NCBI RefSeq assembly: GCF_000170755.1
Contig: NZ_ABCK01000011.1
Coordinates: 62,001-126,000, forward strand
Length of the DNA: 64,000 nucleotides
Source: Lentisphaera araneosa HTCC2155
Lineage (GTDB): Bacteria; Verrucomicrobiota; Lentisphaeria; Lentisphaerales; Lentisphaeraceae
Reading direction: 5' to 3'
Shown here: positions 1 through 64,000 of the stretch, piece after piece
Layout of the letters: every line of letters begins with the position of its first letter
How positions within the stretch are numbered: the stretch's first letter is position 1
Notes under the pieces: generated by a model
Databases searched by the model: none
Seen by the model: only the letters and a program-made list of their open reading frames with translations
What the model was told of the DNA's origin: nothing
Position numbers and translations under genes: made by a program

Positions 1-757
1 GAGAATAAAGAGGTGTCACTAGTCCCAACCATAAACTCGATAAATGAGGCGTTAATATGGGAACGGGAATCATATATCTTTTCAGAGATCTAAGCTTGGC
101 ATAGCTCTTCATTAATTCTCCATAAGTAGTGACATCTTTACCGCCTATTTCAAAAATATGACTACCCTCGACTCCTAATTCAATAGCTCGTACTAGATAC
201 TTGATGAGATCACCTATATAAATTGCTTGGCAATACTTACGTACCCATGAGGGACAAACCATCATCGGTAAATGCTCTACGAGAGCACGAATCATTTCGA
301 AGGATAGACTACCCGCGCCCAAAACCACCGAAGCGCGAAACTCCAAAACTTGAACCCCATCAGATTTGAGCAGTCTCCCTACTTCTGCACGACTTTTCAT
401 GTGTTTTGACATCTTCGAGTCCGCTTCGACAAGTCCACCTAAATAAATAATCCTCTTTACACCGCAAGCTTGCGCCGCATGGGAAAAGTTGAGCGCATTT
501 ATTTTGTCTTCTTGCTCAAAGTCGCCACTGCTTCCCATTGCATGAATGAAATAAAAAATAATGTCAACGCCCTCACAGGCTTTTTCCACATCCTCAGTAT
601 TTGATGCATCGCCATAGCAAAAGTTTGCTTCGGGATACATACTTTCTAAGTAATCTTTTTTCGTTCGAGTTAAGCAAGAAATTTCATATTTCTTGTACAA
701 AGACATCATGAGTTGTCCGCCTATGTAGCCACTCGCACCTGTAATTAATATTTTCAT
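1..757 (-). CDS. NAD(P)-binding epimerase-like protein, 3' end outside window
   Basis: The reading frame runs from an ATG at 757 leftwards off the window edge, so at least 252 residues are present and the C-terminus is missing. It opens with MKILITGASGYIG, a Rossmann nucleotide-binding loop of the extended/atypical SDR type. About residues 65-85 (IIFYFIHAMGSS) and 95-110 (RIIYLGGLVEAD) match the layout of 'NmrA/YbjT-like' NAD(P)H-binding proteins, which often carry a C-terminal DUF2867 domain. The usual catalytic YxxxK is not obvious, as in that atypical subgroup. It is divergent from the C39-like gene at 879. A substrate cannot be assigned; the fold is well supported, the role is not. Confidence 0.8.
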   Translation of the reverse strand, partial: MKILITGASGYIGGQLMMSLYKKYEISCLTRTKKDYLESMYPEANFCYGDASNTEDVEKACEGVDIIFYFIHAMGSSGDFEQEDKINALNFSHAAQACGVKRIIYLGGLVEADSKMSKHMKSRAEVGRLLKSDGVQVLEFRASVVLGAGSLSFEMIRALVEHLPMMVCPSWVRKYCQAIYIGDLIKYLVRAIELGVEGSHIFEIGGKDVTTYGELMKSYAKLRSLKRYMIPVPILTPHLSSLWLGLVTPLYS

Positions 758-878
758 TCAAAGCCATTCATTATTTACACATAAATCAATAATGAACGTT
801 TTGAACGTTTTTAAAAGTTTTTTACCAAGAAATTCACAAAAACTTTTTAATTGAAGCTAAGAATTACATATTAAGTTT

Positions 879-1688
879 ATGAGTTTAATTGTAATCATCA
901 CTTCGAGCCTACTTGCGTTTTATCTCGCGAAAACTGTTTATGCTCGTAAAGCAACTCAACTCACTCGCCATAATGCCTTCCACAAAAATATTGCTGGCTT
1001 TATTTTTTTCATCATCATTGCTATGCTTGGATTTGTGCTTAGGGTTTTATCTCTTAAGTATGAGTACGCCTATAAACTGCCTCTATACCCTCAAGCTTAC
1101 GCTATTGAAATCTTTCTTTTTGGGCTCAATTCCCTTGTCGTATATTCATCAACGTTCCTTTTCTTAATTACCCTCAAGGAGAAGCAAGATCGTTTAAGTA
1201 CAAGTTTAGCCGTATTATTTATTTATATGTCACTCAATAGTATTTATCTCTATCACACGCGAAGTCCGCAAATAAAAGAACGTCAATTAAATGGAGTGAT
1301 TCTTCAAAGCGACCCCATGAGTTGTGCTGCTGCTTCACTTGCCAATATTAGTCATTACTTTCAAATGCCTCAAAGCGAACGCACTTGTGTAAATGCCATT
1401 GGAACGAGCGTGCAAGGCAGTTCTCCTGCGCAAATAGTTCTCGGTGCACGTAAGTTGGACTTTGAAGCGAAAATCGTTCATAATAAAACTGTCGAAGCAA
1501 TTATCTTCCCAGCGATACTTTTTGTCGATGCACCTTTAGGAAAAGAAAAGCACGCCTTAGTTATCATGAATAAGGTCAATGAGTTTTATGAAATTTGGGA
1601 CCCTGACAAAGGAAGGGTTTACTGGAGTGCGGAGTATTTAGGCTCGCGTTGGCATGGAAATGGAATTGAGATCAGCCCCAAAACCTAA
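879..1688 (+). CDS. Membrane protein with C39-family peptidase-like domain
   Basis: 269 residues. The first ~130 residues contain four hydrophobic segments (about 2-20, 38-57, 75-98, 107-125). The C-terminal ~130 residues form a C39 papain-like domain: Gln143 (oxyanion hole), Cys149 in the motif QSDPMSCAAASLA, His225 in KEKHALVIM and Asp241 in EIWDPDKG. These match the catalytic Q/C/H/D of bacteriocin-processing C39 peptidases. Known C39 domains usually sit at the N-terminus of an ABC exporter; no ABC or transporter domain is seen here. All catalytic residues are present, so activity is plausible (inference). It may process a double-glycine leader or another secreted substrate near the membrane. 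No substrate gene is recognisable next to it. Confidence 0.8.
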   Translation: MSLIVIITSSLLAFYLAKTVYARKATQLTRHNAFHKNIAGFIFFIIIAMLGFVLRVLSLKYEYAYKLPLYPQAYAIEIFLFGLNSLVVYSSTFLFLITLKEKQDRLSTSLAVLFIYMSLNSIYLYHTRSPQIKERQLNGVILQSDPMSCAAASLANISHYFQMPQSERTCVNAIGTSVQGSSPAQIVLGARKLDFEAKIVHNKTVEAIIFPAILFVDAPLGKEKHALVIMNKVNEFYEIWDPDKGRVYWSAEYLGSRWHGNGIEISPKT

Positions 1689-1813
1689 GCTTGCATTACA
1701 GCTAATTAAGATATTCATTAAAAAAAATACTTATAAATCATATTTTAATGTTATATGACCAATTGAGCTTACGTACTGGAGTTATTAAAACCTCAATTGT
1801 ACACGGAGTTAAA

Positions 1814-2590
1814 ATGAAAAAGTTTTCTTTGGTTGAATTATTAGTCGTGATCGCCATCATCTCGATCCTCTCTTCCTTGCTTTTACCTTCTCTCAGCAAG
1901 GCTCGCAAAACTGCCAAGATGACTCAATGCCTCAGCTCGGCTCGCCAACTCAGCATCTCAATCACTATGTATAACGAAGATAACGACAGCTATTTCCCTG
2001 CCGCTTATGGCAACTATGGCTGGGATGATCTCGTTGCATCTTATTACGGCCTGCAATGGACCGACGATGAAATAGCAGAAAATGGCATGTCGAATGTCAA
2101 CTATAGCTATACAAAGCTGCAATGCCCTTCAGACGATGTCGCTTCAGCTGCGGCAAGTAAATTTAGAAAATCCTACATCATTAATGATTATAAATCCTCA
2201 GGAAATTGGAATGTTGGAGTCAGTGGGCGTGAAAAAACTGGTAGCGCCAACCCTGCCCAAGATCGAGTTGCTGAATCAATTAAAGTAACTGAAGTGACTA
2301 AGGCAAATAAAACCATTGTTCTGGGCGAACATTGGAATAAGTGGAACCTCGTCGGAAGCGGTGGTGATCAATCCCATGGCACTACAGGATATTTTTATCG
2401 CGAGTTCATTTTTAATCCAACGAGTGTTGCGGGCCTCAAAGTCAGTAACCACTTCGATAAAGGCATCAGTAACTTCTCTATGGTGGATGGCAGTGCCAAA
2501 AAAATGAATTCTTATCAAGTGCTCGAAGGATCCGCCATCAGTTCTACATTGAGTAACTACCGAGGTTCATGGTTCGATAGTGCTCAGTAA
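1814..2590 (+). CDS. Type IV pilin-like pseudopilin (prepilin N-terminal methylation domain)
   Basis: The frame is open from 1748, but ATG 1814 is chosen because GGAG lies at 1805-1808 and it puts the prepilin signature at residue 1 (MKKFSLVELLVVIAII). That gives 258 residues. The hydrophobic helix with Glu+5 is the class III signal of type IV pilins and type II secretion pseudopilins, cleaved by a prepilin peptidase and assembled in the inner membrane. The residue before the Phe is Lys rather than the usual Gly. The C-terminus has a His followed by about 10 residues and VDGSAKKM, resembling the H...DG end of planctomycete/Lentisphaerota DUF1559-type proteins. These occur in many paralogues and have no assigned function. 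No secretion machinery is adjacent. Confidence 0.85.
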   Translation: MKKFSLVELLVVIAIISILSSLLLPSLSKARKTAKMTQCLSSARQLSISITMYNEDNDSYFPAAYGNYGWDDLVASYYGLQWTDDEIAENGMSNVNYSYTKLQCPSDDVASAAASKFRKSYIINDYKSSGNWNVGVSGREKTGSANPAQDRVAESIKVTEVTKANKTIVLGEHWNKWNLVGSGGDQSHGTTGYFYREFIFNPTSVAGLKVSNHFDKGISNFSMVDGSAKKMNSYQVLEGSAISSTLSNYRGSWFDSAQ

Positions 2591-2595
2591 CCCAA

Positions 2596-4050
2596 TTAAT
2601 GCTTCTTAGATTTTTTCTTTGACTTATTTTTCTTCTCTAAACGCTTTTGCGTAGAGCGCAAACCTTGCTTCCTGTAGTTGCCAATTGATGCTTCTATCGC
2701 CAGCATTTTGTCGTGAAGTTCTTTGGCTTTCTCAGGCATTTGCTTACTGAGGTCATTTTGCTCACCTAGATCATTTTCTAAATCATAAAGCTCAAGCGAT
2801 CCTTCATCAAACCACTCGTGAATTTTGTATTTCCCTTCTGTGTAAGCCATACCACGAGTGTCTCCGGTGCTATCTGGACGAGCCGTATGCGAATACCAGA
2901 ACATTCCATCTCGCTGATAACCTTCACCCTTTAAGGCTTTGAGGTAACTTCTTCCATCTATATGCTGCTCTGGCTTTAGTTTTAAACCCGCCATTTCTAA
3001 CATTGTGGGGTAGTGATCCGTGCCGATTGTTTGTACCGTACTAACTGTGCCAGCTTTAACTTTACCAGGCCACTTCACAATATGAGGCACACGAATACCA
3101 CCTTCATAAGTCCAGCCTTTACCTTGACGATAAGGTGCATTAGTCGTTGCTAATGGGCGTTTGTTATTAAGGCCTCTCGATGACAAGCCACCGTGGTCAG
3201 CCGATAAAATAATAACGGTGTTATCATCGATCTTTAGATCTTTTAAAGTTTGCATAATCTTACCCAAACTCGTATCTACACTTTCAATTAAAGCCGCATA
3301 ATGAGGGTTATTTTGAATGGTTTTATGCATACCCGTTTTATCTCGAACGATATCGGCATCATCGCTATGACCACCTTCACTCAAGCCCATTTTTTTGAGC
3401 TTCTTGCGATATTTCTCTACTAAGTCAGGACGACCTTCGAGTGGGGTGTGGACCGCATAATGCGCCATCACTAGCAAAAATGGTTTATCTGCTTTTGATT
3501 TAATAAATTCGCAAGCTTCATCACGCAAGATATCTGTTAGGTAATCCCCTTCTTTACCTTTTACAGGATTCTCTACACTGTGACCTTTTTCCACCGGAAA
3601 TGGGTAAAAGAAGCTTTTTGTCGCACCCGCATGACCAGTGTGAACAATGTGATCGAAACCTTGCTTACTAGGGTCTTGTCCCTTGTGGCCTAAGTGCCAT
3701 TTGCCAATATAGGAAGTCTCGTAGCCCTCCTCTTTCAAAGCTTCACCAAAAGTGACTTCTTCAAAAGGCAAATGTTGTTTGGGATAAGGCTGAACATCAA
3801 AACGACTTGGGTATTTCCCCGTGAGTAATGCTTGACGAGCCGGCAAACATCTTGGGAAAGCCGTGTAAGCGTTGGTAAACTTCACACCATCAGCCGCTAA
3901 TTGATCCATATGGGGTGTTTCGTAAAAGGTGCTGCCATTACAAGAAAGGTCGTTTACGCCAAAGTCATCGACGTAAAATAAAATTATATTGGGTTTTTCT
4001 GCTCCAAAAAGAGTCAAAGTAAAAAGTAATACGCCTAAAATCTTCATCAT
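2596..4050 (-). CDS. Secreted family S1 sulfatase
   Basis: An upstream TTG/ATG extension is open to 4104, but the ATG ATG at 4050/4047 begins a good signal peptide (MMKILGVLLFTLTLFGA) after AGGA, giving 484 residues. Asp28-Asp29 (NIILFYVDDFG) bind the metal. Cys68 in CLPARQALLTG is the formylglycine site of type I sulfatases (CxPxR). Further family marks are GKWHLGH, HYAVHTP and a metal-binding SADHGG. It should hydrolyse a sulfate ester on an exported carbohydrate or similar substrate in the periplasm or outside; specificity is unknown. It ends with a very basic Lys-rich tail (KKNKSKKKSKKH). It is divergent from the sulfatase at 4229, sharing a 178-nt intergenic region. A formylglycine-generating enzyme is needed but is not in the window. 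Confidence 0.93.
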   Translation of the reverse strand: MMKILGVLLFTLTLFGAEKPNIILFYVDDFGVNDLSCNGSTFYETPHMDQLAADGVKFTNAYTAFPRCLPARQALLTGKYPSRFDVQPYPKQHLPFEEVTFGEALKEEGYETSYIGKWHLGHKGQDPSKQGFDHIVHTGHAGATKSFFYPFPVEKGHSVENPVKGKEGDYLTDILRDEACEFIKSKADKPFLLVMAHYAVHTPLEGRPDLVEKYRKKLKKMGLSEGGHSDDADIVRDKTGMHKTIQNNPHYAALIESVDTSLGKIMQTLKDLKIDDNTVIILSADHGGLSSRGLNNKRPLATTNAPYRQGKGWTYEGGIRVPHIVKWPGKVKAGTVSTVQTIGTDHYPTMLEMAGLKLKPEQHIDGRSYLKALKGEGYQRDGMFWYSHTARPDSTGDTRGMAYTEGKYKIHEWFDEGSLELYDLENDLGEQNDLSKQMPEKAKELHDKMLAIEASIGNYRKQGLRSTQKRLEKKNKSKKKSKKH

Positions 4051-4228
4051 TGTAAAGTGATCCTGTATATTTTTTATCATTCGACAATCATAATAGCTGA
4101 GCATCGAATTATGTTGACAGCTTAAAATAGATTTCCATCGGAATAAAAATAAATTTTTCTTTGTAAATCATGTCAAATAATACCTAGCCACAGATATAGA
4201 AAGGTAAACGGAACATTCGGAACTCACT

Positions 4229-5614
4229 ATGATAAAACGCTCTCTCTTTTGTACACTCTTTACATTTACAATTTTAGCCGCTGAAAAACCCAATGTATTA
4301 TTTATTGCCGTGGATGATTTAAAGCCCGAGCTAGGAGCCTATGGTAATACTCAAGTTAAAAGCCCGAACATCGATAAACTCGCTTCGCGTTCAAGTGTTT
4401 TCACTAATGCTCATTGTCAATGGGCCGTTTGTGGCCCATCACGCGCCAGTTTAATGACGGGGCTTTACCCGGAAAGTACTGGTGTCATGGATTTAAAAAC
4501 TCCCATGCGTTCAGTTAACCCAGATGTTCTCACCCTGCCGCAACACTTTAAAAACTCTGGTTATTTCACTGCGGCTACAGGCAAGATATATGATCCTCGT
4601 TGTGTTGATGGCCGTACTAAAGATGATGCCCCTTCATGGAGCACCCCCTACAAAACACTCAATTACGGAAAAGTTAAGCTCAAGGATGGCAAGCATTTTG
4701 CGAAGGCTCCCGAACTCAATGACGAAGACTTGACTGATGGACAAATCCTCTTGAATGGCCTCGATTTACTCGAACAAGCACAGAATCAGGATAAACCGTT
4801 CTTTGTTGCCGTGGGGTTCAAAAAACCACACTTGCCTTTTGTAGCTCCAAAAAAGTATTGGGACCTCTACGATCGTGAACGACTCACTCTCCCTAGTTTT
4901 CTAGATAAAGCCCAAGGTGCGAGTGACTATGGTTGGCATGATAGTAATGAACTTCGTAGTTATGATGGCATTCCCAAGAAAGGCCCCATAGCGATTGAGC
5001 TTCAAAAAGAAGCTTATCATGGCTACTTAGCCTGTGTTTCTTATATCGATGCCTTGGTTGGCCGCTTGATCCAAGATTTGGAAAAACGCAATCTAGCCGA
5101 CAATACCATCATCGTTTTGTGGGGTGACCATGGCTTCCACCTTGGCGATCATAACATGTGGGGAAAACACACGAACTTAGAACAAGCCACGCGTTCGCCG
5201 CTGATCATTTCGCTTCCTAAGCAAAAAGCTCAAAAAAGCCACACTCCTGCGGGGCTCATCGATATCTTCCCCACACTATGTGAAGCTGCGGGTCTTGAAG
5301 TGCCAGAAGTTGTCCAAGGCACCAGTCTTTTCCCCGTCATCAACGGTGAAAAAGATCAACACAAAAATGGGGCGATTAGTTTCTTTAAAAGCAAAGGCGC
5401 TAAAGGCTATTCCTACCGCACCAAGCGCTATCGCTATATTGAGTGGAGCAAAGGAAATAAAGTTGAGGCTATCGAACTTTATGATTACGAAAACGATCCC
5501 CAAGAAAAGATCAACCTAGCTACACAGCAGGAATCAAAGGAACTTATTAGAACTCTTAGCCAAGCCCTCCGTGAAGATGGCAAGGGCTGCCAACTGATGT
5601 TCAAAGTCAAATAA
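4229..5614 (+). CDS. Iduronate-2-sulfatase-type sulfatase
   Basis: 461 residues beginning with a signal peptide (MIKRSLFCTLFTFTILAAEK). Metal ligands Asp29-Asp30 lie in FIAVDDLKPELGAYGN. The formylglycine site is Cys68 in CGPSRASLMTG. The phrase KKPHLPFVAPKKYWDLYD and the WGDHGFHLGDHNMWGKHT block are hallmarks of the iduronate-2-sulfatase-like subgroup. The reaction is hydrolysis of an O-sulfate from a polysaccharide or oligosaccharide, after oxidation of Cys68 to formylglycine. It is the first gene of a tight unit: the GH10 gene starts 1 nt after its stop and the SGNH gene follows. The context suggests a sulfated glycan carrying xylan-like linkages as target; that is inference. Confidence 0.93.
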   Translation: MIKRSLFCTLFTFTILAAEKPNVLFIAVDDLKPELGAYGNTQVKSPNIDKLASRSSVFTNAHCQWAVCGPSRASLMTGLYPESTGVMDLKTPMRSVNPDVLTLPQHFKNSGYFTAATGKIYDPRCVDGRTKDDAPSWSTPYKTLNYGKVKLKDGKHFAKAPELNDEDLTDGQILLNGLDLLEQAQNQDKPFFVAVGFKKPHLPFVAPKKYWDLYDRERLTLPSFLDKAQGASDYGWHDSNELRSYDGIPKKGPIAIELQKEAYHGYLACVSYIDALVGRLIQDLEKRNLADNTIIVLWGDHGFHLGDHNMWGKHTNLEQATRSPLIISLPKQKAQKSHTPAGLIDIFPTLCEAAGLEVPEVVQGTSLFPVINGEKDQHKNGAISFFKSKGAKGYSYRTKRYRYIEWSKGNKVEAIELYDYENDPQEKINLATQQESKELIRTLSQALREDGKGCQLMFKVK

Positions 5615-5615
5615 T

Positions 5616-7085
5616 ATGCCTAAAACTCGCTCACATACTCGAAAAAGACAAGAAAAACCAAAACAGAGTTCTTTTTCACTTTTACTCAAAATTTTCATGA
5701 TCCTAGGACTGAGTACTTTTATTTTAGTCTGCATTTTTTGGAATTCTGGACAAAAGGTCGATGTATCTGAGCTACAAATTGCCGACATCCCCTACAGTGA
5801 AGTGGGTTCTGAAGTTAAAAAACTCCCACAAGAATACAAATCCGTTGCTTACCTCATAAAAAAACAAGAAAAAGCTCCTTGGTTTCAACAGGTAACAAAG
5901 CGGGTCGAAGAACATAGGAAATCTGACTTAGTTCTTGTTTTAAAGGATTCACAAGGCAATAGCATCGCCCATACGGATGTAAAAATCAATCTGGAAAGTC
6001 ATGACTTTCACCATGGGGGCATCATGAGTATTTGGCAATTTAGCGGGGTCCGCAAATCCACGAAGCCCTATATTGACCCCAAGATTTACCGTTCGAAGTT
6101 TCTTGATTTATTTAATGCCACAGGCTTTAACAATGCTTTTAAACCAAAACTAGAAAAAAGTCATGCCGAACACCTTCCAAAAGCGATCCAATGGGCGAAA
6201 GAAAATAAGATCCCACTTCGTGGTCACACCTTAATTTGGCCAGGAGAAAAACATCTTCCCAAGGAAGTTCTCGAACACAAAGATAATAAAACTAAATTAC
6301 GTAAAGCCTGTAATGACATGATCCGTAGATGGGCAAAAAAATGGGACCTCTATGAATGGGATGTGATTAATGAACCGAGGGCTAATCACATGGTTCAAGA
6401 TAAATTGGGCAAGAGCGAAGAAGCCAAATGGTTTAAACTCGCTAAGCAAGCCGCAAAAAACCCTAATGTTAAGCTCTACCTCAACGAATACCAAATCGTC
6501 TCTGGCGTTAAAGATTCATTCAAAGATAGCTACGAAAAGAATGTTCAAGACCTGCTAGATCAAGGAACCCCACTCCACGGCCTAGGAATACAAAGTCGAT
6601 TCAAGTTCGATATTAGTCCTGAACAAATATACAAAAATTTAAATCGGCTCAACAAATTCAACTTGCCCATCAAAGGCACTGAATTTGAAGTCGTGGATCT
6701 CAAACGCAAGCTAAGCGATCAACAACGCGCAGAGATCACCTTCCAAGTGGCGAGTACTTATTTCAGTCACAAACTGGTCAAGGGACTGTACGTTTGGACT
6801 ATATTTCAATCCTCAAAGACAGCGATGTTAAATGGTAAACCGAGTTGGGGCTACTCGTCTTTTATGATTAATGCCGATGGCTCGTTAAACGCTAATGGTC
6901 TCGTATGGAAATACCTCTTCAAAACACTTTGGACCACCAAAGCTTCAGTCAAAACAAATGAATTAGGCATTGCCAAAATCAAGGTATTTAAAGGGCGTTA
7001 CAAAGTAAGTTTCACCCACCAAGGAAAGAAAGTCAACAAAACTATCCAGCTCGACAAAAACAAAATTATTGAAATTAAACTCTAG
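5616..7085 (+). CDS. Membrane-anchored GH10 family glycoside hydrolase (endo-xylanase-like)
   Basis: 489 residues. A basic N-terminus is followed by one hydrophobic segment (about 21-42), so it is probably an anchored exoprotein. The GH10 TIM barrel spans about 130-430: RGHTLIWP (substrate-binding His), DVINEP with acid/base Glu253, LNEYQI, HGLGIQSRF and GTEFEV with nucleophile Glu356. Both catalytic glutamates are present. GH10 enzymes retain configuration and cleave beta-1,4-xylan and related glycans. It lacks the CBM22 or CBM9 modules common in long xylanases; the last ~50 residues form a beta-rich tail. It starts directly after the sulfatase stop and ends 3 nt before the SGNH gene. The exact glycan could differ from plain xylan, given the sulfatase partner. 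Confidence 0.9.
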   Translation: MPKTRSHTRKRQEKPKQSSFSLLLKIFMILGLSTFILVCIFWNSGQKVDVSELQIADIPYSEVGSEVKKLPQEYKSVAYLIKKQEKAPWFQQVTKRVEEHRKSDLVLVLKDSQGNSIAHTDVKINLESHDFHHGGIMSIWQFSGVRKSTKPYIDPKIYRSKFLDLFNATGFNNAFKPKLEKSHAEHLPKAIQWAKENKIPLRGHTLIWPGEKHLPKEVLEHKDNKTKLRKACNDMIRRWAKKWDLYEWDVINEPRANHMVQDKLGKSEEAKWFKLAKQAAKNPNVKLYLNEYQIVSGVKDSFKDSYEKNVQDLLDQGTPLHGLGIQSRFKFDISPEQIYKNLNRLNKFNLPIKGTEFEVVDLKRKLSDQQRAEITFQVASTYFSHKLVKGLYVWTIFQSSKTAMLNGKPSWGYSSFMINADGSLNANGLVWKYLFKTLWTTKASVKTNELGIAKIKVFKGRYKVSFTHQGKKVNKTIQLDKNKIIEIKL

Positions 7086-7094
7086 GAAATGAAT

Positions 7095-8168
7095 ATGAAG
7101 TTTTTTCTAAGCCTCGCATTTATCCTCTGCCCATTACTCTGGGCCGAAAAAACAATCCCCGCTTCTAAAATGACCTATACCATACGAGGAGCACAGTACA
7201 GTCAACTGACTCAGCAGGGAATGGAATTCCGTCGCTTCCCTCTGGAATTTCAAAAACTCAAGAGTACTCAGCTTGGTTTCAATATGAAAAAAGCTGAAAC
7301 AAGTTCTGGCGTCAGCATCTCCTTTACCTCAAATAGTTCAAAAATCACCCTTAACTTTGTCGTTCCAAAAGAAGCTGAAAATCGTGGCTCTGACTTTGCT
7401 CTCTACATCGGAAGAAAACTGGTTCAAGAGTTCAGTTTCAAAAAAACTCAGCCTATTGTCATTAGCTTTGATAATCCATCGCCCGGAAGTGAAACGACTT
7501 ATGAATTGGTGCTACCCAGTTTTTCCAATCCCATACTTCAAAACTTCATCATCGATGACAAATCATCATTAAAAGCAGATAAAAGCAAACAAAAAAAGAA
7601 GTATTTAGCGATTGGCGACTCCATAAGCCACGGAGTCGGACAAGACTCTAAATCATATAAAACTTACCCCTTCTTACTTTCCAAAAGACTCGACCTACAA
7701 ATATATAACCTCGCTGTTGGAGGAGGTAAAATCTCCCCAGCCTTATCAAAGCGTTTAAAGGATTTTAACAACGTAAAGCTAATGACAATTTTGATTGGCT
7801 ATAACGACCTTAAATTTCAGGGTAAAACAGTGAAACAATATATTGAAGCTTATGACCAGTTCCTCAACGAAGCACGATCCGCCCACCCACATACTAAAAT
7901 CATCTGCATAAGTTTACTCTACACAAAAACAAAAGAGTCGTCAAAAACCAAAATAACTCCCGATGAATACCGAGTGGCTCTTGAACAACTTGTCGCTCAG
8001 AAACGTCAAGAAGGTGATAAAAACTTACATTTTATTGCCGGCGAGAGCATTACTTCAGTCAAAAATTTACGTCCCGATTCACCTGACCCAGTGCATTTGG
8101 GTATCTATGGGGCATCCAACTTCGCCCGCGAACTCGAAAAACAGATTGCTCCTTTACTTGTAAAATAA
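7095..8168 (+). CDS. Secreted SGNH/GDSL hydrolase (carbohydrate-esterase-like)
   Basis: Two in-frame ATGs exist (7089, 7095). The second is preferred because AGGA at 7084-7087 is then 7 nt upstream, and it starts a signal peptide (MKFFLSLAFILCPLLWA). The protein has 357 residues. An N-terminal beta-rich domain (about 20-160) precedes the SGNH domain: block I GDS with Ser176, block II Gly in NLAVGGGK, block III GYND and block V DPVH with Asp331/His334. All four blocks are present. Two-domain proteins of this type are often acetyl-xylan or other carbohydrate esterases (CE2/CE3-like). Third gene of the sulfatase-GH10 unit, so deacylation of the same glycan is the likely role (inference). Confidence 0.88.
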   Translation: MKFFLSLAFILCPLLWAEKTIPASKMTYTIRGAQYSQLTQQGMEFRRFPLEFQKLKSTQLGFNMKKAETSSGVSISFTSNSSKITLNFVVPKEAENRGSDFALYIGRKLVQEFSFKKTQPIVISFDNPSPGSETTYELVLPSFSNPILQNFIIDDKSSLKADKSKQKKKYLAIGDSISHGVGQDSKSYKTYPFLLSKRLDLQIYNLAVGGGKISPALSKRLKDFNNVKLMTILIGYNDLKFQGKTVKQYIEAYDQFLNEARSAHPHTKIICISLLYTKTKESSKTKITPDEYRVALEQLVAQKRQEGDKNLHFIAGESITSVKNLRPDSPDPVHLGIYGASNFARELEKQIAPLLVK

Positions 8169-8231
8169 GTTCAAAAACTCCCGTAAAGCTTTCAAATGAA
8201 ATAGAATTCATACTCTATCCATATAGGCTCC

Positions 8232-8259
8232 TTGATGCATAGAAAGTCAGCTCTATAGT
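8232..8259 (+). promoter_or_regulatory. Predicted sigma70-type promoter for aroC
   Basis: TTGATG at 8232-8237 and TATAGT at 8254-8259 are separated by 16 nt. They lie about 36 nt upstream of the chosen aroC start, in the 115-nt gap after the SGNH gene. Read by eye; transcription start not known. Confidence 0.5.
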
Positions 8260-8295
8260 AGGCGCAATTTTTTAATCTACTTTATGGAAATCATT

Positions 8296-9408
8296 ATGGC
8301 TGGCAATTCATTTGGACAAGCTTTTAGAATTACGACTGCCGGAGAATCACACGGCAAAGGCAATGTTGTGATTATTGACGGATGCCCTCCCGGAATAGAA
8401 TTCTCTGAGGACGACATTCAACCTGACCTCGATCGTCGTAAACCTGGACAAAGCTCGGTGACAACTCAGCGTAAAGAATCAGATACTGCAACTATACTTT
8501 CAGGTGTTTTCGAAGGCAAAACTACAGGTACAAGTATCGCTATTTTCGTACCAAACGAAGATCAACGTAGCCGTGATTACTCAAAGATATTTGATAAATA
8601 TCGCCCTGGTCATGCTGATTACACTTTTGACAAAAAATATGGTTTACGAGATTATCGTGGCGGTGGACGCTCTTCTGCTCGTGAAACTATTAGTCGTGTT
8701 GCCGCAGGTACACTCGCGAAAAAGATTATTGCTGAACACGGTATCAATATCGTTGCTTACGTTAAACAAGTCGGTCATGTGGCTGCTCAAATTGCGGATC
8801 CCGCAACAATCACCCTCGAACAAGTGGAAGCAAATATTGTTCGTTGTCCCGATCCCGAAGCTGCTGAAAAAATGATCGACCTTATCAAAGAAGTTCGCAA
8901 AGATCAAGACTCTATTGGCGGCCTCTCCGAAATGGTCATCACTGGAGTCCCACCTGGGTTAGGCGAGCCCGTCTTCGATAAGCTCAAAGCCGATTTAAGT
9001 AAAGCAATCATGTCGATCCCCGCTGTAACGGCTTTTGAATATGGCGCTGGATTCTCGGTAGTTGAGATGCGCGGATCGCAAAACAACGACCTTTTCGAAC
9101 CTACAGAAGATGGTGTCCACACTTCCACAAATAACCACGGCGGAATGCTCGGTGGTATCTCCAGTGGAGAAAACATTATTATGCGTGCCGCAGTTAAGCC
9201 GACTTCTTCTCTACCAAGAGCTCAAAAATCAGTTAACCAAAGTGGTGAAGCTGTGGAGATCTCAACTGGTGGTCGTCACGACCCATGTCTTCTCCCCCGT
9301 TTTGCACCCATCGCAGAATCCATGTGTGCTCTAGTTATTGCCGATCACCTCTTGCGCTGGAGAGCTCAGTGCCCTACACAAACAGGTCCAATTGGAGACG
9401 CTCCATAG
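8296..9408 (+). CDS. aroC: Chorismate synthase
   Basis: Converts 5-enolpyruvylshikimate-3-phosphate to chorismate, the last shikimate-pathway step, using reduced FMN. The frame opens at 8284, but ATG 8296 gives the family start MAGNSFGQAFRITTAGESHG, with GGAA 6 nt upstream; 370 residues. Signatures visible: TAGESHGKG, GIEFSEDDIQPDLDRRKPGQ-type block (Arg/Lys-rich), GGGRSSARETISRVAAG and a C-terminal RHDPCLLPRFAPIAESM. Length is normal for the family. A GmhB-like gene follows 1 nt after its stop, so the two are probably cotranscribed. aroK is separate at 16961. Confidence 0.97.
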   Translation: MAGNSFGQAFRITTAGESHGKGNVVIIDGCPPGIEFSEDDIQPDLDRRKPGQSSVTTQRKESDTATILSGVFEGKTTGTSIAIFVPNEDQRSRDYSKIFDKYRPGHADYTFDKKYGLRDYRGGGRSSARETISRVAAGTLAKKIIAEHGINIVAYVKQVGHVAAQIADPATITLEQVEANIVRCPDPEAAEKMIDLIKEVRKDQDSIGGLSEMVITGVPPGLGEPVFDKLKADLSKAIMSIPAVTAFEYGAGFSVVEMRGSQNNDLFEPTEDGVHTSTNNHGGMLGGISSGENIIMRAAVKPTSSLPRAQKSVNQSGEAVEISTGGRHDPCLLPRFAPIAESMCALVIADHLLRWRAQCPTQTGPIGDAP

Positions 9409-9409
9409 G

Positions 9410-9901
9410 ATGAAAACCATTTTTATTGACCGCGATGGCTGTGTCAATGTTCGTTTAGTTGGCAACTGGGTCATGACCTGGGATGATTTTGAATTTATGC
9501 CTGGAGCTATCTCAGGTATTGCTGCCCTCAAAAAAGCGGGCTACCGCCTGATCCTAGTAACTAACCAACGTTGTATTAACTTAGGCAAGTTTAGCGAAGA
9601 AAAACTAAACGCCCTACACGATAAAATGCAAAATGAGCTCAAAAATGAAGGTGGTTTTTTTGATTCAATCTATCACTGTCCTCACGATCGCGATGAAAAC
9701 TGTGGATGTCGCAAACCAGAGCCAGGTATGCTCCTAAAAGCTGCCGAAGACTTTGGTGATATTGATCTCAGTAAAAGCATCATGCTTGGCGACCAAGAAA
9801 GTGACCGTCTCGCTTCTGAAGCTGCTGGAGTTGGGAACTTTTACCAAATTTCTTCTGAGCAAACCATTGCTGACGCCGCAAAAACCATCCTTGCTCCTTA
9901 A
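9410..9901 (+). CDS. gmhB: HAD-family heptose-bisphosphate phosphatase-like protein (GmhB/HisB-N type)
   Basis: The start at ATG 9410 (1 nt after the aroC stop) is chosen over 9338 because it opens the HAD motif I directly: MKTIFIDRDG with Asp7 and Asp9. 163 residues. Motif II is LVTNQ, and a zinc site C90-x-H92-x5-C98-x-C100 is followed by RKPEPGML; the final Asp motif is GDQESD. These mark the GmhB/HisB-N subgroup, in which GmhB removes the 7-phosphate of D-glycero-D-manno-heptose 1,7-bisphosphate for LPS heptose synthesis. A histidinol-phosphatase role cannot be excluded. It is slightly shorter than typical GmhB (~180-190). No other heptose gene is nearby. Confidence 0.82.
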   Translation: MKTIFIDRDGCVNVRLVGNWVMTWDDFEFMPGAISGIAALKKAGYRLILVTNQRCINLGKFSEEKLNALHDKMQNELKNEGGFFDSIYHCPHDRDENCGCRKPEPGMLLKAAEDFGDIDLSKSIMLGDQESDRLASEAAGVGNFYQISSEQTIADAAKTILAP

Positions 9902-9943
9902 GTCATAACACTCCCAGTAAATTAGAGATACATTAATATTATC

Positions 9944-10756
9944 ATGTTAGGAAATTTTTACATATCTGGTTTTTTTCGCCTCAATGACCAACTTGCCTTT
10001 GCACGTGTTTCTGACGATGTATTGGGACGCCCTCAGTTGAAATTCTGGGTATGGGGTGTTAGCCCTTGGCATAACGAGACAAACCCTCGACTACTGCAAG
10101 TCAATAATCATGAGCACTGGAGTTTAGAACCCTGCTTAAGTTTGACCATGGACATCAAAGAAGGCATTACTCTTTATGCTATTGCTGGCAGTGAGTATGA
10201 AGCTCTTGAATCATGGACACCTAGCCAGCTCTCCAATATCTACTCCGACTGGTCATACATTGGCTATGAAGAAATGTATGAAAAACACCAAAGTGACCCC
10301 GCCTCTATCATAGATTTATTGGTCCCTCTTCTCCAACCCCTTTTACGCTTCAGCCAGTTAAGTAATTTAAATGACTTAGACCCAAAAGGCATGGAACTCA
10401 TGGAACACAGAAAAGCAGCCAAAGCGACTCACAAATCGCAAAGCTTAAAAGAAGACACCGAACAACTCGGTTTTTTTGAATTCTTCCCCTATGAAGGCAA
10501 CGGCTTTGAGTCAATCCAACTCGATCATAAAAAACTTCAAAAGAAATATACAGAAGGCAAGATGCACCAAATCATCAAATCACCTCCTGTCTATATTACC
10601 TATAGAGAAGGTGCCTTTGATGTCCCTGAGCAAGTATTTGTTTACCGCAAACGCGGTAAGTGGTTCATGTACAACCTCGAGGGTCTAGAGGAAATCGCTG
10701 GCCCCTTCCGTAGCAGAAACGCTATTGGAGAAATTATTAGAGATTACCACGCTTAG
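9944..10756 (+). CDS. Hypothetical protein
   Basis: 270 residues, not recognised. No signal peptide or membrane segment is evident, so it is probably cytoplasmic. The N-terminal ~110 residues are rich in Trp/Tyr and beta-prone (WVWGVSPWHNET, HWSLEPCLSLTMD). A middle region from ~145 to 185 is charged and helical. The C-terminal ~50 residues (VFVYRKRGKWFMYNLEGLEEIAG) look like a compact beta domain. It is 42 nt downstream of gmhB and convergent with rph, whose stop is 2 nt away. No canonical Shine-Dalgarno is visible before the ATG. Confidence 0.7.
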   Translation: MLGNFYISGFFRLNDQLAFARVSDDVLGRPQLKFWVWGVSPWHNETNPRLLQVNNHEHWSLEPCLSLTMDIKEGITLYAIAGSEYEALESWTPSQLSNIYSDWSYIGYEEMYEKHQSDPASIIDLLVPLLQPLLRFSQLSNLNDLDPKGMELMEHRKAAKATHKSQSLKEDTEQLGFFEFFPYEGNGFESIQLDHKKLQKKYTEGKMHQIIKSPPVYITYREGAFDVPEQVFVYRKRGKWFMYNLEGLEEIAGPFRSRNAIGEIIRDYHA

Positions 10757-10758
10757 AT

Positions 10759-11475
10759 TTATTCGAAAAATTCGGGATAAATTTTTGCCAACTCTGCACT
10801 AATCTCTTTAGTTCCCTTCTCTCCTGCATCTAAAAGTTCATTGAGTTCTTGGCGACTGAACACCGCCTCTTCACCCGTCCCTTGAACTTCTACAAAATCA
10901 CCTTTTGCCGTCATAATCACATTCATGTCGACATCGGCAGCCGAGTCCTCTTTGTAACAAAGATCAAGTAAAGCCTGCCCCTTTACCACGCCAACACTTA
11001 TAGCCGAGAGTGGCGTTTTTATAATCCCAGAAATATCGACGCCTTGTTCTTCCATTTTTTTCAAAGCATTCATCAAGGCCAGCATGGCTCCATTTATTGA
11101 AGCACAACGCGTTCCTCCATCAGCATTTAGCACATCACAATCAATCTGAATTGTGCGGTCTCCAAGTTTATCCAAATCAACTGCTGCTCGCAAAGTCCTA
11201 CCAATGAGTCTTTGAATCTCAGATGATCTCCCCCCAACTCCCGCTTCTCGTTTTGAACGGGTATGAGTCGCTCCTGGTAGCATGCGGTACTCGGCCGTTA
11301 GCCAGCCTCCTGAACCCGAACTTTTCCACCCTGGAAGTCCATCTTTAATATTAACTGTACAAATCACTTCTGTGAGGCCACATGCTGACAAAGCGGAGCC
11401 TAGTGAATTCTTAACAAATCCAAGTTCAAATTTAATCTCTCTTAACTGGTCGTTTTGACGTCCATCTACTCTCAT
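10759..11475 (-). CDS. rph: Ribonuclease PH
   Basis: 238 residues. A phosphorolytic 3'-5' exoribonuclease that trims tRNA 3' ends. Start MRVDGRQNDQLREI, the phosphate-binding loop GGTRCASINGA and the RSSEIQRLIGRTLRAA block are family signatures. Length is normal. AAGGA lies 8 nt before the ATG. It is divergent from the lipoprotein gene at 11582 and stops 2 nt from the unknown gene at 9944-10756 (convergent). Confidence 0.97.
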   Translation of the reverse strand: MRVDGRQNDQLREIKFELGFVKNSLGSALSACGLTEVICTVNIKDGLPGWKSSGSGGWLTAEYRMLPGATHTRSKREAGVGGRSSEIQRLIGRTLRAAVDLDKLGDRTIQIDCDVLNADGGTRCASINGAMLALMNALKKMEEQGVDISGIIKTPLSAISVGVVKGQALLDLCYKEDSAADVDMNVIMTAKGDFVEVQGTGEEAVFSRQELNELLDAGEKGTKEISAELAKIYPEFFE

Positions 11476-11581
11476 TTTAGAATTCCTTTTAAGTTGACTT
11501 TTAATCCCCTCAAGGTAAGTTGCGAGGTAAATAAAAAAACACGAAACTCCAATTTTCTTTCACTGATTCCACGTATCTTCT

Positions 11582-12556
11582 ATGAGCATAAAAACATTAC
11601 TTTCACTTTTTAGCCTTTTTGTGCTTGGACTCAGTTCATGTAAGCAAGAAAAACGGATCGAACAAGACCATTCACAAACCATTAAAAACTATTCAAAAGT
11701 TCTTGATTTTTCTGAGCAAAACAAAACTAACGAGCTCCAGGATCAATTAAACGAAATGAATGTTGAGGAAAATTTTCATCTCCAAAAACTACAGAAGCGC
11801 CAAGGAGAAGTTCAGCTCATCCTTCGTTGTAATCAATTGCTCAAAGGTAAAAAGTTTAACGAAGCTAAGCAACTCATTGCAATACACATAAAGCAGTTTG
11901 GTCTCTCGAAAGCATTAGAAGACACGTCTCGTACTCTCAAAGCTCTAGAGAATTTTGAAAATTTAAAGATCAACCTAGAGAATGATGTAGCTTCTCTTGA
12001 AACAATAAAAAAAGTCCAAGCAGAAATGCTTCTTGCTTTCCCAAAAAGCAAAAATCTCAACAACCAAAAAATCCATCAATGGTTTCGAAATCAGAGAGCT
12101 ATCATTGCTCATAAAAACAATCAAAAAGCTGAAGATTTGCGCATGATTGCTCTTCTGCAAATCGACCAACTTAATGCTCATCTTAAACTCGATAGTAAAA
12201 GTGGTGCTGAGATTTACTACCATCAACTCAGTCGCGGAAAGAAAATCTCTACTAAAGAAAGGCAACTCGCCAACAGCATTATCACTCTAACTACCAACCA
12301 TAAAAGCAAACCTGCTTCAATTAGCGACCTCATTTTGCAGCTTTATAGCAAAGCCCAAAAACAAAGCATAGCCGAAACACTCATTCAACTTAACGAGATC
12401 AAAAGTGTTTCAAGTATTGATGCCTCTCTCAAAACTAGAATATTACGAGCTTCTTTATCCGCTCATAATATCGACTCAAAAATGCTGAGTGGTCCACCTC
12501 TCTTGACTCCGCCAGCACTTATGGATTTAATAATAAAATCGGAACAACAGGATTAA
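11582..12556 (+). CDS. Putative lipoprotein, helical, unknown function
   Basis: 324 residues. The N-terminus is a lipoprotein signal with lipobox LSSC (Cys20). The rest is Lys/Gln/Asn-rich and predicted mainly alpha-helical, with stretches suitable for coiled coil (about 40-90) and tetratricopeptide-like helical hairpins further on. I do not recognise a family. The SDR gene starts 2 nt after its stop, with that gene's AGGA inside its end, and another lipoprotein follows, so 11582-14453 may be one transcript. Confidence 0.75.
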   Translation: MSIKTLLSLFSLFVLGLSSCKQEKRIEQDHSQTIKNYSKVLDFSEQNKTNELQDQLNEMNVEENFHLQKLQKRQGEVQLILRCNQLLKGKKFNEAKQLIAIHIKQFGLSKALEDTSRTLKALENFENLKINLENDVASLETIKKVQAEMLLAFPKSKNLNNQKIHQWFRNQRAIIAHKNNQKAEDLRMIALLQIDQLNAHLKLDSKSGAEIYYHQLSRGKKISTKERQLANSIITLTTNHKSKPASISDLILQLYSKAQKQSIAETLIQLNEIKSVSSIDASLKTRILRASLSAHNIDSKMLSGPPLLTPPALMDLIIKSEQQD

Positions 12557-12558
12557 AA

Positions 12559-13290
12559 ATGCAATTTAAAGACCAAAACGTCATCGTTACTGGTGGCACA
12601 CGTGGTATTGGCAAAGGTATTGCTGAAAACTTTCTCAAACAAGGCGCGAATGTACTCGTCACCTATAGCGGCAACAAGGCTGCCGCAGATGAATTCTTGA
12701 CCACCAATGAAGAATACAAAGATAATATTTTCACCGACTGCTTTAATGTAGCTGATGCTTCTGCCTGCGAAGAGTTCTTTGAACGCCTTCCCTTTGAAAA
12801 AGTTCACGTACTCGTCAACAACGCAGGAATTCGCAAAGACAATATTGTTGCTATGATGCCAAAAGATGACTGGCAACAAGTTCTCGACATCAACCTTACG
12901 GGGACTTTCAACATGTGTAAGGCTGCAGTCATGAAGATGTCACGTCAACGCTATGGTCGTATCGTCAACATTACTTCTCCCTGTTCTCACTTCGGTTTTG
13001 CGGGTCAAGCCAACTACGCGGCCTCAAAAGCAGGTCAAATAGGCTTAACTCGCTCACTTTCAAAAGAAGTTGCAAAGAGAAAAATCACTGTGAATTGCAT
13101 TTCCCCCGGTTTTATCGGAACAGATCTAATTGCAGACCTCCCAGAAAAACTCGTCGATGAATACAAACAGCAAATCCCCATGAAACGCTTTGGCACTGTC
13201 GATGAAGTCGCTAATGGCGTGAGCTTCCTTGCATCGGAGCAAGCGAGCTATATCACAGGAACTGTTCTCGAAGTCAGTGGCGGCCTCTAA
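12559..13290 (+). CDS. fabG: FabG-like SDR oxidoreductase (3-oxoacyl-ACP reductase family)
   Basis: 243 residues. Classical SDR: cofactor loop TGGTRGIGKG (11-20), NNAG (87-90), catalytic Asn112, Ser140, Tyr153 and Lys157 (YAASK), and PGFIGTDL. The GG...RGIG loop and length fit FabG, which reduces 3-oxoacyl-ACP with NADPH in fatty acid elongation. No other fab gene is adjacent, so it may be a paralogue acting on another acyl or polyketide-like substrate. It sits between two lipoprotein genes with gaps of 2 and 8 nt. Confidence 0.88.
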   Translation: MQFKDQNVIVTGGTRGIGKGIAENFLKQGANVLVTYSGNKAAADEFLTTNEEYKDNIFTDCFNVADASACEEFFERLPFEKVHVLVNNAGIRKDNIVAMMPKDDWQQVLDINLTGTFNMCKAAVMKMSRQRYGRIVNITSPCSHFGFAGQANYAASKAGQIGLTRSLSKEVAKRKITVNCISPGFIGTDLIADLPEKLVDEYKQQIPMKRFGTVDEVANGVSFLASEQASYITGTVLEVSGGL

Positions 13291-13298
13291 GCCTAATC

Positions 13299-14453
13299 AT
13301 GTTCAAACTTCTTGCATTACTGAGTATAGCTGTATCCTTATGCTCATCCTGCAAAAGCAAGCCTGAGCTTTACGCCAAAACTCTAAAAGACATACCGGAA
13401 AGGGCTTACATATACGCTCTTGGTAAAAAAGGTGCACCGGAAGCTCTGTCCTGTAAACTCGCTTGTTTCAGCCACCCAGAAACTGGCAAATCTGTCTCTG
13501 TCTTAGGCATGGTGCACATGGCCGACGCTTCGTTTTATGATCAAGTCCACCACATCGGGCTTGATCATGATCTTAGCCTTACAGAAGGCGTCCATGGTCG
13601 CCCAAGCCTCTCACCTCATAACTTCATTGTCCAGTACATTAGCTCCTACTTCTCGCGTATAAACTATTACAATGACTTAGTCCCTCAGAATCTTCATCTA
13701 CAAGATGGAGGTAATGAGCTCAATGCTGATATGAGCTTAAAAGAATTATCGAAAGAAAGCAGCTTGTTCACTTCATTTATGCAATTGCTATCACTGCCTA
13801 TTATTATAGTAGGTGGTGAAATAAATAATCTTGCCCTTTATACAAAGTACCAGTTAAGCGGCGCCGGCTTAATGGAATCACTCAAATTAAGTGAACTGAG
13901 TCGAAATAGAAAATTACTTTTTGGCCATATGAGAAAAGTAGATGATAAAGATCATGCCATTTTACCAGGCATCCTATCTAGCCGCAACCAGAAACTCTTT
14001 AATTTATTAGAAGCAGAGTTAAAAAAGGACACCATTCAAAGCATACTGGTCCCATGGGGAGCTGCTCATTCCCCCGAGATTGAGAATGAGCTAATTTCCA
14101 AGGGTTTCGTCAAGAATTCTCCTGATCAATGGTTAAAAGCCATTAACTTTCATCCTACAAAAACCCAAAATACAAATCAGTTTTACATCCCCCTCATTGC
14201 CTACTTATACAATGATCAAACATCAACAGAGTATTCATTTTTACTCGCCACCATAAAAGGCGTAGAAAAGAAAAACTTTTCCTCTACTTCCCTACTCTGG
14301 AGCCTGCTCATGAACAAATCTTCTAGCGACAAGCACTATTATATTTCTGTGCTTCCAAGAGTTTTTGACCGCCCTGTATTTTTCGACTACTCAAAAACAG
14401 GTTCACAAAAGCAATTTCGAGCTTTATTCTTCATCAATTATGAATGGCAGTAA
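13299..14453 (+). CDS. TraB/TIKI-like lipoprotein
   Basis: 384 residues with a lipoprotein signal (LCSSC, Cys18). It has the two GxxH motifs of the TraB/PrgY/TIKI clan: GMVH (70-73) in SVLGMVHMADASFY, with Glu96 in SLTEGVHG, and GAAH (254-257) in VPWGAAHSPEIENEL. The same clan includes pheromone-inactivating TraB/PrgY and the Wnt protease Tiki. The Gly, His and Glu residues thought to form the active or metal site are retained. The last ~110 residues are not recognisable. It is probably anchored in a periplasm-facing membrane. A true TraB membrane protein occurs separately at 45350. Activity and substrate are unknown. Confidence 0.75.
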   Translation: MFKLLALLSIAVSLCSSCKSKPELYAKTLKDIPERAYIYALGKKGAPEALSCKLACFSHPETGKSVSVLGMVHMADASFYDQVHHIGLDHDLSLTEGVHGRPSLSPHNFIVQYISSYFSRINYYNDLVPQNLHLQDGGNELNADMSLKELSKESSLFTSFMQLLSLPIIIVGGEINNLALYTKYQLSGAGLMESLKLSELSRNRKLLFGHMRKVDDKDHAILPGILSSRNQKLFNLLEAELKKDTIQSILVPWGAAHSPEIENELISKGFVKNSPDQWLKAINFHPTKTQNTNQFYIPLIAYLYNDQTSTEYSFLLATIKGVEKKNFSSTSLLWSLLMNKSSSDKHYYISVLPRVFDRPVFFDYSKTGSQKQFRALFFINYEWQ

Positions 14454-14603
14454 CATTTTATACTGAAACGTATAGATAAAAGTGGATGTAAAAGCACTTA
14501 AAAAACAACTCAACACACATATTTCTTCAGTTTTACCTAGAAAATCTAGGGCTTTCTAAGGCATAAGGCCGTAGGAACTTCTTTTTTCTAAGGAAAGAAA
14601 TGC

Positions 14604-14609
14604 TATAAT
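14604..14609 (+). promoter_or_regulatory. Possible extended -10 element upstream of ptsP
   Basis: TATAAT at 14604-14609 is preceded by TGC (extended -10) and sits inside the palindrome TGCTATAATTAGCA (14601-14614). No good -35 is visible. It is 50 nt before the ptsP start. A 6-bp hairpin (CCTAGA/TCTAGG, 14536-14550) lies further upstream, after the lipoprotein gene. Confidence 0.4.
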
Positions 14610-14658
14610 TAGCATAATAATTTTTATCTAGTTAAGACCAAATCAACACGAGAGAACT

Positions 14659-16959
14659 TTGAGCGATATAGTTGACATACTAAAACAAGTAACTAACTCA
14701 ATACTTAAGCATGAGCCGACTGCAAAAACCTTGCAGAAAGTGACTGAACTGGTATGTGACAAGTTGCTTTTAGATGTCTGTAGTATCTACACCTACGACA
14801 ACAAAAAGAAGGTATTAACTTTGCGTGCCAATACTGGTTTTGTTAAAAAAGCCAAAGTTTCCTTTTCCATTAATGAGGGTCTAACGGGACTCGTTTTCAG
14901 GGAACAGAACACGATCAACCTCACAAAGCCCATGGCTCACCCAGCATTCACACTGGTGAACTCAATTGGTGAAGAAAAATTTCAATCCTACTTGGGTGTA
15001 CCAATGATTGACAGTAGCGGCTCAACTCTGGGCTGCTTAGTTATCCAAACTCGATCTAGTGAAATGATTGATGAAAAGGTTGTTGACCTAGCAAACACTT
15101 TAGCCTCACAAATGGCCATCCTTGTTTCGCAAGAAGGTCTTCAACGTGTCCTTTCAGATCACACGATTCAGGAACAAGATGAAATCGCTCAAGCCCTCGA
15201 AAATGAAGAACCTGATAGTCATAGCGACTTACAACTTGAAGGTTCAGCAGTTTCACCTGGTGTTAGCTATGGTCCAATCCGCATGCTCAATTCACGTGAA
15301 ATCTGGGACCGCATCGTTTTAGAAACAGGCGATAACCGCCAAATAGAAACAGGACGCTTAGAAGAGGCCATAAAACTTGCCTGCGAAGAAACTGTACACA
15401 TCCAAGAACGTGCTCAAAAAGTCTTTATCGAAGCCGACGCCTCTATTTTCTTTGCACAGCTGCTTCTACTCGAAGACGAAAATTTCATCAAGGACATGTA
15501 CTTTGGCATCGATTTTTATAGCTACACTGCAGAGGCTGCAGTTAAGAATACCGTAGAAAAATACATAAAAAAATTCCAAGAAGCTCGCCTTCCACAATTA
15601 CGTGAACGCGCACTCGACCTCCTCGACGTAGGCATTCGTCTCATACTTCAATTACAGGGACTTGGATTAGAGCAAGAAAGTAGCCAACAAAAGGTTATCC
15701 TCGTCGCTCCAGAAATTATGCCTTCTGATCTAGTTAGAATTCCTAATGAAAACATCCTTGCGATTGTTTGTTCTCATGGTGGCACGACTTCACACACTGC
15801 TATCCTCTCTCGTTCACTTCAAATCCCAGCTGTTATGGGAGTCAATGATATTGACGAACTCTGCCAAGCTGGAGATAGCTTCTTAGTTAATGGTGACGAC
15901 GGCTCGATCGTCATTAATCCTGGCGACGAAATTTTAAAAATGTATGCCGAACGCCTTGAAGCAGGTACAATCAACATAGAGTACCCTAGCGTAAACTTCC
16001 CTACAATTACCAGGGATGAGATATCCGTCAAAATGCGTGGCAATATCTGCATGGTAAGTGACTTTAAGTTACTCGAAAAAGTACAGCATGATGGCGTCGG
16101 TTTATACCGAACTGAATTCATGTTCATGATGCATGAAAACTTCCCGGTAGAAAATGAACAGTATAGAATTTTTCGGCAAGTGGCTAAACTTGGTGAACCC
16201 AATTCAGTTGTTATTCGCGCCCTTGATATTGGAGGAGATAAGCCTCTAGCTTACTTTGATCACGGAACTGAAGATGACCCAATGCTCGGCTACCGATCCA
16301 TACGTATCCTCCTTGAACACCCTGATATTTTCATTCCTCATTTGCGTGCCATGTTGCGCGCTGCCCAGCGTGGAAATATGAAAATTCTCTTTCCAATGAT
16401 TGCGCATTATGAAGATGTTTTGGCACTCAAAAAAGTCATCAAAAAACAAGTTGCTGAACTAAGAAAAATCTATGGACGTAAATTCACTGTTCCACCCTTA
16501 GGAGCTATGATTGAAATGCCTTCAGCTGTTTGCCAGCTTAAGGAAATGCTTGACTACTTTGATTTTGTCAGCATTGGAACCAACGATCTCGTCCAATACT
16601 TTTTTGCTGTGGATCGAGGAAATAAAAAAGTATCTCGTTACTTCTGCCCCATGCACCCATTAATTTTACGCGTACTCAAAAAAATAATCGATACCTGTGA
16701 CAGTAGAGAAAAACCAGTTTCTATCTGTGGTGAAATTGCCAGCAACCCCTTAGCGACTCCGATACTGATCGGAATTGGCTTAATTGACTTTTCCATGACC
16801 CCCATGCAAATCGGAAAAATAAAACACTTGACTTCACAACTCGACTCAAAGAAATGCGCTAAATTAGCCCAGAAAGCTTTGAAATGTACGACTCAACAGG
16901 AAGTCATTGACTTAGTAAAAGCCTTCTATAAAAAAGAGCAGATTTCCATAGAGACCTAA
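14659..16959 (+). CDS. ptsP: PEP-protein phosphotransferase EI-Ntr, GAF-containing
   Basis: 766 residues from a TTG start preceded by GAGAG. Order: GAF domain (~15-160), EI N-terminal domain (~185-310), swivelling phosphohistidine domain with His379 in GGTTSHTAIL, then the PEP-binding TIM barrel (RTEFMFM, RALDIGGDKP, IGTNDLVQYFFAVDR, CGEIASNP). It autophosphorylates with PEP and passes phosphate to an NPr/HPr-type protein; the GAF domain marks the nitrogen-related PtsP branch. No HPr, NPr or EIIA gene is in the window. aroK begins 1 nt after its stop, suggesting cotranscription. Confidence 0.95.
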   Translation: MSDIVDILKQVTNSILKHEPTAKTLQKVTELVCDKLLLDVCSIYTYDNKKKVLTLRANTGFVKKAKVSFSINEGLTGLVFREQNTINLTKPMAHPAFTLVNSIGEEKFQSYLGVPMIDSSGSTLGCLVIQTRSSEMIDEKVVDLANTLASQMAILVSQEGLQRVLSDHTIQEQDEIAQALENEEPDSHSDLQLEGSAVSPGVSYGPIRMLNSREIWDRIVLETGDNRQIETGRLEEAIKLACEETVHIQERAQKVFIEADASIFFAQLLLLEDENFIKDMYFGIDFYSYTAEAAVKNTVEKYIKKFQEARLPQLRERALDLLDVGIRLILQLQGLGLEQESSQQKVILVAPEIMPSDLVRIPNENILAIVCSHGGTTSHTAILSRSLQIPAVMGVNDIDELCQAGDSFLVNGDDGSIVINPGDEILKMYAERLEAGTINIEYPSVNFPTITRDEISVKMRGNICMVSDFKLLEKVQHDGVGLYRTEFMFMMHENFPVENEQYRIFRQVAKLGEPNSVVIRALDIGGDKPLAYFDHGTEDDPMLGYRSIRILLEHPDIFIPHLRAMLRAAQRGNMKILFPMIAHYEDVLALKKVIKKQVAELRKIYGRKFTVPPLGAMIEMPSAVCQLKEMLDYFDFVSIGTNDLVQYFFAVDRGNKKVSRYFCPMHPLILRVLKKIIDTCDSREKPVSICGEIASNPLATPILIGIGLIDFSMTPMQIGKIKHLTSQLDSKKCAKLAQKALKCTTQQEVIDLVKAFYKKEQISIET

Positions 16960-16960
16960 T

Positions 16961-17491
16961 ATGAATATTATACTAATTGGCTTCATGGCCAGTGGGAAAA
17001 GCTCTCTTGGAAGATACATGGCCACGCGAACAAAACGACAAGTGATTGACCTTGATCACGAGATTGAAGAAAAAGCTCAAATGAGTATCCCAAAAATCTT
17101 TGAAACCGTGGGGGAAAAAGCTTTTCGAGATCTAGAAAGCTACGTCACTAAGCTCTGCAAAAATTACCATAATACTATTGTTGCGACTGGCGGTGGCTGC
17201 ATACTTCGCAAAGAAAACCGTGATGCACTCAAACAAGCAGGCTTAGTTGTCTGGCTTAACACATCACCAGAAAATGTACAAAAATACACGGCAAAACGCA
17301 GTAATCGCCCCTTACTAAAGGGAGAGAAGAGCTTAGAAGAGATCGAAAGTATGATGAAAGCTCGAGAAGAATTCTACGCCGACGCCAGCCACTTAAAAAT
17401 AGACGTCTTTAAACATAATCTAGAAGAAATTTTTGAGATTATCCAAGCTTATAAGGATCAATTCTTAGCACAAGAATACGCGAAAGAATAA
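16961..17491 (+). CDS. aroK: Shikimate kinase
   Basis: 176 residues. P-loop GFMASGKSS (7-15), DLDHEIE with the Mg/shikimate-binding Asp, EKAFRDLE with the substrate-contacting Arg, ATGGGC, and the lid region RSNRPLL. It phosphorylates shikimate at O3 in the pathway that ends with AroC (8296). It is directly coupled to ptsP upstream and followed 10 nt later by the Lon-N-like gene. Confidence 0.96.
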   Translation: MNIILIGFMASGKSSLGRYMATRTKRQVIDLDHEIEEKAQMSIPKIFETVGEKAFRDLESYVTKLCKNYHNTIVATGGGCILRKENRDALKQAGLVVWLNTSPENVQKYTAKRSNRPLLKGEKSLEEIESMMKAREEFYADASHLKIDVFKHNLEEIFEIIQAYKDQFLAQEYAKE

Positions 17492-17501
17492 AGAAACACC
17501 T

Positions 17502-18089
17502 ATGGATATAGCGAAGCCTTCACTCGACATCATCGCCTCACAATCAGCTATTATTTTCCCAGGAATTAAAGCTCGAATTTATATCCCTAAAAAATATAAC
17601 ACCACAATAACGAGACTGCTCGATTCCCCTGGGAAATTCATCCTTGCCTACCCAAAAGAAGACGAAGAAAACACCGCATACAGCACAGCCAGTCTCGTAT
17701 GCATAGAGGACTTCAATTTACAAAGCTCAGGAGTTTGGGAACTTATTATAAAAGCTTACGAGCGCATTCATCTACTAGCTCATGTGAACCCCATGGATTT
17801 ACCTTTAACTACCCAAGACTATCAAATCATTAATTACGTGGATGAGGAGTTCATTTTACAGGAGGAAGAAATAGAAATCAAAAAAGCCCTTCAGGTCAAA
17901 ATAAAAAAAAACTTTCCAAAAATGCCACATGAGCTCTATAGCGAACTGATGGAAAACTTTTCTATCTCTAAGTTTCTTCACTATCTTTGCTTTAGTTCCC
18001 CCAAAAGCAAGGACGCCAAAATTGAGCTCCTTCAATATAATTCATTGTATGAACTCTACCAAAAACTCATTGATGGTTTTATGAAGTAA
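17502..18089 (+). CDS. Free-standing Lon N-terminal (substrate-binding) domain-like protein
   Basis: 195 residues, probably cytoplasmic. The pattern AIIFPGIKARIYIPKKY followed by an Ala-Ser-Leu-Val-Cys segment (ASLVCIEDFNLQSSG) and WELIIKAYERIHLL resembles the PUA-like beta domain and following helices of the Lon protease N-terminus (PF02190 type). No ATPase or protease domain follows; the C-terminal ~75 residues are helical. Stand-alone Lon-N proteins exist in many bacteria with unclear roles, possibly substrate recognition. The call rests on pattern only. Convergent with the histidine kinase at 18100. Confidence 0.6.
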   Translation: MDIAKPSLDIIASQSAIIFPGIKARIYIPKKYNTTITRLLDSPGKFILAYPKEDEENTAYSTASLVCIEDFNLQSSGVWELIIKAYERIHLLAHVNPMDLPLTTQDYQIINYVDEEFILQEEEIEIKKALQVKIKKNFPKMPHELYSELMENFSISKFLHYLCFSSPKSKDAKIELLQYNSLYELYQKLIDGFMK

Positions 18090-18099
18090 AGATTACACG

Positions 18100-19803
18100 C
18101 TATTCAACTTGTGTACTACCCCGGGGCTTTGACGCAATTTCATTCATATGACTTAAAAAATCCTCTGGTAAATCAATCAATCGCGTATTGTTTTGCCTCT
18201 GATGAATTGGCAAGCGTATAGAAAAAACCGTCCCATTCGCATCCGAGGAGAAGCTTATATTCCCTTTGTGGCCTTCAATGATTTTTTTCGAAACAGCTAA
18301 GCCTAAACCTGTACCTTCATCCCCTTTACCAGTAAAGAAAACCTCAAAAACTCGAGATTTCATTTCTTCAGGAATGCCTTCACCATTATCTATGACGTCG
18401 ATTTCTAACAATTGCTCAGACTGAGATAAATCGACACGGAGTTCAATCACGCCACCTTCAGCTCCTTTGTATTTACCCACTATCGCATCTGCGGCATTAT
18501 TAAGTAAATTCAAAAGAACACGATGAATCGCCATTGAATCAATATCGACAACTAAACTCTTGAAACGAATCTGATCGCTAACTTTTAACTCTATCCCGCG
18601 ATTCTCAAAGCCTTGCTTTATTAGTTCAACCACTTCAATTATAATTTCGGTTAGTGAATGGGGTTGGATATTGAGGCTAGACTCTTTAGCTAAATTGAGC
18701 AAATCCAGCATTAAACCAGATAAGCGTTTATGATTTCTAGAAAGAACTCCCCAAGCATCATTCATTAAACTCGAATCTTCTTCGTCAATGCCCATTCTCA
18801 TGAGATAAAGACAGCCATCCACACCTGTTAGAATATTTTTGATATAGTGAGATAAACTTGCAGCCGTACTACCTAAAGAAGCCAAACGTTCCGATTCGAC
18901 TGTACGCTGATTCAAACGTAAACTAAACAAATGACTTGCCGTTGTAAAGACAACTCCCGTTAAAAACTGTAAATCTGCCTCAGTAAAACTTAGTTCATCA
19001 CCAATAAAAGAAGAACTTAAACAGACGATACCAAGAAGTTCTCTTTCATGGATAAGCGGAGCCACTAAAAACTGCTGATTCCTACCCATGACGACTGATT
19101 GTGTTGCATCCTTAATCTCGCGGATGTTATATACACATAGAATTGCCTTAAGATTCATCGACACATAGTTCAAAACTTTTCTACTAACTGGAAACTCTGA
19201 ACTATCCAAACGCTGATATTGATCATCTATGCCTATTGTAGGAGATAAATATTCATCACTATCATTAAGTAAATAAAGACAAGCCTTTTCAGCATGAGGC
19301 ACTGATTGTATCAAATAGCGCGAAACCAAGGTGAACAACTCTTCTTCGTCTTGTACACCTTTAATAAGGTCAGTAAGTCCATAAATCGCCGCTAAACGCC
19401 TATGCTCAGAAGGGTACATCATTTCATCTTCTGCCATCGACAAATTACGTAAATGCAGAGGATCTATACTATGTAAAATCCTTAAGTTGGATCTTGGATC
19501 ATTATCTGGAAAATCCACTTCTAAAACAGATGAACCAATGCGAATATGCTGTAAATTTTTTAGCTCATGAGTCCCTGTGATTCGCTCTGTCCCCAACCAA
19601 GTCCCATTTGAGCTGTTCAAATCTTCAATCCACCACAATCCATCTTTAGAAAATATTCTAACGTGTGTTCTAGACATTCGTCTATCGGCAACTGGAATAC
19701 TCGACTCAAGCGCCCTTCCAACTGTCGTACTATCTTTTACCGAAACGCTTTTACCTGCAGATGGACCTGCAATAAAGTGCAACATGACTTCAGTATGACT
19801 CAC
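18100..19803 (-). CDS. FHA-GAF sensor histidine kinase
   Basis: 567 residues from a GTG start with AAGGAG 5 nt upstream. Domains: FHA (~8-95; VGRALESS, RRMSRTHVRI, DLNSSNGTWLG), GAF (~135-290), dimerisation/phosphoacceptor helix with His319 (SLSHYIKN), and a HATPase_c domain with N box NLLNNAADAI, DNGEGIP and GTGLGLAVSKKIIEGHKG. No transmembrane segment, so it is a cytoplasmic sensor; the FHA domain implies control by phosphothreonine partners. No response regulator is adjacent. FHA-GAF-HK proteins are common in delta-proteobacteria and PVC bacteria. Confidence 0.92.
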   Translation of the reverse strand: MSHTEVMLHFIAGPSAGKSVSVKDSTTVGRALESSIPVADRRMSRTHVRIFSKDGLWWIEDLNSSNGTWLGTERITGTHELKNLQHIRIGSSVLEVDFPDNDPRSNLRILHSIDPLHLRNLSMAEDEMMYPSEHRRLAAIYGLTDLIKGVQDEEELFTLVSRYLIQSVPHAEKACLYLLNDSDEYLSPTIGIDDQYQRLDSSEFPVSRKVLNYVSMNLKAILCVYNIREIKDATQSVVMGRNQQFLVAPLIHERELLGIVCLSSSFIGDELSFTEADLQFLTGVVFTTASHLFSLRLNQRTVESERLASLGSTAASLSHYIKNILTGVDGCLYLMRMGIDEEDSSLMNDAWGVLSRNHKRLSGLMLDLLNLAKESSLNIQPHSLTEIIIEVVELIKQGFENRGIELKVSDQIRFKSLVVDIDSMAIHRVLLNLLNNAADAIVGKYKGAEGGVIELRVDLSQSEQLLEIDVIDNGEGIPEEMKSRVFEVFFTGKGDEGTGLGLAVSKKIIEGHKGNISFSSDANGTVFSIRLPIHQRQNNTRLIDLPEDFLSHMNEIASKPRGSTQVE

Positions 19804-19848
19804 TGAAACTCCTTAAATTCTTAAATTCAGATTAATATAGGCCTAAAA

Positions 19849-20751
19849 TTAATCTAAATGAAAGATCACTTGTCCCAAGTCAGAAAAAGCTTGATATTTT
19901 TCCTTCAAAATTCGCTCAAAATCTCTCGAAAAGGCTTTTTTAAAATCTTTGCGCAACTTTTTATCGCGAACTGTACGTACTTTTATCGATAAATAATCGT
20001 ACTCACCACCTGCTTTAAGGTAATCTCCTATAGCTTTTTGGAGGTAATTAGACGACTTATCAAACAAGTCTTCGATATGATCATAAAATGCCAAGTCCAC
20101 TAGGGGGGGCATTGAGAGGCTCTTTGAAATTTCATCCAGATACACCTCTATATGAATCGACTGGAATAAATAGCCCCCAGAATCAATTTGTAGGTGCTGA
20201 GTATTCCAATCAACTTGATCTGCACTCAGGTTGAGAACAGCTCGAAAGCTTTGATTTGGGATCAACAAGCCTTCCCCCAAACGATAGGGTCTTTTTTCTA
20301 TTTTACTTAAGCGCAACTCTTCTAAACACAAGGCATGAATAAATGCGTCACTCACATCATCTTTTGCGTAAGCCGCACCATCAATTCTTTGCTCTATGCG
20401 CTCATGTAATTTTTGATCAAAAGCCTCATCCAAATCGAGCAACTTATTTTTTATTCTTTCTGATAAGATTGGAGCTTCTTTGTTACAGGACTCGCGAAAA
20501 TGTGCCGCAACATCGGTCAAACCATTATCTATGAGAACTCTGAAGAGTAAATCATCTAAATCATCTTTTTCGACAAGTTTATTCTTAGCAAAAAAACTCA
20601 TTGCTAGAAGTATGTCATCTATAATAAATGAGTCGTGAAAACCACACTTTTTAAAACTACTCTCTAAAACGGGTTTATAATCACCTAAATCGAGACTGAT
20701 AATCTGACCGTTTTCTCCAACGGGAATAAGCTTATTGTTGATCTGAATCAT
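19849..20751 (-). CDS. Unknown protein with ATP-cone-like N-terminal region, overlaps nrdR
   Basis: 300 residues. Residues ~7-88 follow the spacing of an ATP-cone: a strand pair around a Gly turn (GENGQIISLD), two helices with a hydrophobic ladder, then DDLDDLLFRVLIDNGL and DVAAHFRE, which mirror the ending of the ATP-cone in NrdR and class I/III NrdA/NrdD. The typical K-R-D/N-G start is not kept, so it would be a diverged cone. The remaining ~210 residues (FIHALCLEELRL, RPYRLGEGLLIPNQSF) are not recognised. Its ATG lies 20 nt inside the nrdR 3' end, so it is translationally coupled to NrdR, the dATP/ATP-sensing repressor of ribonucleotide reductase genes. Confidence 0.6.
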   Translation of the reverse strand: MIQINNKLIPVGENGQIISLDLGDYKPVLESSFKKCGFHDSFIIDDILLAMSFFAKNKLVEKDDLDDLLFRVLIDNGLTDVAAHFRESCNKEAPILSERIKNKLLDLDEAFDQKLHERIEQRIDGAAYAKDDVSDAFIHALCLEELRLSKIEKRPYRLGEGLLIPNQSFRAVLNLSADQVDWNTQHLQIDSGGYLFQSIHIEVYLDEISKSLSMPPLVDLAFYDHIEDLFDKSSNYLQKAIGDYLKAGGEYDYLSIKVRTVRDKKLRKDFKKAFSRDFERILKEKYQAFSDLGQVIFHLD

Positions 20752-21205
20752 AATCTACAGATTGCATAGACTGAATTGTCTCTATAAACTCTGAAGCATC
20801 TTTAAACTCTCTGTAGACCGATGCAAAACGTACATACGCAACTTCGTCGAGACGCTTAAGCTCGATCATAACCATCTCGCCTATTTCGTGAGAGAAGACT
20901 TCTCTATCCAAACGATCAGAAACACTCAACTTAATATTTTCTACTGCCTCATTTATTGCATCATCACCCACCGGACGTTTACGCAGAGCAAGTTGAAGAC
21001 CTTCACGAACCTTTTGTATATTAAAATCTTCCTTTCTTCCTCCTGATTTAATCACCATCAAATCTCCCCGAACCATCTCCTCCTGTGTTGAAAAGCGTGT
21101 ATTACAAGAGTTGCATTGACGGCGTCGACGCAAAATATTCCTATCTTTCGAGAGGCGAGTTTCTAAAACTTTATTAGATGTATTAGAACATTCTGGACAG
21201 CGCAT
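20732..21205 (-). CDS. nrdR: Transcriptional repressor NrdR
   Basis: 157 residues. N-terminal zinc ribbon with Cys3, Cys6, Cys31 and Cys34 (MRCPECS, CNSCNTRFST) and the basic stretch RRRRQ, followed by an ATP-cone (~48-140; VIKSGGRKEDFN...). NrdR binds NrdR boxes upstream of ribonucleotide reductase genes and responds to ATP/dATP. Length is normal. It overlaps the upstream Trm112-like gene by one base (TAATG) and the downstream ATP-cone-like gene by 20 nt. No nrd genes are present in the window. Confidence 0.97.
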   Translation of the reverse strand: MRCPECSNTSNKVLETRLSKDRNILRRRRQCNSCNTRFSTQEEMVRGDLMVIKSGGRKEDFNIQKVREGLQLALRKRPVGDDAINEAVENIKLSVSDRLDREVFSHEIGEMVMIELKRLDEVAYVRFASVYREFKDASEFIETIQSMQSVDYDSDQQ

Positions 21206-21393
21206 TACTTCTCCTCAAACTCAAGAAAATCAGGCATTAATACACCTTGCCCATCGGGGCCATCTAATTGTTTCAGCTTGAATACTTGTTTACATGATAG
21301 GCAATGCAACTCTTTTCCTTTCTGCTCTAAACCCTCTCCAGATTTACATACAGGGCAGTTCAGTAACTCTAATAAATTTGCTTTTAGCTGCAC
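21205..21393 (-). CDS. Trm112-like small zinc protein
   Basis: The frame is open to a TTG at 21465, but the GTG at 21393 is preceded by AGGA 8 nt upstream and gives the usual family length and start (QLKANLLELLNCPVCKS); 62 residues. Two zinc knuckle pairs are visible: CPVC and CLSC, followed by LMPDFLEFE, close to the 'G.P.LLP' end of the Trm112p/YcaR family. Eukaryotic and archaeal Trm112 activate methyltransferases; bacterial YcaR-like proteins are less defined. First gene of the minus-strand trm112-nrdR-unknown unit. Confidence 0.75.
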   Translation of the reverse strand: MQLKANLLELLNCPVCKSGEGLEQKGKELHCLSCKQVFKLKQLDGPDGQGVLMPDFLEFEEK

Positions 21394-21487
21394 AATAATA
21401 TTCCTATAAAAATGTATAAATTCATGTAATGAGACAGACACTAACTCGTCCTCAATTATCTTCAATAAGAAACTTTATTTTTCCACT

Positions 21488-21516
21488 TTAACAACAGTAC
21501 TTTCCGATTATATTCT
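21488..21516 (+). promoter_or_regulatory. Possible promoter for the DUF2062-ribE unit
   Basis: TTAACA (21488-21493), 17-nt spacer, TATTCT (21511-21516), about 48 nt before the ATG at 21564, in the divergent gap with the Trm112-like gene. Weak -10 match. Confidence 0.35.
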
Positions 21517-21563
21517 TAGCCCCGAAAGTAAGTCATAAACAAGGCACCAGTTAATAGCATTAC

Positions 21564-22070
21564 ATGAGCATTCTTAGTCCGCGATTCTACCGCATACAAT
21601 TCTTTAAAATCCTTCGTTCTGGAGGAACCCCAGAGTATATTGCTCGCTCTGTTTTTTGTGGTGTTTTCTCCGGGCTTACAGTCCCCCTCCTTCAAATCCC
21701 GCTAGCCATACTCGTCGCTTGGATCTTCAAAGCAAATAAAACAATTGCTTCACTTGCCACATTTGTTTCCAACCCACTTTCCTACCCCATATTTTGGTTC
21801 AGCTCCTTGTATATTGGCTCGTTTTTCATCTCAGGTAATGAGAAATTCTTAGCTGACTGCCAGAAACATTTTTTTGAATTGTCATTTTGGATCAACTTAG
21901 ATTGGTGGAAATTGGGAGGAAGCACCATCCTCATGTTCATTACAGGCGGAGCTATTCTAGGATTCATTTTAGGCACACTCGCTTATTTCTGGACAAAGAA
22001 GAAAGTCATTCAAAAACGCGCCAAGAGACAACAAAACGAACGGGCAAAAAACTTAAAAAAAGAGGTATAA
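21564..22070 (+). CDS. DUF2062 membrane protein
   Basis: 168 residues with three or more hydrophobic segments (about 25-55, 60-85, 115-145). The pattern GGTPEYIARSVFCGVFSGL...PLLQIPLAIL...NKTIASLATFVSNPLSYPIFW is characteristic of DUF2062, small inner-membrane proteins of unknown function found alone or fused to glycosyltransferases. The C-terminus is strongly basic (KKKVIQKRAKRQQNERAKNL). The riboflavin synthase gene starts 1 nt after its stop. Confidence 0.85.
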   Translation: MSILSPRFYRIQFFKILRSGGTPEYIARSVFCGVFSGLTVPLLQIPLAILVAWIFKANKTIASLATFVSNPLSYPIFWFSSLYIGSFFISGNEKFLADCQKHFFELSFWINLDWWKLGGSTILMFITGGAILGFILGTLAYFWTKKKVIQKRAKRQQNERAKNLKKEV

Positions 22071-22071
22071 A

Positions 22072-23319
22072 ATGTTTGGTGGAATAATCAAATATAAGGG
22101 TTCAGTTCAATCCATAAGTGGTAATGAAGTTGATGGCATGGTACTCGAGCTCAACACTTCCCTTGTCGAGCAAGTACAAATCGGAGACTCTGTCGGAGTT
22201 GATGGCGTCTGCTTAACTGTCACAGAAATCGTATCAGACACGGTACTAAAATTTGACATCTGGCCGGAATCCCTCCAACGCACGACCTTAGTAGATTTAA
22301 AAATTGACCAAGAAGTTCACGTCGATCTCCCCCTCAAAGCTAATGACTTTATTGGAGGCCACCCCGTTCTTGGCCACGTTGACTACGTCGGCTCAATCCT
22401 TTCCATGAGTCAAGTCGACGAAGCAAGTCAACTCAAAATCTGGATCAGTCTACCCCAAGAATTTTCGAGCTTAATTCCTGCGCGAGGCTCCATCGCAGTC
22501 GATGGTGTCAGCCTTACAATAACCGGACGAGAAAGCGATCGCTTTGCCATCTCACTCATTCCGGAAACACTTCGTTTAACTCACCTTGACGCACTTACAG
22601 AAGGCAGCCAAGTCAATATTGAAGTCGATTTCAGTAGTCGCGCATTACAAGATGAATCTGGCATGATCCATTTAGCGAATGAATCATCAACAATCTCAAA
22701 TAAAGTGGATAAGTTAGAAGCTGCAATTGACACCTACAAAAACGGTGGACTCATTTTGATTCAAGATGGCGCAGATTTTGCTCTTTGCTCATCAGCTGAA
22801 ACAATCACAGATAAAAATCTAACTTTTGCACTCTCCTTGTCTCGCACACCATGCACAGTGGCCGTTACTGAAGGCTTGGCAGAAAAACTTTTTATCCCAG
22901 CCCCCGTCATTAACACTAAAGCTGAAGAACGTCGTTTCTTATTACCGGTGAACCACAAAGAAAACTCTTTACACGATTATTCAACTAAAGCAATGAAAAG
23001 GTCCATTGGACTTTTCTGTTCATCTGAACTTAGCATTGATGATTGGATGACTCCGGGGAACATCAACCCACTACAAATTTTTGGTGCTAACTCATCTTCT
23101 CAACCTGGCTTGCCCGAAGCTGCAGTCGCTCTTTGCTTTAAGAGCAAACTCCCTCATGCAGCCATTTGCCAAAGTCTTATTGACGCCGAAGGCAAAGCAA
23201 TGAATTCCAAACAAGCGGAGGTCATTTCCACTCGCTACCAAATCCCCCTTTATCAAGTGAGTGATCTTATCGCGGAAAATGCCGAACTCTTTGAAGACGA
23301 TTATTTTGGCGATCTCTAA
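22072..23319 (+). CDS. ribE: Riboflavin synthase fused to a degenerate DHBP-synthase-like domain
   Basis: 415 residues. Two lumazine-binding barrels (~1-95 and ~96-195) form riboflavin synthase, which dismutates two 6,7-dimethyl-8-ribityllumazines to riboflavin plus the pyrimidine: MFGGIIKYKGSV, GVDGVCLTV, GHPVLGHVDYVG, AVDGVSLTI, VNIEVDFSSRALQ. Residues ~212-405 align with 3,4-dihydroxy-2-butanone-4-phosphate synthase (RibB) but the catalytic positions are changed. The DDEDREN-EGD loop is replaced around DGADFALCSS (232-241), the GHTEA His is Leu347 (PGLPEA), and the LCEL Glu is Gln367 (AICQSLI). Fold-retaining segments remain (PGNINPL for PGHxFPL). So the first half should be active and the second half a pseudoenzyme (inference). 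A terminator follows. Confidence 0.85.
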   Translation: MFGGIIKYKGSVQSISGNEVDGMVLELNTSLVEQVQIGDSVGVDGVCLTVTEIVSDTVLKFDIWPESLQRTTLVDLKIDQEVHVDLPLKANDFIGGHPVLGHVDYVGSILSMSQVDEASQLKIWISLPQEFSSLIPARGSIAVDGVSLTITGRESDRFAISLIPETLRLTHLDALTEGSQVNIEVDFSSRALQDESGMIHLANESSTISNKVDKLEAAIDTYKNGGLILIQDGADFALCSSAETITDKNLTFALSLSRTPCTVAVTEGLAEKLFIPAPVINTKAEERRFLLPVNHKENSLHDYSTKAMKRSIGLFCSSELSIDDWMTPGNINPLQIFGANSSSQPGLPEAAVALCFKSKLPHAAICQSLIDAEGKAMNSKQAEVISTRYQIPLYQVSDLIAENAELFEDDYFGDL

Positions 23320-23350
23320 AGAGGCTTTTCATTGACTTAATGATGTAAAT

Positions 23351-23392
23351 AAAAATCACAGGCGTTTCGTTTAAACTCCTGTGATTTTTTTT
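23351..23392 (+). terminator. Rho-independent terminator after ribE
   Basis: A 10-bp stem AAATCACAGG/CCTGTGATTT (23353-23362 and 23378-23387) with a 15-nt loop, followed by a run of T. Confidence 0.85.
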
Positions 23393-23399
23393 AATTATT

Positions 23400-23428
23400 T
23401 TGTTTTGCTCAAGCTTTAAGGCTATACT
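23400..23428 (+). promoter_or_regulatory. Predicted sigma70-type promoter for the alcohol dehydrogenase gene
   Basis: TTGTTT (23400-23405), 17-nt spacer, TATACT (23423-23428), 41 nt before the ATG at 23470 and just after the ribE terminator. Confidence 0.5.
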
Positions 23429-23469
23429 TCCTATGTGTATCAAAATCATCACATAAGGAATTCAAAAAA

Positions 23470-24471
23470 ATGATTAATGCTTATGCAGTCAATAATCCAA
23501 GAGAGCCACTTCAAAAAATCTCTTATGATCCTGGAATATTAGAAAAAGACCAAGTCGAAATTGACGTTAAATACTGTGGTATTTGCCATAGCGATCTCAG
23601 TATGATGAATAATGATTGGGGCATCAGTCAGTACCCATTAGTGCCAGGACACGAAGTGACTGGAATCATTTCTCAGGTAGGCGAATCCGTTACACATTTA
23701 AAAGTAGGCCAAGCCGTCGGCTTAGGTTGGCATTCAGCTTTTTGCGGCTCTTGTAATCACTGTAGCGAGGGAGATCATAATTTATGCGGAAGCGCGCAAG
23801 GGACTATCGTAGCTCATCATGGAGGATTTGCTGATAAAGTTCGAGCTCAAGCTAACAGCGTTGTACCGATACCTGATGGTCTTGATCTATCAAAAGTTGG
23901 CCCCCTATTTTGTGGCGGAATCACCGTCTTCAACCCCTTGGTCCAATATAATATTCCTCCAACGGCAAAAGTAGCTGTCATTGGCATCGGTGGTTTAGGT
24001 CATCTTGCCCTACAATTCCTCAATGCTTGGGGCTGTGAAGTTACTGCTTTCACTTCGAGCGAGAGTAAAAAACAAGAAGCTCTAACCCTCGGCGCTCATC
24101 ATACCTTAAACTCTCGCGATGCAGAGGAAATCGAAAAAGCAGCTGGTAGCTTTGACTTAATTATCTCTACTGTTAACGTCAAACTTGACTGGGAACTCTA
24201 CATCAACACCCTAAAAGCCAAAGGTAGACTCCATTTTGTAGGCGCCACCCTTGAACCCATCGAAGTCCAAGCATTTTCTTTGATCATGAGCCAAAGATCA
24301 ATATCTGGCTCTCCCGTAGGAAGTCCTGCGACTATCGCAAAGATGTTAGATTTTGCAAAAATTCATAACATTGAAGCCCAGGTGGAAATCTTCCCTATGA
24401 GCAAAGCCAACGAAGCCATTGCTCACCTTGAATCTGGGCAAGCCCGCTATCGAGTTGTCTTAGAAAACTAA
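23470..24471 (+). CDS. Zinc-dependent alcohol dehydrogenase (YahK/cinnamyl-alcohol type)
   Basis: 333 residues; medium-chain dehydrogenase. Catalytic zinc ligands Cys36 and His61-Glu62 (YCGICHSD, VPGHEVTG), structural zinc Cys92, Cys95, Cys98 and Cys106 (CGSCNHCSEGDHNLC), Rossmann loop GIGGLGHLA. The pattern ICHSDL...WG...YPLVPGHEV...VG.GW is typical of NADP-dependent YahK/CAD-type aldehyde reductases, which reduce broad aldehydes to alcohols. It has its own promoter and terminator upstream, so it is monocistronic. Convergent with gph, with stop codons overlapping by 4 nt. Confidence 0.93.
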   Translation: MINAYAVNNPREPLQKISYDPGILEKDQVEIDVKYCGICHSDLSMMNNDWGISQYPLVPGHEVTGIISQVGESVTHLKVGQAVGLGWHSAFCGSCNHCSEGDHNLCGSAQGTIVAHHGGFADKVRAQANSVVPIPDGLDLSKVGPLFCGGITVFNPLVQYNIPPTAKVAVIGIGGLGHLALQFLNAWGCEVTAFTSSESKKQEALTLGAHHTLNSRDAEEIEKAAGSFDLIISTVNVKLDWELYINTLKAKGRLHFVGATLEPIEVQAFSLIMSQRSISGSPVGSPATIAKMLDFAKIHNIEAQVEIFPMSKANEAIAHLESGQARYRVVLEN

Positions 24472-25112
24472 GTAGAAAGCAATGATTTCAGGGAAAGGTA
24501 ATCATCAAAAATAATGGTGGGTTTAAGTCCACCATCATTTCCCATACCCGCAGTAAAGAAAGCATTATCGACGCCAGCATTTTGCGCCACTCGCAAATCG
24601 GTATGGTGATCACCTACCATTAAAGCATCTTCCGCAGAAACGTGATTGAGCTCCAAGCACTTGTAAATACCACCGGGATCTGGCTTGTGACAGCCTGCTC
24701 CTTCTGGCCCCAAAATCGGGGTAAAATAATGATCGAGCTCTAATTCTTTTAAAATTATATCTGTCATTGCTTGAGGTTTATTCGTCAAGACAGACATCTT
24801 TACACCTTGTGTTTTCATGAATTTTAAAAGGCCTCGACAATCATCATAAACTCGACTGAAAATACAAATTTTTCTTTTGTACGCCGCTAGCATAAGTTCG
24901 ACCGCTTTAGTTATTTCAATATCATGCCCATCGATAGATCTTTCTACTAATTTCACAGCGCCATCTCCCACATAGGAAATCACCTGACTTAAAGGTAAAC
25001 TTGGTAGCTCATAGAATCTTCGCATCTCATTAACTGCAGCGGCTAGATCTTCTCGCGTATCAACTAAAGTGCCATCTAAATCAAAAATCAAAAGTTTATA
25101 TTTCATCTTCAT
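24468..25112 (-). CDS. gph: Phosphoglycolate phosphatase-like HAD hydrolase
   Basis: The frame opens at a TTG (25124), but ATG 25112 is preferred; 214 residues. HAD motif I LIFDLDGTLVDT, motif II SVLTNKP, motif III Lys in GCHKPDPGG and motif IV GDHHTDLRVAQNAG. The helical cap and the length fit Gph, which hydrolyses 2-phosphoglycolate produced by DNA end repair. Paralogues acting on other phosphates look alike. It overlaps the upstream truC-like gene by 17 nt. Confidence 0.88.
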   Translation of the reverse strand: MKMKYKLLIFDLDGTLVDTREDLAAAVNEMRRFYELPSLPLSQVISYVGDGAVKLVERSIDGHDIEITKAVELMLAAYKRKICIFSRVYDDCRGLLKFMKTQGVKMSVLTNKPQAMTDIILKELELDHYFTPILGPEGAGCHKPDPGGIYKCLELNHVSAEDALMVGDHHTDLRVAQNAGVDNAFFTAGMGNDGGLKPTIIFDDYLSLKSLLST

Positions 25113-25836
25113 ACTCTCGCTCAAGTTGTTTAAACTGTTCGTACATCCCTAACTGTTCATAGATTCTCAATAAATCTCTATCTGGTTCCAGATAAATTTT
25201 GATTAATTCTTGACTAACAGGGTGTTTGAATGAAAGATAGAAACAGTGCAACATTAAACGACGCAATTCAAATTTTTCTCTAAAAAAGCGATTCTGATGT
25301 GAGTCACCATCTGTACTATCACCAATAATTGGATAAGCCAAATCACGCATATGACGACGTAGTTGATGATAACGCCCTGTTACAGGTTCTAGTTCAACCA
25401 GCCCATAGCGTACTGTTGGGAACTTCCCTAAAGGCTCATCAATTTCTGCTGTTGCCAAACCGCGATAACGAGTCAAACAATCCTGTATGGTGCCATTGCT
25501 TTTTTTAAGAAGTTGTTTATCGACTTTGCCCTTCCCCTCAAGCCAACCTCGAACGAGGGCAATATACTTTTTCTCAACTGTTTTTTCATTAAATTGTTTC
25601 TGAAGCTCGCGGCACATCTCTGGACTTTTTGCAAATAATAGCGGCCCAGAAACTGGGCGATCCAAGCGATGTACGGCATAAACGTATTGACCACCTAATT
25701 TATTTCTCACCATCGTCAGTAAAGTTCGACGATCACGGCACATCTCAGAACGATGCACACTGATTTTTGCTAATTTTTTCGCAACAACTAAATATTCATC
25801 TTCATACAAAAATTTAACGTGCTGCGGGCCACTCAT
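25096..25836 (-). CDS. truC: RluA-family tRNA pseudouridine synthase (TruC-like)
   Basis: 246 residues. The catalytic Asp59 lies in YAVHRLDRPVSG, followed by LLFAKS, EKKYIALVRG and GRYHQLRRHM; GDSTDGDSHQNRFFRE matches TruC (tRNA U65) rather than RluA/C/D. No S4 domain is present, also as in TruC. The initiating ATG overlaps the upstream hydrolase stop by 4 nt, so 24468-27796 looks like one minus-strand unit. Confidence 0.88.
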   Translation of the reverse strand: MSGPQHVKFLYEDEYLVVAKKLAKISVHRSEMCRDRRTLLTMVRNKLGGQYVYAVHRLDRPVSGPLLFAKSPEMCRELQKQFNEKTVEKKYIALVRGWLEGKGKVDKQLLKKSNGTIQDCLTRYRGLATAEIDEPLGKFPTVRYGLVELEPVTGRYHQLRRHMRDLAYPIIGDSTDGDSHQNRFFREKFELRRLMLHCFYLSFKHPVSQELIKIYLEPDRDLLRIYEQLGMYEQFKQLEREYEDEI

Positions 25837-26786
25837 GACTTAACAAAATCTTCAATAAATTCATAGACTTTTTCACTACATTGCGCCCTCAGTAAATCGT
25901 GGCAGTCATAATCATCTACACAGAGGTTATCTGTTTTATAGTGTTTAGCAAAACGTTTTATTTCCTTGGGGTTCACAATGCTATCCCCCGAAGACCATGC
26001 TAAACCCAAGTTAACTCGCTCACTCAAGCTAGACATATCTTTAGCGCGCAATTCTAACATGAGTTCTTGAATGGCATTCAAGTAAGACAAAGGAACTCGT
26101 TTAGCAATCAAAGGGTCATTCTGAAATATGAATTGCTCTTTGCGCAACTCACTCACATTAGGGCTCACTTCATTACAAGGTATACTCCACTTAGCTTGAC
26201 TCAAATACTTACCTAGCATTTTTGTTCCTGGGAAATTTAGATAGCGCATTTCGTGGACGAGCTGCAAAATACCATTAAACATCATGCTCATCGGTTTAAG
26301 TAAGCCTCTCGCCTTCGGAATATTGACTCGAAGTGCAGGACTTAAAAGTAGAGTTTTTTTCAGCCGTGGCGAGTTATAACGCTCAGATAAAGCCAAAGCT
26401 AACAAGCCCCCCATGCTGAACCCTACAATAATGATCGGCTTATCCGATTGTAATTCTATCAAGCGAAGATCCTCCTCTAGCTCCTTCAAATGACAGAACA
26501 TACTCACCGTCTCTCTACTCTGATGATATTCTCTCTCCAACTCAGAGCCTACCAAATCATGTCTCAGTAAATCTAAGTTTTCTGAACCATCAAGATAAAA
26601 TTTTTGGATTTCTTTAAACGCTGAGCTCTGTAAACCGCGCTCACCATGACCTAAATGAGTTGGAACATGAACCTGGCAACCATGAGACTGTAAAAACTTG
26701 GCCAAATCATACATGCGGCCTTCATGTTCACAGAGCCCATGCAACAAAAGGCACTCGTATTCCGCTGAAGCGTTCTCAAATTTCAT
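25833..26786 (-). CDS. Alpha/beta hydrolase (monoacylglycerol lipase-like)
   Basis: 317 residues without signal peptide. LLLHGLCEHEGRMYDLAKFL (oxyanion region), HLGHGERG, nucleophile Ser124 in GFSMGG; a C-terminal VDDYDCHDLLRAQ carries the likely catalytic His. The layout matches 'serine aminopeptidase S33 / monoglyceride lipase' (Hydrolase_4). Substrate unknown. It overlaps truC by 4 nt and shares a base with the preceding gene. Confidence 0.85.
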   Translation of the reverse strand: MKFENASAEYECLLLHGLCEHEGRMYDLAKFLQSHGCQVHVPTHLGHGERGLQSSAFKEIQKFYLDGSENLDLLRHDLVGSELEREYHQSRETVSMFCHLKELEEDLRLIELQSDKPIIIVGFSMGGLLALALSERYNSPRLKKTLLLSPALRVNIPKARGLLKPMSMMFNGILQLVHEMRYLNFPGTKMLGKYLSQAKWSIPCNEVSPNVSELRKEQFIFQNDPLIAKRVPLSYLNAIQELMLELRAKDMSSLSERVNLGLAWSSGDSIVNPKEIKRFAKHYKTDNLCVDDYDCHDLLRAQCSEKVYEFIEDFVKS

Positions 26787-27796
26787 TACTTCTCTTTACT
26801 CGCTTTACGGGGGCCTTCAAAATGTTCTTTATTTTGATATTGAGGTTTAATATTTTTTCGTGTAGCATTTTCAAAAAGTTTTAGCGCTGGCTTTGGATCT
26901 TTATTTTCTGGTGTAAAACTCAAAAGCATTGGACGGTGATCCGAAGCAATGAACCAATGAGGTGAATGAGGAATTACCAAAGTATCATAGTTAATTTCGC
27001 TTAACATCGCATAAGAGGAGAAAAAGTAATCAATCCGTGAATATTCGTCACTTTTATCATAATAATGTGTCCAAGAAGCATGACTTTTATCGTAGGGACG
27101 CAAATCATATAAACGCTTTTCTGCTTTATAGCGTCGGTATTGAATTTCTTTTATAGGAGAACTATCGAAAGTATCATTCATATCCCCTGCCACAATAATG
27201 TTCGCTTCTGGCTCTTTTTTCAAAATTTCATCTACCAAGTAATGCAATTGCCTGGCCTCATAACGCCTCATATCGGTCTGTCCCAAGGGCGTTGGAATCT
27301 TCGATTTTAAATGCGCTCCAATAAAATGGAGTTTATAAGAATTTTGCCATTCAAAGATGCAATAGGCAAATCCCCGGGACACAAAAACTTCTTCACTCTT
27401 GAGTTTAAACTTCACCCGTGTTCTATGATCAACTTTCACTGGTGGGAATTTAGCCAAAATGCAGAGTCTTCTTAGGGAGTCGGGGCCTTCAACAATTGAT
27501 TTAAAGGTGTAATGAACTTGCCTTTCAGCTAGGTCCTTAAGCAATTCATCGAGTGAATCACCGTGACCTAATTCCGACAACAAAACAATATCGGCATCAA
27601 TCTGTGCGATTACATTAGCCGTAGCCTGACGCGATACAGAACTTTTGAGCTGATAAGATGATTCGGAAGGGTTGTAATTATAAAGGTTGTAAGCAAGAAT
27701 ACTTACAGATTCGGGTTTGAGTTTAATTTGTGCTTGAACAACTATTGGAAAAACAGTTGCAAGCAAAAATATAAACTTCGCAGACCCTCTCTTCAT
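26786..27796 (-). CDS. Secreted endonuclease/exonuclease/phosphatase (EEP) family protein
   Basis: 336 residues with a signal peptide (MKRGSAKFIFLLATVFPIVVQA). EEP motifs: AYNLYNYN, DADIVLLSELG (metal Glu), FIGAHLKSK, VAGDMNDTFD, SRIDYFF and SDHRPMLLSF (catalytic His). The family cleaves phosphodiester or phosphomonoester bonds; secreted members include extracellular nucleases and sphingomyelinases. The C-terminal ~35 residues are basic and low in structure. It lies 3 nt after rsfS. Confidence 0.87.
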   Translation of the reverse strand: MKRGSAKFIFLLATVFPIVVQAQIKLKPESVSILAYNLYNYNPSESSYQLKSSVSRQATANVIAQIDADIVLLSELGHGDSLDELLKDLAERQVHYTFKSIVEGPDSLRRLCILAKFPPVKVDHRTRVKFKLKSEEVFVSRGFAYCIFEWQNSYKLHFIGAHLKSKIPTPLGQTDMRRYEARQLHYLVDEILKKEPEANIIVAGDMNDTFDSSPIKEIQYRRYKAEKRLYDLRPYDKSHASWTHYYDKSDEYSRIDYFFSSYAMLSEINYDTLVIPHSPHWFIASDHRPMLLSFTPENKDPKPALKLFENATRKNIKPQYQNKEHFEGPRKASKEK

Positions 27797-27799
27797 TAA

Positions 27800-28204
27800 T
27801 TAATACGTATTACGACGCATTAATTCATCACGGAGAATTTGATTCTCAGGGCAATCCCAAGGAGTATCTTGTGAGTTACGCATCCAAAATTCTTCGATGT
27901 TATAGTGACGACGAGCATCAGGATGAAAAATATGTAATATGACATTTCCATAATCTTGCACAACCCAATGACTCTGTTCATCAGCATCGACTGTATTATA
28001 ATCCATGTCTTTATGCTTCAAGTCCATGTGAACTCGTGTTGCAATTGCCTTCAAATGTGGCTCTGAATTACCTGTGCACACAACGTAAAAATCTGTGACC
28101 GTTGAGGTTTCTCTCACATCAATTGTTTTAATATCAACAGCTTTTAACTCTTCACAAAGGTCGGCAATGAGCTTTGCTTTTTCTTCTGAACTAATTTGAC
28201 TCAT
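27800..28204 (-). CDS. rsfS: Ribosome silencing factor RsfS
   Basis: 134 residues. Family signatures: DIKTIDVRETSTVTDFYVVCTGNSEPHLKAIA and WVVQDYGNVILHIFHPDARRHYNIEEFW. It binds uL14 and blocks 30S-50S joining under starvation. It overlaps the 3' end of nadD by 14 nt; nadD-rsfS is a widespread gene pair. Confidence 0.96.
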   Translation of the reverse strand: MSQISSEEKAKLIADLCEELKAVDIKTIDVRETSTVTDFYVVCTGNSEPHLKAIATRVHMDLKHKDMDYNTVDADEQSHWVVQDYGNVILHIFHPDARRHYNIEEFWMRNSQDTPWDCPENQILRDELMRRNTY

Positions 28205-28820
28205 TATATAATCCTTTGTCCTTTATGTATTCCATGACTTGGGGAATCACAAGGCTTTCGTTAACTTTTCCTGTCGCAATTCCTTGGCGAATCTCTGTAG
28301 AAGAAATGTTATTTTGTGGTCCATCGTCAATGATCCCGCGCATCAAGTTCTCAACTTGACGACCCGCAAAGCGTTCAATCAAGTTAAATTGGAATTGTTT
28401 CTTTACTCCAGGACGACCATAAGTAATCACTGGATAATCTCTAATAATATCGGCGTATTTATACCAAGTGTGCAAAATCTCTAAATTATCCATACCAATG
28501 ACTAATTTAAAACGTCTCGAAGGCATTGCTGTCTTCAAAGCGGTTAAAGTATGGATAGTGTAAGATTCACGATAGTTGTTTTCGATTTCATAATCCGAGA
28601 TCAAAAACTTTTCTTCATCTTGTATAGCTAGTTCTAACATCGCTAAACGGTCTTCCGAAGAGGTGATTTTTTGACCGCTTTTGTGGGGTGGACGAGCACT
28701 GGGAACAAACATCACTTCTTGCGCCAACTCTCTTTCAAGAATATCATGCGCCAAGGCTAAATGACCTTTATGAACTGGGTCAAAAGTTCCGCCCAATACT
28801 GCAGTTTCAATTATTTCCAA
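28191..28820 (-). CDS. nadD: Nicotinate-nucleotide adenylyltransferase
   Basis: The frame has no early ATG. TTG at 28820 has AGGA 8 nt upstream and gives MEIIETAVLGGTFDPVHKGH, 209 residues; TTG 28829 is the alternative. The nucleotidyltransferase (T/H)xGH motif (GGTFDPVHKGH) and the ISSTEIRQ motif are present. It transfers AMP from ATP to nicotinate mononucleotide in NAD synthesis. First gene of the nadD-rsfS-EEP-hydrolase-truC-gph series. Confidence 0.95.
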   Translation of the reverse strand: MEIIETAVLGGTFDPVHKGHLALAHDILERELAQEVMFVPSARPPHKSGQKITSSEDRLAMLELAIQDEEKFLISDYEIENNYRESYTIHTLTALKTAMPSRRFKLVIGMDNLEILHTWYKYADIIRDYPVITYGRPGVKKQFQFNLIERFAGRQVENLMRGIIDDGPQNNISSTEIRQGIATGKVNESLVIPQVMEYIKDKGLYNESN

Positions 28821-28906
28821 TTTTCTCAATCCTATACTTTAGAACTTACTATCAAACTTAATGTGCTAAGATCAGAATTCAAAAATCAGCACGCCTATTA
28901 TTACAT

Positions 28907-28940
28907 AAAAAAAGGGCTAATCCGATTAAGGATTAAGCCC
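28907..28940 (-). terminator. Rho-independent terminator after the tRNA-Arg pair
   Basis: On the minus strand, GGGCTTAATCC/GGATTAGCCC (one bulge) with a 6-nt loop followed by seven T. It sits 6 nt downstream of the proximal tRNA gene. Confidence 0.8.
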
Positions 28941-28945
28941 TCAAG

Positions 28946-29019
28946 TACACCCATCAAGATTCGAACTTGAGACCTTCTGGTTCGTAGCCAGACGCTCTAT
29001 CCAGCTGAGCTATGGGTGC
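28946..29019 (-). tRNA. tRNA-Arg(ACG), no encoded CCA
   Basis: 74 nt. Acceptor GCACCCA/TGGGTGT (G1-U72 wobble), D-arm GCTCAGCTGGATAGAGC, anticodon stem TCTGG/CCAGA with loop CTACGAA (anticodon ACG, read as ICG after TadA deamination), T-arm with TTCGAAT. Discriminator A; the next bases are CTT, so CCA must be added enzymatically. Confidence 0.95.
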
Positions 29020-29031
29020 ATTTTGCTTAAG

Positions 29032-29108
29032 TGGTACACCCATCAAGATTCGAACTTGAGACCTTCTGGTTCGTAGCCAGACGCTCTATCCAGCTGAGCT
29101 ATGGGTGC
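29032..29108 (-). tRNA. tRNA-Arg(ACG), second identical copy with encoded CCA
   Basis: The 74-nt body (29035-29108) is identical to the copy at 28946-29019; here the discriminator is followed by CCA (29032-29034). The gap between the two is only 12 nt, so both are surely on one transcript, ending at the terminator at 28907. Confidence 0.95.
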
Positions 29109-29272
29109 CTGTTAAGCGCCATCAGTATAAAAAGTATTTACCTTTTATCAAGACAGTTCATTAAAAAAAATGTGATTTTTTCGATTGAATTAAAATTCGC
29201 AGAAGATTTTTTGTCGAGACCTCCTATATTCACGCATCTTTATAATAAAAAACACTCAAAACAAGGCTGTCC

Positions 29273-29866
29273 ATGAAACTTTTTAAGTACCTCACTTACT
29301 CCTCACTCCTCGCCCTACTCGCAAGTTGCGCCAGTGACGACAACACCTACACACGCTCTGAGTCACGTGAACCTAACATGAACATTCCAGGTGGATCAGG
29401 ACCTCTTTACGGTGACGGCGACACCATAGATAATGGCCTCCCTCCAATTGAAGATGGCACTTTCGTTAATGACAGTGATATAGGTGCTGTACTTAACAAC
29501 AGTGAACATGGCACTCCAGTTGCTCACGACATAGAGCCCGTTTACTTTGCTTTTGATAGTGCAGCTGTCCGCAGTGCGGAAGACGCAAAAATCCAAGCCA
29601 TTGCTGAATTCCTCACTTCTAACCCGAGCTTCACTCTCGTCATTGGCGGCCACTGCGACGAACGCGGTAGCGACGAATACAACCGCACTCTCTCTGAAAA
29701 GCGTGCTCTATCAGTAAAAGAATCACTCCTTAGTGCTTCTCCAGATTTAGAAATGCGTATCGAAACCGTTGCCTACGGCGAAGAAAAACCCGCTGTGGTT
29801 GGTGCCGATAGTCAGTCATACGCAAAAAACCGTCGTGCTGAATTCGAAGTTTACGACGCTAACTAA
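29273..29866 (+). CDS. pal: Pal-like OmpA-domain lipoprotein (first copy)
   Basis: 197 residues. Lipobox LASC (Cys19), an acidic Gly/Asp-rich linker to ~residue 85, then an OmpA C-terminal peptidoglycan-binding domain: VYFAFDSAAV, GGHCDERGSDEYNRTLSEKRALSV, AYGEEKPA, KNRRAEFEV. This is the layout of Pal, the outer-membrane lipoprotein of the Tol-Pal system that binds peptidoglycan. No tol genes are adjacent. The second, similar gene begins 2 nt after its stop. Confidence 0.9.
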   Translation: MKLFKYLTYSSLLALLASCASDDNTYTRSESREPNMNIPGGSGPLYGDGDTIDNGLPPIEDGTFVNDSDIGAVLNNSEHGTPVAHDIEPVYFAFDSAAVRSAEDAKIQAIAEFLTSNPSFTLVIGGHCDERGSDEYNRTLSEKRALSVKESLLSASPDLEMRIETVAYGEEKPAVVGADSQSYAKNRRAEFEVYDAN

Positions 29867-29868
29867 TC

Positions 29869-30468
29869 GTGAAATTTAAGACTTTACAAATCTGCACTTT
29901 CCTTGCAGTCATTAGTTTAATGACTGCTTGTCAATCCACAGAGGATGGAACTTCTGGCTCTGGTGATCTTGCGAACTCCCCAAATACCCAAGAAGCCGAC
30001 CCCTCAAGTAAAGTTTTCTCACCCGAGGATCAATCTCCCGAGCTCAACCCATCAACTAGTATTAGTGATGGCCTATTTTCAAAAGGTGGTAAAAACCCTT
30101 TTGATTTAGATGGTGAAAAAATCCACCACAACTTCTCCCCCGTTTATTTTGGTTTTAATTCAGCCTCAATTGACAAGAGCAACCTAAGACCTTTAAAAAT
30201 CCTAGCCAAGTACATTGCCGACAACAAAGACTTCCACCTAGTTATATCTGGACACACTGACGAAAAAGGTTCTGAACAATACAACCGAATCCTAAGTGAA
30301 AAACGCGCTCTTGCCGTCAGAGAAAAGCTCATCTCATTCTACGATATAAAGAATAAAATCCACACGATTGGTATGGGAGAAGAACAACCCGCAAGTCTCG
30401 GTGACTCCATCAAAGACCATGCAAAAAATAGAAGAGCGCAATTCGAAATCATTGCCGTCTCTAAATAA
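29869..30468 (+). CDS. Pal-like OmpA-domain lipoprotein (second copy)
   Basis: 199 residues from a GTG start 2 nt after the first copy. Lipobox MTAC (Cys21), a Ser/Pro/Asp-rich linker, then the same OmpA domain: VYFGFNSASI, SGHTDEKGSEQYNRILSEKRALAV, GMGEEQPA, KNRRAQFEI. The two OmpA domains are clearly homologous; the linkers are not. This looks like a tandem duplication with divergence, both proteins exported and binding peptidoglycan. Which one serves Tol-Pal cannot be told from sequence. Confidence 0.9.
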   Translation: MKFKTLQICTFLAVISLMTACQSTEDGTSGSGDLANSPNTQEADPSSKVFSPEDQSPELNPSTSISDGLFSKGGKNPFDLDGEKIHHNFSPVYFGFNSASIDKSNLRPLKILAKYIADNKDFHLVISGHTDEKGSEQYNRILSEKRALAVREKLISFYDIKNKIHTIGMGEEQPASLGDSIKDHAKNRRAQFEIIAVSK

Positions 30469-30494
30469 GTAACCCCACAAGTTTAACTCCCCAC

Positions 30495-31853
30495 ATGTCC
30501 AAAGAAAAAGTTCTTATCAAAACTTACGGTTGTCAAATGAATGACCGTGATTCCGAAGCCGTTGAAATGGATCTACTCAAGAGTGGATACGAAATCACTA
30601 CGGAAGAAAAAGATGCCGATGTCATCATCCTCAACACTTGCTCTGTTCGCGATCAAGCCGAACGTAAAGCTCTCGGTAAAGTTGGGAGCCTCATAAAATT
30701 ACGTCGCAAAAACCCTAAGCTACAAGTTGGCGTTATTGGGTGCATGGCGCAAAGTCGCGCAGATGATATAGTAGAAAAAAATGCTCACGTCAACTTCGTT
30801 GCTGGCACCGACCAACTCCACAAGATCCCCGAACTCATAGAAAAATCTAAAGATACAGAAGATGCTCTTATCGAAACTGGATTATCTAGAGATATTATGG
30901 AACGTCTCGACAATCACCCCGAAGGTCAGATGAACGCATCCGTAGCTATCATGCGAGGATGTAATGAATACTGCACCTACTGCATTGTCCCATTCACACG
31001 TGGCCAAGAAAAAAGCCGCACAATTGCCTCAATCATTGCCGAAGTAAAAGCTCTATCCGAAAAAGGTGTTCGCGAGATCATGTACCTCGGTCAAAATATC
31101 ACGGCATATGGACTTATCGAAGCCAGACGAGATCGCACTTTCAACAAGGAAGTTTCTCCTTTTGCTGCACTACTTCGTGAAACAGCTAAAATTGAAGGTA
31201 TCAAACGAATTCGTTTTACTTCACCTCACGCGCGCTACTTCAACGATGACTTAATCGACACCATTGCAGCAGAACCAAAAATCTGTCGCGCCATCCACTT
31301 CCCTCTGCAATCGGGTTCGAACCGCCTTCTCAAAGTTATGCGTCGTCGTCACACAGCTGAAGAGTTTCTTTCTTGGATCAATAAAATGAAAGAACGTATC
31401 GATGGCATCACTTTCACAACTGACCTCATTGTGGGCTTCCCTGGCGAAACAGAAGAAGATTTCAAAGCTACTCGTGACATGTGTAATGAAATTGATTTTG
31501 ATCAACAATTTATCTTCCGCTACTCAACGCGTAAGAATACCCCTGCTGCTCAAATGCCGAATCAGTTAGATGAAGAAACAAAAATTGAGCGCAATCAGAT
31601 TTTACTTAAAGACCTCGAAGAAAGACTGACCCATAAAAATGAACAACGCGTCGGCACTATTGAAGAAATTATGGTGGAAGGCGTCAGTAAACGCAATGAT
31701 GATAAATGGACTGGACGAACCACAAATTATAAAATTGTGATTTTCGATCCACAAGAGGATGTCAAAGTTGGCGATCTCATCAACATCAAAATTGAGCGCG
31801 CCACACAACACGCCCTCTACGGCTCTTATGTCGAACACACCAGTAAAGCTTAG
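30495..31853 (+). CDS. miaB: tRNA-2-methylthio-N6-dimethylallyladenosine synthase MiaB
   Basis: 452 residues. UPF0004 domain with TYGCQMND and further Cys at LNTCSVRD and GCMAQ (second Fe-S cluster), radical SAM domain with Cys156, Cys160 and Cys163 (CNEYCTYC, IVPFTRG), C-terminal TRAM domain (VEGVSKRNDDKWTGRT). It methylthiolates i6A37 in tRNAs reading UNN codons. It sits 26 nt after the second Pal-like gene and has its own terminator downstream. Confidence 0.97.
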   Translation: MSKEKVLIKTYGCQMNDRDSEAVEMDLLKSGYEITTEEKDADVIILNTCSVRDQAERKALGKVGSLIKLRRKNPKLQVGVIGCMAQSRADDIVEKNAHVNFVAGTDQLHKIPELIEKSKDTEDALIETGLSRDIMERLDNHPEGQMNASVAIMRGCNEYCTYCIVPFTRGQEKSRTIASIIAEVKALSEKGVREIMYLGQNITAYGLIEARRDRTFNKEVSPFAALLRETAKIEGIKRIRFTSPHARYFNDDLIDTIAAEPKICRAIHFPLQSGSNRLLKVMRRRHTAEEFLSWINKMKERIDGITFTTDLIVGFPGETEEDFKATRDMCNEIDFDQQFIFRYSTRKNTPAAQMPNQLDEETKIERNQILLKDLEERLTHKNEQRVGTIEEIMVEGVSKRNDDKWTGRTTNYKIVIFDPQEDVKVGDLINIKIERATQHALYGSYVEHTSKA

Positions 31854-31872
31854 TCTTCATAACACCTCACAC

Positions 31873-31908
31873 AAAAAGCCTTCACTAACACAAGTGAAGG
31901 CTTTTTTA
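31873..31908 (+). terminator. Rho-independent terminator after miaB
   Basis: Stem AAAAAGCCTTCACT/AGTGAAGGCTTTTT around a short loop, followed by T residues. Confidence 0.85.
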
Positions 31909-31923
31909 GTCCATAAGCTTAAC

Positions 31924-31950
31924 AAAAAAACCTAGTGAAATATCACTAGG
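31924..31950 (-). terminator. Rho-independent terminator after pyc
   Basis: On the minus strand CCTAGTGA/TCACTAGG (31931-31938, 31943-31950) with a 4-nt loop, followed by seven T. It lies 51-77 nt beyond the pyc stop codon. Confidence 0.8.
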
Positions 31951-32000
31951 CTTTCTTTATCAAGGAGCAGAAACTCCTCAATTTAATTGAAAGGAAAAAA

Positions 32001-35000
32001 TTACTTATAAACCATAAGTAAGTCTTTAGCTTTCACATTGTCTCCAGCAACTACCAAGACTTCGCCAACCACACCATCGCGCTCGGACATGATAGTCGTT
32101 TCCATCTTCATAGCTTCCATAACTGCGATAGGCGTATTCTTGAGAATCTCATCACCTTCTTTAACGTGAACGTTCACTACTAAACCCGGCATTGGAGCAC
32201 CAACGTGATCCTCATTGCCAAGCTCAGCTTGACGACGAGCCGTAGAATTAGCTGCAGCACTTTCTGTCATTATATTGATTGAACGCGGCTGACCATTAAG
32301 CTCAAAGTATACAGTAACTTCGCCATCTTGGTTTTCACCACCAATAGCCACAAGTTTGATAAAGAGAGTTTTACCTTCATCAAGTTCGATCTGAACTTCT
32401 TCGTGCATTGGTAAACCATAGAGGTAAACTGGCGTTGGGATATTCATCACTTCGCCATAAATACGCTTGTGATTCGCAAAATCAACAAAAACATCAGGGT
32501 ACATTACATAAGCCATCAATTCAGCATCAGTAATTTTACGCTCTAATTTTTTCTCGACTTCGGCACGAACAACAGTTAAATCCATTGGATCTTTGTGAAG
32601 ACCAGGACGATCCGTGAAGTAATCTTTGTCTTTCAAGACTTTGTTGCGTATATCATCTGGGAAGCCACCTTCAGGCTGACCTAACCAGCCCTGCATCATA
32701 TCGACAACTGACTGCGGGAAAGCAACGTCTTTACCACCTTGAATAAGATCACTTGCCTGTAAATTGTTAGCCACAAGCATCAAAGCCATATCGCCGACTA
32801 CTTTTGAGGAAGGTGTTACTTTTACGATATCACCAAAAGTTTCATTCACTTGACGGTAGCGATCACAAACTTCGAACCAACGCTCTGCTAAGCCGAGGCT
32901 AGATGCTTGTTGGAATAAGTTCGTGTATTGACCACCTGGCATTTCGTGACGGTAAACATCTGCCGCGCCATAACGCTGCGAGGTTTCAAAAGCTGAGTAG
33001 TATTGACGAACGACGCCCCAGTATTCACCTGTACGCTCGAGTGCTTCGTATTCCATACCCGTTTCGCGCTCAGTATAACGCATCATTTCTACAAGAGTAT
33101 TTAAGTTCGCCTGCGAAGTCAAACCAGAAAGAGGACCGAAGGCACAGTCAACAATATCAACACCTGCTTCAGCGGCTTTAACTAAAGTCGCGAGCTGACC
33201 TGAACTTGTATCGTGTGTGTGTAAGTGAATTGGAATGTTGACTTCGGCTTTTAAAGCTGAAATCAATTCAGATGCAGCGTAAGGCTTTAACAAACCTGCC
33301 ATATCTTTAAGAGCAATCATATGCGCACCTAAAGACTCGAGCTCTTTAGCCATTTTCACATAGTATTCGAGAGTATACTTAGTGCGCTTCGTGTCTAAAA
33401 TATCACCCGTGTAACAAACTGTAGCTTCACAAATTGCGCCTGTTTTTAGAGTCTCTTCAATCGCAACTTTCATATTCTCAACCCAGTTAAGTGAGTCGAA
33501 AATTCGGAATACATCCATACCTTCTGCAGCGCAACGCTGAATGAATTCGCGTACAACGTTATCTGGATAGTTCGTATAACCTACGCCATTTGATCCGCGG
33601 AAAAGCATCTGAAATAAGATATTTGGACAAGCTTTACGCAATTTGCGTAAACGATCCCAAGGAGATTCTTTAAGGAAACGCATTGATGTATCGAAAGTCG
33701 CCCCACCCCACATTTCCATAGAGAATAAATCGCTATGTTCGCGAGAGTAACGCTCAGCCACATTGAGCATGTCGTGTGTTCTCATACGAGTCGCGAAAAG
33801 CGATTGGTGAGCATCGCGCATGGTTGTATCTGTAACGAGAAGTTTTTTCTCTTTTAAAATTTCTTGTGTAAAAGCCTCAGGACCTAACTTCAATAGACGG
33901 TCACGTGACCCTTCCGGGCGCTCTTTAGAAAGATCCATTGCAGGCACGGGAGCAATTCGACGAACGACCTCTTTCGGCTCATCTTTACCTTTTAACAGTG
34001 GATTACCATTAACTGAAACCTCACCTAAGAATCTTAGGAGTTTAGTTGCGCGGTCACGCTTTTTAGGAAAGTGGAATAACTGTGGTTTTTCATCAATGAA
34101 ACGAGTTGTGCATTTACCCTCTAGAAAGTCAGGCTCATTCACTAAGTTGGTTACAAAAGGAATATTAGTTTTTACACCACGAATACGAAATTCCTGCAAA
34201 GCACGATTCATGCGCTGGACAGCATCTTCGAAAGAGGAACCTGCAGAAGTCACCTTTACCAGCATCGAGTCATAATAAGGAGTCACTAAGGCACCAGAGA
34301 AAGCTGTACCCGCATCCAAACGGATACCCATACCACCTGAAGAACGGTAGTGTTCAATTTTACCATAATCTGGAATGAAGTTATTAGCTGGATCTTCCGT
34401 AGTAATACGGCATTGGAAAGCATAAGCATGCACTTTAACATCACTTTGTTCAGTAATACCAATTTCAGTAGAATCTAGTGGGTGACCTTGAGCGACTAAA
34501 ATTTGGCGCTTTACTATATCTAAACCCGTGACTGTTTCTGTAACAGTGTGTTCAACTTGAATACGTGGATTAATCTCAATAAAGAAGAACTTGTTTGTCT
34601 CAGTATCGAGTAAGAATTCGACTGTACCTGCATTCTGATAATCAACCGATTTACAGATACTAACGGCAGACTGACAAATATCTTCTCTTAGTTTTTCAGG
34701 AAGCCCCACAGAAGGTGCCACTTCGATGATTTTTTGGTGACGGCGCTGAAGCGAACAGTCTCGATCATACAAATGAACTAGGTTACCGTGTAAGTCACCA
34801 AGAATTTGAACTTCAATATGTTTCGCTTTAACAATGAATTTCTCGATAAAACATTCATCAGAACCAAATGCTGTTAAAGATTCACGCTGAGCTTCTTCTA
34901 ATTTTTGTTGTAATTCATGGGCACTATTGACCACGCGCATACCGCGACCACCACCACCGTGAGCTGCTTTAACAATAACAGGAAAACCCAGATCATCCGC

Positions 35001-35468
35001 CACTGCACGCGCAGCTGCAATATCTCTGAGAGGTTCAAGTCCACCACTAAGAATTGGCACTTGAGCTTTCTTCGCTACTTTCTTAGCTTCCATTTTATCG
35101 CCGAGACCTTCAAGGAGGCTTACTGCTGGGCCAATAAAAGCAATACCTGCTTCTTTACAAGCTTTTGCGAATTCCGCATTCTCTGATAAAAAACCATAAC
35201 CTGGGTGAATCGCATCAACTTCTTTCTCAATTGCGAGAGCAATGATGCCCTTAATATCCAAGTACGCTTTTACCGGCTCTCCTGGCGTCCCAACTTGGTA
35301 AGCTTCGTCAGCCTTAAATCTATGTAAGGCGAAACGGTCTTCATGTGAATAAATGGCTACCGTGCGTATTCCCAATTCTGTTGCTGCTCGAAAAACGCGA
35401 ATCGCGATCTCACTTCTATTGGCTACTAAAAGCTTTTTGAACTTCTTAATTTTCAATGGATACTCCAC
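32001..35468 (-). CDS. pyc: Pyruvate carboxylase
   Basis: 1155 residues. Order: biotin carboxylase (~8-460; KLLVANRSEIA, HGGGGRGM, biotin-carboxylase ATP-grasp), carboxyltransferase (~545-815; TDTTMRDAHQSL, metal-binding HLHTHDT), PYC_OADA region, and biotinyl domain with Lys1121 in AMKM. It carboxylates pyruvate to oxaloacetate. The start is uncertain: GTG 35468 has no Shine-Dalgarno, whereas TTG 35456 lies 6 nt after GGAG and would give MKIKKFKKLLVANRSEIA, so the shorter protein is likely. A possible promoter (TTGATT, 17 nt, TTAGTA) precedes it on the minus strand. Confidence 0.97.
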   Translation of the reverse strand: MEYPLKIKKFKKLLVANRSEIAIRVFRAATELGIRTVAIYSHEDRFALHRFKADEAYQVGTPGEPVKAYLDIKGIIALAIEKEVDAIHPGYGFLSENAEFAKACKEAGIAFIGPAVSLLEGLGDKMEAKKVAKKAQVPILSGGLEPLRDIAAARAVADDLGFPVIVKAAHGGGGRGMRVVNSAHELQQKLEEAQRESLTAFGSDECFIEKFIVKAKHIEVQILGDLHGNLVHLYDRDCSLQRRHQKIIEVAPSVGLPEKLREDICQSAVSICKSVDYQNAGTVEFLLDTETNKFFFIEINPRIQVEHTVTETVTGLDIVKRQILVAQGHPLDSTEIGITEQSDVKVHAYAFQCRITTEDPANNFIPDYGKIEHYRSSGGMGIRLDAGTAFSGALVTPYYDSMLVKVTSAGSSFEDAVQRMNRALQEFRIRGVKTNIPFVTNLVNEPDFLEGKCTTRFIDEKPQLFHFPKKRDRATKLLRFLGEVSVNGNPLLKGKDEPKEVVRRIAPVPAMDLSKERPEGSRDRLLKLGPEAFTQEILKEKKLLVTDTTMRDAHQSLFATRMRTHDMLNVAERYSREHSDLFSMEMWGGATFDTSMRFLKESPWDRLRKLRKACPNILFQMLFRGSNGVGYTNYPDNVVREFIQRCAAEGMDVFRIFDSLNWVENMKVAIEETLKTGAICEATVCYTGDILDTKRTKYTLEYYVKMAKELESLGAHMIALKDMAGLLKPYAASELISALKAEVNIPIHLHTHDTSSGQLATLVKAAEAGVDIVDCAFGPLSGLTSQANLNTLVEMMRYTERETGMEYEALERTGEYWGVVRQYYSAFETSQRYGAADVYRHEMPGGQYTNLFQQASSLGLAERWFEVCDRYRQVNETFGDIVKVTPSSKVVGDMALMLVANNLQASDLIQGGKDVAFPQSVVDMMQGWLGQPEGGFPDDIRNKVLKDKDYFTDRPGLHKDPMDLTVVRAEVEKKLERKITDAELMAYVMYPDVFVDFANHKRIYGEVMNIPTPVYLYGLPMHEEVQIELDEGKTLFIKLVAIGGENQDGEVTVYFELNGQPRSINIMTESAAANSTARRQAELGNEDHVGAPMPGLVVNVHVKEGDEILKNTPIAVMEAMKMETTIMSERDGVVGEVLVVAGDNVKAKDLLMVYK

Positions 35469-35688
35469 ATTTATATTTAATTTTGACCGTACTAAAGCAC
35501 TCCAATGAGCAAAATCAAAAAAAACGCAATCATTTTGAAGTAAATCCCCCTATGACACACACAAAAACTGCCGGATTCTGAAAAAATAGTACAGGTATCT
35601 TACAAAACACGGAGGTTTTATGGATTTTCGAGAAAATTAAAAACTAAATCCGACAAAATATTCACCAATACTAAGGGGATTTGTTTAT

Positions 35689-37611
35689 TCATGAATGCTT
35701 CAGGTATTTTTGTAGAAGAACTAGAAGATCCTCCATCTTGAAGGGCTTTCTTAAGAAGCCATCACAAAGCTTACTCAACTCATCTTCACTGGCCTTCATC
35801 GCCGAAGCCGTGACAGCAATTACAGGCTTATCTTTTAACTTTGGATTAGATTTGATTTTCTCTGTCGCTTGGCGACCATCCATCACAGGCATCTTCATAT
35901 CCATTAGAATTAGATCAGCATCAAATTCCTCTAAGGTATCTAAGGCCACCTGACCATTCTCGGCCTCTTCCAACTCAAACGGGAACTCTTTTAAAAATTC
36001 TTTCAAGAGAATTCGATTTAACAGAGTATCATCAACTATCAATACTTTTGCATTTTCAAACTTATATTTGTTTTCTACAGGCAAGTCAATTTTCATACGT
36101 GTAGTACACAATTCCACTTTAACATTTTTCAAGCTAACGGTAAATTCAGAGCCTTCACCTTTAGCAGAAACTAAATTAATTGAACCACCCATTAACTGTG
36201 AAAGCTCTTTACAAATACTTAAGCCCAGACCAGTACCACCATACTCCTTGCTAATCTCCGCAGACGCTTGATTGAAAGCACCAAAAATCCTTCTGTTGGC
36301 TTCCTCACCTATCCCCACACCTGTGTCAGATACCACAAAATCCAAATCAACTACCCCATTCCTTTTTAGATCTGCTTTAATTGCGACTTTCACATAACCT
36401 TCTTCAGTAAACTTCACTGCATTGCCAATAAGGTTAAAAAGTATTTGACGAATTCGCACTTCATCTAAAGAGACTAAATCAGGAACCACTTGATCAACTT
36501 CAACAAGAAAGTCTAAGTTCTTTTTAGCAAACTCACGAGAGAACACTGAAGCAAATTCATTTACCAAAGACCTCAAGTCAACTTTTGTATAAATGAGCTC
36601 TAGCTTACCCGCTTCAACTTTTGACAAGTCTAAAATATCGTTAATCAAATGCAGTAAGGAGCGCCCACTACTATTAATTGCCTCTACATACTCCATAGAT
36701 TTTTTATCTATGTCCTCTTTTTCTAAAAGTTCACTAAAACCTAAAATTGCATTCATTGGAGTTCTAATTTCGTGACTCACATTGGCCAAGAACTCACTCT
36801 TCATTTTATTTGCGGACTCCGCAACTAATCTTTGATCGAACTCGACTTTAGCCCTTTTATTGGCTTCTTCTGCCTCTACAGCTCGCTGTTCAGCATTATG
36901 CCTTTCACGATTAATCGTATCCTCACGAGCCTGGATTTCCGTTAACATCTCATTAAATGAATAAGTCAAATCACCAATTTCATCCTTACCTTTATACTCA
37001 GCCCTTATATTATATGTGTGGTATTGAGATATTTTTCGAGCCGTATCTGATAAATGAACGAGTGGAGAAATCAACTTTTTCAATATCGAGAAGCTTAAAA
37101 AGCTGGAAAGCAATAAAACAATCACAAGTACAGAGATTACAAAGTTGAGGCTCTTATAAAAAGGAACTGTTAGGCTCGCAAGATTATCAACTAGAAGAAT
37201 TCTACCAAGGACCTCACCATCATATATAATATCTCTTTGAACATAAAGTTTATTATTTAAATAATTAAACTTACCCTTCAAATCTAATATTTTAAATTCT
37301 GGGATCATCTTCACCGTGGATGCATAGTGCGCGAACTTCTCTCCATCAACATAGATAGCAATAGAGTCGATAGATGGCACCTCTTCTAGTGAATTTAAAA
37401 TCGTCGTGGCATCAGAATGATTACCAAACTCAATAGCTGCACTTGCATTTTCCCCCATAATACCCGCCAAAACATAAGCCTGAGTCTCTAGACTACTCTT
37501 ACGATACTCATAGCCATTCAAAGTAACTAATGCAACCGAGACAACCGTCGCCAAAAACACGATTAGAGTAATAACGATAAAAAAGCGTGCTTGTAAACTC
37601 TTGTTAAACAT
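35689..37611 (-). CDS. CHASE8-HAMP hybrid sensor histidine kinase
   Basis: 640 residues from ATG 37611 (GGAG 8 nt upstream; a GTG at 37614 is also in frame). TM1 ~10-32, a CHASE8-like periplasmic sensor (~33-150; VLAGIMGENASAAIEFG, SIDSIAIYVDG), TM2 ~157-177, HAMP, coiled coil (~225-265), HisKA with His280 (SHEIRTPMNAI), HATPase_c (NLIGNAVKFTE, DTGVGIGE, GTGLGLSI) and a receiver domain with Asp ~571 (LILMDMKMPVMDG). The start overlaps the YfiR-like gene stop (TGATG), so the two are coupled. In Pseudomonas, YfiR controls the CHASE8-HAMP cyclase YfiN; here the output is a phosphorelay kinase. No HPt or output regulator is adjacent. Confidence 0.93.
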   Translation of the reverse strand: MFNKSLQARFFIVITLIVFLATVVSVALVTLNGYEYRKSSLETQAYVLAGIMGENASAAIEFGNHSDATTILNSLEEVPSIDSIAIYVDGEKFAHYASTVKMIPEFKILDLKGKFNYLNNKLYVQRDIIYDGEVLGRILLVDNLASLTVPFYKSLNFVISVLVIVLLLSSFLSFSILKKLISPLVHLSDTARKISQYHTYNIRAEYKGKDEIGDLTYSFNEMLTEIQAREDTINRERHNAEQRAVEAEEANKRAKVEFDQRLVAESANKMKSEFLANVSHEIRTPMNAILGFSELLEKEDIDKKSMEYVEAINSSGRSLLHLINDILDLSKVEAGKLELIYTKVDLRSLVNEFASVFSREFAKKNLDFLVEVDQVVPDLVSLDEVRIRQILFNLIGNAVKFTEEGYVKVAIKADLKRNGVVDLDFVVSDTGVGIGEEANRRIFGAFNQASAEISKEYGGTGLGLSICKELSQLMGGSINLVSAKGEGSEFTVSLKNVKVELCTTRMKIDLPVENKYKFENAKVLIVDDTLLNRILLKEFLKEFPFELEEAENGQVALDTLEEFDADLILMDMKMPVMDGRQATEKIKSNPKLKDKPVIAVTASAMKASEDELSKLCDGFLRKPFKMEDLLVLLQKYLKHS

Positions 37612-38159
37612 CACTTTTTCTCCTTGTTTACGGCTAAGCGTAAAACTTTAGAAGAAATGGCAATCTCAGTATCTTTGATAACTTTATGATTAACTTCCCA
37701 CCGTATCTTGCGAGATACTTCTACAAGATTAATCATACCACCTGATTCTAAGAACCATTCATTATCTGCAATTGTAAGCGGTTTAAAAGGCTGGTATAAT
37801 TTTATCAGTTCCTTTTGAAAAAGAAGGGCACTATCATCAATATATAACAAGTGGCATTTTATGGGTTTTTTTACTTCATCAGAGCTATGATCTAAATAAA
37901 CGACCTGAACTTTGCGGCCCTTAATTTCTCGACCTGCATATTTATTTAGCTCACCCGAAAAGGCTTCTTTGCCAACCACTGCTATAATAATCGGATCGCT
38001 AGCTTTCCCCTCACAATCTAGGTACTTTAAAAAGGTAAATAGGTACGCTGCCTTAACTTCACTTTCTTTTCGCGGTTCCAAGCCCTGTCCCCAACTACAT
38101 AGACTATGTAGTATAAGCACGAGAAATATTGCTCGCAAAGTTTTAGACAATCCTACCAT
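37611..38159 (-). CDS. yfiR: YfiR-like periplasmic regulator (DUF4154)
   Basis: ATG 38159 (AAGGA just upstream) is preferred over TTG 38177; 182 residues with a signal peptide (LRAIFLVLILHSLCSWGQG). The sequence KAAYLFTFLKYLDC...PIIIAVVGKEAFSG...GRKVQVVYL...CHLLYID...PLTIADNEWFLESGGMINLVE...IRWEVN...ISSKVLRLA follows YfiR/DUF4154 throughout. Known YfiR is a periplasmic, redox- and fatty-acid-sensitive inhibitor of YfiN. It is translationally coupled to the CHASE8 hybrid kinase, so regulating that kinase is the natural inference. No YfiB is next to it, though the window has two OmpA-type lipoproteins elsewhere. Confidence 0.88.
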   Translation of the reverse strand: MVGLSKTLRAIFLVLILHSLCSWGQGLEPRKESEVKAAYLFTFLKYLDCEGKASDPIIIAVVGKEAFSGELNKYAGREIKGRKVQVVYLDHSSDEVKKPIKCHLLYIDDSALLFQKELIKLYQPFKPLTIADNEWFLESGGMINLVEVSRKIRWEVNHKVIKDTEIAISSKVLRLAVNKEKK

Positions 38160-38395
38160 AATTCCTTTCTCTGCCAATCCACAGAGACAACACCTTCATT
38201 TTGATTGTTAACACTAACTTAGTTTAGACAAAAAATATACACCGCGTCAATACTTTAAGAAAAAAAAACAAGGCTAAAGCAAACAAATTGCCCTAAAAAG
38301 CTACCCAAACACTCTTTTAGCTCAATAATCAAGCAATTGCTAATGACATATTTTCACGTGGGCACATATTACAAAAAAATTCTAAGGAACAAATT

Positions 38396-39028
38396 ATGAT
38401 CACAGTTATCGACTATGGCGCAGGCAATTTACGCTCAGTCTGCCTCGCTCTTGAGAGCATTGATATCCCATGGAAAATCAGCTCTGAACCCGATGAGATT
38501 CTTAGCGCCGACAGAGTTATTTTTCCTGGCGTTGGCGCAGCTGCATCGGCCGTCAAAGTCCTCAAAGAAAAAGGCCTCGAACAATCTATAAAACAGTTCA
38601 TTGATTCAGGAAAACCTTTTTTAGGCATTTGTCTAGGAACGCAAATCATCTTCGATTACTCCGAAGAAGATCAGGGCACTGAATGCTTAGGGCTCATACC
38701 CGGGAAAGTCATTCATTTCGAATTCCCCGAAGACGAAAAAAAATCAGTCCCTCACATGGGATGGAACCAAGTCAATTTCACAAAAAAACACCCCATCTTT
38801 GAAGATATCGAAGACGCCGCTAACTTCTATTTCGTACACTCCTACTACCCATGTCCCGACGACGAGAGCATGGAAATGGCCACCACAAATTACGGCTCAA
38901 TCGACTTCACATGCGCTATAACTAAAGACAATCTAGTGGCCACTCAATTTCACCCCGAAAAAAGTGGACGTCACGGCCTTCAGTTACTCGAAAACTTCTC
39001 AACATGGGATGGAACATACAATGCTTAA
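38396..39028 (+). CDS. hisH: Imidazole glycerol phosphate synthase glutaminase subunit HisH
   Basis: 210 residues. Class I glutamine amidotransferase: nucleophile Cys79 (LGICLGTQ), His186 and Glu188 (QFHPEKS), oxyanion region PGVGAA. It releases ammonia from glutamine for HisF. AAGGA lies 7 nt before ATG 38396. A weak promoter candidate (ATGACA, 18 nt, TATTAC, 38343-38372) precedes it. The hisF start overlaps the hisH end by 8 nt; no other his genes are nearby. Confidence 0.96.
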
Positions 39029-39800
39029 TAAACGCCTCATAGTCTGCCTCGATGTACGTAATAAAAAAGTAACTAAAGGCATCAAATTTAAAGGCAACGT
39101 CGACATCGGCGATCCTGTAGACATGGCCTGTCAATATGTTAACGACGGCGTTGATGAACTCGTATTCTACGACATCACAGCCTCTGCTGAAAAACGCCCA
39201 ATCGACCTAGATATGGTGAGAGATGTTGCAAAAAACGTTTTCATCCCTTTCTCTGTAGGAGGCGGAATTCGCAATGTTGAAGACATGCGTGATGTGCTTT
39301 TGGCAGGAGCGGAAAAAGTCAGCGTCAACTCCCTTGCTGTGCGAGATCCGCAAATCATCAACCAAGGAGCTGTGCTCTTCGGGAAACAGTGCATTGTCTT
39401 AGGCATGGATGCCCAAAAGGTAGAAAAAAGCGACGCTTTCCCTAGTGGCTATCAAGTTGTCATCCACGGTGGAAGAACTGAAACTGAAAAAGATGCCTTA
39501 GCATGGGCTCAAGAAGCTGAACAACGTGGAGCAGGGGAAATCTGCCTTAACTCAATTGATGCTGACGGCATGAAATCTGGCTATGACCTTGAGCTCACAC
39601 AACTCATATCGAGCGGCGTACAAATCCCCGTTATTGCTAGTGGTGGCGCAGGAGAGTCCTCACACCTTGTTGACGTATTGTCACAAACTCATGCTGAAGC
39701 CGCATTAGTTGCCAGTATGGTACACTATGGCACCCACACTTGCTCTAGCATCAAAGAAGACCTCAATAAAGCTGAGATTCCTGTGCGGATGGATTGGTAA
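39021..39800 (+). CDS. hisF: Imidazole glycerol phosphate synthase cyclase subunit HisF
   Basis: ATG 39021 gives the family start [14 protein letters not shown] with catalytic Asp11; the longer frame to 38964 lies inside hisH. 259 residues. TIM barrel marks: [30 protein letters not shown]-like [20 protein letters not shown] with the second catalytic Asp, and ASGGAG. With HisH it converts PRFAR to imidazole glycerol phosphate and AICAR. Confidence 0.97.
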
Positions 39801-39864
39801 ATATTTAGCAAAATCATAACTTATTTAATTCATCAAGTCGAACCAGGATTTATAAGTTTTAGTC

Positions 39865-42800
39865 ATGAGCAAAGCACCCTACGTACCCTTACATATACAT
39901 ACAGATTTCAGTATGTTGCAGTCTGCCTGCACCATGCCAGCCCTTATCAAAAGACTTGAGGAAGGAGGCTTCGAAGCAGCTGCATTAACTGACTTTGCCA
40001 ACATGTGTGGCTCCATTGCCTTTACTAATGGCTTGAAAAAAGCGAACATCAAACCCATTCTTGGCTGTTATACTTACCTTAACAATTCTAGAACTCAAAA
40101 CCCTAGTAACATGAGCTCTTTTAACGGATTGATTTTATTGGCCAAGAATAATGTCGGCTATCAAAATTTGTGTAAGATCAACGCTCAATCACATCTAGAA
40201 AGCTTTCATATAAAACCCCGCATTGATCGCTCTTTTTTACGCCAGTACTCAGAAGGCATCATTGCTATTGCCCCATTTCATGATAGTGATATCGCGTCTG
40301 ATCTTAGCAAAAATATTGACCCCACAAATGCGCTCAATTTCTATGTCGATATTTTTGGCAAAGAAAATTTTTATCTTGAAATACAAAAACACAAGCGTGA
40401 AGGCGACGACGAAAAATACCCGCTCGTTCTTCAGCTTGCTAAAGACAATGAGATCGGATTAGTTGCCTCTCAAACAGTTTATTATCCAGAAGCAAAAATG
40501 GCAATCCCCCACGATATCGTATGTTGCGTAGGTGAAAAAACAGTCCATGACCCTCAGAAATTGCGATTTCCTGAAAAAAACTACTACCTCCATCTGCCAG
40601 AAGAAATGGAGGGATTATTCTCTGACGTGCCCGAAGCTCTCGAAAACACCAGAAAAATTGCCAATCAATGCGATGTAGCATTCGACACCAGCGAGCACTA
40701 CCCTGTCTACCCCATGTCAGACGATCGTACTCAGCAACAATTCTTGTTAGAAATTTGTGTTGGTGGCCTCAAAGAACGCTATGGACTCGATCACAAAAAC
40801 CCTAAAGATCAACGCGAGAAAGAAATCGTTGAAAGAACTGACTTTGAGCTAGGGGTGATTCATAAATCGGGATACGACTCCTACTTTTTGGTTGTCTGGG
40901 ACTTTATTAATTGGTCCAAAACAAACGATATCCCTGTCGGACCTGGCCGCGGGTCGGGCGCAGGCTCCATTGTCGCTTACTTAACTGGGATCACCAATAT
41001 TGACCCCATCAAATACAACCTTCTTTTCGAACGTTTCCTAAACCCTGAACGTATCTCTCCTCCGGATTTCGATATTGACTTTTGCGAACGTCGCAGACCC
41101 GAAGTTATTGATTACGTAAGGAAGAAATATGGCAGTGAAAAAGTAGCTCAGATCGGCACCTATGGTACCATGAAAGCGAAAGCGGTTATCAAAGACGTGA
41201 CTCGTGCACTTGGCTACGAGCATACTCGTGCCGATCAAATAACAAAGCTGATTCCCGAAGACCTCAAGATCACTCTACATAAAGCTTTGTTTGATCCAAA
41301 AATCAAAAGCGAAGAGCTCATTGCGCTTAACGATAGCGAAGAATGGGTTAAACAAATTATCGATAACGCCATGCCTCTTGAAGGCCTCAATCGAAATATG
41401 GGTATCCACGCCTGTGGTGTCATCATTGGTGACCAGGAACTCACCAACCTCATCCCGCTGATCTCTGGTGCTAATGGTGAAGTTGTTACACAGTTTTCTG
41501 CAGGTCCTTGCGAAGATTTAGGCCTCCTCAAAATGGACTTTTTAGGCTTGAGAACTCTGACCTTGATCAAAGACACCCTAGGTCTCATCAAAGAGAATCA
41601 CGACATCGAGATCGACATCGAAGCCATTCCAATTGATGACAGAAGAACCTATAAGCTGTTCCAAGAAGGTAAAACAACTGCTGTATTCCAATACGAATCT
41701 GCTGGTATGCAAAAATACATGAAAGAACTGCAACCTACAGTTTTCCCTGACCTCATCGCGATGAACGCTCTTTATCGCCCGGGCCCGATCGCCTACATCC
41801 CTTCCTTTATTGAACGGAAACACGGCCGCGAAGAAATCACTTATGACTGCGAAGGCATGGATGAATATCTTCAAGAAACTTATGGTATTACTGTTTATCA
41901 GGAACAGGTAATGCTTCTATCCCAGAAACTTGGCAACTTCACTAAAGGCGAAGCCGACACACTGCGTAAAGCCATGGGTAAAAAGAAGATGGATTTACTT
42001 GCTCAGCTTAAACCTAAATTTTTAGACCAAGGTGAAGGAAACGGCCACGATAGAAAAAAACTTGAAGAAACATGGGAAAAATGGGAAGCATTTGCATCCT
42101 ACGCCTTCAATAAATCGCACTCAACTTGTTACGCTTGGGTCGCCTACCAAACAGCTTACCTTAAAGCACACTATCCAGCCGAATTCATGGCAGCTGTAAT
42201 GACTTCCGAACTTGGCAATGCAGATAAAGTCACTTTCTTCCTCGAAGAATGTCGTAACCTAGGACTCAAAGTTCTTCCTCCGAACATCAATAAAAGTAAA
42301 GTTACCTTTTCTGTAGAAAATGGCGCCATTCGTTTTGCGCTGGGCGCTATTAAAGGTGTCGGCACCTCGGCATCCGAAACTATTGTAAGAATTAGAAAGG
42401 AAGGCGAGTATGAAAGCTTTATGAACCTTTGTGAACGCGTCGGCCATACCAATGTAAGCCGCAAAGTTCTTGAAGGCATCATTGCTTCAGGTGGCATGGA
42501 TGAATTTGGAAATAAGCGCTCTGCCCTCACTCAATTCATTGATCGCGCTCTTGAACACTCAAGTTCCAAGGCCAACGATTTAGCCATGGGACAAATGAGC
42601 CTCTTCGCAGAAGTGGAAGAAGTCAACACAATCTCTCCCGATGACTCCATGCCCGAATGGGATCTGCGCTATAAGCTTGACATGGAAAAAACCTTACTTG
42701 GTTTTTATGCGACTGGTCACCCTGTTGGAGAACATAAACAACTCATCAAAAAATTTAGCTCAAACTCAATTACTGGCTTAAAAAAACAAAGTGAAGATCG

Positions 42801-43584
42801 TGCCGTCGCAAGACTTGGTGTAATGATCAGCAACCTCAATTTGAGAAAAACAAAAAAAGGAAAAACCTTTGCTTCATTTAATGCCGAAGATTTGAGTGAT
42901 GGCATAGAATGTATCTGTTGGGATTATGATCAAAATAGCGAGGCCCTTAAAGACAATTCAACCATTCTCATAGAAGCTGAATTTTCTCGAGAACCACGAA
43001 CTCAATTAATTGTTCGTAACGCCATCCCCATTCACGAATCTGTATCCGCACACACTGAACAAACTTTAATTATTTTAGACGAGAGTAAACTCGACCAAGA
43101 AAAAGAAAGCCAATTTAAAGAACTCTGTTCTAAAAATATCGGAATCGTCAATGATTATGAGCAAAGGCTCTTAACTCAAACAGCTTTACGCATGGTTCAT
43201 AAAAGCCAGAAAGATCTCATCCCAAAATTTGAAAAATATCTTAGGGATACCTTCCTGCAAAACTCCAACCGTCTCCAATTAGAAAAGCTTCTAACTCAGG
43301 CTGAATTTGCGACCTTCAATCAAAACACGCTCCTTCAAGAGGATCAAAAAAGAAAATTACTTCAATTCTTCAAAGAAATTCGATCTACTCACCGCCTTTA
43401 TATTCGTGTTTTAACTGCCGACGAAAAAGACATTTGGCTGGAACCCTCCAAAAACAAAAACTTCCTTCCCACCTGGAATTTCATCAATCAAATGAACGAA
43501 ATATTTGGCACTGGCTCTATCAAGATTAAAGCCAGTCCTTACCAAGGTGAATTAAGAAAACAATACCGTCCAGCGAGAGCCTGA
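39865..43584 (+). CDS. dnaE: DNA polymerase III alpha subunit
   Basis: 1239 residues. N-terminal PHP domain (HIHTDFSM, His10, His12, Asp14), Pol III palm with GPGRGSGAGS and PPDFDIDF holding catalytic Asp401 and Asp403, the fingers/thumb region (YRPGPIAYIPSFIERKHG, YQEQVM), helix-hairpin-helix and an OB domain (~985-1065; ARLGVMISNL). It is the replicative polymerase type DnaE1. No proofreading exonuclease domain is fused. It overlaps the next gene by one base (TGATG). Confidence 0.97.
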   Translation: MSKAPYVPLHIHTDFSMLQSACTMPALIKRLEEGGFEAAALTDFANMCGSIAFTNGLKKANIKPILGCYTYLNNSRTQNPSNMSSFNGLILLAKNNVGYQNLCKINAQSHLESFHIKPRIDRSFLRQYSEGIIAIAPFHDSDIASDLSKNIDPTNALNFYVDIFGKENFYLEIQKHKREGDDEKYPLVLQLAKDNEIGLVASQTVYYPEAKMAIPHDIVCCVGEKTVHDPQKLRFPEKNYYLHLPEEMEGLFSDVPEALENTRKIANQCDVAFDTSEHYPVYPMSDDRTQQQFLLEICVGGLKERYGLDHKNPKDQREKEIVERTDFELGVIHKSGYDSYFLVVWDFINWSKTNDIPVGPGRGSGAGSIVAYLTGITNIDPIKYNLLFERFLNPERISPPDFDIDFCERRRPEVIDYVRKKYGSEKVAQIGTYGTMKAKAVIKDVTRALGYEHTRADQITKLIPEDLKITLHKALFDPKIKSEELIALNDSEEWVKQIIDNAMPLEGLNRNMGIHACGVIIGDQELTNLIPLISGANGEVVTQFSAGPCEDLGLLKMDFLGLRTLTLIKDTLGLIKENHDIEIDIEAIPIDDRRTYKLFQEGKTTAVFQYESAGMQKYMKELQPTVFPDLIAMNALYRPGPIAYIPSFIERKHGREEITYDCEGMDEYLQETYGITVYQEQVMLLSQKLGNFTKGEADTLRKAMGKKKMDLLAQLKPKFLDQGEGNGHDRKKLEETWEKWEAFASYAFNKSHSTCYAWVAYQTAYLKAHYPAEFMAAVMTSELGNADKVTFFLEECRNLGLKVLPPNINKSKVTFSVENGAIRFALGAIKGVGTSASETIVRIRKEGEYESFMNLCERVGHTNVSRKVLEGIIASGGMDEFGNKRSALTQFIDRALEHSSSKANDLAMGQMSLFAEVEEVNTISPDDSMPEWDLRYKLDMEKTLLGFYATGHPVGEHKQLIKKFSSNSITGLKKQSEDRAVARLGVMISNLNLRKTKKGKTFASFNAEDLSDGIECICWDYDQNSEALKDNSTILIEAEFSREPRTQLIVRNAIPIHESVSAHTEQTLIILDESKLDQEKESQFKELCSKNIGIVNDYEQRLLTQTALRMVHKSQKDLIPKFEKYLRDTFLQNSNRLQLEKLLTQAEFATFNQNTLLQEDQKRKLLQFFKEIRSTHRLYIRVLTADEKDIWLEPSKNKNFLPTWNFINQMNEIFGTGSIKIKASPYQGELRKQYRPARA

Positions 43585-44498
43585 TGCTTAAACGTTTATT
43601 ACTCTTGATGGCTTTTACAGTGAATTGCTTTGCTGTGGCCACACCTCCTTTGGTAGACGAAAACTTCCTACCCATATTAAGTAAAAAAACTTTACCGACT
43701 CAAAAATCCGTCTTTAGTCTTCATTTAAAAGATAAACAAATTGCGTTGGCCTGCGCCTTTACTGAAGGAGGATTTCTCATAACATCATTAGATAAATTTG
43801 AAGAAGGCATTTTAATTAAAGACTCAAAAGGAAGCCTCTTCCCAGTTGAATTGATCGGCACTGACAGAAAAAGTCACCTAACTGTACTACGCGCTCCTTT
43901 CAAACTCACTCCTCTAACATATGGAAGCTCTAAAATTAATACTGGGAAATTCCTCACTGCAGTTAATTCGTCTCGTGCGATATCTTTTGGCATTGTTTCT
44001 TTAGCGCCTTACGAGGCCATACAAAGTAATTTTTATCACAGCTTACGATTCACCCTTGAGGCTCGTCCAAAAATCTTATATGTCGAACCCAATTCACCTG
44101 AAGAAGAGGCGGGCCTAAAACCTGGAGATATCATCAACTCCATTAATGGCGACCTCATGTTCAGCGGTCGTGACACTCTTGAAAAATTACGTTCACTAAG
44201 AATTAATGAAAAAATCCAAGTCGACATTATTCGCAAAGGCAAAATCTTCAAAACCGCCTACAAACCCCAAAAAGCTAAAGAATACAACACCTTACCTAAA
44301 AGGATGGTTTTTCAACACGACATACCGCTGGCACACAACCAACACGGCGGCCCCATATGCCTTATCAATGGGGAATTTGTGGGCATCTCTTTAGCTTATG
44401 CAACTCCCTCAGGAAGTTACAGTATTAAAGCAAATGAATGTGCAAAAATAGCGCGCACTCTTATTAGAAATCGGAATGAAAATATTGCTAATAAATGA
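43584..44498 (+). CDS. Secreted PDZ protein with degenerate trypsin-like fold
   Basis: 304 residues with a signal peptide (LLLLMAFTVNCFA). Residues ~40-155 follow an HtrA-type barrel, but the catalytic His and Asp positions are changed (FLITSLDKF where TN.HVV is usual; GTDRKSHLTVL where DLAVL is usual). A PDZ domain (~160-230; ILYVEPNSPEEEAGLKPGDIINSING) is inserted before the last barrel strands (HDIPLAHNQHGGPICLINGEFVGIS), where the normal SGGP serine is His. So the triad is absent. I recall planctomycete proteins with the same inserted order (QHDT...CGGP). Probably a periplasmic binding or chaperone-like protein; that is inference. Coupled to dnaE. Confidence 0.75.
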   Translation: MLKRLLLLMAFTVNCFAVATPPLVDENFLPILSKKTLPTQKSVFSLHLKDKQIALACAFTEGGFLITSLDKFEEGILIKDSKGSLFPVELIGTDRKSHLTVLRAPFKLTPLTYGSSKINTGKFLTAVNSSRAISFGIVSLAPYEAIQSNFYHSLRFTLEARPKILYVEPNSPEEEAGLKPGDIINSINGDLMFSGRDTLEKLRSLRINEKIQVDIIRKGKIFKTAYKPQKAKEYNTLPKRMVFQHDIPLAHNQHGGPICLINGEFVGISLAYATPSGSYSIKANECAKIARTLIRNRNENIANK

Positions 44499-45360
44499 AT
44501 CGACATGGCGGCAACACGCCAAAGCACATCAAGAAAAAGTAGACCACCTTACAACTGAGTGGCGACAATATAGCGCATCTGGCAAGAAACACCCCACTTT
44601 AGATTTTCTCTTTTCATACTACAATTTAAAAATCAATCGCCTACGGCTATGGAGTCCTGGCCCGGATATAACATTAGAAGGTGAGCATGATGGATCACTT
44701 CTTTTTGGCCATTACTCACAATCCAAAAAGCATTGTCAACTCAACCCAGAGCGCTATCCAAAGCAACGACTTAAAAACTTTAAATGGATCAGTCAGCTAC
44801 TCAAGCAGACAAGTGAAAGAATTCCGGTTTTCAACTGCTATGGCGTTCACGAATGGTCTATGATTTACAAATCAGACTCCAAAAGACACGAGCAACTTCC
44901 TTTACGAGTGTCAACAAAAACTCTTGATAACTTTGTTGAAAGCACCCCTTGTCAATGCACCCACTTTGATGCCTATCGTTTTTTTACAGATGATGCCAGC
45001 CCACTCATCCAACACCCTTTAAGCAGAGAGAATCAGGAAGAATACGAACAAAGTGGATGCCTCCATGCAAACATGGACCTCTATAAATGGGCCTATAAAC
45101 TCTACCCTTTTATGACTGGAGACCTACTTTTACGCTGCTTTGAGCTAGCTATCCAATGTAGATATTTGGACATGCAAGCCTCTCCATACGACATGAGTGA
45201 ATTCAAGATGGAGCCCATCGCTGTGGACACAAGTCAAGGGCGAGAGAAGTACATTAGTGAACAGCACCGTTTAAAGAAAATCGCCGACCCTATCAGGACA
45301 GAACTAGCGAATGCTTACGATAATTTTATCGCCATTTGCAACAAAGAATCTACGATTTAA
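44476..45360 (+). CDS. Conserved protein of the so-called 3-methyladenine DNA glycosylase family
   Basis: 294 residues, cytoplasmic. The opening (WRQHAKAHQEKVDHLTTEWRQYSASGKKHPTLDFLFSYYNLKINRLRLWSPG) is typical of a bacterial family often auto-labelled 3-methyladenine DNA glycosylase. I see no helix-hairpin-helix or other known glycosylase motif, so the enzymatic name should be treated as unproven. Conserved-looking His/Cys/Trp residues occur in GVHEWSMIY, PCQCTHFDAYRFF and SGCLHANMDLYKWAYK. Its ATG lies 23 nt inside the PDZ gene, and its 3' end overlaps the convergent TraB gene by 11 nt. A coupled dnaE-PDZ-this gene series is seen. Confidence 0.72.
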   Translation: MKILLINESTWRQHAKAHQEKVDHLTTEWRQYSASGKKHPTLDFLFSYYNLKINRLRLWSPGPDITLEGEHDGSLLFGHYSQSKKHCQLNPERYPKQRLKNFKWISQLLKQTSERIPVFNCYGVHEWSMIYKSDSKRHEQLPLRVSTKTLDNFVESTPCQCTHFDAYRFFTDDASPLIQHPLSRENQEEYEQSGCLHANMDLYKWAYKLYPFMTGDLLLRCFELAIQCRYLDMQASPYDMSEFKMEPIAVDTSQGREKYISEQHRLKKIADPIRTELANAYDNFIAICNKESTI

Positions 45361-46660
45361 AAAAACCTGTTACATTGTGCTTGTGGCAGAAATATAACAA
45401 GCCTAAAATCGCCCCAATCGAGCTCGCCACTGAAGTCAAAAGTACACGAGTTACACGATTTTTTATCCAGCCTTTTACTGAACCGAAATCATCTAATAAA
45501 GTTTCAAAATCCCCTGCCGTCGGCTTTCTTTTTACAGCCTCACTTACACCCGTTATCATGCCCACGCCTAAAGCCGGGTGAAGAATGGTAATAGGTGCAG
45601 AAATAAAAGCGAGAAATATTGACCACGGATGGCTCAAAACCACTACAGCTCCAATAGCTGCTCCACCACCAGTAATGATAATGTACGAAATGATTAAGTC
45701 TTTAATTTTATCAAAATCTAAAAAGAACATGCCGGCCACTCCCACAAGCACTAAAACTGCAGGGAAACCGTATTTAAAGCACTTCGATAATATCCCGGGC
45801 TGAGGCAACTCCTCCAAAGCAGCTAAGTCGATTTCATCATTCCAGTGACGTAACATACCTGGAACATGCCCTGCACCCACAACAGCTACCATTTTTTTTG
45901 ATTCACATTGCTGAAGCTTTTTCACCATGTATAAATCGCGTTCATCAATCAAACGCTTTTTTACATCGGGCAAGTTATCCCCCATTTCCTGTAGAAGATT
46001 CTCAAGCATATCCTGCTCTTTCAACTTCTCTAGACTCTCTTCTGTCACTTCTTCCTCTTTATTATTTCCCTCGGGCAAAAAGAAAGGCACTAAAAATAAA
46101 GCCACAATGACGATGTTTATAATTTTATCATGGCCCTCAAATATTTGGCTAGATTGATGAACAATGAATAAAATGAAGGACAGTAACCAAGCGACTATAG
46201 TCATCGTCCCCAACATGGAAGCGAGCAATTTTATTTTATTGCTCAACGACATCAGTCCCCAGGTGCGGTTTAAAGTCGTCTTCACATCGCGATCAATGAG
46301 TTCTAAACTCATCTCATTTTCCTCTGCAGACGAAATTGCATTCAGCATTTCTTGCCCTGGATTAATCCCCATTTTTTCAGCAATCTTCTTTTGATGTGAA
46401 GCCAAAATCAAATTAATGATAAACAACATCAACTTGCCTTCTTTAAGGATTTTCACCAAATCCATATTTTTCCATGAATCTGGATCTTTGATTTTCTGAT
46501 AGCGTGATTCACATAATTCGACACAAACTGCATCAGGTTGTTCTTCCTCAATCACACGCGTCACTTGTTCCGCACTCGTTTTTGATACATGTGCTGTACC
46601 AATGAGGATCACTTCGCGATCACCAAAACTCAAGCGTTCAACGTTTTGTTCTTTATCCAC
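45350..46660 (-). CDS. TraB family membrane protein
   Basis: 436 residues from a GTG start. The N-terminal TraB/PrgY domain has GTAH (21-24) in ILIGTAHVSKTSAEQV, VCVELCESRY with the conserved Glu, IDRDVKTTLNRTW, and the second GxxH in VVGAGHVPGM. The C-terminal ~170 residues hold several hydrophobic segments (about 290-310, 315-345, 350-370, 410-430), plus one near 155-200. TraB/PrgY reduces peptide pheromone activity in enterococci; chromosomal homologues are of unknown role. A lipoprotein of the same clan is at 13299. Confidence 0.9.
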   Translation of the reverse strand: MDKEQNVERLSFGDREVILIGTAHVSKTSAEQVTRVIEEEQPDAVCVELCESRYQKIKDPDSWKNMDLVKILKEGKLMLFIINLILASHQKKIAEKMGINPGQEMLNAISSAEENEMSLELIDRDVKTTLNRTWGLMSLSNKIKLLASMLGTMTIVAWLLSFILFIVHQSSQIFEGHDKIINIVIVALFLVPFFLPEGNNKEEEVTEESLEKLKEQDMLENLLQEMGDNLPDVKKRLIDERDLYMVKKLQQCESKKMVAVVGAGHVPGMLRHWNDEIDLAALEELPQPGILSKCFKYGFPAVLVLVGVAGMFFLDFDKIKDLIISYIIITGGGAAIGAVVVLSHPWSIFLAFISAPITILHPALGVGMITGVSEAVKRKPTAGDFETLLDDFGSVKGWIKNRVTRVLLTSVASSIGAILGLLYFCHKHNVTGFFKS

Positions 46661-46857
46661 TAAATCGTATTTCCTTAGTTATACTAAATTATTGCCTTCA
46701 AGTTAAATCAAAAAGTGATCTTGTCTCATTGGCTAGGCATTTTTCTAATGTACAAAAAGATAAAAGGAAAAACTCGTTTCACAACGCCTACCGGCCTCTC
46801 ACATAAGTGCGCAAGTAATATTTCACAATATTTTATCATATGCCCCAAGCTATATCA

Positions 46858-46886
46858 TTGATTTTAAAATACTGCCTGTGTATAGT
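46858..46886 (+). promoter_or_regulatory. Predicted sigma70-type promoter for the FHA-MBL-exporter unit
   Basis: TTGATT (46858-46863), 17-nt spacer, TATAGT (46881-46886). It lies inside the open frame starting at 46840 and therefore supports translation from ATG 46924 rather than 46840. Confidence 0.55.
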
Positions 46887-46923
46887 TAGAAGTGAGAGTT
46901 TGATATTTAATTATGGGATAAAC

Positions 46924-47313
46924 ATGAGTGGTTCAAATCACCAAGAAGGCGACGTAAGGACTTTAGCGATATCTCGATCTAGTGTCATGAAGGGCATAAA
47001 GAAGCATCGCGTAGCTTTTCTTGATATCAAAAGACTTGACGAACAAGTCCAAACTTACAAACTCAAAGAAGGAGATACGATCATTGGACGAACCAAGGAC
47101 AATTCCATCCAACTCGCTTTCCCAAACATTTCCCGCCACCATTCAAAAATCTCTTTTTCAAATGAAACTTACTCTATAGAAGATTTAGAATCTACTAATG
47201 GCACATACGTTAATGGCATTAGTATTGCCAAATGTGTTTTACATCCCAATGATGTCATTGAAATCGGAGACACTCACCTCTTTTACTACGAACGTGAAGA
47301 GCTCATTTCTTAA
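46924..47313 (+). CDS. Small FHA-domain protein
   Basis: 129 residues from ATG 46924, chosen because a promoter precedes it and the longer frame has no ribosome site. A ~35-residue N-terminal tail is followed by an FHA domain (TIIGRTKDNSIQL, NISRHHSKI, EDLESTNGTYVNG) with the conserved Arg, Ser, His and Asn used to bind phosphothreonine. There is no other domain, so it is probably an adaptor. First gene of a three-gene unit; the MBL gene starts 3 nt after its stop. No Ser/Thr kinase gene is nearby. Confidence 0.9.
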   Translation: MSGSNHQEGDVRTLAISRSSVMKGIKKHRVAFLDIKRLDEQVQTYKLKEGDTIIGRTKDNSIQLAFPNISRHHSKISFSNETYSIEDLESTNGTYVNGISIAKCVLHPNDVIEIGDTHLFYYEREELIS

Positions 47314-47316
47314 CTA

Positions 47317-48204
47317 ATGAAGAATGCACTAATAACTTTTTGGGGAAGCAGAGGCTCGATTGCCACGCCTGGCAGATCAACTGAACGATATGGTGGAAAC
47401 ACCTCATGTGTGTGCTTAAAGCATGACGAATCTTATTTCATTTTCGATGCAGGAACAGGAATCCGTGGACTCGGTATTGAGCTTATGGAATTAGTCGAAA
47501 AAAGCTATGACGGCAATGTGATTGAACTTAATATCTTTCTTAGTCACACTCACTGGGACCACATACAAGGGCTACCCTTCTTTCAACCTGCATACGACTC
47601 TCGATTTAAGCTCAACATTTATGGCTCTGAAAAGAAAGATGACATGCTAGAAAAAACACTTTCTGGCCAAATGAACTCAGTCTACTTCCCTGTCCCAATG
47701 TCTCAATTGAGTTCAGAACTCAACGTACATGTAGATCTCCAAGCGCTAGACATTAGTGGCGTAAAAGTCTCGTCTACAGACCAAAACCACCCCGGTGGAT
47801 CCACAGCTTTCAAAGCGAGCTTAGACGGAGGGCGCACTTTAGTTTACGCTACAGACAACGAGCTAGACTTGCAGTTTCACCGCGATGGCTCTCCAAAAGA
47901 TAAAATGGGTGAACGTTATTTAAAATTCATCTCTGAAGTCGACTACCTCATTGCCGATGGACAATACACTGACGAAGAATACCTCGACAAAGTTGGATGG
48001 GGTCACACTTCATTAAGCCTCATTCACAAAATTGCTCATCAAGCTGGAGTGAAAAATCTTATCATATATCACCATGATCCCATGCATACTGATAGTATTT
48101 TGGAAGATTTGTCACATAAGTACATGAATCAATACGAATCATTAACCCCAGCCATGCAGGTCATCTGGGCCCGCGAGGGACTCACACTGCAACTGAGATC
48201 ATGA
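47317..48204 (+). CDS. MBL-fold metallo-hydrolase
   Basis: 295 residues, cytoplasmic. Metal motif HTHWDHIQG (HxHxDH), downstream His in TDQNHPGG and Asp in YATDNELD, and a late YHHDP. The start ITFWGSRGSIATPGRSTERYGGNTSCV is typical of the PhnP/ElaC-related subgroup whose characterised members cleave phosphodiesters, including cyclic phosphates. The substrate here is unknown. Its last 4 nt overlap the start of the exporter-like gene (ATGA). Confidence 0.88.
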   Translation: MKNALITFWGSRGSIATPGRSTERYGGNTSCVCLKHDESYFIFDAGTGIRGLGIELMELVEKSYDGNVIELNIFLSHTHWDHIQGLPFFQPAYDSRFKLNIYGSEKKDDMLEKTLSGQMNSVYFPVPMSQLSSELNVHVDLQALDISGVKVSSTDQNHPGGSTAFKASLDGGRTLVYATDNELDLQFHRDGSPKDKMGERYLKFISEVDYLIADGQYTDEEYLDKVGWGHTSLSLIHKIAHQAGVKNLIIYHHDPMHTDSILEDLSHKYMNQYESLTPAMQVIWAREGLTLQLRS

Positions 48205-50150
48205 AAAACAAACCAGATTTACTCAATAAGTTCACATCGCCACTCGCCCACGCCATAGAAGCTAGTTTTGACTCCTTGGCTTTTCACTCCGTTGGCGACC
48301 AGGAACATACTGATGCGATTAATTCAGTAATTATTTTAGCTGCTGAGCTAATGAAGCAATCAAAACGCAGTCGCCTCAGTCAAATTAAACTTGTGCGAAG
48401 CTATTTGCACGAAAGTTTTGGTGAAGCCGCATTGCAAAAATTCTCACAAGAAATCACTCGTGAGCACGACCTTGACTGGAACGAAACCTGTAAACCACTT
48501 TTACTTTTTTCTAGCGAGGACAGACTTAACTTACTCAAGTCTTTTATCAAAATCGCTTATTCCGAAGGGGTTTACCCCACGGAAGAAAAATCTTTCATTA
48601 AAAAACTTGCTCAGCACCTCAAAGTCTCAAAATCTAAGCATAAACATATTGAAGAAGAAGTTTTTGAGTCTGAAGACAAAAAGAAAAAACGCGCACTTTC
48701 TCTAGCAGGCCTTCTAGCCATCCTCCTAGTTTCCATCCTCTTTATCATTACTGCTATCTACTTAAAGTCAGTTCTAATTGGCGTGGCACTTGCCTACTTC
48801 TTCTTGCCACTTCAGCAATTTTACCTAAAAAAGTTCATGACCAATAAGGCCGTTCAACGCATTATGGAGCTTAAACCTCAGCGCAGAAGCCTTGATGACA
48901 ACAAAGTTCTTGAAAAACGTGCAAATAAAAAAATGAACATCGCCTGCAATCTAACCATTGCCACTGTCTTCTTAGGTTTCATTTTTGTGATTAGCCTATT
49001 CACCACAGCTAGTTATAGCTTTCTTCGCGATACACAGAAAAAAATTGTGGATATCAAGCAAGAACGTTTTGAGCATCATCAAATTCAAGAAAACACTAAT
49101 AGTCCCAAAGTCGCAGACGAAAAACTAGCAGAGCCCAACGACCCTAAAATTGCTGAGGACTCACCAAAGACTGACTCGGTCATAGAAGAGAATAATGAAC
49201 CAAGTGACCCTAGCACTATTGAAAACGAGGCTCCGAAAGCCTCTGAAACTTATGTCAATTGGATCCGCCAAGAGGTTAAGGAATTAGAACAAAAACTTAA
49301 AGAGTTCCCAGTCCTATCCGCTTTCACTACACAATTAGCCCTAGCACTTGAAGACAAGGATAACCTCAATACAATTGCCGCAAAATTAACGAAAGCTTCT
49401 GGCGGGCTTTTAGGCACCCTCCAAGTTATGGCAGGGACCTTCATTAACATTGTCTTAGATATCTTTATGGGCCTGTTCTTTTTTATCTTTTTCCTTAAGA
49501 AAATGGCCTTATTCCAACTCGTTTCAGGAGGCCAATCAACAGGGCAATACATAATTGACGGCATCTTTAATAGTACGTGGACACCAACACTTAACCAAGA
49601 GACCAAACAAGAAGCTATCTCTATCTTAGATGTAGTGATCGACAAAATGCAACGCTGGGTTCGCGGTTGTATGTTTATCATTCTTGTTGAACTCCCGATA
49701 TTTTTGATCATCTTCAGTATCATGGGTGTCCCCTACGCTATCCCTCTCGCCATCATCTCTAGCTTACAGGTTCTGCTACCATTCCTAGGACCCATTATCG
49801 CTATTGCGCTTACTTTTGTCATTTGTCTATTCAATGGCATAACTGACCCAGCCTTTTACCTAGGCTTAGCCTTGGTTTACTTCTTAATTGTCACCTTGCT
49901 GGAAGGTTTTTTCCTTTACCCGAAACTCGTAGGAGCTTCTCTCGGACTCACTCTACTTGAAACCATCATTGTTGTTCTTCTTGGTGGTATTACTGCAGGT
50001 ATTGGTGGAGCGATCTTTGGTGTCCCCGCAGCTTCCATTATCAAGTACCTTTCACCAAGGATATACAAAAGCTTTTTTTCCAACAAAGAGTCCTCAGAAC
50101 CTCCACCTGAATTAGCGCTCGAAAATGAAAAAAGCCCTGCCGCCTCTTAG
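48201..50150 (+). CDS. TerB-like domain fused to AI-2E/PerM family transporter
   Basis: 649 residues. The N-terminal ~150 residues resemble a TerB/DjlA-N helical domain (VIILAAELMKQSKRSRLSQIKLVRSYLHESFGEAA, then LLKSFIKIAYSEGVYPTEEKSFIKKLAQHLKV). TMs at ~168-190, 190-210 and 250-275 are followed by a hydrophilic Glu/Pro/Ser-rich insert (~285-345). The AI-2E exporter core runs ~350-625, with GLFFFIFFLKK, MGVPYAIPLAIISSLQVLLPFLGPIIAI and LVGASLGLTLLETIIVVLLGG. PerM/TqsA-like proteins move small molecules or sodium. I do not know this TerB fusion. It is third in the FHA-MBL unit. Confidence 0.82.
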   Translation: MKNKPDLLNKFTSPLAHAIEASFDSLAFHSVGDQEHTDAINSVIILAAELMKQSKRSRLSQIKLVRSYLHESFGEAALQKFSQEITREHDLDWNETCKPLLLFSSEDRLNLLKSFIKIAYSEGVYPTEEKSFIKKLAQHLKVSKSKHKHIEEEVFESEDKKKKRALSLAGLLAILLVSILFIITAIYLKSVLIGVALAYFFLPLQQFYLKKFMTNKAVQRIMELKPQRRSLDDNKVLEKRANKKMNIACNLTIATVFLGFIFVISLFTTASYSFLRDTQKKIVDIKQERFEHHQIQENTNSPKVADEKLAEPNDPKIAEDSPKTDSVIEENNEPSDPSTIENEAPKASETYVNWIRQEVKELEQKLKEFPVLSAFTTQLALALEDKDNLNTIAAKLTKASGGLLGTLQVMAGTFINIVLDIFMGLFFFIFFLKKMALFQLVSGGQSTGQYIIDGIFNSTWTPTLNQETKQEAISILDVVIDKMQRWVRGCMFIILVELPIFLIIFSIMGVPYAIPLAIISSLQVLLPFLGPIIAIALTFVICLFNGITDPAFYLGLALVYFLIVTLLEGFFLYPKLVGASLGLTLLETIIVVLLGGITAGIGGAIFGVPAASIIKYLSPRIYKSFFSNKESSEPPPELALENEKSPAAS

Positions 50151-50238
50151 TTATTACATAGACTTAAAATCCCCACTGTTCTTTTAAATAGATGCGACTA
50201 TATTTCGCGAATTTAATGAACCTCTAAGGATTAATCCT

Positions 50239-51540
50239 ATGTCAAACATTCCCGTAAACTGCTTTCTACTTCGTTACAATGAAATAGGTACAAAAGGCAA
50301 AAATCGTTGGCAATTTGAACAAAAATTACTCAACAACATCTCTCGCCAACTCACTAATAGAAGTGAGTTTAATTACTACCGTGACCAAGGACGCTTTGCC
50401 CTCAAAAAAAGAGATAACAGCTTTTTCTCCCCTAAAGAAATAAAAATAGCTAGCGAAGCTCTCGATAGAACCTTTGGTTTAGAATCGTACGCGCCTGGCA
50501 TCATTACTGACCCTGACGCAGATACCATCTTGGAGCTCATAGCTAAACACTTTGAGACAGCTTACCAAATTGGTAAGAACCAACTACTCCCCCTCCAGGA
50601 CTATACTTTTCGCGTTCGCTGTAGAAGAAGTTGGAAAAAATTCCCCTACACTTCAAAAGAAATGGAAATGGAAATAGCTGAAAAAATACTCCCAAATCAT
50701 GATGACCTCAAAGTCAATCTAAAAAAAGCTCACCTAACTGTAGGCGTTGAAATTCGTCCTGACATTGCTTTTGTTCACTTCCAAGATCACAAAGGCCTCG
50801 GAGGACTCCCCGTTGGTTCAAGTGCCCCTGTTTTATGCCTGCTCTCTGGAGGGATTGACTCACCTGTTGCGGCCTTCAAAGCCATGCAAAGAGGAAGTCA
50901 TGTCAACTCAATCACCTTTGAAAGTTTCCCTTATACTCAGCCCGAACTCATTGATAAAGTAGCTAAGCTTCAAACAATCTTAGATAAGTTCCAAGATCAT
51001 CCAGCCAAATTCTACGCATGTAACATGGCAGAGTCACAGAAAATGATTCGCGACGATTGCTCTGAACGTTTCCGCACCATTCTCTACCGTAGAATCATGA
51101 TGCGTGTATCAACCGTTGTCGCAGAACACCTAAAAACAAAAGCTCTTTTAACTGGCGAAGCTGTTGGGCAAGTGGCCTCTCAAACACTCGCCAATATGGA
51201 CACCATCAACCGAGCGACCAACACCCTTGTCTTGCGCCCCCTGGTATGTATGGATAAAAATGAAGTCATTGCTATTGCTGAAAAAGCCGGAACTTTTGAC
51301 GTTTCCAACATTCAGTGCTCCGACTCATGCACAACTTTCGCACCAGGAAAACCCGCGACAAACGGAAACCCTAGGCTTCTCGAAGATCAAGAACGCCGCT
51401 ACAATGCAAATGACGCAATAATCGACTGCCTCAAAAATACGCGTTTAATTGATACTCAAAGCCTAGAAGAAACTCCAGTTCCAGAACTCATTGAGATTTA
51501 TGAGAAGAAATTCAAAAATGAATGGTTTGGAACTGATTAG
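50239..51540 (+). CDS. thiI: tRNA 4-thiouridine sulfurtransferase ThiI, no rhodanese domain
   Basis: 433 residues. Ferredoxin-like plus THUMP N-terminus (~1-170), PP-loop LLSGGIDSPVAA, GEAVGQVASQTLANM, RPLVCMDKNEVI. It adenylates U8 of tRNA before sulfur transfer. The E. coli C-terminal rhodanese domain with its persulfide Cys is missing; the protein ends ~30 residues after the PP-loop domain plus a tail, like Gram-positive ThiI. Sulfur would then come from another carrier. queA follows 3 nt later. Confidence 0.95.
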   Translation: MSNIPVNCFLLRYNEIGTKGKNRWQFEQKLLNNISRQLTNRSEFNYYRDQGRFALKKRDNSFFSPKEIKIASEALDRTFGLESYAPGIITDPDADTILELIAKHFETAYQIGKNQLLPLQDYTFRVRCRRSWKKFPYTSKEMEMEIAEKILPNHDDLKVNLKKAHLTVGVEIRPDIAFVHFQDHKGLGGLPVGSSAPVLCLLSGGIDSPVAAFKAMQRGSHVNSITFESFPYTQPELIDKVAKLQTILDKFQDHPAKFYACNMAESQKMIRDDCSERFRTILYRRIMMRVSTVVAEHLKTKALLTGEAVGQVASQTLANMDTINRATNTLVLRPLVCMDKNEVIAIAEKAGTFDVSNIQCSDSCTTFAPGKPATNGNPRLLEDQERRYNANDAIIDCLKNTRLIDTQSLEETPVPELIEIYEKKFKNEWFGTD

Positions 51541-51543
51541 ATT

Positions 51544-52581
51544 ATGAGTACCCAGCTCAGCGACTACAACTTCAATTTACCAGAGGAACTCATTGCTCAG
51601 CGCCCTCCTGCGCAACGCCAACAATCTCGAATGATGGTCATTGATAGACAAAAATCGTCAAGAGAAATTGTTCCCTTTGAAAACTTTCCCAGTTTTTTAA
51701 AGCCAGGCGACCTTATCGTTCGCAATAACACCAAAGTTATTCCAGCTCGTCTCTTCGGCACCAAAAAAGACTCTGGCGGAAAAGTTCAAGCTCTACTTTG
51801 CGAAGAGCGCAAAACAGGTCTATGGCAAGCTATGCTTAAGCCAGGTCGTCGTTTACGTGCTGGAACTGAAGTGCTCATAGAAAACTCGGCAACTGAATAC
51901 TTTACTGTCACAGAAAAACTCGCAGATGGCACCTATCTAATCCAATTCTCCAATCCTGACGTACTTCATATTCTCGACCAGTTTGGCCATATTCCTCTAC
52001 CACCCTATATGAATAGAGAGGACGACGCCGAAGATCGTAAGCGTTATCAAACTGTATTCGCAGATCAACCAGGAGCAGTCGCAGCTCCTACCGCTGGACT
52101 TCACTTCACTGATGAAGTTTTTGCGGAATGCGCAAAAAACGGAGCTGATTTTGCCGATGTTACACTACATACTGGCATTGGAACATTTCAGCCTGTGTCA
52201 TGTGAAGATTTATCTGAGCACCAGATGCACAGTGAATTTTACGAGTTAAACTCTGTCACAGCTGAAAAAATCCGCCAAGCGAAAAAGAATGGTGGACGCA
52301 TTATTGCTATCGGTACCACTTCAGTAAGAACTCTTGAGACTTGTGCAGATCCAAAAAACTTTATCAGCTCAGGCCAAGGAAAAACTCAGATTTTTCTCTA
52401 CCCGCCCAAACAACCACAGGTCACTGACTGCCTTTTAACTAATTTCCACTTACCAAAATCAACACTACTCATGCTCATATCGACTTTTTTCCCAAGAGAG
52501 GAAGTCCTAAAAGCCTACGAACAGGCGATTGAAGAAAAAATGCGCTTCTTTAGTTACGGCGACTGCATGCTCATTGTTTGA
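51544..52581 (+). CDS. queA: S-adenosylmethionine:tRNA ribosyltransferase-isomerase
   Basis: 345 residues. FNLPEELIAQRPPAQRQQSRMM, FPSFLKPGDLIVRNNTKVIPARLFG, PGAVAAPTAGLHFTDE, LHTGIGTFQPV and TNFHLPKSTLLMLIS are QueA signatures. It transfers and isomerises the ribosyl group of SAM onto preQ1-tRNA to form epoxyqueuosine. Paired with thiI as a tRNA-modification unit. No preQ1 or tgt gene is in the window. Confidence 0.97.
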   Translation: MSTQLSDYNFNLPEELIAQRPPAQRQQSRMMVIDRQKSSREIVPFENFPSFLKPGDLIVRNNTKVIPARLFGTKKDSGGKVQALLCEERKTGLWQAMLKPGRRLRAGTEVLIENSATEYFTVTEKLADGTYLIQFSNPDVLHILDQFGHIPLPPYMNREDDAEDRKRYQTVFADQPGAVAAPTAGLHFTDEVFAECAKNGADFADVTLHTGIGTFQPVSCEDLSEHQMHSEFYELNSVTAEKIRQAKKNGGRIIAIGTTSVRTLETCADPKNFISSGQGKTQIFLYPPKQPQVTDCLLTNFHLPKSTLLMLISTFFPREEVLKAYEQAIEEKMRFFSYGDCMLIV

Positions 52582-52920
52582 CTAGTAAGCCTCATCATCC
52601 CTAGAGCTAAATCTCTTACGTTTTTTTCATCAAAAATCGTAAGTTCGCTCTCTGTCTGCTTATACACTTCAGATTCTTAACTATCTTTTTACTTTTTTCT
52701 TACAAAACTCTTTTTGATCAATAATAGATCATAGATATACTTAGCTGTAGAAAAGGTTTAAAGAGGAAATGGAAAGAAGGAGAGATGATTTTATGAGAAA
52801 TATTTGATTTATTAAAAAAAATTTAACATTTCTTGATCTATCGAGAAAGATTACTTTTTGAGCTTCGTATTTATATACGAATAACATTTTATATAACAAA
52901 TCACAAACATGAGACGAATA
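52582..52920. other. 339-nt gene-free, AT-rich region between queA and the LamG-like gene
   Basis: No ORF of note. Contains a hairpin CTTACG/CGTAAG (52615-52620, 52638-52643) with extra A/T pairing, 33 nt after queA and without a T tract, possibly a weak terminator. It also has a perfect inverted repeat TTCGTAT-TTAT-ATACGAA (52864-52881) before the next gene. Nothing else identified. Confidence 0.6.
52864..52881. repeat. Perfect inverted repeat upstream of the LamG-like gene
   Basis: Arms of 7 bp (TTCGTAT/ATACGAA) around TTAT. Located 39 nt before the chosen ATG; could be an operator or a 5'-UTR hairpin. Confidence 0.6.
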
Positions 52921-53889
52921 ATGAAATTCTATCTAATTACTTTACTCATTGCGAGTTTGAGCATTCAAGTTCTTGCAAGCCCAGTTGCAAGCTGGAAGTT
53001 TGATAGTAGCAAACGTAAACTTGATGATTACAGTTCAGGTCAACATCCACTCAAGATGATTGGTGAAGCTGCTAAGTTTGGCAAAAAAGGCTTTGACGAA
53101 AAAACTAAATACGCTGCACAATTTAATGGCACAGAAGACACGATGCTTCTTGTGACTCCACACGAGGACTTCAATAGCGAATCCTTTAGTTTCCTTGCGC
53201 ATGCAAAATCAGACATCAAAAAAGACGGAAAATACCGTGCTGTGTTTTATGCACGTGAAAAAGATGGCTTCGCTTTATACCTAAGCCCTCGCGGCAACTG
53301 GGAACTCTGGACGAAAGGCGGAGGCATGACTTGGAACAAACACCAAATTACAGAAGTTGTCGAAAATCAATGGGAACAATTTCTCGTATCCTATAATGCC
53401 CAATCTCAAGATCCACAAAACCCAGGTAATGGTCACTTACAAATTTGGCAAAACGGCGAAATAAAAGTCGATACTTACACAAGCTATAAACCGGCAAAAT
53501 CAAAACTTAGTATTGGGGCAAGCATAGTTGGCACCGCCAACTTTAAAGGTTTAATTGATAATGTTGAATATTGGAACGCTCCTCTTTTAGGGCTCAATTC
53601 AAATAGCTCTAGTATCCCTGCGGGAATCGTTGAAGAAGACCTTAAAGTTGCAGAGCTTAATATCAGTGCCCTTAACTTCAACTTTGATACCAAATTCGAA
53701 TTATTAGGTAAAGACTCAAACAAATTCAAACTAGTTGGAGCAGAACTCATCCTTAATGCTGGTACAGATCTAAGCCAAGTCAGCAACTTAGAACTAATGA
53801 TTAAAGCTAGTGGCGGTAAAATCGTGAATGAAAGTGAATTTAATTTTTCCTTTCCAATAGAAACTCACACTGCCATAAAAATGCAATAA
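52921..53889 (+). CDS. Secreted LamG/concanavalin-like protein
   Basis: ATG 52921 is chosen over 52909 because it follows GAG and directly begins a signal peptide (MKFYLITLLIASLSIQVLA); 322 residues. Residues ~20-215 look like a LamG/concanavalin-A jelly roll: VASWKFDSSK..., AAQFNGTEDTMLLVTPHEDFNSESFSF, FYAREKDGFALYL, WEQFLVSYN, LIDNVEYWNAPL. The last ~85 residues are a separate beta-rich region ending near FNFSFPIETH. No enzyme domain; probably a carbohydrate- or surface-binding protein. A terminator follows. Confidence 0.78.
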   Translation: MKFYLITLLIASLSIQVLASPVASWKFDSSKRKLDDYSSGQHPLKMIGEAAKFGKKGFDEKTKYAAQFNGTEDTMLLVTPHEDFNSESFSFLAHAKSDIKKDGKYRAVFYAREKDGFALYLSPRGNWELWTKGGGMTWNKHQITEVVENQWEQFLVSYNAQSQDPQNPGNGHLQIWQNGEIKVDTYTSYKPAKSKLSIGASIVGTANFKGLIDNVEYWNAPLLGLNSNSSSIPAGIVEEDLKVAELNISALNFNFDTKFELLGKDSNKFKLVGAELILNAGTDLSQVSNLELMIKASGGKIVNESEFNFSFPIETHTAIKMQ

Positions 53890-53891
53890 CC

Positions 53892-53925
53892 AAAAAAGCC
53901 GCCGCTAGAAAACGTCGGCTTTTTA
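53892..53925. terminator. Bidirectional terminator between the LamG-like and usp genes
   Basis: AAAAAGCCG-c-CG / CG-t-CGGCTTTTT hairpin with a T run on the plus side and a T run on the minus side, between two convergent genes. Confidence 0.8.
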
Positions 53926-53931
53926 TTAGCA

Positions 53932-54813
53932 TCAAGGCACTACTAAAATATCTTCTCTCACTGAGTTTAAAAGCCAACGCATAGTACTCCCCATAAAAAT
54001 ACGTTCTATATTAGAATGAGAGGAACTTCCCATAACCAAAAGTTCGGCATCAACTTCATCACACATGCGTTTAACACCATCAGCTGCGCCACCAGACAAA
54101 ATCTTCTCAGCGTAGCACAAGCCTTCTAGATCTAAAGATGCGACCATTTCTGACATAACTTTAGTCACTTTCAGTTTCACTTCATCTCGTTCCACATCTT
54201 CTTGCGGATAATAGACATTTAATTGTCCCTCAAGTTCCACATAACCCGCACTTTCTGGTATAACATGCACAAAATAAAGCTGTGCTGCACAAGTTCGTGC
54301 GACCATCACCGCCACTTCAGCAGCTCTTTTACAGTTATCTGAAAAATCCAATGCACAAACAATTGTTTGAGGTAAGCGGCTAATACTTCTATGTGGGTGA
54401 ACCCATACAGGCGTATTAGAATGGGCAATGATTCGTTCTGCTTCAGTTGTCAAAAACTTATGCATCACACCTTCAGTATGTCTCCCCACGACAATAAGTG
54501 GATTATCATAATCATTGGCAACATTCACCAACTCATTATGGATTCGTCCGATCTGAACAACAGGCTCCTCAATGTGATTGGCTCCATGTTTATTATAAAG
54601 GTGATCAACATCAGCTTTAAATTTATTCAGTGCTTCAAGACGAGATTCTTCTGTTTCTCGAGGGTAAAAAGGATTCAAACCCAAAGTTTCAATAACATGT
54701 ACTGGACGAACTTTGGCTTTAAATACATTGGCTAACTTTTGCGACTCTCTCACTGCCATACTAAAATGATGTTCAGAGAATACGCCTGTGATTATGTTAT
54801 CTATATGCATCAT
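53932..54813 (-). CDS. Tandem universal stress protein
   Basis: 293 residues from ATG 54813 (GGAG 7 nt upstream). Two UspA domains: ~1-138 (NIITGVFSEHHFSMAVRESQKLANVF...VGRHTEG) and ~148-293 (TIVCALDFSDNCKRAAEVAVMVA...LLVMGSSSHSNIERIFMGSTMRWLL). The second has the complete G-x2-G-x9-G(S/T)-like ATP loop (MGSSSHSNIERIFMGST); the first is less complete. Cytoplasmic stress-associated nucleotide-binding protein; no specific role can be assigned. Confidence 0.92.
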   Translation of the reverse strand: MMHIDNIITGVFSEHHFSMAVRESQKLANVFKAKVRPVHVIETLGLNPFYPRETEESRLEALNKFKADVDHLYNKHGANHIEEPVVQIGRIHNELVNVANDYDNPLIVVGRHTEGVMHKFLTTEAERIIAHSNTPVWVHPHRSISRLPQTIVCALDFSDNCKRAAEVAVMVARTCAAQLYFVHVIPESAGYVELEGQLNVYYPQEDVERDEVKLKVTKVMSEMVASLDLEGLCYAEKILSGGAADGVKRMCDEVDAELLVMGSSSHSNIERIFMGSTMRWLLNSVREDILVVP

Positions 54814-54957
54814 AACTAAACTCCAATATTAAGTTTTGATACAATATACAACATTTCTCATTCCAATGGAAATTTCCACTAAATATAAATCTTGATCTGC
54901 TCAAAATCACAGCCTATAGTGGATTAACTAATTAATCTAAACCAAGGCTAACTTTCA

Positions 54958-55317
54958 ATGAGATCCATACTCTTAATACTCTCAATTTTCTTCCTCGCAA
55001 GTTGTGCTCTATTTCAGCCTAGCAACAAAGACCTTTTCTATACTGAATATGAAAACAATCCTGATTACAGCACTCGAAAAATGGGAAGCTACTTCGTCGT
55101 TTTAACTTTTAAACCAAAGACCATTTATAATAGCTACCGCGTTGAAGACAATGATAATAAATTTATTTGGCGCATTGGTGACAATGAAATCATTATCGAT
55201 CAGGATGAGTTAAGCATTAACAAAATTAGATTCGGTAGTATTGAAGGCTCGAGAATTATCAAAATAGACAAAGGCAAAGTCTACGTTGACAACAAATACC
55301 GCAGCGCCATCAAATAG
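54958..55317 (+). CDS. Small putative lipoprotein
   Basis: 119 residues. Signal MRSILLILSIFFLASC with lipobox LASC (Cys16). The mature part is beta-prone and charged (FVVLTFKPKTIYNSYRVEDND, FIWRIGDNEIIIDQDEL). Not recognised. It stands alone between usp (divergent) and rpsU. Confidence 0.7.
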   Translation: MRSILLILSIFFLASCALFQPSNKDLFYTEYENNPDYSTRKMGSYFVVLTFKPKTIYNSYRVEDNDNKFIWRIGDNEIIIDQDELSINKIRFGSIEGSRIIKIDKGKVYVDNKYRSAIK

Positions 55318-55345
55318 TCCTACATTATCCATCCTTACTTATTGC

Positions 55346-55371
55346 TAATTAATAGACTTAAGTATTAATTA
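55346..55371. repeat. Perfect 9+8+9 inverted repeat upstream of rpsU promoter
   Basis: TAATTAATA - gacttaag - TATTAATTA, with a CTTAAG core in the spacer. It lies 13 nt upstream of the rpsU -35. It could be an operator, an UP-like element or a terminator remnant of the small lipoprotein gene. Confidence 0.6.
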
Positions 55372-55384
55372 TCACTGGATCTAC

Positions 55385-55412
55385 TTGACGCTAGCATACA
55401 CAAGGTTATAGT
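55385..55412 (+). promoter_or_regulatory. Predicted strong promoter for rpsU
   Basis: TTGACG (55385-55390), 16-nt spacer, TATAGT (55407-55412). The start codon is at 55501, implying a leader of roughly 80 nt. Confidence 0.6.
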
Positions 55413-55500
55413 ACCGACCTTTAAAAGCCAGTAAAGCTACAATTTTTTATATAAACATTTTAATATTAAGTAATAAATACATAAACTTTAAGGAAAATAC

Positions 55501-55695
55501 ATGCCATCAGAAGTTAGTGCAAAAAAAGGCGAGCCAATCGACAAGGCTCTTAGACGTCTTAAAAAGAAATTGGACCGCGAAGGCGTACTTCGTGAATTGC
55601 GTAACCGTCGCTGCTACGAAAAACCCAGCGAAATCAAAAGACGTGAAGGCAAAAGCCTCGCTAAGCGCATCAGAAAAGAAAATCGCATTCGCTAA
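55501..55695 (+). CDS. rpsU: Ribosomal protein bS21
   Basis: 64 residues, strongly basic: GEPIDKALRRLKKKLDREG, ELRNRRCYEKPSEIKRREG. Component of the 30S subunit near the anti-Shine-Dalgarno region. AAGGA precedes the ATG. It has its own promoter, an unusually long leader for its size and its own terminator. Confidence 0.96.
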   Translation: MPSEVSAKKGEPIDKALRRLKKKLDREGVLRELRNRRCYEKPSEIKRREGKSLAKRIRKENRIR

Positions 55696-55718
55696 GCGAA
55701 ACGTTGATTTACCCCTTT

Positions 55719-55750
55719 CAAGCTGGTCTTTATGACCAGCTTTCTTTGTT
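55719..55750 (+). terminator. Rho-independent terminator after rpsU
   Basis: AAGCTGGTC/GACCAGCTT (9 bp, 5-nt loop TTTAT) followed by TCTTTGTTT. Confidence 0.8.
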
Positions 55751-55776
55751 TATGTTGACTCAAAAAGAACCAAACC

Positions 55777-57915
55777 ATGAGTAAAAAACGCTTAATTACC
55801 TCAGCCCTCCCCTACGTCAATAACGAACCTCATCTCGGCAACCTCATCGGCTGCGTCCTCTCTGCCGACTGCTTTGCACGCTTCTCCCGTTCATGTGATT
55901 ACGAAACTTTATATATATGTGGAACCGATGAATACGGCACTGCCACAGAGACTAAAGCTGCTCAAGAAGGCTTAAGCCCCAGAGAAATTTGTGATAAGTA
56001 CCACGTCATTCATAAGAAAATCTATGACCATTTCAATATATGCTTTGATGCTTTTGGTCGTACTTCGACTGATATCCACACACAGACTGTACAAGAAATC
56101 TTCGAACAAGTTGCCAAGGAAGATCATTTTAAGGTAGTTGAGAACGAACAGTTCTACAGCGAGAGTATGAATAAGTTTCTCGCAGATCGCCTTATCAACG
56201 GTACATGCCCCAAGTGCGGTTACGACGATGCCAGGGGTGACCAATGCGATGGTTGTGGGGCATTACTGACCCCTACCGAACTCATTGACCCTAAGTGCAG
56301 TGTTGACAAAAGCACCCCCGTTCTAAGGAAGACAAAACACCTTCACCTCAAACTCCCTGAATTAAGCTCTGATTTGGAAGCTTGGCAAAACCATTCTATA
56401 GAAGCGGGTCATTGGCCCAACAACGCAGACACCACCACACGTTCATGGATGAAGCGCGGGCTTGAATCACGTGCAATTACTCGCGACTTAAAATGGGGTG
56501 TTCCAGTTCCTTACGAAGGGTTTACTGACAAAGTTTTCTACGTCTGGTTCGATGCTCCAATTGGCTACGTTTCAATTACACGAGGTGCTTTCCCTGATAC
56601 TTGGAAATACTGGTGGCATGACCCCGACAACACTCAACTCTTTCAATTCATGGCAAAGGATAACATCCCTTTTCACTCCGTTATTTTCCCTGCGACTCAA
56701 ATTGCGTCGGGCGACAAATGGACCATGTGCCATCACCTAGCCTCAACAGAGTACCTCAATTACGAAGATACTAAATTTTCTAAGTCGAGAAACATTGGTG
56801 TATTTGGCTCCGATGTTATTGAATCTGGGATTGACGTTGACCTCTGGCGCTTCTACCTACTCGCCATTCGTCCTGAAAAACAAGACTCAGCTTTTACTTG
56901 GCAAGAGTTTTTCGATAAAGTCAATAATGAATTCCTAGATAACATCGGCAACTTAGTCAACCGTTCACTCGTTTATGCTAACAAAAACTTCTCTGGTCCC
57001 ATTGAGCTCTGCGAAGCTACAGAAACGCAAACAGAGTTCAAGAACAAAGCTCAAGAACTAATCAAAGAAATTACTCAAGCATACGAAGCCTGTTCTTTCC
57101 GCGAAGCTATTCGTCTTACTCTCATTCTTGGTAAACTAGGGAACAAGTTCTTCCAAGATGAAGAACCTTGGGTAAAAATTAAAGAAGGCAAAGACGAAGA
57201 AGTTCGCAGTGCCATCAATATCCTCGTTCATTTAGTTCGAGATATTTCTATACTTCTTTCTCCAGCTATGCCTAACACCGCCAATAAAATTCAAAGTTTC
57301 ATTGGTCTAAAAGATTTAAAATGGAATCAATTGGGTGACTTCTCCAGTTTAGTAGACCAAGAAGTCACAAAGCCAAGTATTCTTTTTCCTAAATTGGACA
57401 CGAGTCGAGTCGAAAAATTACGCAGTAAATTTTCTGGTGAAACTGATGCTTTTGAAAAACTTGATTTGCGCGTCGGCAAAATCACATCACTCGAAATCCA
57501 CCCTGAAGCCGACCATCTCTATGTACTTCAAGTTGATCTTGGTGAAGATAAGCCCCGAACTATATGTTCTGGCTTAGCAAAGCAAATTGAGAAAGACAGC
57601 CTCATTGATAAGCATGTTGTCGTGGTAAGTAATTTAGCACCTGCTGAATTGCGTGGAGTGGCATCTGAAGGAATGGTTTTATCTGTGGCTAAAAAGAAAA
57701 AACTTGAAGTTCTCGATGCTGGCAATATTGCACCTGGCACTTGCGTTATTCGCAAAGATGATCAATTGCAAGATAAAGCAGAGATCACTATTGATGAATT
57801 CAAAGAAGTGAGCCTAAGAGTAAAAGATGGTCTCGCCGTTACTGATGGCGAAGCTCTCTATGCAGAAGGAAATGAACTTCGCACCACTAAAACCCTCAAT
57901 GGCAAGCTCGCATAA
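55777..57915 (+). CDS. metG: Methionyl-tRNA synthetase
   Basis: 712 residues. Class I synthetase with the HIGH-like HLGN (SALPYVNNEPHLGN), a double zinc-finger insert (CPKCGYDDARGDQCDGCG), FDAPIGY, the KMSKS-like KFSKSRN, an anticodon-binding helical domain and a C-terminal EMAP/Trbp111-type tRNA-binding domain (~600-712; FEKLDLRVGKI, HPEADHLYVLQVDLGE). The C-terminal module allows dimerisation. It charges tRNA-Met. There is only an ~80-nt gap after rpsU, too short for a T-box, and no S-box is seen. Confidence 0.97.
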   Translation: MSKKRLITSALPYVNNEPHLGNLIGCVLSADCFARFSRSCDYETLYICGTDEYGTATETKAAQEGLSPREICDKYHVIHKKIYDHFNICFDAFGRTSTDIHTQTVQEIFEQVAKEDHFKVVENEQFYSESMNKFLADRLINGTCPKCGYDDARGDQCDGCGALLTPTELIDPKCSVDKSTPVLRKTKHLHLKLPELSSDLEAWQNHSIEAGHWPNNADTTTRSWMKRGLESRAITRDLKWGVPVPYEGFTDKVFYVWFDAPIGYVSITRGAFPDTWKYWWHDPDNTQLFQFMAKDNIPFHSVIFPATQIASGDKWTMCHHLASTEYLNYEDTKFSKSRNIGVFGSDVIESGIDVDLWRFYLLAIRPEKQDSAFTWQEFFDKVNNEFLDNIGNLVNRSLVYANKNFSGPIELCEATETQTEFKNKAQELIKEITQAYEACSFREAIRLTLILGKLGNKFFQDEEPWVKIKEGKDEEVRSAINILVHLVRDISILLSPAMPNTANKIQSFIGLKDLKWNQLGDFSSLVDQEVTKPSILFPKLDTSRVEKLRSKFSGETDAFEKLDLRVGKITSLEIHPEADHLYVLQVDLGEDKPRTICSGLAKQIEKDSLIDKHVVVVSNLAPAELRGVASEGMVLSVAKKKKLEVLDAGNIAPGTCVIRKDDQLQDKAEITIDEFKEVSLRVKDGLAVTDGEALYAEGNELRTTKTLNGKLA

Positions 57916-57926
57916 ACTTGGTTTAA

Positions 57927-57957
57927 TTAGGTAGAAAGCATTAGTTTTTCTACCTAA
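57927..57957 (+). terminator. Hairpin after metG, possible terminator
   Basis: Perfect 11-bp stem TTAGGTAGAAA/TTTCTACCTAA with a 9-nt loop, 12 nt after the metG stop. No T tract follows, so it may be a 3'-end stabiliser or a weak terminator. Confidence 0.5.
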
Positions 57958-58015
57958 AATTGCGCTCTTGAAAAAACGGCATATCTTATGCTGAATCAAT
58001 AAAAAAGGAAATGTG

Positions 58016-58561
58016 ATGAAAAAGATACTTAGCTTGTTTACAATGATTTTTACCGCTTGCTCTAATCCTCAGTATGACGTGAAAGAAAAATCACTTCACG
58101 AATTTATTGTTAAAGACATTGATGGTAAAGAGTTCAAACTTGAAACACTTAAAGGCAAAACAGTCCTAGTCGTCAATGTCGCAAGTAAATGTGGTTTAAC
58201 GAAGCAATACACTGACCTACAGAAACTCTACGAAAATTATAAAGACAAAGACTTTGTCATTATTGGCTTCCCCGCTAACAACTTCATGGGCCAAGAACCG
58301 GGAACTAACGAAGACATCAAAACTTTCTGCTCAACAAAATATAATGTTGATTTTCCTATGATGGCGAAGATCTCCGTCAAAGGCGATGACATTGCACCCA
58401 TATATAAATTTTTAGTTTCTGACCCCAAACATGGCGGCAAAATCAAATGGAATTTTGATAAGTTCTTAGTTAATAAAGAGGGTAAAATAATACAAAGATT
58501 TAGCCCTAGAACTAAACCCCTAGACAATAAATTAACTAAAGCGATTACGGATACTTTCTAA
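58016..58561 (+). CDS. Glutathione peroxidase-like lipoprotein
   Basis: ATG 58016 (GGAA 6 nt upstream) is preferred to GTG 58013; 181 residues. A short lipoprotein signal MKKILSLFTMIFTAC puts the lipid Cys at 15. The GPx fold has peroxidatic Cys59 (NVASKCGLTKQYTDLQ), GFPANNFMGQEPGTNEDIKTFC with a possible resolving Cys, and KIKWNFDKFLV. It is a Cys rather than selenocysteine enzyme that reduces hydroperoxides, probably with thioredoxin. Export would place it outside the cytoplasm. Confidence 0.9.
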   Translation: MKKILSLFTMIFTACSNPQYDVKEKSLHEFIVKDIDGKEFKLETLKGKTVLVVNVASKCGLTKQYTDLQKLYENYKDKDFVIIGFPANNFMGQEPGTNEDIKTFCSTKYNVDFPMMAKISVKGDDIAPIYKFLVSDPKHGGKIKWNFDKFLVNKEGKIIQRFSPRTKPLDNKLTKAITDTF

Positions 58562-58564
58562 GGA

Positions 58565-58888
58565 ATGCAACAAATCTCTGGATCTGGCCAAGGTTTTTTC
58601 GCCAGTCTCATTTTATTTTTAATGCGCCTTTGGCGCTTTATTGCTCTAAGTTTACTGGCCATTGTCGCTCTTATTCTTGGAGCCGTCGCATTTTTAATTA
58701 TCATTGTTCCACTGATCATCTACCTCTTAATCACCAAGAGGAAGTTCATCAATGTGATGCGAACCAGTAAAGCACGCTTTACCACCTCACAACAATCGAC
58801 TCAAACTTTTAAGAACTTTTCCTCACAGCAAGCACGACCATTTCAGACCGAAGAGGAAGAAGTCGATATTGATATCCCCGCAAAATAA
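58565..58888 (+). CDS. Small membrane protein of unknown function
   Basis: 107 residues. One long hydrophobic region (~12-57), probably two transmembrane helices, is followed by a basic, Ser/Thr/Gln-rich tail ending in an acidic stretch (EEEEVDIDIP). Not recognised. It starts 3 nt after the peroxidase stop, so it is probably cotranscribed, and is convergent with rsuA. The AGGA is unusually close to the ATG. Confidence 0.65.
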   Translation: MQQISGSGQGFFASLILFLMRLWRFIALSLLAIVALILGAVAFLIIIVPLIIYLLITKRKFINVMRTSKARFTTSQQSTQTFKNFSSQQARPFQTEEEEVDIDIPAK

Positions 58889-58890
58889 GA

Positions 58891-59610
58891 TTAGTTAAAT
58901 AACTTCACTTCCTCTGCAGTCAAATCGCGCCAATTACCCTCATCTAAATCATCGTCCAACGATAGCCCACCTATCTGCTCACGGTGAAGACTTTTTACCA
59001 TATTATCGACAGCTTCAAACATCCGCTTCACCTGATGATAGCGTCCTTCAGTAATTTTGAGCCTATAGGTTTTCTCGTCAATTTTTTCAATTTTTGCTGG
59101 CGCCGTGATTTTATCATCACCATCTAGGTAGACACCCTGCTCTAGATTTCTCATATCCTCATCACTTAATTCAGAAACACTACCAACTAAATAGGATTTT
59201 TCACATTTTCTTTTTGGGGACGTAATTCCATGAGCCCAAGTCCCATCATCCGTTAAAATTACTAAGCCAGTTGTATCTATATCTAAGCGACCACAAGAAA
59301 ATGGTTCGCGACTCGCTAAGGCAGGGGGTAACAAATCTAATACTGTTTTTAAGCGTTCATCTTTAGCCGCACATACATAACCTTTGGGCTTGTTTAGCAT
59401 AAAATAGATCGTTTCACGATATTCTAAAACTTCGCCATCAAAAGTCACCACATCATTCGCTAAATCAATTGTACTTTTACCTACTTTCTGAGGGATATCG
59501 TTAACTTTTACGAATCCGTTCTTCAGTGCTCTCGTGGCCTCGGATCGCGTTAGATCCGTGCATTTTGCAATCATTTTATCTAAGCGGATTTTTGCTTTAA
59601 TTTTTGCCAT
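58891..59610 (-). CDS. rsuA: 16S rRNA pseudouridine synthase (RsuA family)
   Basis: 239 residues. N-terminal S4 domain (IRLDKMIAKCTDLTRSEATRALKNGFVKVND), YFMLNKPKGYVCA, catalytic Asp in SCGRLDIDTTGL, and GRYHQVKRMFEAV. The single short linker and length fit RsuA (16S U516) better than RluB/E/F, though the specificity is an inference. Stop is 2 nt from the convergent small membrane protein gene. Confidence 0.92.
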   Translation of the reverse strand: MAKIKAKIRLDKMIAKCTDLTRSEATRALKNGFVKVNDIPQKVGKSTIDLANDVVTFDGEVLEYRETIYFMLNKPKGYVCAAKDERLKTVLDLLPPALASREPFSCGRLDIDTTGLVILTDDGTWAHGITSPKRKCEKSYLVGSVSELSDEDMRNLEQGVYLDGDDKITAPAKIEKIDEKTYRLKITEGRYHQVKRMFEAVDNMVKSLHREQIGGLSLDDDLDEGNWRDLTAEEVKLFN

Positions 59611-59764
59611 TATTTCTACCTTATATAATTCACCACCACTTAAAACCTTTTTGCGATTTCCGCAAGCTCTGACTTAAATAATAAAAGCTTTGACCACCCT
59701 TTATATCGAACTTGTAAGTCAAAAAAATTGCCATATTTTCAGCCCAAAATAACAAGGACACATT

Positions 59765-60280
59765 ATGGACCCAGATCTTTTCAATCTCAGCGGACTCGAA
59801 GAACCACAAAGCGAAGAATCGAAATCTGAAAATAGTGAAATATCTATGGCTGAATTACTTGAGCAACTTTACGAAGATATCAGCTCTATGGTAAACAACG
59901 AAGAAACAGATAGCCAATCAGTCGAAGTGGCTTGGTTCACTGGTGAAAAAGTTCGCAAAGTCCTTGGCTTTATCCAAGGTTCACCTAAAGCACCAGAAGC
60001 CTTCAAGGAATTAATGAAGCACCTAGAAGAAATCACTAAGGGAAAAGTGACACCTGACAACACTTTGGATTATGTTCGTTTTGCTGAAACTTTCCCCGAC
60101 ATCCAAATCGTTTCTCGCTTAAGCGAACAACTTAAGCTTGAACACTTCTTGCTCATCAGTGCTTTAGACGACGACCTACACAGAGTTTTTTACAGCGAAA
60201 AATGTTTTACTGATCAATGGACTTGCGAGGAACTCACTAAGGCGATAAAAGACCAACTCTTTGAAAGCGAATATAAATAA
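59765..60280 (+). CDS. Free-standing DUF1016_N (YhcG N-terminal)-like protein
   Basis: 171 residues; an acidic Ser/Glu-rich N-terminal tail (1-30), then a helical domain. The features WFTGEKVRKVLG (57-68), TLDYVRFAETFPD (100-112), a run SRLSEQLKLEHFLLISALDDD and HRVFYSEKCFTDQWTCEELTKAI match in order the YhcG N-terminal pattern (WeIGk, L..mr.FY..FP, LSWsH...L, reFYl.ea...Ws.reL..qI). The PD-(D/E)XK nuclease that normally follows is absent; the protein ends there. AGGA is 6 nt before the ATG. Function unknown; could be a DNA- or protein-binding module. Pattern-based call. Confidence 0.6.
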   Translation: MDPDLFNLSGLEEPQSEESKSENSEISMAELLEQLYEDISSMVNNEETDSQSVEVAWFTGEKVRKVLGFIQGSPKAPEAFKELMKHLEEITKGKVTPDNTLDYVRFAETFPDIQIVSRLSEQLKLEHFLLISALDDDLHRVFYSEKCFTDQWTCEELTKAIKDQLFESEYK

Positions 60281-60334
60281 ATCTTATTCATTAGGCTCCA
60301 AACTAAATAATAGCGAACTTAACTTTAATTGAAA

Positions 60335-60369
60335 CAAAAAAGCCCCACACTCAATGAGCGTGGGGCTTA
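60335..60369 (-). terminator. Rho-independent terminator after fba
   Basis: Minus strand AGCCCCAC-.../GTGGGGCT with an additional CTC/GAG inner stem, followed by a T run. Confidence 0.85.
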
Positions 60370-60385
60370 AAAGCGCTTAACTAAA

Positions 60386-61465
60386 TTAGTTAAGGCCTTT
60401 ACCGTTAAGGTCACCGAAAGCCTGCTCTACACGAGCTACGAAAGTTTCTTGACCTTTACGTAACCATACGCGAGGATCGTAGAACTTTTTGTTAGGCTTG
60501 TCGTCACCATCAGGGTTACCGATTTGACCTTGGAGGTAGGCTTCTTTTTCTTTGTAGAAGTTCATTACGCCTTCCCAAGTTGCCCACTGAGTATCTGTAT
60601 CGATGTTCATTTTGATAACACCGTAAGAGATTGACTCTGAAATTTCTTCAGGGCTAGAACCTGAACCACCGTGGAATACGAAGTTAACTGGGTTATCAGA
60701 TTCAGTATTGAATTTTTCTTTAATGTAAGCCTGTGAATCGCGGAGGATTGTAGGAGTAAGCTTTACGTTACCTGGCTTATAAACACCGTGTACGTTACCG
60801 AAAGATGCAGCGATTGTGAAGTTAGGGCTGATTTTCATGAGACGCTCGTAAGCTTCTGCTACTTCTGAAGGCTGAGTATAAAGCTTAGACTCATCCATAT
60901 CAGTGTTATCAACACCATCTTCTTCACCACCAGTACAACCGAGTTCGATCTCGAGAGTCATACCCATTTTAGACATACGTGCGTGGTATTTTTCACAGAT
61001 TGAAAGGTTTTCTTCAAGAGACTCTTCAGAAAGGTCAATCATGTGCGAAGAAAAGAGAGGCTTACCAGTTTCAGCAAAATGCTTTTCAGATGCGTCGAGG
61101 AGACCGTCGATCCAAGGAAGAAGTTTCTTTGCTGCGTGGTCAGTGTGAAGAATAACAGGTACGCCGTAAGCTTCTGCTACTTCGTGAACGTGCTTAGCAC
61201 CAGCAACAGTACCGATAACTTGAGCTTGTTGACCTTCGAGTTTAAGACCTTTACCAGCGTAGAAAGTACCGCCACCGTTAGAGAACTGAATGATTACAGG
61301 GGAACCAACTTTTGCAGCTGCTTCGAGTACACCATTTACAGACTCAGTACCAACGCAGTTTACTGCAGGAAGAGCTGCTTTTTGCTCTTTACATACTTCG
61401 AAAATTTTATTTAAGTCGTCACCAGTAGCAACACCAGGTTTTACGAAATCAAAGACTTTAGCCAT
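60386..61465 (-). CDS. fba: Class II fructose-bisphosphate aldolase
   Basis: 359 residues. Zinc-dependent class II: VILHTDHAAKKLLPW (zinc His, catalytic Asp), LEIELGCTGGEEDGVDN, AASFGNVHGVYKPGN, NFVFHGGSGSS and VIKMNIDTDTQW. It cleaves fructose-1,6-bisphosphate in glycolysis and works in reverse in gluconeogenesis. Length is that of the E. coli FbaA group. Codon use looks strongly biased, as for highly expressed genes (inference by eye). A hairpin at 61566-61582 and a weak promoter (TTGTCA, 16 nt, TAGTTT on the minus strand) precede it. Confidence 0.97.
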   Translation of the reverse strand: MAKVFDFVKPGVATGDDLNKIFEVCKEQKAALPAVNCVGTESVNGVLEAAAKVGSPVIIQFSNGGGTFYAGKGLKLEGQQAQVIGTVAGAKHVHEVAEAYGVPVILHTDHAAKKLLPWIDGLLDASEKHFAETGKPLFSSHMIDLSEESLEENLSICEKYHARMSKMGMTLEIELGCTGGEEDGVDNTDMDESKLYTQPSEVAEAYERLMKISPNFTIAASFGNVHGVYKPGNVKLTPTILRDSQAYIKEKFNTESDNPVNFVFHGGSGSSPEEISESISYGVIKMNIDTDTQWATWEGVMNFYKEKEAYLQGQIGNPDGDDKPNKKFYDPRVWLRKGQETFVARVEQAFGDLNGKGLN

Positions 61466-61565
61466 TTTTTGTTTACCTTATTTGTTTATTATGTATTTCT
61501 TGAGAATGTTAAAAATCCCCGTAAACTATCAACTAATCAAGAATTGACAAGCTTGATGATCCACC

Positions 61566-61582
61566 AAGTGTGTCACACACTT
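61566..61582. repeat. Inverted repeat upstream of fba
   Basis: AAGTGTG-TCA-CACACTT, 7-bp perfect arms with a 3-nt centre, 101 nt before the fba start and 32 nt after the Sel1 gene stop. No T tract. Either an operator or the 3' hairpin of the Sel1 transcript. Confidence 0.55.
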
Positions 61583-61613
61583 AAACTTATGTTTATGGGA
61601 TTAAAAGGGATCT

Positions 61614-62942
61614 CTATTTTTTCATAAAGTTTTTCTGATAAAGCACAAAAGCTTCTCGATTGCCCATCTCTGCAGATTTCTTCAACATGAGTTCCGCTTG
61701 GTCACGATTCACTTTCATAAACTTCCCATCGAGGTAAATACGTCCGAGTTCATAAAGTGCACCTGAGTGGTTTTGCACCGCAGCTTTCTGATAATTAATA
61801 ATTGCTTTACTAATATCTTGTTTGACATCTTCGCCGACCTCGTACATGTACCCCAATACGTAAAGTGCTTGGGCGTAGCCTTGTTCAGCTGATCTCTGGT
61901 AATAATCGAGACCACGCTCAACATTGACTTTGGTACCGATACCTCTTAAATGGCAAACACCTGCATTATACAAGCCACTTGGATTACCCAATCGAGCCGC
62001 TTTCTCATACCAAGAATAAGCTATCTCTAAATCAGAAGACACACCTGAACCCACTGAATAACAATTCCCAAGTGCTACTTGTGCTGGCGGATAATTTTTA
62101 TTGGCAGCGCGCAGGAACCAGTTCACGGCGATTTCGTTATCCTTACGCACGCCAATACCATTTTGATAGCAATACGCAACACGCGCTTCTGATACAGGAT
62201 TGCCATTATCTGCTGACAACATCAACCATTTCAAAGCTTCTTTAGGATCATAAACTGATGGATATTCGCGATTATTAGAAAATTCAGCCATCTTCAACTG
62301 AGCTTCTGCATTGCCTTTTTGAGCGCTTTCACGGTAGAGGTTGATAGCATCTAGTACGCGCTTTGGTCCGCCTAAACCTCTTTCATAGTATTCAGCTAGA
62401 CGGCTGATCGCACGGTAATCTTTAATTAATGAGGCCTCTTGAAAGTAACGAATAGCTTTTTCGTATTCTTCTCGTCTGTCTAGAAGTAAGGCCGCATTAA
62501 TATTTGCTTGTGATAAACCAAAGTCCGCAGCCTTCGTATAATATTTCAACGCTTCGTCTTCACTTTTTTCAACGCCGTCACCCCTTATATAAAGGTTGGC
62601 CAAGTTATACATACATTGACGATGATTCTTATCTGCACCACGACGCCACCACTGAGCCGCCATAGATGTATCTTTCTCAAGGCCTAAGCGACCGTAAAAG
62701 TAATTATTACCCAACTCAAGAATAGCGGATTTACTCCCTGCTTGAGCTGCATTTTCTAACTTTTCCAAACGCTGTTTCTGAACTTTTTCACGTTCATCTT
62801 TTTTCAACTCTTCATCGAGAATTGGGTCAGCAGCTTTGCCACCATCAATTGGATTGAGATCCAAATCCCTTTGAGTTTGCGCATAAACTGCTAAATTACT
62901 TAAAAAGAGAATCATCAATACGATTCTTAAACTTGTAAACAT
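61614..62942 (-). CDS. Secreted Sel1-repeat protein
   Basis: 442 residues with signal peptide MFTSLRIVLMILFLSNLAVYA. From ~residue 70 on it consists of about ten Sel1-like repeats of ~36 residues with the A...LG..Y..G.GV..D...A..WY..AA..G pattern (for example ALGNCYSVGSGVSSD, NAGVCHLRGIGTKVN). An acidic/basic helical stretch (40-65) precedes them. Such solenoids mediate protein-protein contacts in the periplasm. No partner gene is identifiable. Confidence 0.9.
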   Translation of the reverse strand: MFTSLRIVLMILFLSNLAVYAQTQRDLDLNPIDGGKAADPILDEELKKDEREKVQKQRLEKLENAAQAGSKSAILELGNNYFYGRLGLEKDTSMAAQWWRRGADKNHRQCMYNLANLYIRGDGVEKSEDEALKYYTKAADFGLSQANINAALLLDRREEYEKAIRYFQEASLIKDYRAISRLAEYYERGLGGPKRVLDAINLYRESAQKGNAEAQLKMAEFSNNREYPSVYDPKEALKWLMLSADNGNPVSEARVAYCYQNGIGVRKDNEIAVNWFLRAANKNYPPAQVALGNCYSVGSGVSSDLEIAYSWYEKAARLGNPSGLYNAGVCHLRGIGTKVNVERGLDYYQRSAEQGYAQALYVLGYMYEVGEDVKQDISKAIINYQKAAVQNHSGALYELGRIYLDGKFMKVNRDQAELMLKKSAEMGNREAFVLYQKNFMKK

Positions 62943-63048
62943 TTAGGACCTCTTAATTTCATAGATTTAGTCATTTTAACTTCGCATATAATACTCTAGG
63001 AATTACTTTTTGCGATAAAATAAAATTCTAAACCATAGGTTAAAACGC

Positions 63049-63807
63049 ATGAATCAGAAAAAGTCACTCGAAAGCTTACTGAATCAGCTCAAAGACAAAG
63101 GGATTAGCGAAGATAAGATCCTTCTCGAGCTAGAACGCTCCTTTATCAATGCTGATCCCGCCACCTTCATCGATCATCACCGAGAAGAAAGATGTGGCTA
63201 CCAAGAGGTCATCTATGGCCTTCACAAAAGCGGCCAAAGAATTCTTTATGCAGCACAAGAAATCCTCAAAATCAAGCCCTCTGTCCTCATTAGTCGTGTT
63301 GACTCAGAGAAATCAAAACTGCTACTGAAGCATTACCCCGATGCCTTTTACTGCCCTATTTCCCAAGTGACTTTCATTGGAGAATTTGAGCAAAAATTCA
63401 ACTCTAAACTTCTCATCATCAGTGCTGGAACAAGCGATGAATCAGTCGTTAAGGAAGCTCATTACTGCGCCAAAGCTTTTGGTCTCAATACCAATCTTAT
63501 ACAAGACTTAGGCGTCGCCGGCCTACACCGTCTCCTAACTTACAGAGAAGAAATCTCCCAAGCTGACTGCATCATTATTGCCGCCGGAATGGAAGGTGCA
63601 CTGCCCAGTGTCATAGGCGGACTTACCACTGCACCAATTATTGCCATCCCCACAAGCGTTGGCTATGGCGCTAATATGGAAGGAGTCACAACCATGATGG
63701 CTATGCTGAGCTCCTGTGCTTCAGGCCTCAGCGTCGTCAATATTGACAATGGATTTGGCGCGGCCTACGCTGCATTGCGAATGATCAAAACCTTTGAGAG
63801 TAAATGA
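63049..63807 (+). CDS. larB: Nickel-pincer cofactor biosynthesis protein LarB
   Basis: 252 residues. An N-terminal helical part with FIDHHREERCGYQEVIYG and a C-terminal PurE-like domain (LLIISAGTSDESVVKEAHYCAKAFG, QDLGVAGLHRLL, IIIAAGMEGALPSVIGGL, VPTS-like IPTSVGYG) follow LarB throughout. LarB carboxylates and hydrolyses nicotinic acid adenine dinucleotide as the first step to the nickel-pincer cofactor of lactate racemase and related enzymes. TATAAT at 62987-62992 is a likely -10. Its last 4 nt overlap the folC start. Confidence 0.93.
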   Translation: MNQKKSLESLLNQLKDKGISEDKILLELERSFINADPATFIDHHREERCGYQEVIYGLHKSGQRILYAAQEILKIKPSVLISRVDSEKSKLLLKHYPDAFYCPISQVTFIGEFEQKFNSKLLIISAGTSDESVVKEAHYCAKAFGLNTNLIQDLGVAGLHRLLTYREEISQADCIIIAAGMEGALPSVIGGLTTAPIIAIPTSVGYGANMEGVTTMMAMLSSCASGLSVVNIDNGFGAAYAALRMIKTFESK

Positions 63808-64000
63808 GTACAAAAATAACATTTTCTGACGCCGAAAAATACCTCGACTCACTTCTCGTCTTTGGTATTAAACTAGGCTTAGAAAATATGATCCAACTTA
63901 ACCAACTTCTAGGGGATCCAGCCTCTTCACTTAAGTTCGTTCATGTCGCGGGAACCAATGGCAAAGGCTCCACTTGTGCGATGATCGCAACGGCCTGTAA
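63804..64000 (+). CDS. folC: Folylpolyglutamate synthase/dihydrofolate synthase, 5' part
   Basis: Runs off the right edge; 65 residues visible. The start TFSDAEKYLDSLLVFGIKLGLENMIQLNQLLGDP followed by HVAGTNGKGSTCAMIA is the FolC/MurC-type ligase opening with its P-loop. It adds glutamate to dihydropteroate or folates. ATGA overlap with larB indicates translational coupling. Confidence 0.92.
   Translation, partial: MSTKITFSDAEKYLDSLLVFGIKLGLENMIQLNQLLGDPASSLKFVHVAGTNGKGSTCAMIATAC

Follow-up and report, generated by a model that had tools for sequence, protein, structure and literature searches.

Directly behind nrdR in Lentisphaera araneosa HTCC2155 lies a gene that is near-universal in the class Lentisphaeria (phylum Verrucomicrobiota) and that is, within the open-access literature searched, previously undescribed. 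Its product begins with a degenerate, cone-derived domain rather than an ATP-binding cone. We tentatively read it, at slightly less than an even chance, as a co-translated partner of NrdR whose nucleotide-blind cone would contact NrdR and change its assembly.

The window, the whole 64,000-nucleotide stretch of DNA that was analysed, carries this NrdR-companion gene on its minus strand (19849..20751; ATG start, 300 amino acids). The protein combines a degenerate ATP-cone, consisting of a beta-hairpin and four helices (residues 7–95; 20467..20733, minus strand; from predicted-model alignment and the PF03477 matches of relatives), with a C-terminal beta/alpha domain without a Pfam family (residues 187–300; 19852..20193, minus strand; from the AlphaFold2 model of the window protein). 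Upstream is nrdR (20732..21205, minus strand; 157 amino acids), encoding the zinc-ribbon and ATP-cone repressor of ribonucleotide reductase genes. Its identity is secure, with TIGR00244 matched over its cut-off at 154.9 bits, PF03477 at 75.7 bits, and PF22811 matched as well. The sequence-only reading had given 19849–21205 as the span of the unknown gene, a span that takes in the companion and nrdR together; its placement of the ATG 20 nt inside nrdR was borne out by the open reading frame coordinates. The resulting overlap of 20 nt (20732..20751, minus strand) is likely to reflect translational coupling. A Trm112-like small zinc-ribbon open reading frame (21205..21465, minus strand; PF03966, 24.6 bits) precedes nrdR in the same gene string, with a one-base overlap between its stop and the nrdR start. 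An FHA–GAF–histidine kinase gene (18100–19803 of the window) adjoins the companion and is transcribed in the same direction.

The companion is a real gene, evolving as a protein. Comparison with two congeners (76 and 73% identity) indicated purifying selection, with dN/dS of approximately 0.09 and 0.07, values of which only the direction is safe, synonymous sites being near saturation. NrdR diverges more slowly, with 90–91% identity in the same congener pairs.

The N-terminal domain is assigned as an ATP-cone by descent, on sequence comparison across relatives, and by predicted fold. The window protein itself matched no Pfam or NCBIfam family, nor PF03477 when hits up to E 10 were allowed. Among its relatives in the A4 alignment, however, 16 of 23 matched PF03477 at E ≤ 0.01 (best 4e-10), and of ten relatives tested against this family two (L014 and L019) exceeded the gathering score and four fell below it at E < 0.005. 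When a profile of 86 N-terminal parts was compared with NrdR cones using hhalign, the match had an E value of 3.3e-7 and a score of 39.0, which none of 60 shuffles reached (highest shuffle 34.7); similarity to the cones of NrdD was at E 9.3e-9. AlphaFold2 models were obtained for a relative (L129; pLDDT 79.2) and for the window protein (pLDDT 61.7, low confidence). VIA-align placed residues 7–99 of the L129 model on NrdR and ribonucleotide reductase (RNR) cones with Z up to 13.7, and residues 5–98 of the window model with Z 9.7–10.8. A sequence search of the PDB returned chance-level matches only, and no cone, for the A4 profile, and none for the third-form profile described below, so the assignment draws on the Pfam matches of relatives, the profile–profile comparison and the predicted structures. 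Foldseek returned no match for the window model at E ≤ 0.001; against viral models it returned reductases and phage ATP-cone proteins, among which the companion layout was not recognized. The order of ATP-cone elements that the sequence-only reading described is therefore real by these three routes but undetectable from the window protein alone, and the PF03477 search it proposed failed for that protein and succeeded for most of the relatives.

In Streptomyces coelicolor NrdR, the inner nucleotide is contacted by K50, R51 and E56, and the outer nucleotide by K62 (PMC9110341). The equivalent positions in the window protein hold, in order, a gap, E, I and D. Lysine at position 50 was found in 85 of 85 NrdR and 37 of 37 NrdD sequences, compared with 4 of the 86 unique long-form companions to which the window protein belongs (6 have Arg) and 0 of 30 members of a short form; at position 62 the counts were 85/85, 37/37, 3/86 (8 Arg) and 0/30. 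Only one of the 86 long-form members has a basic residue at both positions. A third form has lost the hairpin bearing Lys50 and Arg51 and aligns only from the residues that follow it; the hairpin-turn glycine is kept in 74 of the 86 long-form members. Because the nucleotide-contacting residues are missing, we term the domain degenerate and cone-derived, and because the phosphate-contacting lysines are lost, the companion cone is, judged from these alignments, probably nucleotide-blind. The proposal that the protein is nucleotide-sensing runs against the loss of all four contact residues in the window protein and nearly all of its relatives. As a separate observation, the window NrdR (20732–21205) has Ser and Gly at the hairpin positions that are Arg51 and Asp52 in most NrdRs, and keeps Lys50 and Lys62.

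The companion shares parts of its architecture with several known systems and differs from each. Its likeness to the NrdR ATP-cone lies in fold and sequence ancestry (L129 model, VIA Z 13.4 to 9a6n and 12.5 to 7p37), but it lacks both the contact lysines and the zinc ribbon of NrdR and has an additional C-terminal part of approximately 90–220 residues. No match to the NrdR-type N-terminal zinc ribbon (two CXXC) was found in the companion with Pfam or NCBIfam; the protein starts with the cone. The ATP-cones of the RNR proteins NrdA, NrdD and NrdB are likewise N-terminal and of the same fold (L129, VIA Z 13.7 to 5olk, an NrdB, and 12.6 to 5im3), whereas the companion lacks the contact lysines, the catalytic barrel, the radical site and any reductase family match: neither the window protein, at only approximately 300 residues, nor the tested relatives matched PF13597, PF02867 or PF00317. 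Beyond the cone, no Pfam or NCBIfam family covers the companion in any member tested, and the statement that the remaining approximately 210 residues match nothing known still stands. The C-terminal domain aligns with the core of class III NrdD above the unrelated rows shown, but does not have the length to accommodate the active site. An N-terminal ATP-cone also occurs in proteins of 448–481 amino acids (L090, L091, L092 and L093) from other classes of the phylum, where it precedes a phosphoribulokinase/uridine-kinase domain (with a family match in L090, L091 and L093). We rejected these ATP-cone and PRK-type kinase proteins as companions on the strong PF03477 match and the PF00485 kinase domain of L090, L091 and L093. 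We found no description of a protein like the companion in the open-access literature searched, and the available part of a full-family reductase study (PMC9531940) has nothing on such truncated or inactive relatives.

In a first search for relatives, 18 of 98 genomes had a match, counting the window gene itself. Of these, 17 were true members; L013 was dropped, as its local match within a 721-residue open reading frame was spurious. A profile of the 17 members matched 184 of 197 class genomes, of which up to four of the weakest (G015, G136, G179 and G183) may be reductase cones only. All 81 Lentisphaeria genomes that were ≥90% complete and ≤5% contaminated had the companion; none of those four is among the 81, and in the two weakest of the 81 (G006 and G056) the companion lies directly behind nrdR. 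Of the 197 class genomes, 177 had a detected NrdR, as did 77 of the 81 good ones. When named genomes were scanned with a closer alignment, 22 loci emerged, 20 of them labelled Lentisphaeria, Lentisphaerae, Lentisphaerota, Victivallaceae or Victivallis, one Kiritimatiellota and one only ‘bacterium’.

Linkage was counted in the 128 Lentisphaeria genomes with both genes among the matches listed. The companion was on the same strand and downstream of nrdR in 89 of them, at a distance of ≤150 nt in 73, 151–800 nt in 5 and approximately 1.9 kb in 11; in the other 39 genomes the two genes were on different contigs. The 1.9-kb cases fall in one family (f8), and in the one checked (L083) a CLC chloride channel gene intervenes. 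Exact coordinates for the 86 unique long-form members showed nrdR upstream in the fetched stretch for 59, with the companion overlapping nrdR in 40 of the 86 and starting within 30 nt in a further 12, counts in which a few large overlaps are doubtful as starts were chosen by profile. In Lentisphaeria the overlap is often 4 nt. Linkage in relatives, on which the sequence-only reading had staked its proposal, holds far beyond the genus. There are also exceptions. Four good genomes (G039, G045, G127 and G128) have a companion and no detected NrdR. In G045 the companion follows ymdB directly, where the order in G006 is ymdB, nrdR, companion, and in G128 it follows the CLC gene, as it does in nrdR-bearing relatives. 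The ymdB–companion junction of G045 (L079) looks like a clean excision of nrdR; a second such locus, L080, is that of G039, also NrdR-less. Elsewhere, an unlinked companion (L071) adjoins dnaN and a RecF-like gene.

Outside the class, weak matches led to a shorter form of 175–186 amino acids, right behind nrdR in six loci. A profile built from these six (A3) found the short form strongly in other families, and among the matches listed nrdR immediately preceded it on the same strand in 30 of 30, with a gap of −14 to +155 nt. Further families have a third form, of approximately 200–250 amino acids, as the open reading frame behind nrdR. We examined 70 nrdR loci, a non-random sample comprising the top 30 by NrdR score and 40 picked for family spread, and found a companion of some form directly downstream in 52: 41 by the third-form profile A6 (7 of them not rows of A6), one in a second frame (L253), and 10 belonging to the short or long form. 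The other 18 had no companion or an unassigned open reading frame downstream of nrdR, five of these loci being in family f41; the similarly placed open reading frames L255, L281 and L299 were left out of the companion count. An A6 match was present in 36 of 171 phylum genomes; the 171 include many Lentisphaeria, and no genome of that class was matched. Over both domains, the third form matched the long form at E 3.9e-8 and the short form at E 1.1e-8, with 0 of 50 block-shuffles reaching the score in either case. It also matched the C-terminal part of the long form alone (E 4e-5, 0 of 50 block-shuffles) and that of the short form (E 6.5e-6, a value without shuffles). Compared directly, the short and long C-terminal parts were not significantly similar (63 of 80 shuffles reached the score), and the link between them therefore runs only through the third form. 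On these profile comparisons, the three forms are assigned to one family with common cone helices and a C-terminal domain without a Pfam match.

The C-terminal domain is well predicted in L129, where pLDDT is approximately 90 from residue 180, as a beta–alpha–alpha–beta–alpha–alpha–beta arrangement. Its best structural rows are reductases, aligned without the cone: the L129 domain matched 4coj with Z 7.7 (139 residues, rmsd 4.0) and 1xjf with Z 6.5, and the domain of the window model matched 1hk8, the NrdD of phage T4, with Z 6.9 (133 residues, rmsd 4.5), compared with Z 5.8 over 84 residues for its first unrelated row. All of these Z values are below 8, where a match can be a common arrangement. 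With hhalign, the domain was not significantly similar to the whole NrdD core (14 of 60 shuffles reached the score); against the first 230 core columns it scored 16.4, which 0 of 60 shuffles reached, the reversed control scoring 15.4. Since Z is below 8 and sequence comparison does not confirm the match, we treat reductase ancestry as only a possibility. We think it doubtful that the companion is, in the fullest form of the proposal, a phylum-wide, co-translated NrdR partner derived from ribonucleotide reductase, with a nucleotide-blind ATP-cone and a remnant of the reductase core.

We also looked for sites through which NrdR could act in this organism. In a genome scan, the box pattern and its reversed control matched equally often; single boxes therefore mean little and only pairs were used. 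Two NrdR-box-like sites 31 bp apart lie 260–290 bp upstream of nrdA (L229, C9:46758–46804). This is the expected operator layout, and by this sequence criterion nrdA is a likely target of the organism's own NrdR. No NrdR boxes were found at the nrdR operon of the window with up to 3 mismatches. Another pair, 30 bp apart, lies near a Fic/DOC family gene (PF02661; L228, C18:21272–21317), a possible NrdR target outside the reductases.

In PMC9110341 and PMC12176259, NrdR is described as using its own cone to sense ATP and dATP, with cones that pair with each other and assemblies that switch under these nucleotides. Because ATP-cones pair in NrdR oligomers, we propose cone–cone pairing for the companion as well. 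Co-translated with NrdR, and with a cone that descends from nucleotide-binding cones, has lost the phosphate-contacting lysines and is probably nucleotide-blind, it would most likely serve in protein–protein contact, its cone pairing with NrdR cones. Such pairing would shift NrdR between a DNA-binding tetramer and a non-binding higher oligomer, and the conserved C-terminal domain would supply an effector activity or contact ribonucleotide reductase. The contact with NrdR, the effect on oligomerization and the role of the C-terminal domain are inferred. Speaking for a partner are the old and widespread linkage behind nrdR, the three-form family with both domains conserved, the cone ancestry, the lost contacts, the cone pairing described for NrdR and the likely nrdA target. 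Against it stand the four good NrdR-less genomes, the 39 of 128 genomes in which the genes lie on different contigs, and the 18 of 70 nrdR loci without a recognized companion. Furthermore, all of the linkage evidence also fits shared expression without contact. As the four genomes without detectable NrdR keep the companion, a strict co-repressor role is disfavoured, and this retention suggests that the companion has, or can acquire, another contact, perhaps ribonucleotide reductase. The earlier suggestion of a partner or corepressor of NrdR survives as the likeliest reading, weakened by these genomes and by the companions on separate contigs.

It is unlikely, though a serious alternative, that the companion acts on ribonucleotide reductase or dNTP supply other than through NrdR, with co-expression reflecting a common role in dNTP balance. 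Persistence in NrdR-less genomes would fit this, as would the many f5 and f8 genomes in which it lies apart from nrdR, the position of the unlinked L071 companion beside dnaN and a RecF-like gene, and a cone and alpha/beta layout that in predicted models resembles the N-terminal half of the RNR large subunit. However, there is no fixed link to RNR genes and the neighbours differ among unlinked genomes. The companion is kept both with NrdD and, in the organism's own family (f1), where NrdD was not detected, which leaves no single RNR class as its partner. Old gene order might instead account for the whole association with nrdR, the companion having an unrelated house-keeping function; its status as a class-wide core gene, kept when nrdR is lost or moved, is compatible with this. 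We consider it improbable given the overlapping starts, the persistence beside nrdR in many families and in three diverged forms while other neighbours change, and the fact that the domain common to the companion and NrdR is the ATP-cone. A companion that still senses a nucleotide non-canonically, or another ligand, as a second sensor for NrdR would draw on the cone fold, predicted to be intact in the long form, and on the turn glycine retained in most of its members. Set against this are the near-absence of Lys50 and Lys62 equivalents from the long form, their complete absence from the short form and the missing Lys50–Arg51 hairpin of the third, and we regard such sensing as very improbable.

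If the companion is an NrdR partner, control by NrdR would be a two-component affair in these bacteria and across much of the phylum, and the companion would offer a natural separation-of-function case for the role of an ATP-cone once nucleotide binding is lost. Should the more doubtful derivation from ribonucleotide reductase also hold, the companion would be a ‘dead’ subunit in NrdR or reductase assemblies that sets the response of dNTP control, adding a pseudo-enzyme layer to a regulator thought to be self-sufficient.

Follow-up and report, generated by a model that had tools for sequence, protein, structure and literature searches.

The window is a 64,000-nucleotide stretch of the Lentisphaera araneosa HTCC2155 genome (6.02 Mb in 81 contigs). 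At positions 22072-23319 of its plus strand, a single ATG-to-stop open reading frame encodes a 415-residue protein that places riboflavin synthase (RibE) at the N terminus and a domain related to DHBP synthase (RibB), here called RibB', at the C terminus. The locus contains the following features.

21564-22070, plus strand: gene for a DUF2062 membrane protein (Pfam PF09835, 2e-27), ending one base ahead of the fusion gene
22072-22656, plus strand: RibE part, residues 1-195, two lumazine-binding barrels (Pfam Lum_binding twice, NCBIfam PRK09289 above cut-off)
22657-22704, plus strand: linker, residues 196-211 (comparison with 28 relatives, low-confidence model region)
22705-23274, plus strand: RibB', predicted pseudo-DHBP-synthase domain, residues 212-401 (Pfam DHBP_synthase 4.3e-18, domain model, PDB matches)
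22768-22779, plus strand: residues 233-236 (GADF), what remains of acidic loop-1 (canonical RENEGD) after its deletion (alignment)
22888-22944, plus strand: former active-site loop-2 (residues 273-291), in which the order Lentisphaerales has newly fixed L-x-I-P-A-P-x2-N-x4-E-R-R-x-L (column comparison)
23053-23061, plus strand: PGN (328-330) for PGH, Asn in 6/6 fusions and His (canonical His136) in 27/27 canonical RibBs
23110-23124, plus strand: LPEAA (347-351) for HTEAA; the order has Leu, Val or Cys at His153 and keeps the Glu
23167-23172, plus strand: Cys366-Gln367 for the Cys-Glu of the (I/L)CE motif, Glu174 replaced (alignment)
23275-23316, plus strand: C-terminal tail, residues 402-415, ENAELFEDDYFGDL (comparison among three genera)

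A divergent nrdR lies beyond the DUF2062 gene, and this arrangement recurs in two genera (L068-L070). Because the DUF2062 gene is a neighbor in both, it is probably co-transcribed with the fusion gene. Elsewhere in the window, two tandem tRNA genes with identical scores occupy the minus strand at 28946-29019 and 29035-29108.

The fusion reading frame is unbroken in six genomes from three genera, and it is therefore neither a chance occurrence nor an assembly artefact. Independent genomes show the same fusion with the same neighbors, which rules out a chimeric assembly or contamination. RibE-RibB' is a real, conserved pseudoenzyme fusion that occurs in all six Lentisphaerales genomes examined, which represent one family. 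No other genome among the 198 of the class or the 388 of the phylum sample has, among the matches listed, a RibE match that extends over the whole RibB' domain. A search for the two best-conserved RibB' motifs across the genomes of 84,980 species, which detects orthologues rather than every possible RibE-RibB fusion, also returns Lentisphaerales only. One of the six fusions, from genome G001, is only about 40% identical even though the public record is labelled L. araneosa.

In a tree that sought the source of RibB' among RibBA1, free RibB and RibBA, the six fusions are monophyletic (ultrafast bootstrap 97), with a very long branch leading to them, so the fusion event probably happened once in the order. 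The rest of the class mostly carries standard RibBA-sized genes of about 400 amino acids. In one class member (L073), ribE, ribBA and ribH are consecutive and the first two lie about 20 bases apart; ribE also lies directly upstream of ribBA in Bacillota and Fusobacteria. Since ribE adjoins a downstream ribBA in such arrangements, fusion followed by loss of RibA would be an easy route: ribE may have fused with an adjacent ribBA, after which the RibA half was lost and RibB catalysis decayed. Candidate fusions in plasmid and phage records were set aside: in every full-length match inspected apart from Nonomuraea, a stop codon separates two neighboring genes, ribE and ribBA.

Several lines of evidence identify the C-terminal half as a RibB fold. 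The Pfam DHBP_synthase profile matches residues 216-401 over profile positions 1-190 of 191 with 66 bits against a cut-off of 26.4 (E = 4.3e-18), while the NCBIfam ribB models score far under their cut-off (42.6 versus 177 bits). A phmmer search of the PDB pairs residues 214-399 with the Streptococcus pneumoniae RibB domain 4ffj (E = 3.7e-10). An AlphaFold model of RibB' alone (pLDDT 79, pTM 0.80) has 46 PDB matches at E ≤ 0.001, every one a RibB or RibB-containing chain, with TM-scores of up to 0.84 and identities of 15-21%; HypF follows as the next fold, with an E-value of about 0.02. The full-length model is less confident (pLDDT 66) and matches both riboflavin synthases and RibBs. Together, the profile, PDB and structure matches rule out chance similarity. 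They also bear out the original prediction that this half aligns with RibB, a resemblance that the structure search of the domain model finds to be real.

We compared RibB' from the six fusions with 27 canonical RibBs of the class. The acidic loop R37-E38-x-E40 (RENEGD) is absent from every fusion, and the home sequence reads IQDGADFALCSS in its place. The PGHxFPL motif has become PGNINPL (residues 328-334), the histidine of GHTEA (His153) is Leu347 in the home fusion, and the TTG loop is likewise replaced. The register at Cys366/Gln367 is ambiguous by one residue, and neither register places a Glu there in any of the six. Eight of the 64 columns that are conserved in at least 95% of canonical RibBs are kept in all fusions. 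The canonical RibBs themselves retain their catalytic residues with the sole exception of a His153 to Gln change in three of them; these are the only canonical RibBs of three Lentisphaerales genomes (L046, L047 and L050), which have GQTEA for GHTEA. The losses first noted in the single home sequence (the acidic loop, PGNINPL, Leu347 and Gln367) were correctly read and hold in all six orthologues. Very likely, then, RibB' lacks DHBP synthase activity.

Other positions of RibB' have become fixed. There are 32 invariant columns among the six fusions, and at 21 of them the residue differs from the canonical one. Eleven of these 21 fall within the five active-site loops, whose boundaries were taken from PMC5228156 and which span 47 of 190 columns (hypergeometric P = 0.004). 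Loop-2 holds eight of them, so that half of its 16 columns (276-291) are both invariant and non-canonical. In RibB, these loops come from the two subunits of the dimer together (PMC5228156). Clustering of the newly fixed residues in the old active-site cleft is suggestive only, since the test uses six sequences, three of them nearly identical, and an alignment of 19% identity.

Among three Lentisphaera species, RibB' retains 83-86% protein identity and RibE 81-83%. Within the genus, dN is 0.11-0.12 for RibB' versus 0.13-0.15 for RibE with synonymous sites near saturation, and pN is about 0.10-0.11 versus a pS of about 0.7. As judged by these substitution rates, both halves are under strong purifying selection within the genus. 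RibB' is as constrained there as RibE and is therefore not a decaying relic, which rules out a degenerating pseudogene segment. Between genera, RibB' falls to 35% identity versus 45-54% for RibE, and this faster drift indicates that its constraint is moderate.

The RibE half has two Lum_binding domains (Pfam, 1.4e-37) and scores above the cut-off of the NCBIfam riboflavin synthase equivalogs over residues 1-194. Residues S40, C47, H102 and D186 are invariant in 6/6 fusions; the conserved residues known in E. coli RibE are Ser41, Cys48, His102 and Asp185. Position 2 is Phe in four fusions and Tyr in two. The original prediction of an intact two-barrel synthase in residues 1-195 is borne out for both barrels and for these four residues, but the usual C-terminal trimerisation helix appears to be missing. 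A helix start of the form [GA][KR][YQ] (GKY, GRY or AKY) follows the last barrel strand in 27 of the 28 other RibEs of the phylum and in none of the fusions. The C-terminal tail (I/V)(T/S)(M/L)xxLxxAGF, found in many RibEs of the phylum (for example SSAITMDTLREAGFL in class members), is also absent from all six. This tail is common to RibEs of the class (L022-L045) and may be a cage-localisation signal.

In the fusions, residues 187-195 and the linker (196-211) take the place of this helix and tail, and residues 190-212 form a low-confidence coil in the full-length model. By helix-propensity score, the fusions (0.48) and other RibEs (0.46) cannot be told apart; because this score alone shows no loss, we base the proposed loss of the trimerisation helix on the missing motif and the modelled coil. 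Riboflavin synthase is a textbook trimer whose active site requires neighboring subunits, and in many bacteria it resides inside a lumazine-synthase cage. The RibH of the genus carries the KAGN motif, which is known from cage-forming lumazine synthases. In characterised RibEs, subunits trimerise through the coiled coil, and the enzyme is held in the cage by its terminal peptide (PMC13376624). The simplest reading is that RibB' has stepped into the organising role that the missing segment once filled. The fusion's own tail, ENAELFEDDYFGDL, is 93-100% identical within Lentisphaera and could be a docking peptide. As a cage-localisation peptide it is a weak candidate: its hydrophobic spacing is unlike that of Aquifex, and the other two genera have no tail.

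The fusion is the sole RibE of the home genome, which has no other Lum_binding matches, and the sole RibE match in the other five genomes. As the original prediction suggested checking, the home genome also has a separate canonical RibB, which adjoins ribH, and a free canonical RibB occurs in all six genomes. RibE must therefore work, whereas RibB' need not. RibD is present as well, and two RibBA-like genes stand in tandem.

L002 964-2043 (G000:C1 near 377000), minus strand: RibBA1, predicted to be doubly dead, with both halves lacking catalytic motifs and the RibA Zn cysteines absent (orthologues L051-L054)
L006 1426-2508, minus strand, directly downstream of RibBA1: RibBA2, with an intact-looking RibA (orthologues L060-L063)

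The RibA half of RibBA1 is 91-93% identical between species of the genus, as conserved as active RibA. The N-terminal half of RibBA2 is so degenerate that Pfam misses RibB.

We put the probability at roughly one half that RibB' is a non-catalytic assembly and regulatory module of riboflavin synthase. On this view, the RibE part would remain an active riboflavin synthase in which a RibB domain without catalytic activity stands in for the trimerisation helix and tail, the former C-terminal assembly module, while the free-standing RibB would supply the DHBP synthase step. RibB' keeps a fold that dimerises in its relatives. If it also dimerises here, then it could hold RibE subunits together, dock RibE onto another pathway protein with a RibB fold, or both. 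The remodelled cleft might bind a loop of the partner or a pathway ligand and thereby contribute to regulation. The data strengthen the case for a role in assembly or regulation without choosing among scaffold, channelling and sensing.

An alternative, to which we would give about half as much credence, is that RibB' is a ligand-sensing allosteric domain that adjusts RibE activity when its cleft binds FMN, riboflavin, a lumazine or a phosphorylated sugar. The newly invariant polar residues N281, E286, R287, R288, D302, N330 and Q335 lie in or near the former cleft, and the X domain of RibBX provides a regulatory precedent (PMC10012899). No FMN riboswitch reaches the gathering threshold near the part of the rib loci that was scanned, so control might act at the protein level. 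However, confidence in the model is lowest at loop-2, and R287 and R288 could equally be interface residues.

A doubtful possibility is that RibB' serves as a hub for hetero-oligomers of the pseudo-RibB domains (RibE-RibB', RibBA1 and RibBA2), which would join the first and last steps of the pathway in a single complex. Of the home genome's four RibB domains, three lack catalytic residues, and within the genus the RibA halves, the dead one included, show 91-96% conservation. The pseudo-RibB halves of RibBA1 and RibBA2, however, evolve faster (70-77% identity), and genome G001 (about 92% complete; L071, L050) has the fusion, RibB and RibD but no GTP cyclohydrolase II (RibA) domain that we could find. 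It is quite improbable that RibB' has gained a different enzymatic activity: its residue losses would be compatible with one and new invariant charged residues line the cleft, but no known family has the motif, and searches of solved structures give only RibB and then the distant HypF. Accidental fusion is easy where ribE lies directly upstream of ribBA, as it does in many bacteria, but a neutral relic of operon fusion, kept because a premature stop would destabilise RibE, is equally improbable given that three genera keep the domain entire and under constraint and that it carries new invariant residues.

The assembly and regulatory module that we favor for RibB' may belong to a wider pattern. 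We offer, as a tentative extension, that inactivated DHBP-synthase domains on other riboflavin enzymes of the Lentisphaerales constitute a family of non-catalytic connectors or sensors. RibE-RibB' would be the clearest case, where replacement of the trimer helix and cage signal would have changed both assembly and control. The fusion may also offer a natural experiment on the function of the trimer helix and tail and on the origin of pseudoenzymes from operon neighbors. An annotation of this protein as a bifunctional enzyme with DHBP synthase activity is very likely wrong.

Known systems share parts of this architecture. We found no earlier description of a RibE-RibB fusion in the open-access literature, the supplementary tables of one fusion compilation (PMC4921024) aside. 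As the original prediction states, riboflavin synthase is not the usual fusion partner of RibB; we found one separate exception, an in-frame RibE-RibB reading frame of 406 amino acids in Nonomuraea gerenzanensis (L113 501-1718). It has the same domain order, but its RibB motifs are intact (RETEGD, PGHVFP, GHTEA and CEIM; 193.8 bits) and its RibE motifs are partly altered (GVRVTV and GYVD). This fusion is from a different phylum and seemingly independent, and it is possibly a mirror image of the Lentisphaerales case. Free RibEs such as those of Aquifex and Bacillus have the same two catalytic barrels, but they carry the coiled coil and cage-localisation peptide where the Lentisphaerales fusion has RibB'.

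RibBX of Shewanella, Aeromonas and Acinetobacter (crystal structure 6MNZ) is likewise a riboflavin enzyme fused to a dead pathway enzyme: its RibA-like X domain is dead and is reported to regulate the active RibB (PMC10012899). The Lentisphaerales fusion does not have this arrangement of an active RibB followed by a dead RibA-like domain; instead, its RibE is predicted to be active, its RibB is predicted to be dead, and the domain order is different. Arabidopsis RIBA3, for which loss of DHBPS activity has been assayed (PMC3509567), also has a dead DHBP-synthase domain beside an active riboflavin-pathway domain, but its partner is GTP cyclohydrolase II, its order is RibB-RibA, and it derives from inactivation of a standard bifunctional enzyme. 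A dead pathway domain is thus already familiar from RibBX and RIBA3, and what is new in the Lentisphaerales is the partner, the domain order and the apparent replacement of the trimer helix.
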